Shown: positions 1 to 21,117 of the stretch, piece by piece | Position numbering within the stretch: position 1 is the first letter of the stretch | Layout of the letters: each line of letters begins with the position of its first letter | Virus record (IMG/VR): IMGVR_UViG_3300005602_000037 | Location: 1 to 21,117 of that record | Source: a virus | DNA: 21,117 nucleotides | Strand: one strand, 5' to 3' | Notes under the pieces: model-generated | What the model saw: the letters and a program-made list of their open reading frames with translations, nothing else | What the model was told of the DNA's origin: nothing | Database searches by the model: none | Made by a program: the position numbers and the translations under genes

Positions 1-428
1 AGACACACGTCTCCGGACGACGTGCCTGTCAGAGACAGGCTAGGGATTGTCGTGATCCCTCCGGTCGCTGAAAAGTTGCCTCGAACCCCGGCACTTGCGG
101 GAAGTTCGACGATCGATACGGTGCCGGTATTCGATCCCGTGACCAGGGTCGTCGTGATGGTATTCGCGCCGCCGAGACAGTCGAATAGCAGAAATAGATA
201 AAGCGAGTCTCCGCGGGTACCCACGCTCCCGAGCGAGAATGCGGTGGCTGCTGACCAGTTATTTCCAGCGGAATCTGTATTCGTTACGGTGCCGAGTCCG
301 CCAAATACGCCATTCGTGAACAAGCACACGGCAAGCGTATTGCCTGGCGTATTCGGCGAGCCAAAGGCAATTACGGCGGGCGAGCCAAACGAAGTCCCGC
401 TCGCCGATTGAATCGCCGGATCGGCCAC
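1..428 (-). CDS. Beta-rich putative tail fibre or adhesin protein, cut by the left window edge
   Basis: An open frame starts at GTG 428 and runs off the left edge after about 142 codons, so the C-terminus is missing. A good Shine-Dalgarno (GAGGGG, 7 bases from the GTG) supports this start. The visible part is rich in Gly, Thr, Ser and Asn and has a TNTDSAGNNW motif near residue 50, then SLYLFLLFDCLGGANTITTT and IVELPASAG. This order resembles a beta-sandwich module I associate with phage fibre and bacterial surface proteins (DxAGNxY, then a GGANTVTVT strand pair). No enzyme motif is visible. It follows the tail genes, so a virion surface or receptor-contact role is inferred. Codons are visibly less GC-biased than in the head genes, which hints at separate acquisition. 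The module assignment is from memory of the pattern and is moderate at best. Confidence 0.65.
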   Translation of the reverse strand, partial: MADPAIQSASGTSFGSPAVIAFGSPNTPGNTLAVCLFTNGVFGGLGTVTNTDSAGNNWSAATAFSLGSVGTRGDSLYLFLLFDCLGGANTITTTLVTGSNTGTVSIVELPASAGVRGNFSATGGITTIPSLSLTGTSSGDVC

Positions 429-485
429 AGCTTAGCCCCTCAGGCCGCCGCGCAGACCCGCGAGGCTCATCTCGCCGTTACTCCG

Positions 486-1316
486 TCACAGCGTGACGGT
501 AACGGTGTTCTGAAGCGTGTCCCCGCTCACGAGAGTCGGAGGCGAAGGCTCGGCGCTCTCGAACGGAAACACCCCGCCGAACGGCGACGCCGCGCTGTAC
601 GTCGCGCCGCCCGAGATCCCCTCGTTGTTGATCGTCGAGGTCCCCGTCGCGGTCCACGTGTGGATCAGCGTATATGTCGATGCCGCGGCCGTATGCGCGT
701 AAGTACCTACGGCCCGCGAGAATCCGTTCGTCGTGAGCTCGGCACCTTGTGTCCCAAGAGACTGATCCGACGTCGCCGGCGTGAACGTCGACGCTGAGAG
801 ACACATCCACTCGGCGGGTGCCTGGCCAGGAACGACGACGTAGCTCGCCGTGCCGTTCGGGGTCGTCCCCGCCGCCCCGGTCGTGCTCGTCGGGTCGTAC
901 CACTGGTCGACCGTGAGCGCCGTCCCGGTGTTCGACAGGATCCGGCCGTAGACCTTCGAGCCGGTGCCTGCGGAGTTCGGCCCCGCGACGACGATGGAGC
1001 CCGCTAGCCCCTGTCCCGCCGTCGGGAAGGTGGCTCCGGAGTTCGTGAGGCTCGTCGAGGTCGTCGACGTCGCCGCGCCCTGAGCGGACGCGTAGGCCCC
1101 GCTTGCGCCGGCGGCCATCGCCTTCGCGAGCCAGTCGTAGCCGTTCGTGTACCCGCTCGCCGTCGTCGTGAGCAGGTTCCCGTGCCACGTGCCGCGGTCC
1201 TCGGTACCGTCCGATCGACCGACAGTCGATTGCCAGTTGGAGATCACGCCCGCCGGCGCGGGGGCTGCCGCTTCGAGTGCCGCGACGAGGGCGGCGAGGG
1301 TCGTGTACTTGTTCAC
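486..1316 (-). CDS. Putative tail fibre/baseplate structural protein, 276 aa
   Basis: The GTG start at 1316 overlaps the stop of the 181-residue gene as GTGA, indicating translational coupling. The protein is almost free of charged residues and dominated by Thr, Ser, Gly and Ala. It has a short helical N-terminus (MNKYTTLAALVAALEAAAP), then a WYDPTSTTGAAGTTPNGTA loop around residues 139-157. The C-terminal third contains AELTTNGFSRAVGTYAHTA and ends in GDTLQNTVTVTL. That ending (L/F-x-RA-x-GTYxHTAxxxxYTL ... GDTLQxTxTVTL) is a pattern I recognise from small beta-structured phage virion proteins of uncertain role, often labelled tail fibre-like. Location after the tape measure agrees with a tail tip, baseplate or fibre role. 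Exact function is not established from the sequence. Confidence 0.75.
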   Translation of the reverse strand: MNKYTTLAALVAALEAAAPAPAGVISNWQSTVGRSDGTEDRGTWHGNLLTTTASGYTNGYDWLAKAMAAGASGAYASAQGAATSTTSTSLTNSGATFPTAGQGLAGSIVVAGPNSAGTGSKVYGRILSNTGTALTVDQWYDPTSTTGAAGTTPNGTASYVVVPGQAPAEWMCLSASTFTPATSDQSLGTQGAELTTNGFSRAVGTYAHTAAASTYTLIHTWTATGTSTINNEGISGGATYSAASPFGGVFPFESAEPSPPTLVSGDTLQNTVTVTL

Positions 1317-1858
1317 GAGGTCACCGCCTTCGGCTCGGGGAGCCTAAACTTCGAGTGGAGGTGCCTCACGATCGCCGGACCGTCGGCCGGCTCGAGATAG
1401 GCCTTGACCAGTGGCTCCAGCATCTCCGGAGGCACGATCGGCTCGCCGCTCTTCGCGTGCTTCGCCGTGGTGTAAGGAGCGAGGAAGGCGCGGAATGCCT
1501 TCTCGTCGGCCCCGTCGTCGTGGACCTCGAAGTGCGTCACGAAGCTCGGGTGAGCGTGCTCTGGAAGGACGCGAACCGTGAAGTAATCTTCGATCGCCTC
1601 CTTCCGGCTCACGATCCTCGAGCCGTTCTGCGGGAGAGCGTGATGGAGCACCCGCTGCATGATCTCGTTTTCGGAGATCGCTGCGAACACGTGGGTAGGT
1701 CGCTCCTTACGGGTCACCCGGACGACGTATCCGCCCTTTGCTCCTCGCTTCGCGAGCCCGCTCGCGAGCGCCTCTTCGAACTCCGGCGGCGTCGTGTCGA
1801 AGTCCTCAGGCACCGGCTCATGGTCGTAGTAGCTGTGGACGTGCGCGACGACGTGCAT
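1313..1858 (-). CDS. Unknown phage protein following the tape measure, 181 aa
   Basis: I do not recognise this family. The ATG at 1858 lies 9 bases after the tape-measure stop and the gene ends in a GTGA overlap with the next gene, so it belongs to the same transcription unit. It is a soluble, mixed alpha/beta protein with many histidines (HVVAHVHSYYDHEP at the N-terminus; HAHPSFVTHFEVHDD in the middle) and no signal peptide, membrane segment or clear catalytic motif. In contractile phages the genes just downstream of the tape measure usually encode baseplate or tail-hub parts, so a tail role is inferred from position only. Its high fraction of charged residues sets it apart from the Thr/Ser-rich virion proteins on its left. 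Confidence 0.7.
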   Translation of the reverse strand: MHVVAHVHSYYDHEPVPEDFDTTPPEFEEALASGLAKRGAKGGYVVRVTRKERPTHVFAAISENEIMQRVLHHALPQNGSRIVSRKEAIEDYFTVRVLPEHAHPSFVTHFEVHDDGADEKAFRAFLAPYTTAKHAKSGEPIVPPEMLEPLVKAYLEPADGPAIVRHLHSKFRLPEPKAVTS

Positions 1859-1867
1859 GCTCGGAGG

Positions 1868-3880
1868 CTATCCCGGGACGGCCTGTTTGGGAACACCTGC
1901 CGAATCCATGGCCTCCTCGATCGCCTTCGTGAGGTCGGCGAGGAAGCTCGAGCCCTGGATGGCCGCCACGGTCGCCCCGGGGTCCTTTCCCCCTCCGGAG
2001 ACATTCAGGGTGAGGTTAACGGTCACGGACGCTCGGTCCCCTCCTGAGCCCCCACCAGCCGAGCTCCGGGCAGGGAGGATGCGCTCGCCGGGGGCCACGC
2101 TCGCGAACATCTCCCCCGGGGCAGGGCGCATTACGAGCCCTCCCTCGGCGTGGGCGGGCGCCGTGACCACGCCCTTCCCTCCGCTGGCGCCCGCGACCTC
2201 CCGGACGCCCGTGCCTCCTCCGATCGTCCCCTCACGCTCAGCGCGTGCGCGGCGCTGGTCCCTGAGCGCGTTGGCTTGCGCGTCGAGGTCGGCGTTGACC
2301 TTGTCGTAGCCCTCGGCGTCGACCCGCTTACCCAGCGCTGTCGCCGAGAAGCCTTGGATGCTCTGCCATGCCTTATAGGCCTCCACTGCTTTCTCGAGGG
2401 CGTTTGCCGTCACGAGGATCGCAGTCCCAAGCGCGACCCACGGGGCCGCGGCCGCCGCGACTGTGATGGTCATCGCGGCGAGGTATCCGACACCGATAGC
2501 CAGCGCGACCGAGAGGACGTCGAGCGCGACCTTGACCTCGGCCATGACCGTCGCCCAATTCTTCTTCAGCCACGTCGCGGCAAGGATGAACTGCGTGGTC
2601 ATCTTCGTGACCCACAGGATCACTTCGCGGATCGCCGTGACGAGCGGAGGGGTCGCGGAGGCCGCGGCCCCGAAGAGCACCGTCGAGAGCGCGGTCACAA
2701 CCTGCTTGAGCGTGTAGCCGCTCGTCGTCGTCGTCGAGAAGACCTCTTCGATCTTCGATAGGCCTTTGAGGAAGGTTTCGAGGGGGCCCATCGCCCCCCG
2801 CATGAGGGACGTTAGATCGTCGCGGAAGCGCTGCGCGATCGCGTCCGCGGAGATGAGCTTCGCCGCGAGGACGTCACCGTATGCCGCGCCGGCAGCCGTC
2901 GTGAGAGCCTGGATCCCCTTGTTGATCTCGACAGTGTGCTGGACGAGCATCGTCCTGGCCTTGGCGATCGAGATGTTCTCTTGCTTCGCTAGTGCCGCTG
3001 CAACTTGATCGAACTTGATGCCCGTGCCCGCGAGCTCGCCCGCGCTGAAGTTCCGGCCGGGCGCGATCCCGAAGCGGCCGACGTCCTTCCCTCTCGAGAC
3101 AAGCGCCTCGATCTTGCTCGAGGCTTCCTTGCCCGCCGCGGCCGTCGCGCTTCCGAGAAGCGTAACCGTGTCGAGGATGCCTTGCCCTGACACGCGCGTG
3201 TTGTCGAAGGAGGTCCGCACGGTGCGGTACATCTCCGAAAGCGCCTCGGTCGCGAGAGGGACCTTCCGCCGGAGTAGATCGATCTGATCCCCCATACGTT
3301 CCGAGTCTTCGCGCGAGCCCGCGATCGCTTGGCGAGCGAGCGTCATGTCACGCGCGACGTTCCCGGCCTCGAACGCCCACTTCGCCAGGCTCACCGCGCC
3401 GTAGACCGCCGCAACGCTGACCGCGGCGAGCGCTGCGGCGAGCGCGAGGGCGCCCGCGACGGCCCCGGCCTGGGCGATCTTGGCCACGTCGAGGTCCGAG
3501 GAAAACTCTTTGATCGCAAATCGGGTTTCACGTGACACCCCGAAGAGGCGAAGGAGGTGCGTGTCGAGACCCGACTCGGAGGCCTCGCGCTCCTTTCCCG
3601 CGAGTTCGCGGAGGCTCGAGCCTCGCTTGACGATCTCGAGGTTCGCGGCCGAGAGAGCCGAGCGCTGCGCGTCGAGCTGCGCCTTGAGCGCACCTTGCGC
3701 GGTCTTGACCTCGTCCGAGTTGCCTCGAAGGAGACGGAGCGAGCTCGACGCCGTCCGGATCGACTCTTGCGCCTTGTCGGCCTGAGCCTTCAGGTCCTTC
3801 AGCGAGACGGCGGCGCCGGCGACGTCGGCGCCTCCCTGGACCTTCAGGTCGACGTCAAAACTCGCCTGGTCGTCAGACAT
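1868..3880 (-). CDS. Tail tape measure protein, 670 aa
   Basis: The longest gene in the window lies directly after the frameshifted tail chaperone, the usual place for the tape measure. The protein has a coiled-coil N-terminus (about residues 22-100, with Lys/Gln/Ala heptad-like stretches), a hydrophobic segment around 130-170 (ALALAAALAAVSVAAVYGAV) and further Ala-rich hydrophobic segments around 410-520. The C-terminus carries AEGGLVMRPAPGEMFASVAP and GERILPARSS, a motif common near the end of tape measures. It sets tail length inside the tube and probably inserts in the host envelope on ejection. At 670 residues, with roughly 1.5 angstrom per residue for an extended helix, it would suit a tail near 100 nm (inference). 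The ATG at 3880 is 9 bases after the preceding stop. Confidence 0.9.
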   Translation of the reverse strand: MSDDQASFDVDLKVQGGADVAGAAVSLKDLKAQADKAQESIRTASSSLRLLRGNSDEVKTAQGALKAQLDAQRSALSAANLEIVKRGSSLRELAGKEREASESGLDTHLLRLFGVSRETRFAIKEFSSDLDVAKIAQAGAVAGALALAAALAAVSVAAVYGAVSLAKWAFEAGNVARDMTLARQAIAGSREDSERMGDQIDLLRRKVPLATEALSEMYRTVRTSFDNTRVSGQGILDTVTLLGSATAAAGKEASSKIEALVSRGKDVGRFGIAPGRNFSAGELAGTGIKFDQVAAALAKQENISIAKARTMLVQHTVEINKGIQALTTAAGAAYGDVLAAKLISADAIAQRFRDDLTSLMRGAMGPLETFLKGLSKIEEVFSTTTTSGYTLKQVVTALSTVLFGAAASATPPLVTAIREVILWVTKMTTQFILAATWLKKNWATVMAEVKVALDVLSVALAIGVGYLAAMTITVAAAAAPWVALGTAILVTANALEKAVEAYKAWQSIQGFSATALGKRVDAEGYDKVNADLDAQANALRDQRRARAEREGTIGGGTGVREVAGASGGKGVVTAPAHAEGGLVMRPAPGEMFASVAPGERILPARSSAGGGSGGDRASVTVNLTLNVSGGGKDPGATVAAIQGSSFLADLTKAIEEAMDSAGVPKQAVPG

Positions 3881-3889
3881 GGCTCAAGC

Positions 3890-4473
3890 CTATTGGCTCA
3901 CGAGCCAACGCGCGACAAGGAAGGCGCCCACGATTCCCATGTCGATCGCCTCCGGGTCCTCGGGACGGCCCCGAAAGAGCGCGAGCACCCCCTCCGCTGC
4001 GACCGCTGGCTCCGACTGCGCGCGTCGGATCAGCTCCCTTATTTTCCCGATTCCTCGCCGGCCTTGAAGATGTGTAGGTGGTTCAGCATGTCGATTCCGG
4101 CCGTGGCAACCGCCTCGCATCCGGGCATGGCGTCCGTGCCCTTGCACCACGTCCGGAAGATCTCCGGGGTTGGGTGCAGGAGGCTCGGCACGACGGTATT
4201 GATGATCGCGTCGAGGTTCGGAGCCTCGGTCGGTTTGAGACCGAGGAGGTGCTTCGTCCACGCCGCCCAGACCATGGCGGGCGACCGTTTTACCGCGAGG
4301 ACCCCTTCGCGAGTGTTTGCGATCTCAAAGTGTCGACCACGGATCATGTCGGGCGTAGAGAAGCGGTCCTCGAGCTCGAGGATCAGATCTTCGCGCTCCT
4401 GCTTCTCGGCCTCCGCGGCCTTCTCTCGCGCAGCGCGGCGCGCAAGAAGCTCCTTCCTTTTCTCGTCGTCCAT
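3890..4473 (-). CDS. Tail assembly chaperone long form (GT type), made by -1 ribosomal frameshift
   Basis: The short chaperone frame ends TCG GGA AAA TAA. Slipping back one base on G GGA AAA continues into a second open frame for 50 more codons (IRELIRRAQSEP ... FLVARWLVSQ) and stops at 3890, giving a 194-residue fusion. This matches the known G/GT arrangement of lambda-like and many other tailed phages, in which the long form bridges the tape measure and tube subunits during assembly and is absent from the virion. A 6-bp hairpin follows the slippery site. The extension has no plausible independent start of its own: the open frame before the slip point reads as an Arg/Pro-rich shadow. The coordinates span both frames; the frame changes at about 4042. 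Confidence 0.85.
4011..4029 (-). other. Hairpin downstream of the slippery site, candidate frameshift stimulator
   Basis: TCCGAC and GTCGGA form a perfect 6-bp stem around a 7-base GC-rich loop, beginning 12 bases after the slippery heptamer. The spacing is a little longer than the commonest 5-9 bases. It may act as a stimulatory structure or be part of a larger fold. Confidence 0.45.
4039..4473 (-). CDS. Tail assembly chaperone short form (G type), 144 aa
   Basis: The ATG at 4473 has a strong Shine-Dalgarno (AAAGGAG, 5 bases away). The protein begins with a highly charged helix (MDDEKRKELLARRAAREKAA), followed by a globular helical part with PAMVWAAWTKHLLGLKP. It sits between the tube and tape-measure genes and ends at a canonical slippery heptamer, which together identify it as the zero-frame product of a tail assembly chaperone pair. 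Such proteins coat the tape measure and recruit tube subunits. No sequence family is recognised beyond that; the assignment rests on position, length and frameshift signal. Confidence 0.85.
   Translation of the reverse strand: MDDEKRKELLARRAAREKAAEAEKQEREDLILELEDRFSTPDMIRGRHFEIANTREGVLAVKRSPAMVWAAWTKHLLGLKPTEAPNLDAIINTVVPSLLHPTPEIFRTWCKGTDAMPGCEAVATAGIDMLNHLHIFKAGEESGK
4042..4048 (-). promoter_or_regulatory. Programmed -1 frameshift slippery heptamer G GGA AAA
   Basis: On the minus strand the reading frame is tcG GGA AAA TAA. This fits the X XXY YYZ rule exactly, with the zero-frame stop right behind it. The lambda G/T site (G GGA AAG) differs only in its last base. The slip joins two frames that each make sense, upstream of a tape-measure gene. 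Confidence 0.85.
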
Positions 4474-4505
4474 CGTGTCTCCTTTCGAGCCTCGTTAGCC
4501 CGAGA

Positions 4506-4543
4506 GGGCGCGCGAGGTAAAGGAGGAAAACCCTCGAGCGCCC
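4506..4543 (-). other. Strong intergenic hairpin between tube and chaperone genes
   Basis: In the 88-base gap between the tube stop and the chaperone start, GGGCGCTCGAGG and CCTCGCGCGCCC pair over 12 positions with one mismatch, around a 14-base loop. No T-run follows on either strand, so it is not a classical intrinsic terminator. It could protect or partly attenuate the mRNA, lowering chaperone output relative to tube (inference). Confidence 0.5.
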
Positions 4544-4561
4544 ACTCCGATCGACGAGGGA

Positions 4562-5062
4562 TTACTGCTGCGAGCTGAAGAGGGAGAGGCCGTTGGTGGT
4601 CTCTCCGATGAACATCAACGTGAGATCCTCTTTCGTCTCGTCCTCGTTGTCGATCCCCTCGTCGATCTTGAACTCGACGACGACGCACGGCGTGAACGTG
4701 TAGATGATAACCGGCGCTTGGGTGATGTCGGGTTCTGACGCCGTGATCGTCGTGATGAACTTCGCATCTCCGTAGCTCGACCCGTTCGGTTCGCTCGCGG
4801 CGAGGTTCTCTTTGATCTGCTGGGCCGTCGTCTTCAGGAACGTGAGCACCAGCGCGCCGGGCTCGTAGCCTCCCGCGGTGAAGCCATTGGGCTTCGCGTC
4901 GCGTCGCGAGCTCTTGACGACCTTGCGCGAACGCTTCGCCCCATAGCCCGCCTTAAACCATCCGTCGAAGGGGCCGTTCCCCGCGCCGAAGGAGACGGCC
5001 ACGGACCGCCCGGAAAGGATGGTCTGGTTTGCGAGTCTCGACCTGTCAATTCCCGCTGCCAT
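4562..5062 (-). CDS. Tail tube protein, 166 aa
   Basis: The gene follows the sheath by 45 bases and has ATG 5062 with AAAGG 5 bases upstream. The protein is of normal tube length and beta-rich, with a basic segment GAKRSRKVVKSSRRDAKPNG near residues 41-60, FTAGGYEPGALVLTF at 61-75 and an acidic C-terminal stretch (KIDEGIDNEDETKEDL). Tube proteins stack as hexameric rings inside the sheath and guide DNA. I do not see a signature that names the family, so the call depends on the sheath-tube-chaperone-tape measure order, which is nearly invariant in contractile phages, and on length. Confidence 0.8.
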   Translation of the reverse strand: MAAGIDRSRLANQTILSGRSVAVSFGAGNGPFDGWFKAGYGAKRSRKVVKSSRRDAKPNGFTAGGYEPGALVLTFLKTTAQQIKENLAASEPNGSSYGDAKFITTITASEPDITQAPVIIYTFTPCVVVEFKIDEGIDNEDETKEDLTLMFIGETTNGLSLFSSQQ

Positions 5063-5107
5063 GTTCGCCTTTCTTGCGACAACGCTCGAGGTTGAGTAGG
5101 AGCATGG

Positions 5108-6856
5108 CTAAGCCAACGTCTGGACGGCGTATTCCGAAATTAGGAACCGTTTCACATATCCCAAGTAGGCCACGCGAACCCAGCACGTGATCGTCGCAGG
5201 CCCGTTGCCGAGGTTGATGTCGTTCCTCGAGACGGTGAACTGCGCGCCCGAAACCTGCCCGTTCAGCGCCGCGTCGAGCACGGCTTGCCCGCGCTCTTCC
5301 CATTCCGCCGCCTGCGCTTCGAGAATCAGGCCCGTCTTCGGGTTGCGCTCGTAGCCCGCGGACATCAGGATCGACATCGCGGCGTAGACCTGCCCCGCGC
5401 CAACGTTCAGAACGCGGAGCTGCTGGACGTAGAAGAGCCCGAAGCCGGCGCTCTGGAGAACGTAGGCGCTGGTGACGAACGTCCCCTCGCCAACCGTCGA
5501 CGGCCACGTCCTGAGTGTCGAAAGTCGGATGACCGTCGAGTCGAGCCCGCCCTCCCTGAACTCGTCGTGATAGTTCGGGAGCCCGTTCGGGCCCGTGATG
5601 TTGAAGTTCGTGATCGCGCCGGCGCCCTGCACGAACGCCGGGTCTTGCCCGATCGGTCCAGCCATGACCTTGCAGGCGATCCCGAGCGAGGCATGCTGGC
5701 GCTTGACGACGCCCGACACGCTCGATTTGCAGTCGCCGCCGTCGGTGCCCACGATCATGTTGTTCGAGGCGGCCGACGCGAGGAGCGTCGACATCGCCGC
5801 CTGATACGTCGCGTCGAGCTCGACGGGCTGCGCGTAGTGGAGGCGTGTGTTGACGTAGACGTGCGGGTACTGGCCGAGGAGCGCGAGGCTCTGCACCCAC
5901 GCGTCAATCTGCGAGACGAAACTCGGAGTGATGCCTCCGGTGAGGTCGTCGATGAGCACCGCTTCGTACTGGAACGCTGACGCCTTCAGCGCGGCGAGCG
6001 CGCTTATGAGGTCGCTCGACTGCATCGCCGGGCCCGAGACCACAGCCGTGATGATGTCGCCCGTGTTGATCGTCTGAGCCGTCGTAAAGTTCACCGTGAC
6101 GCCCGTCGACGCGCCGGTCACGGGAACGACGAGCGTCGTCGAGAGTGCAGTCCCGAGCGCGATGTCGGGCCCAAAGGACTGGCCGAAGTCGAGAGACGGC
6201 GAGAGGATAATCCCCGTCGTCCCGAACGTGCCTCCGTTCTTGCACACGAGCTCGACGAGGTAGGAGTCGACAGCCGCGCTCGCCGAGATGGTCGGCACGG
6301 CCGTGCCCGTCGAGGCGCCACCCGTAGAGCTGTTGAGCGTCGCGCCCGTCCACGTCGCCGTTGCCGAGCTCGCGGTGTAGCTGCCCGAGCCCGTGACCGG
6401 GATCGTGAAGTGCGTCGAGTCGACGACCGTCACGGGATACGTCCCGTTGATGGCCGTATCGCCCGTCGCTCCCGCGATCGTGACGATGTATCCGGTCGCG
6501 AAGCCGTGCGCTGCGCTCGTCGTGAGCTCCGCGGGAGGCCCGACGCTCGCCACGGCAAGGATCGTCGCCGGGGTGACCGCACCTACCGAGACCGAGCCCG
6601 AGGTCGTCGTCGTCGGCAGCACCGCGACGACTTGGTTCTCGGTGACCGTGATCGCGTAGGTCACGAGCTCGAGGAGGCGCCCCTCGACGAGGTCGGTCGT
6701 CGCGATCCCCGTGTCAGAAAAGACCGTGGCGACGTTCGGAGGGATGAGCGCGGCGCCCGAGCAACTTGCGATGATCGCGAGGACCCCGAGCTGTCCGGGA
6801 GCACCTTGCGCTTGGCTTGCCGCTAATTTGTTGACGGTCGTCGACGGAGCGGACAT
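5108..6856 (-). CDS. Contractile tail sheath protein (DUF2586-like) with an FCCH-like insert, 582 aa
   Basis: The start ATG 6856 shares its A with the HNH stop (TGATG), and GAGAGG precedes it. An upstream in-frame ATG is ignored because it lies inside the HNH gene. The N-terminus (MSAPSTTVNKLAASQAQGAP, then GQLGVLAIIASCSG) and the central part (QYEAVLIDDLTGGITPSFVSQIDAWVQSLALLGQYPHVYVNTR) fit the DUF2586 class of sheath-like proteins. The C-terminal NDINLGNGPATITCWVRVAY-LGYVKRFL region fits the sheath core. Residues about 98-171 form a separate beta module (LTTSAAHGFATGYIVTIAGA, NGTYPVTVVDSTHFTIPV) that resembles the E1 FCCH-type domain found in many phage tail proteins. The product forms the contracting outer tail cylinder. 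Confidence 0.85.
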   Translation of the reverse strand: MSAPSTTVNKLAASQAQGAPGQLGVLAIIASCSGAALIPPNVATVFSDTGIATTDLVEGRLLELVTYAITVTENQVVAVLPTTTTSGSVSVGAVTPATILAVASVGPPAELTTSAAHGFATGYIVTIAGATGDTAINGTYPVTVVDSTHFTIPVTGSGSYTASSATATWTGATLNSSTGGASTGTAVPTISASAAVDSYLVELVCKNGGTFGTTGIILSPSLDFGQSFGPDIALGTALSTTLVVPVTGASTGVTVNFTTAQTINTGDIITAVVSGPAMQSSDLISALAALKASAFQYEAVLIDDLTGGITPSFVSQIDAWVQSLALLGQYPHVYVNTRLHYAQPVELDATYQAAMSTLLASAASNNMIVGTDGGDCKSSVSGVVKRQHASLGIACKVMAGPIGQDPAFVQGAGAITNFNITGPNGLPNYHDEFREGGLDSTVIRLSTLRTWPSTVGEGTFVTSAYVLQSAGFGLFYVQQLRVLNVGAGQVYAAMSILMSAGYERNPKTGLILEAQAAEWEERGQAVLDAALNGQVSGAQFTVSRNDINLGNGPATITCWVRVAYLGYVKRFLISEYAVQTLA

Positions 6857-7470
6857 CAGTTCCTCTCGCTTTCCGCCGCACGGCGGCACTTGTTGTGCTC
6901 CCAAGCCTTGATCGCATTGCAGTTCGCGCAAAGCAGTTGGTATCGACCTTTAGTGTCGGCCAGGACCCGGACGAAGAGGCTCATTATCCCCGCTCGCTTA
7001 ATCCTCTTGCCCGTCGCGCGGCTCCGATTCCTCTCCATGGCTCCGTCGTTGTTCACGTGATCGATGTGGAGGCATCGAATATCGGTGCTCCCCCCGGGAG
7101 TGCTGCACGTGGGGCTAACGCAACGACCACCCAGCTTTGCGAAGACCAGATCTTTCGCGCGCGCGCTTCGCGAGCGACATCTCTCCGCATTCGCGGCAGG
7201 ATGCTCTCGATACCAAGCCTCCGACGCCTCACGGGTACACGCGAGGCACCAAGATTGAAGCCCGTTCCTCTTTCGCGTGTCCGTTCGGAATTCATTCCGA
7301 CCCTTGGCCTGCCTGCACTTCGTACAAGTAGCCTCGCTTGGCTCCGACCTCGAATAGGTGACGGATCCTCCTTTGCGGCCGACGATCTTCGCCTCCTCAG
7401 ATGTCCACCGATGCCCCCCATGATCATGAAGCGACCGGGGTAGCTCTGGGGCGAGGTTGATGAGCATCAT
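6856..7470 (-). CDS. Free-standing HNH endonuclease, 204 aa
   Basis: A zinc-ribbon-like N-terminal part (CTKCRQAKGRNEF near residues 49-61 and WCLAC near 74-78) is followed by an HNH core: CLHIDHVNNDG (about 132-142) and YQLLCANCNAIKAWEH (about 177-192), with CVSPTC upstream as additional metal ligands. This layout is typical of phage HNH homing endonucleases that cut DNA and spread between genomes. The gene sits between two morphogenesis genes, 16 bases after the tail terminator-like gene and overlapping the sheath start by one base. Its Shine-Dalgarno is poor, and codon use is less GC-rich than in the neighbours, suggesting a later insertion. ATGATG at 7470 is the first start after the previous stop; a slightly later start is possible. 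Confidence 0.88.
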   Translation of the reverse strand: MMLINLAPELPRSLHDHGGHRWTSEEAKIVGRKGGSVTYSRSEPSEATCTKCRQAKGRNEFRTDTRKRNGLQSWCLACTREASEAWYREHPAANAERCRSRSARAKDLVFAKLGGRCVSPTCSTPGGSTDIRCLHIDHVNNDGAMERNRSRATGKRIKRAGIMSLFVRVLADTKGRYQLLCANCNAIKAWEHNKCRRAAESERN

Positions 7471-7486
7471 CGCAGGGGGCGGCGCC

Positions 7487-8104
7487 TCACTCGGTGGGTA
7501 GAGTCTTGTTTACCACAGGCGTGACCTCGGTGATGGTATCTCGCGGGAGGCCGAAGAGTCGGGAATCGACCGACATCGGCACGAGGTACTCGATTCCGAA
7601 GGGAAGGTTGATCGAGAATTTGTCTTGCGTGATCTCCTCCCCCCCGCGAATCGCCGCGCCGAGCGTGGCCGAGAGGGCGCCGACGGTGAACTCGAGGAGG
7701 TCGGTCGCCGCGTTGAGCTGCTTTACCTCGTTCGTCGCGTCGCATGGGTCGTAGGACCAGACAGACACGGTGAACTTTCGGAACCATCGCCACTCGACGC
7801 GGGGATTCGTTGCGCGCGCGTTGCCCGTCGAGAGGTTCGGCCCGAGGGTGAGCTTGCCGTGGCTCCGCGAGTCGCCGAGTCCGTGCCCGGGAAGGAAGAG
7901 GACACGGTTACCTCCCGTGTCCGGACGCTGATTGATGACCTGCTCACGCTTGCGCCAGCCGACCGTGTCGGTCGTGGGAAGGAGGCGCCCCTCCTGGGCC
8001 GAGTACTTCGCGATGACCCACGGCTCGGCGAGGACCTGGTTGAAGCGGTATTGGACCGTCAAGAGGACGTCGAGCGAAGGGCCCTCGTTGAGGACTAGGC
8101 TCAT
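7487..8104 (-). CDS. Putative tail terminator/completion protein, 205 aa
   Basis: The ATG at 8104 overlaps the stop of the preceding 32-residue ORF as ATGA. The open frame extends further upstream, but the extension is a shadow. The protein is alpha/beta, with SLDVLLTVQYRFNQVLAEPW at the N-terminus, a basic middle (VEWRWFRKFTVSVWSYDPCD) and a C-terminus ending FGIEYLVPMSVDSRLFGLP. It lies between gpG-like and sheath genes, where Mu-like phages encode gp37-type tail completion proteins and others encode tail terminators. I do not recognise a named family from residues alone; the function is inferred from length and synteny. Confidence 0.75.
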   Translation of the reverse strand: MSLVLNEGPSLDVLLTVQYRFNQVLAEPWVIAKYSAQEGRLLPTTDTVGWRKREQVINQRPDTGGNRVLFLPGHGLGDSRSHGKLTLGPNLSTGNARATNPRVEWRWFRKFTVSVWSYDPCDATNEVKQLNAATDLLEFTVGALSATLGAAIRGGEEITQDKFSINLPFGIEYLVPMSVDSRLFGLPRDTITEVTPVVNKTLPTE

Positions 8105-8199
8105 CGGAAGGAGTCCGGATCCTGCTCCATGGCCAAGGCGCGCACCTTCGGGGCGAGCCAAGCCCAAGAGGCCATCGCGCGGATCATGCGGAGCCTCAC
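8101..8199 (-). CDS. Candidate 32-residue linker gene
   Basis: GTG 8199 overlaps the gpG-like stop as GTGA, and the frame ends with TGA overlapping the next ATG as ATGA. The ORF therefore exactly fills the 91-base gap, with coupling signals at both ends. The product is basic and helical, with Trp residues (RMIRAMASWAWLAPKVRALA), then an acidic EQDPDS tail. In size and helix pattern it could be a small amphipathic peptide. No family is recognised, and a chance ORF cannot be ruled out, but the double overlap mirrors the other joins in this operon. Confidence 0.55.
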   Translation of the reverse strand: MRLRMIRAMASWAWLAPKVRALAMEQDPDSFR

Positions 8200-8606
8200 G
8201 CGTGCCCCGCGAGCTGCTCGAAGAGCTTCGTCGCCCCGTCGTGGAGCGCCTTCGAGATCTGCGGGGGCAAGCCTTGCCCTCCTCTCCCCTTCGAGGTCGT
8301 GTGCCTCGGGATGACCTGGCGGCGCCAGTGCTGGATCGCTTGGACCTTGGCGCTCCCCGTCGAGATCCCGACCAAGACGATCCGGACGAGAGAACCGACG
8401 GCGCGAACCTCGATCGCGCTCGCGGCGTTCACGAGGGCCGGCTTGCCGTCCTTCTTTCGCGGCGCCCACGGTTCGCCCCATGGAGTGCGTCCGGACTTCG
8501 CCGTCTCGACGGCCGCGCGCTTGACGAGCGGCGTGCATGCTCCGGCGACCTTCTCGGGGAAGGTCCCGAGCGCCGCTAGCTTGCTGAGGACCGAGTCGAG
8601 GCTCAC
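8196..8606 (-). CDS. Phage virion morphogenesis protein (Mu gpG / HK97 gp10-like), 136 aa
   Basis: GTG 8606 overlaps the preceding stop as GTGA. The protein starts with a helix (SLDSVLSKLAALGTFPEK), followed by KRAAVETAKSGRTPWGEPWA with PRKKDG, where the gap between the helix and the Pro/Trp/Lys motif is characteristic of gpG-like proteins. It then has beta strands (IEVRAVGSLVRIVLVGI), QAIQHW and the RQVIPRHTTSKGRGG stretch, with GLPPQISKALHDGATKLFEQ at the end. RxxxPR and the final helical region are standard for this family. These proteins act in head-tail joining or tail completion. The length is usual. Confidence 0.82.
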   Translation of the reverse strand: MSLDSVLSKLAALGTFPEKVAGACTPLVKRAAVETAKSGRTPWGEPWAPRKKDGKPALVNAASAIEVRAVGSLVRIVLVGISTGSAKVQAIQHWRRQVIPRHTTSKGRGGQGLPPQISKALHDGATKLFEQLAGHA

Positions 8607-9367
8607 CGGTAACGATCCTCGGCGCGGCCTCGGCGAGCTTGCTCGTCCATCCATACGTAAGGAGAGGTTTCTCCGCATGCGAGAGGGCCTCCCTGGGTGA
8701 TGCCTGAGCCACCAGTATCGGCATTCAGCGGCATGTCCCAGAGCGACGTGTTCGAGTTGACCGCCTTTTCAATCTCGACGGCGACCGCGTCGGATAGCTC
8801 CTTGATTTGGTCGATCGCCTTGTCGTTGGTGGGATTCCATCCCCGGCGAGCGTAGAGGCGAGGCAGCACCCGATCGGCGATCCACTGGAGGAGCTCCTCC
8901 GGGCACGGTGTCGCCGCCGTGTAGACGTTCGAGATGTCGAAGGCGCCCGTCGAGGGACAGACGATCGACACCCCGGTCCCGACAAGCGAGACCAGCCCAG
9001 CGGAACCGATCGAAACGGGCGACGTCGCCCGGCTCTTGTCGGTCCAGGAGAGAACCGCCGTGCCGGGTGCGCCGGGCGTCGTGACCGAGATCACGAGCTC
9101 GAGGTCTCCGCGGACGGGCACACCAAGGAACGACAAGGGCGGAGGGTTGACGCCCGCGCCCGAGGGCGGCCCCATCGATTGACCAAGGGTGTCGACGGGG
9201 TAGCGCTTCCGAAGCTGGTCGTAGATCCAGCCCTGCGTCGCAAGGAGCTGCCTCGATACGTACCCAGGAGACTGCGCCTCAAGACCTAGGATATCGATCG
9301 GCCCGATCCCCGTACCTCGAAGGATGAACCCGTCGAGAGAGAGCGCTTGGACCCGTGCCGGGATCAA
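8603..9367 (-). CDS. Head-tail adaptor, Mu gp36 (DUF1320)-like, with an extra beta domain, 254 aa
   Basis: TTG 9367 overlaps the stop of the preceding gene as TTGA. This is the best start because the longer frame upstream is Arg-rich shadow. The flanking parts fit gp36-like adaptors: SRQLLATQGWIYDQLRKRYP (about residues 38-57) and PEELLQWIADRVLPRLYARR-GWNP with KAIDQIKELSDAVAVEIEKA (about 156-202). Between them, residues about 62-152 form a Gly/Pro/Val-rich beta segment (GDLELVISVTTPGAPGTAVL, then VSIGSAGLVSLVGTGVSIV) that the family normally lacks. The normal length is about 140-160 residues, so the insert explains the excess. The protein probably joins the portal to the tail. Confidence 0.78.
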   Translation of the reverse strand: MIPARVQALSLDGFILRGTGIGPIDILGLEAQSPGYVSRQLLATQGWIYDQLRKRYPVDTLGQSMGPPSGAGVNPPPLSFLGVPVRGDLELVISVTTPGAPGTAVLSWTDKSRATSPVSIGSAGLVSLVGTGVSIVCPSTGAFDISNVYTAATPCPEELLQWIADRVLPRLYARRGWNPTNDKAIDQIKELSDAVAVEIEKAVNSNTSLWDMPLNADTGGSGITQGGPLACGETSPYVWMDEQARRGRAEDRYR

Positions 9368-9672
9368 GGGGTATGCCCTGTCGTGACGACGACGACGTAA
9401 GCGTCCGTCCCGGCAAAGACCAGCGTCGAGCCCGCGCCCAGCTCCGAGAGACCGTCGTTGAAGTCGAGTTCGAGCCAATTTGCCGCCGCCGGGATCGTGA
9501 TGGTTGGGAGTGCCGCCGCACCTGCGGTCCCGTCGCTCTTGCCGGGCGTGATGACAAGGGTTCCACCTCCAGTCGTGTTGTGGGCGCGCACGTTCCGGAC
9601 GCACTGCCCTGCGGCAACGGTGACCGTCGCCGCGGAGCCAGCGTAGAGAGAGAAGCGCGACGCCGTAGCCAC
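9364..9672 (-). CDS. Small beta-rich virion protein after the capsid gene, 102 aa
   Basis: GTG 9672 lies 2 bases after the capsid stop (TGA GC GTG). The longer frame is rejected because it overlaps the capsid C-terminus. The protein begins VATASRFSLYAGSAATVTVA, then GQCVRNVRAHNTTGGGTLVI and ITIPAAANWLELDFNDGLSE, ending FAGTDAYVVVVTTGHTP. It is nearly uncharged and predicted all-beta. It could be a head decoration, stabilising or fibre-like protein; its size and position next to the capsid gene favour a head role. No family is recognised with confidence. Confidence 0.75.
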   Translation of the reverse strand: MATASRFSLYAGSAATVTVAAGQCVRNVRAHNTTGGGTLVITPGKSDGTAGAAALPTITIPAAANWLELDFNDGLSELGAGSTLVFAGTDAYVVVVTTGHTP

Positions 9673-9674
9673 GC

Positions 9675-10910
9675 TCAGGATCCGTCGAAACGGAAGATCG
9701 CGAACGGGTGACCGAGCTGGACGGCCATCCTTCCCTTGCACTGGTACTCGATCTCGTCGGAGCGAGAGAGCATCGCGTCGAGAACCGATTGGCCCCCTTC
9801 GCCGAAGTACCGGATCGCGAAGGGCTTCCTCTTCACGTGCAAGAGACCACCGAGTTGCGTCGTCCGGTTCTCCGTCATCACGATGTAATACGTCGTGTCG
9901 TTTCCGGTCGCCGTCTCGTTCAGGTAGGTGATGTTGCCCGTCGTGTTGCCGACGAGGTTCGCCTGAGAGAACGGCATCGGCATCGTGAAGCTGAAGTTCG
10001 ACCCGAACTCCGAGGCGATGATCGGAGTCCCGAGCCCAAAGCCTGCGATGACGGCTTTGACGTCCGCGGAGCCCGCGCCGCCTGCCGCTGCGAGCGCCAA
10101 CTCGTTGGCGTTCATCAAAAGCCGCAGGCGCGGCGCCATCCGAGGGGGCGCGATAATGTAGGCCACCTTGAGGAAGCGCGGCTGAACGCCGTTCGCTTGC
10201 TTGATGCTCATCGTGTAGGCGATCGCCTTACCCAAGTTCTGCAATGCGATGTCGGCGGTCACGGAGTCATCGATCGGAAGCGCTCCCGGATAGAACTGGT
10301 GACCGGTCACGGTGTTCGCGGTCGCCGGCACGGCGGCGCCGTGTAGCCAGTTGTAGTACCCACCGAGAGGCGGCTGATAGGGGTTGTAGTAGTGGCCGTT
10401 CGAGTAGGCCGCGTCCCCCGACGGGTTTCCGGTCGCGGCCGTGTTGTCCATGAAGAAGGGGAGGCCGTCGTACGTGGTCGCGCTCCCGTCGGTGTTCGCC
10501 CCGTTCAGGATCGCCATGCTTCCGAGTTGCTGGGGGTAGTAGGCCGTCTGAACCCCAACATCTTTGGACCACGTCGCGAGCTCGTTCAGGCCCGTGCCGT
10601 CGAGGTCCTCGAGTTGGTCGACTTGGACCTTGATGCCTACGCCGTGCTTGAAGCTCGGATACTCCACCGTCTGCGTCACGAGGCTTTGGAAGTCCATGCC
10701 CCCCGCGCCCGTCGGGCCGATGGGTCGGATCATGGCGTTGTTCAAAAACCAGGTGATCCGGTCCGTCTTCCGGAAGCTCTGAAACGGCCTGGCGACGCGG
10801 GCAAACCATGCGTTTTCATCGGCGAGCATGCCCATATAGGCATTCTCGTTGATGACGCGCATGTCGCGCTCGTACTGCATGACGAAGCTGGGCGTGACTG
10901 CTGTGGACAT
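9675..10910 (-). CDS. Major capsid protein, Mu gpT-like, 411 aa
   Basis: ATG 10910 is preceded by AAAGGGA about 9 bases away. The protein has a helical N-terminus (QYERDMRVINENAYMGMLAD), then AWFARVARPFQSFRKTDRI and a long Gly/Ala/Asn-rich centre with a tyrosine-rich loop (SNGHYYNPYQPPLGGYYNW, about residues 169-187). The C-terminal half contains PRFLKVAYIIAPPRMAPRLR and RYFGEGGQSVLDAMLSRSDE, close to the pattern of Mu-like gpT major head subunits (HK97 fold). It lies downstream of protease/scaffold and decoration genes, as expected. It builds the icosahedral shell. Confidence 0.88.
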   Translation of the reverse strand: MSTAVTPSFVMQYERDMRVINENAYMGMLADENAWFARVARPFQSFRKTDRITWFLNNAMIRPIGPTGAGGMDFQSLVTQTVEYPSFKHGVGIKVQVDQLEDLDGTGLNELATWSKDVGVQTAYYPQQLGSMAILNGANTDGSATTYDGLPFFMDNTAATGNPSGDAAYSNGHYYNPYQPPLGGYYNWLHGAAVPATANTVTGHQFYPGALPIDDSVTADIALQNLGKAIAYTMSIKQANGVQPRFLKVAYIIAPPRMAPRLRLLMNANELALAAAGGAGSADVKAVIAGFGLGTPIIASEFGSNFSFTMPMPFSQANLVGNTTGNITYLNETATGNDTTYYIVMTENRTTQLGGLLHVKRKPFAIRYFGEGGQSVLDAMLSRSDEIEYQCKGRMAVQLGHPFAIFRFDGS

Positions 10911-10952
10911 TGGCGAATTTCCCTTTGCAGGTGGTTACGTAGAGCCCAGTCC

Positions 10953-12131
10953 TTACGGGTTCGTGATCTTCACGTTGATCGTGGAGGTGTCGGACGTCGC
11001 GGTCGCCAGTGCGGCGAGGAACGCGAAGAGCGAGACGGCGGCCGTGCCGACGTAGCCCGGGGTGAGCGCCTTCGCGCCGAAGCCAACGGTGTTCCCGGAG
11101 CCCCCTTGCGTGTTCAGGGTCGCGAGGCACGTCGACTGCGAGGCCGAGAAGATCCCGACCGGGCACGTGTGCGTGCCGCCGGAGGTGAGCGGGTAGGCCG
11201 CGGCGAGGTTCGGCTGTCCGGCCGTGAGAGCGAGGGTGCCCGCAGTCAGCGTCAACTGGAAGTTGAACTCCTTGCAGTAGAAGCCCGGATCGCTCGTATC
11301 GATGACGCCGGAAGCGTTGTACGCCTTCCACTCCGTGTTGTTGTAAATCGAATCGCCCGCGCCGATCTTGATCGCCGCGTCGGTCACCCAGTTCGCGCCG
11401 GTCGCCCACCACGGAGGGCGCGTGACAATCCACTTGGAGCCCGCGGCGCCCAGCGAGACGACCTGCCACGGGCCCGAATCGACGGCTCCAGAGAGGCCGG
11501 TAAGGCCCGCTGGCGCGAAGAAGACCTGGCCGACAGCAAGCACGACTCCCGCGGTCGTGATCTGCGAAGCCAACGTACCGTTGGCCGTCGATACCAGCGT
11601 GCCGGTGCCCGTCCCCGTATAGGCGTGCATGACGGTGGCAACGGCGAGCGCCGTGAACGCGGCGTTGCCCCCGCTTGAGGCCTCCTCGCCGAGGTAGCTC
11701 TCAAGAAGCGAGTAGAGCGGCTGGACGAGGACCCCCTTCACCGTGTCGAGGGCCCACACGCGCCCAGCGACCGAGTTACCCGCGGCGAGCGCGCTTACGG
11801 AGTGGTCCGAGTCGACGTAGCAGAGCCCAAAGAGCGTCGTGACCGGGCTCGCCGTCGAGTTGTCGAGCCACTCGCAGTGGAGCTCGTCGGCGAGACGGAC
11901 GAGGCATGGCGCGGTGGTAGAGCCTCCCGAGTTGTCGACGGTCTCCTCGGCATCGCCAGCGACGAAGAGGTTCTGGTTGCCAGCGATCCCCGGGCGGATA
12001 CCTCCGAAGATCACGTCGAGGTAGACGCGCGCGCCGTTCCAGACCTTCGGAGCGCCCGCCACGACGGGCAGCGCCACGGCGGAAAGCGGGAAGGTGTCGG
12101 GCGATCGCGGTTGGGTGAGTGCAGAGGTCAT
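10953..12131 (-). CDS. Putative large head decoration/stabilising protein, 392 aa
   Basis: ATG 12131 overlaps the protease stop as ATGA, and GAAGG lies 8 bases upstream. The Ala/Gly/Thr/Val-rich protein begins MTSALTQPRSPDTFPLSAVA, VWNGARVYLDVIFGG, then GEEASSGGNAAFTALAVATV and a central FNFQLTLTAGTLALTAGQPN. The C-terminus is VSLFAFLAALATATSDTSTI. Its place between protease/scaffold and capsid genes is that of lambda D-type decoration genes. The size is well above the usual 110 residues, so it may be a duplicated or extended decoration protein or a different minor head protein. Six or more cysteines are scattered through it. No catalytic motif is visible. Confidence 0.7.
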   Translation of the reverse strand: MTSALTQPRSPDTFPLSAVALPVVAGAPKVWNGARVYLDVIFGGIRPGIAGNQNLFVAGDAEETVDNSGGSTTAPCLVRLADELHCEWLDNSTASPVTTLFGLCYVDSDHSVSALAAGNSVAGRVWALDTVKGVLVQPLYSLLESYLGEEASSGGNAAFTALAVATVMHAYTGTGTGTLVSTANGTLASQITTAGVVLAVGQVFFAPAGLTGLSGAVDSGPWQVVSLGAAGSKWIVTRPPWWATGANWVTDAAIKIGAGDSIYNNTEWKAYNASGVIDTSDPGFYCKEFNFQLTLTAGTLALTAGQPNLAAAYPLTSGGTHTCPVGIFSASQSTCLATLNTQGGSGNTVGFGAKALTPGYVGTAAVSLFAFLAALATATSDTSTINVKITNP

Positions 12132-12823
12132 TTCCTTGCGCCTTCCTTCTTCAGCTCTTCGAGCCGTGCCCGAGCAACCTCGGGCGTCACGTACTCGAGC
12201 TCATGGACTCCGTCGACGTAGGTCGAGGCCTTTGCAGGCGTGTGGTCGGTGAGCCCCATCGCCGCATGGATCCCTTCGACGGTCTCCTCGTCGAGGTCCG
12301 TCACCTCGGCGCTCGGGCGAGGGACTTGGTTCTTGCCGGGCGTGCCGACGGGCATCGGCACCGAGGTCAGCTTGACCGTTCCGATGCGCGGAAAGGTCTC
12401 GACGGCCGTGCGAAGTTCGTCGAGGGAGACGACTGCGAGGATCTTGCGGACGCTCTCGTCGAAATCGGGACGCTTCGCGAGGAGCGCAGCGCGCGCGTCC
12501 GCCTCGTCGCGCGCTGCGAGCTTTGCGCTAAGCGCCTGGACCGATCGGGCCGACTCGAAGGCAAGCGCCTTGATCGCAGCGATGTCGCCCGCCTCAGCCT
12601 TTGCCTGAAGCTCGGCCTGGGCCTGGGCCTTCGCCTTTTCCTCCTCTTCGGTCTTGGCCTTCGCCGCAGCCTTCTCCTTCTCTTCCTTCTCCTTTTTCTC
12701 TTTGTCTTCCCCCTCGTCGGGGAAAGCGGCCTTGATCGCCTTCTCCCCGCCCTCCTTGTCGTCACCGTAGGCCGCCCGGATTCCCGCGATCGCTGCCGCC
12801 CTTTTCTCTGAATCGAGCTTCAT
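12128..12823 (-). CDS. Internal in-frame scaffold protein start within the protease gene, 231 aa
   Basis: ATG 12823 corresponds to Met299 of the protease ORF and is preceded by GGAG 8 bases upstream, a ribosome site that a merely internal codon has no need of. The product begins MKLDSEKRAAAIAGIRAAYG, then has a long Lys/Glu/Ala coiled-coil region (about residues 35-75) and a C-terminal globular end. This reproduces lambda C/Nu3 and Mu I/Z logic, where the protease gene contains a nested scaffold gene. Scaffold would fill the prohead interior and be degraded by the full-length protein. Whether both products exist in this phage is inferred. Confidence 0.6.
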   Translation of the reverse strand: MKLDSEKRAAAIAGIRAAYGDDKEGGEKAIKAAFPDEGEDKEKKEKEEKEKAAAKAKTEEEEKAKAQAQAELQAKAEAGDIAAIKALAFESARSVQALSAKLAARDEADARAALLAKRPDFDESVRKILAVVSLDELRTAVETFPRIGTVKLTSVPMPVGTPGKNQVPRPSAEVTDLDEETVEGIHAAMGLTDHTPAKASTYVDGVHELEYVTPEVARARLEELKKEGARK

Positions 12824-13717
12824 CGTTTTTTCTCCAGCGGACGACCCGCCTTGTGCAAGGGCTATCACCTCAGCCCACGTTTTCACAGCATCGGCCAGTC
12901 CGGCCTTGACCGCGGCATCCCCGATGAACATCCGACCTTCGAGCGCGCGAATCGACATCTGGGTCGCGCCGGAGCCCGCCCGCCCCTTGGCGACGACATC
13001 GAAAAAGATGTCTGCGAGGGCCTGGACCCGCGCCTTGATCTCGGCCGCGGCATCGTCGGTCATGCGGATGTGGGGGTTGCCGTCGAGCTTCCGCGCGCCG
13101 CTCGAGAAGAGCGTGTACTTGAGGCCAGCTGCGGCATCGGCCGCCGTCATGTCGACGCTCGGAACCATCACCCCGACGCTCCCCGCCATGCCCGCCGGGG
13201 GGATGTAGACGCCGTGCGTCGCCGCGCACGCGATCGCGAAGGCCGCGCTGGCGGCGGTCCCGTCCACGAAGCTTCGCAGCGGCTTGCCCGAGGCAAGCGC
13301 CATGTCCCGAATCTCCTGAAAGAGCTCGAAGCAACCGAGTGCGTCTCCCCCGGGAGAGTCAACCCGGATCGCGACCGAGGTAGCCAAGGGCTCAGCGAAG
13401 GCCTTGCGAAGTCGGTCTGCCACCTCGGGGTAAGAGTCCCAAGCACACCCGGAGCGCTGCGAGAGTGCGCCGCCATAGCCGACCTCGACGACCGCCGTCG
13501 CGCCGATCATTGAGTAGGGCTCTCGCTCGGGCATCGGAGCCCAGAGCATCATCCCGATCGAAAGCTCGTTGACTGCGAGGGGGACGCCGTGGTGCGGCTC
13601 GTACCGGAGGGCGATTCGCTTCACGCCGCTAAGGAGAGCAGAAAACGCGCCGCCGCGCGAGTCAGTCGCGATCCTCGGAGGGGCCCCCCGGCTCGATCCA
13701 GGAGAGAGGTTCGGCAA
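12128..13717 (-). CDS. Head maturation protease (S49 / SppA-like) fused to scaffold, 529 aa
   Basis: TTG 13717 with GGGAGG 3 bases upstream is the first start in the frame; it overlaps the 75-residue gene by 56 bases, so a later GTG at 13624 is an alternative. The S49 fold is clear: VAIRVDSPGGDALGCFELFQ (about 115-134), VDGTAASAAFAIACAATHGV (151-170) with predicted nucleophile Ser157, and GSVGVMVPSVDM then SSGARKLDGNPH with predicted Lys210. This is the Ser-Lys dyad of lambda C-type proteases. After residue 298 the sequence becomes a Lys/Glu/Ala-rich helix typical of scaffold. The enzyme cleaves scaffold and capsid N-termini during prohead maturation. Confidence 0.88.
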   Translation of the reverse strand: MPNLSPGSSRGAPPRIATDSRGGAFSALLSGVKRIALRYEPHHGVPLAVNELSIGMMLWAPMPEREPYSMIGATAVVEVGYGGALSQRSGCAWDSYPEVADRLRKAFAEPLATSVAIRVDSPGGDALGCFELFQEIRDMALASGKPLRSFVDGTAASAAFAIACAATHGVYIPPAGMAGSVGVMVPSVDMTAADAAAGLKYTLFSSGARKLDGNPHIRMTDDAAAEIKARVQALADIFFDVVAKGRAGSGATQMSIRALEGRMFIGDAAVKAGLADAVKTWAEVIALAQGGSSAGEKTMKLDSEKRAAAIAGIRAAYGDDKEGGEKAIKAAFPDEGEDKEKKEKEEKEKAAAKAKTEEEEKAKAQAQAELQAKAEAGDIAAIKALAFESARSVQALSAKLAARDEADARAALLAKRPDFDESVRKILAVVSLDELRTAVETFPRIGTVKLTSVPMPVGTPGKNQVPRPSAEVTDLDEETVEGIHAAMGLTDHTPAKASTYVDGVHELEYVTPEVARARLEELKKEGARK

Positions 13718-13889
13718 GATCCTCCCGGATCTGCGCCCTCTCCGCGGGGTCGTCGACCTGAGAGAGAAGAGCCTCGAGCTCGGCCTTCAGCTCACCGAAC
13801 TTCTCCGCGGTGAACTGTCCCGCATCGTGGAGTGCGGTCGCGCGATGCAGCTTCGCGGTCGCGCGGTCGTCGGCTTCGTCCGCTGTCAT
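13662..13889 (-). CDS. Small acidic protein between zincin and protease, 75 aa
   Basis: ATG 13889 overlaps the zincin gene stop as ATGA. The product is an acidic, helical protein (MTADEADDRATAKLHRATAL, GQFTAEKFGELKAELEALLS, EPLSWIEPGG), probably two helices. Its length and composition suit a small head-assembly or regulatory protein, but I do not recognise a family. It overlaps the protease frame by 56 bases at the 3' end, and codon use in this frame is regular. The role is unknown; position places it in the head-morphogenesis group. Confidence 0.65.
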   Translation of the reverse strand: MTADEADDRATAKLHRATALHDAGQFTAEKFGELKAELEALLSQVDDPAERAQIREDLAEPLSWIEPGGPSEDRD

Positions 13890-14944
13890 TCCATCCCCCT
13901 ATGCTTTCGGACGCGCCGAATCAAGTCGAAGGCCTGGGGGTCGCGGGCCTTGAGCGTTTCGGGGTGATAGACATAAGCCGCGTGGCACTCGGTGAACCAC
14001 TCCTTGTAGTTTTTCCTGGAGTACCTCGAGGGGATCCACTTGCCGGGGACCGTCTCCACCCGGCCGTCCGGATCCTTGTCCGTGATCGACGACGGATCGA
14101 TATGCACGCGCTCCCGGAAGCCTTTCTTGATCTCGTTGTCGAGCTTCTTCTGGAGAGGACTCGAGGACGAAAGGTGCACGTGATGCCCGAGCTCGTGCAC
14201 CATCGTCCGCTGTTGCATCTCTTCCGGCGACGATGCGAGCGAAGAGATGCTCCACACGTGCTCGCCGGGCTCGGTCGCGCGCGCCGCCTTCTTCTTTCCG
14301 AGGAGACCCTTGGATCGCGCGAAGCGAGTCTCGAAGTCCTCCGACTTGAGGATCGATAGCCCTTCTCCTCCGCGCCAGTAGAGGCCGTTCGCCGTCTGCA
14401 CGAGGTTGCCAGAGAACGAGTCGATCTCGGCGCCAGAATGTTCGGCGAGCTCCGAGATCGGCGCATGCTTGAGAAACTTCGCGTATCCGCCCTTGACGAT
14501 AGCCTTCTCTGCATTGGCCTTCGTCTCGGGCGAGATCCCCTCGTGAGGAATCTTGAGTGTGTCGAGGCTGCCCCGAAGGATCCCGGCGTGCTCCTCGTGA
14601 ACCTTTGCTTGCTCGTGATGATGGGATCCGGCATCGAGGTGCTTTTCTCGCGCGGCGAGATGTCGTTCACGATCTTTCTTTGACCGGGCCTTCGCTGCGA
14701 GAGCTCCTCGGCGATCGGCTTCCCGGGCGTGGAACTCTTCCGCCTTTCGGTGTGCCGCGGCCGCGGCATCGTGGTGCTCCCCCTTACCTGTTCTCTTCGC
14801 CTTGCCGCTTGCCGAAGCAGCCTCGCGCGATCCGGAGCTCGCGAATCTGCCCCTCTCGTCGCGCGGCTGATCCGGATCGAACGCAAGAAACTCGAGAAAG
14901 TCCTCGAAGTCTCCGAGCTCCTCAAGCTGCTCTTCGCTCAGCAT
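13886..14944 (-). CDS. Head-associated zinc metallopeptidase-like protein (HELGHH zincin), 352 aa
   Basis: ATG 14944 overlaps the portal C-terminus by 23 bases; the longer frame upstream reads as an Arg-rich portal shadow. The order is: an acidic N-terminal helix (MLSEEQLEELGDFEDFLEFL); the linker DPDQPRDERGRFAS, frequent in phage portal and minor head proteins; a His/Lys/Glu-rich coiled coil of about 70 residues; then a domain holding MVHELGHHVHL (HExxH zinc site, about 247-257) and KEWFTECHAAYVYHPE (about 313-328), whose Glu may be the third ligand. It occupies the locus where Mu-like phages carry gpF. It may be a capsid-internal or ejected peptidase, or a maturation enzyme additional to S49. 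Active-site inference is from motif only. Confidence 0.8.
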   Translation of the reverse strand: MLSEEQLEELGDFEDFLEFLAFDPDQPRDERGRFASSGSREAASASGKAKRTGKGEHHDAAAAAHRKAEEFHAREADRRGALAAKARSKKDRERHLAAREKHLDAGSHHHEQAKVHEEHAGILRGSLDTLKIPHEGISPETKANAEKAIVKGGYAKFLKHAPISELAEHSGAEIDSFSGNLVQTANGLYWRGGEGLSILKSEDFETRFARSKGLLGKKKAARATEPGEHVWSISSLASSPEEMQQRTMVHELGHHVHLSSSSPLQKKLDNEIKKGFRERVHIDPSSITDKDPDGRVETVPGKWIPSRYSRKNYKEWFTECHAAYVYHPETLKARDPQAFDLIRRVRKHRGME

Positions 14945-16394
14945 CTCTCGCCGCGCGCCACTCCTCGTAGACTCGAGCAACGTCCGGAGACTTTGCGAGC
15001 ATCGCGAGCGGCGAGACGGACGCCTTGGCCTTCTGCGGCGTCGCGAACTCGGCCGCCTCGATTCCCGTACTGTCCTGCCCGGTCGCGGCTGCCGTCGCTT
15101 GCGCGCGGAGAGGGATCGCGAAGCGAGTGAGCAGCGCGTCGACATCGACATCCTCGGCCTTGCCGAGCTTCTCGAGGATCGTCAAGAGCTTCTCGAGTCC
15201 GTCGGCGACGGCGCCGATCGTTTCCGCTTCCGTCTTCAGCTCGACCGGCGTTGCCGTGTTCCAATCGACGACGGTGAAGCGCTCCGTGATTGCCTCCACG
15301 CCGTATTGGAGAGCGATGTACATCGGGAGCCCTTGCGTGTTGATCGTGAATGCGAGCGCGTCTCCGTCGCTCTTGATGAGGTCCTCTCGGATCGTCCGAT
15401 GGATGTCCGCGTTCGCGAAGCCGGCCCCCCCCGTCGTCGTGACGACCTGGCCCGAAATCGCAACCATTGCCTCGTGATCCGAGGTGTCGATCTCTTTCTG
15501 GAAGACCTGGATCCCGATCCCGTTGCTCTCGAGGAGAGAGACCTTCCATCCTACGGGAAGGACGAAGACCTGATTCATGCCCCAACGGAGAAGCTTTTTG
15601 AACATTCCCTCTCGTTCGAGTTCGTTTGCCCCGAGGGGAGCTTCCATCAGGCGGGCGGGGTTAGCGAGCTTCGCCGAGTAGTTCGACCGACACGACATCG
15701 CGTGCTCTTTGTTGATGTACGCCCGCCCGACCGCGGGCCAGATCCCTCCGTTCCACGGAGCGTTGCGACCCGCGCCGCTTCCGAAGTGGAGGATCCAGCG
15801 GCCGTCGCCGGGCGTCACGGCGAGGAGCCCTGCCGAGCTCGTGAAGTACCACCGGTTCTCCGTCCACCGATATTGGAGGTTCTCCGGATCGAGCCGGACC
15901 ATGACGGGATAGGGGCGCCCCTGCACAGGCACGAGCTCGGCGACGCCCACGCCGAGCGACACGCCATCGGCGTCGAGGAGACCGAGCTCGCTCGGAGGAA
16001 ACATCTCGTCAAACACCGAGCGCGATCCGTTGTTCGCCCTCAGCGCCGAGGCGATTTCAGGGTCGCCGTAGAACCGTTTAGGCAGGCGGACGAGCCCCGC
16101 GCAGCGCGTCCCAAGCAAGCCGGCGATGACGCCGTCGCGCTTGAATGCGCGATGAAGCTGCGCCGCCATGAGGATGTCACCGGAGTCCGCGTTCCGCTGC
16201 GCGATCTCGAGGTCGGCGAGGTACCAGCGGAGCCGCGTACGGGGAAGCGGCTGGATCTGCCCGCCCATCGCCTCGCGGATCTGATCGATCGTCGCATCCT
16301 CGAGAAGAAGCCCGCTCTGGGGCGTGTTCTTCTCGAACGCGCTTACCCCGAGGAGCGCTCGGGTAATTTCTCGGACGGTTGCAACGACGCCCAC
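14922..16394 (-). CDS. Portal protein, Mu gp29 (DUF935)-like, 490 aa
   Basis: GTG 16394 lies 15 bases after the terminase stop. The sequence matches DUF935-type portals: ADLEIAQRNADSGDILMAAQ with HRAFKRDGVIAGLLGTRCAG (about 55-94), LGVGVAELVPVQGRPYPVMV then RLDPENLQYRW (about 144-176), WILHFGSGAG, WNGGIWPAVGRAYINKEHAM and a C-terminal helical region from SISGQVVTTTGGAG onward (AISGQVVTTTGGAG in the protein). The portal forms the dodecameric ring at one capsid vertex through which DNA enters and leaves. Its location after the large terminase is conserved. The length is in the normal range. Confidence 0.9.
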   Translation of the reverse strand: MGVVATVREITRALLGVSAFEKNTPQSGLLLEDATIDQIREAMGGQIQPLPRTRLRWYLADLEIAQRNADSGDILMAAQLHRAFKRDGVIAGLLGTRCAGLVRLPKRFYGDPEIASALRANNGSRSVFDEMFPPSELGLLDADGVSLGVGVAELVPVQGRPYPVMVRLDPENLQYRWTENRWYFTSSAGLLAVTPGDGRWILHFGSGAGRNAPWNGGIWPAVGRAYINKEHAMSCRSNYSAKLANPARLMEAPLGANELEREGMFKKLLRWGMNQVFVLPVGWKVSLLESNGIGIQVFQKEIDTSDHEAMVAISGQVVTTTGGAGFANADIHRTIREDLIKSDGDALAFTINTQGLPMYIALQYGVEAITERFTVVDWNTATPVELKTEAETIGAVADGLEKLLTILEKLGKAEDVDVDALLTRFAIPLRAQATAAATGQDSTGIEAAEFATPQKAKASVSPLAMLAKSPDVARVYEEWRAARDAERRAA

Positions 16395-16409
16395 GTCGGC
16401 GAGCCTATC

Positions 16410-18134
16410 TCAACGACCACGGAGGATCGAGTCGCCCCAGAAGTCGTCGCCCCGCGGATCTTCGTTCCACTGGTACCCTCCCTCTTTTTGCGCTGCCGGC
16501 TTTTTGGCCAGAGGAGAATCGATCTCGGGCACGGATAGGCCGTCTACGTGTGACCAGCACGACAGAGCGAGAGCGTCGAGCTCGTCCGGCGAACAACTGA
16601 GGATGTCTCGGAGGTCATCCTTCCGGATAAGGACCTGCTTCCCATTCTCCGGCTCGAGCCAGCGGAGCGCGTGGAGCTGCTGACGGAGCCGGAGGCTACG
16701 GGGCCAGCACCCGCCGCCCTTCACCCAGTCTTCGAGCCGGCCGAAGAGGAGGTCGCGGGTCAGCTTGTATTGCTTCTCGACCTTCGTGCCGTACTTGATC
16801 GGGATGCCGCCGTGAAATTCCGTGACGAGCATCGTGCCGGGGTTGTTCCGAGCGAAGCCGACGAACTTGTCTCCAATGCGCGCCCCGTCTTTGCCGTCGC
16901 TGTCGACGGTCACGCGAGGGCGGTTGATGTCTAGGTCACTCGACCTCCGGTAACGTCCGACGAAAACGAGGACCTCGTCGAGGAGGCGATCGTCGGTACA
17001 GGGTCCGTCCATCTCGTCGGACGTCCAGATCGGGCAGAGGAGCCGAGTCCCCCGACGGACGGCGATCGCGAACTTGTCCCCCGTCTTCGCCGCCCCGGCG
17101 ATGTCCACTCCGATCGAGAGTCGGCCCTCAGGCGCGGCCTGGTCCTGGATCGTATCGTAGTGCGCCTCTCGCTTCAGGAGCGTCTCGAGAGTGAAGAGCT
17201 GCCCCCTTTCCGCGACGGGCCAAAGCCCGAGGACGTCCGACATGTAGAGCCGAGAATGCTCCCCCCAGAGTATTTTTCGCTCCTCCACCCATTCTCGAGA
17301 GGCCAGTCCGGGGATGTTCGCGCCTTCGGTGATGTTCGGGTTGTCCGCGCTCGAGCACGTCAGAAGGGAAGACTCTCCCGTATCCGTTCGGTAGCTCGGA
17401 GCGTCTTCGTGGAAGGCCTTGTGGGCCCACCCCGTCGTGCGCGTAGGATTCACGGACACCACGAACTTAGCCGTCGCGCTCGCGATGTTCCCCTCGATGA
17501 CTCGATGGTGGTCGTCCGGCACCTCGCAACCCTCATCGACCAAGACGAGCATGTTACCCCCCGATATTCCTCGGAGCCCTCCGCCCCCGGGATTGGCGAC
17601 CATCCCGAAGATCGCGCGAGTGTCCTCCGCTCGGAGGCCGGTCTTGCAGCCGACTCCGAGACTGCCGCCGAGAAGCTTCGAGTGAGGGCACGGCGTTGGC
17701 CCTCCGGGGTTGTCTCTCTTGCACTTCACGCATCGCCCATGCCCGAGCATGAGCTGCCGAATCTCTAGATAGATGATCTCGTCAATCTGTTCGAGCTTCG
17801 GGGCAATGAGGATCACCCGCGCCTTCTCGTGAGTCGCCCAGTACCAGATTGCAACACAGGCTAGAGCCAAGGACTTGCCGACCTTCCGCCCCCCCGCCAC
17901 CCCCGTCAGTCTCGAGGACGCGACGGTGAGTACAACTGAAATCTGGAAGGCCCACAGCGAGACTCCGAGGACGTCTCTCATGAACTCGAGAGGGTGAAGG
18001 CGGTAGTACTCCGACGGCCACGCCGTAGACGATTCCTCGTCGAGCCCGGCGTCGAAGACCTTGCGCCATTCGGTCTCGGGGCGAGCCCCACGCGCAGCCT
18101 GAGGAAGCGCACGCCGGACTCGAGACGGCCTCAC
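16410..18134 (-). CDS. terL: Terminase large subunit, 574 aa
   Basis: GTG 18134 overlaps the preceding stop as GTGA. The N-terminal ATPase has Walker A GGRKVGKS (81-88), Walker B MLVLVDEG (Asp200, Glu201) and a coupling motif FVVSVNPTRTTGWA. The C-terminal RNase H-like nuclease has SIGVDIAGAAKTGD (Asp344), VTVDSDGKDG (about 408-417) and SPDELDALALS near 525. Between the two Walker motifs, residues about 135-163 hold Cys135, Cys138, Cys149, His151 and Cys163, a possible zinc knuckle not standard for TerL. The enzyme cuts concatemeric DNA and drives it into the prohead through the portal encoded next door. Confidence 0.93.
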   Translation of the reverse strand: MRPSRVRRALPQAARGARPETEWRKVFDAGLDEESSTAWPSEYYRLHPLEFMRDVLGVSLWAFQISVVLTVASSRLTGVAGGRKVGKSLALACVAIWYWATHEKARVILIAPKLEQIDEIIYLEIRQLMLGHGRCVKCKRDNPGGPTPCPHSKLLGGSLGVGCKTGLRAEDTRAIFGMVANPGGGGLRGISGGNMLVLVDEGCEVPDDHHRVIEGNIASATAKFVVSVNPTRTTGWAHKAFHEDAPSYRTDTGESSLLTCSSADNPNITEGANIPGLASREWVEERKILWGEHSRLYMSDVLGLWPVAERGQLFTLETLLKREAHYDTIQDQAAPEGRLSIGVDIAGAAKTGDKFAIAVRRGTRLLCPIWTSDEMDGPCTDDRLLDEVLVFVGRYRRSSDLDINRPRVTVDSDGKDGARIGDKFVGFARNNPGTMLVTEFHGGIPIKYGTKVEKQYKLTRDLLFGRLEDWVKGGGCWPRSLRLRQQLHALRWLEPENGKQVLIRKDDLRDILSCSPDELDALALSCWSHVDGLSVPEIDSPLAKKPAAQKEGGYQWNEDPRGDDFWGDSILRGR

Positions 18135-18640
18135 GTTGCTTCCTCAAGCGCACGGAGCGCCGCATGGGCTGCTGCGAAGGCTTCCTTGTGGGGTCGAATG
18201 GCGTCGACGACGACTTGTAGCCCCCGGCGAAAGTGTGGCGAAGCCATTACGACCCGGGCCGTCAGTTCGCCCTCGCCCCTCACGCGGGCGAGATGCCGGA
18301 GCGCAGCGCCGAGTGCTACCGCTATCGGTACCCGATCCCTCGCCGACATCTCTGGATCAGACTCAACATCGCGACGATCCTGTTTGAGGTTCGAGACGAG
18401 TTCCTCGAACTCTTCCCTCGTCGACCGGACACCGACCGAGGCAACCTTCGTCGCTCGAACCTGGCGCGCCGCGAAGCCTCCCGATCGGAGCTTGGCGAGG
18501 AGCCCTCGCGCGGCCTCCCCGCTTGAGCAGTCGACGACGACCCGGAAAACTTCAGCTGCCGGAGCTGCGACCTGCGCTGGCGCTGGCCGCCGAGCGTCCG
18601 CCGCCTTTGCCCTTTTTGCCGCCTTTGCCGCCACGTCCAC
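18131..18640 (-). CDS. Possible small terminase or packaging accessory protein, 169 aa
   Basis: The frame ends in a GTGA overlap with terL, the usual place for a small terminase. GTG 18640 gives 169 residues; a later GTG is possible because the first 25 residues are low-complexity Ala/Lys. The remainder has a short beta-alpha-beta unit (VFRVVVDCSSGEAARGLLAK, LRSGGFAARQVRATKVASVG), then a helical part (STREEFEELVSNLKQDRRDV, PIAVALGAALRHLARVRGEG, HFRRGLQVVVDAIRPHKEAF). Small terminases are mainly helical DNA binders. No HTH is evident, so I name it only on synteny. It overlaps the Lys/Gly-rich mini-ORF in another frame. Confidence 0.6.
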   Translation of the reverse strand: MDVAAKAAKRAKAADARRPAPAQVAAPAAEVFRVVVDCSSGEAARGLLAKLRSGGFAARQVRATKVASVGVRSTREEFEELVSNLKQDRRDVESDPEMSARDRVPIAVALGAALRHLARVRGEGELTARVVMASPHFRRGLQVVVDAIRPHKEAFAAAHAALRALEEAT

Positions 18641-18659
18641 CCTTGCTTTTCTTGGCCAT
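18552..18659 (-). CDS. Nested Lys/Gly-rich 35-residue ORF
   Basis: ATG 18659 comes 10 bases after the stop of the 117-residue gene and encodes 35 residues: MAKKSKGGRGGKGGKKGKGG followed by a Ser/Ala/Gly tail ending RSSGS. It overlaps the beginning of the possible small terminase by 89 bases in a different frame. The GC-rich repeat composition of this stretch could produce such an ORF by chance, and no clear Shine-Dalgarno is present. In its favour, it has the only ATG in the gap and an extreme basic composition fitting a nucleic-acid-binding peptide. A frameshift joining it to the next gene is also conceivable. Confidence 0.4.
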   Translation of the reverse strand: MAKKSKGGRGGKGGKKGKGGGRSAASASAGRSSGS

Positions 18660-18669
18660 TACCCGAAGG

Positions 18670-19023
18670 CTAACCCAGTTTCTTGCTCTTTGGGAAGCTT
18701 GCCCGAGGTCCGATGTCGATCCCGAGGATCGCGGCCGCATGGACCCCGTCCACGTGCTTGTTGCCGAGAGCGGCGAGCCCTTGCGCCTCCAGGAAGCAAT
18801 CCTTCTGCTGTCGCGTCTCGAAACAGAAACACACCCAGTACTCGGAGTCGGTCACGAGCTTGAAGCGAGCCTTCTCGTTTTTTGCTCGCTCGCGGAAGGC
18901 TTTGCTCGTCGCGGAGACGGCCTCGGTGACGGCAGTTACGGGCGAGGCGTCGAGGTCGAGACCTCCGAAGTCGAGCGACCCAAGGTCCTCCGTGACAGCT
19001 CGAGGTGCGCGAGGGGGAGCCAT
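18670..19023 (-). CDS. Conserved-looking phage protein downstream of PAPS-reductase-like gene, 117 aa
   Basis: ATG 19023 has AAAGGA about 8 bases upstream and overlaps the preceding gene by 88 bases in another frame. The N-terminal 35 residues are acidic and low-complexity (LGSLDFGGLDLDASPVTAVT). The core is RFKLVTDSEYWVCFCFETRQ, QKDCFLEAQGLAALGNKHVD and GVHAAAILGIDIGP. I recognise this pattern (a beta hairpin, then QKxxFL and K(Y/H)xDG) from short phage proteins of unknown function that often lie close to ParB-like or PAPS-reductase-like genes. The core looks like a small alpha/beta fold. No catalytic residues are obvious. It probably works with the upstream ATPase or in packaging (inference). 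Confidence 0.75.
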   Translation of the reverse strand: MAPPRAPRAVTEDLGSLDFGGLDLDASPVTAVTEAVSATSKAFRERAKNEKARFKLVTDSEYWVCFCFETRQQKDCFLEAQGLAALGNKHVDGVHAAAILGIDIGPRASFPKSKKLG

Positions 19024-19877
19024 TCGAGAATCCTTTCGTAGTCGCGAGGAAATCGTTTCTTGATTGGGCCTAAAAACCGAGCGTCGACTCCGTCGAAACT
19101 CCGGCCGAACAAGTCGTAATCAACAGGAAGCCCACACCCCGCGGCCGAGATCGCCTTGCGTACATCTGTAATCCGCCAGTCGTAGACCGGGAGAAAACTA
19201 CGGCGCTTTGCGTTCAGCGACCCGTTCTGGCGGATGTTCGCGAGCCGGATCGGAGAGTCTACCGCTCGAGTCCAGACGGCCACGTACGTCTCGCGAGAGA
19301 CCTTGGCGACCGCGCGCACGTGGTCCTCGACCTGTTCGTACTTCAGGTTCGGCCACCGCTGTTGCTCAATCACCTCCGCGCGCTCCGGTGACTGAAATGT
19401 CAGACTTCGCATCAGGCGAGGAAAGCTCGGGTGGGGGAGTCGTAGGATCGTCTCTCCGAAAAACTTTTCGTACTTCCGGATCCCGTCCTCGACAAACTCG
19501 AGCTCGGGGACAAGCCACAGGTAAAAAGGGACGATTCGTCGGAAGCCCGCTTCGCGTAGACGCAGCCAGGCAGCGAGTGAATCCTTGCCACACGAAAACG
19601 AGAGCAACACCGTGTCCGAGCGAGAGAGCACAGCACGGCAGAGGGCTACCGAGTCGGGGTAGTGCCGGGCGAGCGGCCCCGCCGCAGCCGAGGGATCCCA
19701 CGCCTCGGGAGCGATCCCGAAGAGATCGGCGAACCTCCCCCGAGTGAGACCTCTCGGCTTTCCTCCGTGGCCGAGGATGTGCCGGAGCGTGCCCTCGGAC
19801 ACCCCGACGCGCCGTGCCACCTCTCGACCTCCTAGCTTCGCGACGATCGAGCGCAGCGCTTCGGCTCCGAGGGACAT
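18936..19877 (-). CDS. HTH domain fused to PAPS-reductase-like PP-loop ATPase, 313 aa
   Basis: ATG 19877 has AGGA about 8 bases upstream. Residues about 8-55 form a helix-turn-helix (LGGREVARRVGVSEGTLRHI, then LTRGRFADLFGI). Residues about 88-290 form a PP-loop domain: LLSFSCGKDSLAAWLRLREA (95-100 is SCGKDS, a variant of SGGKDS), VAVWTRAVDSPIRLANIRQN (about 199-218) and FLPVYDWRITDVRKAISAAG with PVDYDLFGRSFDG. The family activates a substrate by adenylation and includes CysH and DndC. The C-terminal Cys motif of true assimilatory CysH reductases is absent, so sulfate assimilation is unlikely. DNA or nucleotide modification coupled to DNA recognition is one inference; a regulatory role is another. 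Confidence 0.88.
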   Translation of the reverse strand: MSLGAEALRSIVAKLGGREVARRVGVSEGTLRHILGHGGKPRGLTRGRFADLFGIAPEAWDPSAAAGPLARHYPDSVALCRAVLSRSDTVLLSFSCGKDSLAAWLRLREAGFRRIVPFYLWLVPELEFVEDGIRKYEKFFGETILRLPHPSFPRLMRSLTFQSPERAEVIEQQRWPNLKYEQVEDHVRAVAKVSRETYVAVWTRAVDSPIRLANIRQNGSLNAKRRSFLPVYDWRITDVRKAISAAGCGLPVDYDLFGRSFDGVDARFLGPIKKRFPRDYERILEWLPLAHLELSRRTLGRSTSEVSTSTPRP

Positions 19878-20379
19878 GCGACCATCCTAAGCGTAGAATT
19901 GCGCGCTCGTCAATCAGGGAGCAAGACGAGAGCTTTTTTCGGTTCCCTTGGGCCCTGACGTGCCCCCAAACACTGTTCCCGAGGCCCTTAGGGTCGCGGC
20001 GCTCCGAGTCACCAGGCGGTCCAGTTGAGTGAAGGACGTCACGTGTGACCACGTCAATCGTCGCGGCGTCCGGAGGCGCCTCTTGTCGAGACGTCGATAT
20101 CTCGGTCGAGGCATCATTCGACAGTACTGGTGCGGACCCAGAAGCCACATCGTATCCATCGACAGCGCCATCGCTGGCCAATGCATCGGAAACTGAGGCT
20201 CCATCTCGAACATCTTCGGGCTCCTTCGCGTCGAGCTCAGCTCGATCTATCGCACCAGCTACCACCGCCCCGACCTCCGCCGAGAATGCCCCAGGCGACC
20301 CGTCTTGGGTCGCGAAGCCCCCGCACCCCGCCAAGGCCAGCAAAACGCTTCCTAGGCCCCCCAGCGCGCCAGCGTTCAC
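19366..20379 (-). CDS. Candidate lipoprotein with uncertain C-terminus, up to 337 aa
   Basis: GTG 20379 overlaps the 35-residue ORF stop as GTGA, and GGAGG lies 10 bases upstream. The N-terminus (VNAGALGGLGSVLLALAGCG) looks like a lipoprotein signal with lipobox LAGC, although it has no positive charge before the hydrophobic stretch; an alternative GTG at 20421 adds Arg-Arg. About 90 residues of acidic Ala/Asp-rich linker follow (AELDAKEPEDVRDGASVSDA). From about residue 110 the sequence loses character, and the frame does not stop until 19366, where 512 bases lie inside the better supported PP-loop gene. Either the true gene is shorter through a frameshift or truncation, or the tail is spurious. 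An exported protein such as a superinfection-exclusion factor is possible. Confidence 0.4.
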   Translation of the reverse strand: MNAGALGGLGSVLLALAGCGGFATQDGSPGAFSAEVGAVVAGAIDRAELDAKEPEDVRDGASVSDALASDGAVDGYDVASGSAPVLSNDASTEISTSRQEAPPDAATIDVVTRDVLHSTGPPGDSERRDPKGLGNSVWGHVRAQGNRKKLSSCSLIDERAILRLGWSHVPRSRSAALDRREARRSRGGTARRGVRGHAPAHPRPRRKAERSHSGEVRRSLRDRSRGVGSLGCGGAARPALPRLGSPLPCCALSLGHGVALVFVWQGFTRCLAASTRSGLPTNRPFLPVACPRARVCRGRDPEVRKVFRRDDPTTPPPELSSPDAKSDISVTGARGGD

Positions 20380-20483
20380 GATGAACTCGCCTCCACCTCG
20401 GCGTTCCGTTTCCGAGCCCACCGGGCGAGCCGCTCGCGACGCTGCTCCGGGGTGAGCTTGGCTTGCGACAATGTAAATCTCAT
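20376..20483 (-). CDS. 35-residue TPEQRRER mini-protein
   Basis: ATG 20483 shares its A with the stop of the zinc-ribbon gene (TGATG), and the stop overlaps the next GTG as GTGA. The product MRFTLSQAKLTPEQRRERLA, followed by RWARKRNAEVEASSS, contains one copy of the same TPEQRRER motif repeated in the preceding protein but in a different frame from it. It may be an independent coupled mini-gene or the displaced C-terminus of a frameshifted longer protein. It is basic and helical, and probably binds nucleic acid or a partner. Confidence 0.55.
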   Translation of the reverse strand: MRFTLSQAKLTPEQRRERLARWARKRNAEVEASSS

Positions 20484-21117
20484 CACTCGCGCCCTTGGTC
20501 CCTATCGCCGCGCGAACGAGTGCGCCAGCCTGCAAGGGAACGCTCGCTTCGCTGCTCCGGAGTCATGGAGGCAGCCGCCGCGCGACCTCCGGCACGACCA
20601 GCGTTTCTCCGTTGCAGCGGAGTCATCGAGGCAGTTGAGGCGCGACCTCCGGCGCGAGCACGCTCTCTTCGCTGCTCCGGAGTCATGGCCGCATTGGATG
20701 CACGAGCACGCTCTCTTCGCTGCTCCGGAGTTAGCCTGGCATTCACCACGCTGGCACCATCGCGTCCTTTCTCTCGCCGTAACTCGATCAAGCAGGCCTT
20801 ATTTCCACAGGTCAAGCGAGGTCGATGCCTCCTATCGATGGCACAGCGGCAAGTTGCACAAAGGAGCACGGGGAGAGCCTCAGCCCGAGACGCGGCCCTA
20901 ATGGCGGGCCAATAGACCCGTGCACATCGACTGCATCTCGGCTTACGATCCGCCCGGATTGCTGCGCGTGCGCCCTTGAGCGTCACAGGATTCCCGCAAT
21001 CGACACAGTAGGCGTGCTTTAGCGAAGGCTCGATGCGCTTTTGTTGATAGTTGAGCGACTTCGCAAGCTGCTCAGTCGAAAAAGATTCGATATCGTCGGC
21101 TCGGATTACAACGTGGT
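20483..21117 (-). CDS. Zinc-ribbon protein with C-terminal TPEQRRER repeats, N-terminus beyond the window
   Basis: The frame is open to the right edge, so the start lies outside. A GTG at 20986 is available, but upstream residues in frame (IESFSTEQLAKSLNYQQKRI, then HAYCVDCGNPV) complete a zinc ribbon and must belong to the protein. Two ribbons are visible: CVDC with CSRC, and CATC with CGNKAC. The C-terminal part has four near-copies of a helical unit: LTPEQRRERARASNAA, MTPEQRRERARAGGRASTAS, MTPLQRRNAGRAGGRAAAAS and MTPEQRSERSLAGW. Such units (x-TPEQRxERARKA) occur in phage and mobile-element proteins, often near nuclease domains. No HNH or catalytic motif is in the visible part. DNA binding is the likeliest role. 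Confidence 0.75.
   Translation of the reverse strand, partial: HVVIRADDIESFSTEQLAKSLNYQQKRIEPSLKHAYCVDCGNPVTLKGARAAIRADRKPRCSRCARVYWPAIRAASRAEALPVLLCATCRCAIDRRHRPRLTCGNKACLIELRREKGRDGASVVNARLTPEQRRERARASNAAMTPEQRRERARAGGRASTASMTPLQRRNAGRAGGRAAAASMTPEQRSERSLAGWRTRSRGDRDQGRE
20551..20728 (-). repeat. In-frame tandem repeat with 60/60/48-base periodicity
   Basis: The plus-strand block GCTGCTCCGG or a near copy appears at 20551, 20611 (GTTGCAGCGG), 20671 and 20719, spaced 60, 60 and 48 bases. These encode 20-, 20- and 16-residue helical repeats of the zinc-ribbon protein. A further copy at 20441 lies in the adjacent mini-ORF in another frame. Confidence 0.8.

Follow-up and report, generated by a model that had tools for sequence, protein, structure and literature searches.

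A phage PP-loop protein paired with a free-standing ParB-type C-terminal domain next to the terminase genes

Sequence comparisons establish that a PP-loop gene and the small gene overlapping its 3' end form one functional unit, that the small partner protein is a ParB-type C-terminal domain standing on its own, and that this module adjoins terminase genes in phages whose hosts span many bacterial phyla. The window, that is, the whole stretch of DNA analysed here, is a 21,117-base IMG/VR virus fragment with a G+C content of 64.7%, and its minus strand carries most of the phage genes. The kinship of the partner to ParB is a point absent from the preliminary description of this DNA. Together with the partner pairing, it constitutes our main finding, ranking above the helix-turn-helix (HTH) fusion that had drawn attention to the locus.

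The open reading frame (ORF) on which that description was based exists: positions 18936 to 19877 (minus strand) encode a 313-aa protein with an ATG start and an AGGA sequence 8 nt 5' of the ATG. Its AlphaFold2 model reached a mean pLDDT of 90 with 96 aligned sequences, sequences from annotated phage records having been left out of the alignments used for the structure models. The PP-loop (ATP-pyrophosphatase) domain spans residues 76 to 300 (18978 to 19652), is modeled with a pLDDT of about 98, and matches phrog_2302 (E 2.2e-18) and phrog_424 (E 1e-9); its FSCGKDS motif occupies residues 94 to 100 (19578 to 19598). The gene for the 117-aa partner (18670 to 19023, minus strand) begins within the PP-loop gene with an overlap of 88 nt. 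Codon 1 is its sole usable start, the next one lying at codon 57, and AAGGA is found 7 nt 5' of the start.

Downstream on the same strand follow a 169-aa ORF with a GTG start (18131 to 18640), which sits in the usual slot of the small terminase subunit and gave no match in the family search, the terminase large subunit (TerL; 16410 to 18134, phrog_2 E 1.7e-23) and a Mu-type portal protein (14922 to 16394, PF06074 E 5.6e-36). The gene order is PP-loop, partner, 169-aa ORF and TerL, and the packaging neighborhood noted earlier is borne out by the terminase-like and portal ORFs. A TerL search of viral contigs returned no close relatives of the window phage. Between the partner and the 169-aa ORF lies a 35-aa Lys/Gly-rich ORF (MAKKSKGGRGGKGGKKGKGGG...; 18552 to 18660, minus strand). 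Among the tail genes, a 204-aa ORF (6856 to 7470, minus strand) with paired CxxC motifs and a HIDHVNNDG...CANCN segment looks, judging by its sequence alone, like an inserted HNH/zinc endonuclease. A head-region protein between the portal and the head protease (13886 to 15151, minus strand) carries a HELGHH zinc-protease-like motif, and its weak PF07737 match (E 0.09, far under the cut-off) probably reflects just a metalloprotease motif.

The first scans covered 80 viral and 57 genome loci, and later scans added 79 new partner-based loci and 80 further PP-loop loci; all scanned loci together gave 184 distinct PP-loop proteins, including that of the window. In 96 aligned sequences, F94, S95, G97, K98, D99, A102, P277, D279 and P288 are invariant, while R211, G219, Y254 and R296 are 99% conserved. 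The SCGKDS, RAVDSPIR and VYDWRITDV motifs, which the preliminary description had pointed out, correspond to motifs found family-wide, FSxGKDS, (G)VRAxDSxxR and P(V/I)xDW. It had also reported that the catalytic Cys motif of CysH is missing, and this holds for the relatives as well, since ECG occurs in 1/96 aligned sequences and no Cys column exceeds 31%.

The SGGxDS-like motif and the match to a Rossmann-like fold place the 313-aa protein in the PP-loop ATP-pyrophosphatase superfamily. The closest PDB folds found by Foldseek were the GMP synthetase ATPPase, TtuA, the FAD synthase PAPS domain and LarE, and the tRNA thiolases TtuA and NcsA are both among the best matches; these matches are of a kind that the PP-loop fold gives in general (TM about 0.35 to 0.4), and identity to the GMP synthetase, TtuA and FAD synthase folds is 12 to 20%. 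PptA (PDB 21fy) gave a weak PP-loop match (E 0.09), and a literature search under that name returned no paper. A CysH PAPS/APS reductase is rejected on cysteines, as both the ECGLH catalytic Cys and the Fe-S cysteines are missing. DndC requires three Fe-S cysteines and a Cys dyad, and adenylation of the target may be the task of its ATP-pyrophosphatase (PMC10853773). Those cysteines are missing in the PP-loop family; on this ground phosphorothioation of the DndC kind is rejected, and the phosphorothioate idea raised earlier for this locus is disfavored. Because no cysteine is conserved, phosphorothioation is unlikely and sulfate assimilation by the PP-loop protein very unlikely. The lack of a conserved Cys, taken with the closest folds, argues for adenylation chemistry over PAPS reduction or DndC-type sulfur transfer.

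The partner represents, as judged from these searches, an unnamed protein family. The 117-aa protein matched nothing in Pfam, PHROG or NCBIfam; a Pfam scan over 85 partners gave stray single matches only; and against the PDB, Foldseek found nothing under E 7 and the sequence search nothing convincing. No description of the free-standing partner was found in a literature search that lacks most subscription journals. In its structure model (pLDDT 87, pTM 0.55), the partner consists of helices and a TDSEYW segment in extended form. The core recovered by the iterated profile reads TDSEYWxxxCFxTREQKxxFLxxxGLxxxGDKYxDG, and in the window it appears as TDSEYW...GNKHVDG...LG (18721 to 18852, minus strand). 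The core is duplicated within a single ORF in 18/174 distinct partner ORFs (L006, L008, L041, L055 and others).

The pairing of the two genes was seen from both sides. The iterated profile found the partner core at 138/146 loci. At 91/106 non-redundant loci it lies immediately downstream, 21 to 518 nt 3' of the PP-loop stop; the partner is elsewhere within about 2.4 kb in 10 and undetected in 5, although in one of these five, L077, an ORF resembling the partner can be made out by eye. When the partner was the only query, a PP-loop gene was found just upstream at 76/79 loci, that is, at all 76 informative ones, the other 3 having the partner within 235 nt of the contig end; the PP-loop-based and partner-based searches share many contigs and are not fully independent. 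Among annotated phages, the PP-loop gene is present in 8/8 records in which the partner was detected at E<=0.01. This co-occurrence in the forward and reverse directions upholds the close coupling previously read as a two-gene system and extends it across phages of many hosts. The genes upstream of the module showed no recurrent family, with single matches to a C5 methylase, an amidoligase, a Tad2-like domain and others. One genome of Acidipropionibacterium timonense (L125, L126) carries the module twice, at a distance of about 40 kb, perhaps in two prophages.

The kinship of the partner to ParB emerged from divergent relatives, in which the gene beside the PP-loop gene encodes a larger, ParB-type protein that ends in the partner core. 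Among these larger proteins, the ParB_N domain passes the Pfam cut-off in L138 (E 1.7e-8) and falls short of it in L009 (E 1.8e-4); in L136, L141 and L142 only motifs are visible, by eye, and the partner-position proteins of Riemerella phage RAP44 and Bacteroides phage BS-TP2 were annotated as ParB-like by their depositors. A hidden Markov model (HMM) trained solely on free-standing partners matched the ParB-type C-termini of L138 (6e-14), L142 (3e-9) and L136 (6e-8), and more weakly those of L141 (4e-5) and LR1 (L009; 0.014); across 2,200 shuffled controls the top score was 9.4 bits. On a small test set, the same HMM matched BS-TP2 (2.5e-7) and RAP44 (1.5e-6), and a Bacillus phage ParB from a PAPS reductase (PAPSr)-ParB pair scored 0.3 bits, which is not significant. 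The hhalign comparison of partner with ParB C-terminus gave 97.8% (E 7e-13) and 98.5% (E 3e-15), with the control at 0.2%. A Pfam scan found no ParB_N in the window partner. Because this defining feature is missing, we file the window pair, on sequence grounds, not as a member of the phage PAPS reductase-ParB (IbrA/IbrB-like) pairs but as a variant of them that lacks ParB_N.

The association with packaging genes extends beyond the window. The order is NinG, PAPSr, ParB, TerS and TerL in RAP44 and ASCH, PAPSr, ParB, DUF5681 and TerL in BS-TP2. When the longest ORF 3' of each module was compared with protein families, TerL was the commonest match and several distinct TerL families were represented, so the terminase slot does not go back to a single phage lineage. 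In the maximum-likelihood tree, 7/9 ParB-linked PP-loops are separated from the rest by a branch with 100/99 support, and the other two (L136 and L138, grouped with L087) fall within the free-standing side. Their position there implies more than one loss or regain of ParB_N, the direction of change not being proven by this midpoint-rooted tree.

The N-terminal HTH of the window enzyme, proposed earlier from the letters alone, is modeled by AlphaFold2 as a folded four-helix unit. Residues 1 to 60 (19698 to 19877, minus strand) contain helices at 4 to 15, 17 to 24, 28 to 37 and 46 to 53, and residues 4 to 53 are predicted to adopt an HTH fold of the HTH_31 / Cro-C1 type. The pLDDT of this region is 66 to 87 (ten-residue block means) with zero alignment rows there, and the linker at 62 to 70 before the PP-loop domain falls below 50. 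The sequence matches are weak (phrog_7061 E 0.016; PF13560, HTH_31, E 0.023 and 15.5 bits against the Pfam cut-off of 27). About 20% of shuffles would leave the 76-codon extension open by chance, so its openness is not used as evidence for the fusion. The ORF has no in-frame ATG, GTG or TTG between codons 26 and 83, and the relatives usually start 20 to 45 aa ahead of GKD; together with the AGGA sequence, this makes the fused start near-forced, and it is very probably correct.

An N-terminal HTH is missing from every other distinct PP-loop relative (0/183), and a sample of 284 Myxococcota genomes yielded only the already-known match. The preliminary description had itself named a domain order that varies among homologues as grounds for refutation, and for the HTH this is the outcome: a conserved HTH-PP-loop order is rejected, with the HTH present only in the window among 184 distinct relatives. 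The fusion, seen on one metagenomic contig, thus appears as a single acquisition by the window phage among the sampled relatives and is not family-defining. In L087, an ASCH domain is fused N-terminally to the PP-loop protein (3485 to 4711; PF04266 E 5e-6) in place of the HTH, and the L087 partner (2131 to 3516) has an HTH-like segment, judged by eye, N-terminal to its partner domain. The sporadic fusions (HTH, ASCH) are all of nucleic-acid-binding kinds, with one case each. ASCH domains can bind RNA or modified bases. An annotated ASCH gene lies just 5' of the PAPSr-ParB pair of BS-TP2 (L306, 1724 to 2113), and a gene that is ASCH-like by eye is directly 5' of the pair in L311 (1 to 525); both parallel the ASCH fusion in L087.

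Our overall explanation, to which we give an even chance, is a paired PP-loop enzyme and partner adenylating a nucleic-acid target, with the HTH added here. The PP-loop enzyme would split ATP into AMP and PPi and adenylate an oxygen (carbonyl, carboxylate or phosphate), and the adenylated target would then be attacked by a nucleophile that is not a sulfur held on the enzyme. The partner would act as an obligate adaptor that positions the target, a role that we infer, because the partner has no fold match. The target would be a nucleic acid, with phage DNA the likeliest, and its modification would take place late, ahead of or during packaging. The HTH would tether the window enzyme to DNA, and in sister systems this role might be taken by ParB_N, ASCH or the HTH-like segment. 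A nucleic-acid link of the module is visible in the window HTH and in the fused domains of L087. We tentatively favor modification of phage DNA shortly before packaging over transcriptional activation, while placing it somewhat short of an even chance. With similar caution we put forward, as possible, a minimal two-protein system of tailed phages in which a Cys-free PP-loop enzyme and a ParB-C-derived adaptor would perform a novel non-sulfur modification of phage DNA before packaging, here with its own DNA-recognition domain. We know of no modified DNA from any carrier among those examined.

A serious though less likely rival is that the pair is instead a transcriptional co-activator of phage late or prophage genes, like E. 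coli IbrA/IbrB, with the HTH binding a promoter and the PP-loop domain sensing or adenylylating a regulator. IbrA/B have been termed co-activators of prophage gene expression (PMC4490671), and Sandt 2002, as cited in PMC10434257, reported that E. coli IbrAB switches on the eib genes of prophages; this is the only published phenotype known for a pair broadly of this sort, and it fits regulation equally well. The module also stands directly ahead of the late genes, and the modeled HTH on the window enzyme would suit promoter binding. Against co-activation, the enzyme is without the HTH in the 183 other relatives, the free-standing partner has no recognized DNA-binding domain, and the strictly conserved PP-loop motif argues for catalysis.

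Modification of RNA such as tRNA or of a free nucleotide that is subsequently incorporated into DNA, or counter-defense by modifying a host signal nucleotide, seems unlikely. The tRNA thiolases and GMP synthetase among the best folds and ASCH as a fusion or neighbor would fit such a role, but the enzyme has no Fe-S or Cys relay of the TtuA/NcsA type, and the terminase adjacency and ParB kinship point to DNA. Phage PAPS reductases have repeatedly been reported as sulfur-metabolism genes (PMC7785012, PMC10259446, PMC10434257, PMC6145125), and papers deal with each such gene by itself, in many cases as a sulfur gene (PMC7785012, PMC10259446, PMC6145125). A true PAPS reductase, that is, a CysH serving as an auxiliary metabolic gene that boosts host sulfate assimilation, a description frequently given to phage genes of this type (PMC7785012, PMC10259446, PMC10434257), would agree with the PHROG category, the database names and the PF01507 scores of relatives, which lie just under the cut-off. 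We consider it highly improbable here: the absent cysteines, the near-obligate partner homologous to ParB C-termini, and ATPPases rather than CysH as the closest folds all speak against it.

Recognizing the partner as a ParB C-terminal domain ties the window pair to the known PAPS reductase-ParB pairs and unites, as one system, phage gene pairs that had formed two unexplained groups. A widespread PP-loop subfamily without the reductase cysteines also calls for caution against counting such genes as sulfate-assimilation genes. The module is a small, expressible two-protein unit for a substrate search, and the added DNA-binding head on the window enzyme hints that the pair acts on DNA.

The window domain matches PHROG 2302 and PHROG 424, "phosphoadenosine phosphosulfate reductase", but the CysH chemistry implied by that name is unsupported, and these entries do not mention the partner. 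Compared with the GMP synthetase, TtuA and FAD synthase folds, the window enzyme lacks a glutaminase domain and Zn/Fe-S fingers. It shares the PP-loop ATP-pyrophosphatase superfamily with DndC and BrxP, but has neither the cysteine dyad nor the Fe-S cysteines, and no DndA/D/E-like neighbors were recognized. The putative likeness to E. coli IbrA/IbrB is drawn via the phage PAPSr-ParB pairs. From these phage pairs, the window pair differs in that its partner has no ParB_N, its enzyme carries an HTH, and its subfamily lies across the 100/99-supported branch from most ParB-linked PP-loops. Like the pairs of RAP44 and BS-TP2, it consists of a PP-loop gene and an overlapping partner gene followed by the small terminase gene, here a putative one, and TerL, and its partner has the C-terminal domain of their ParB proteins.
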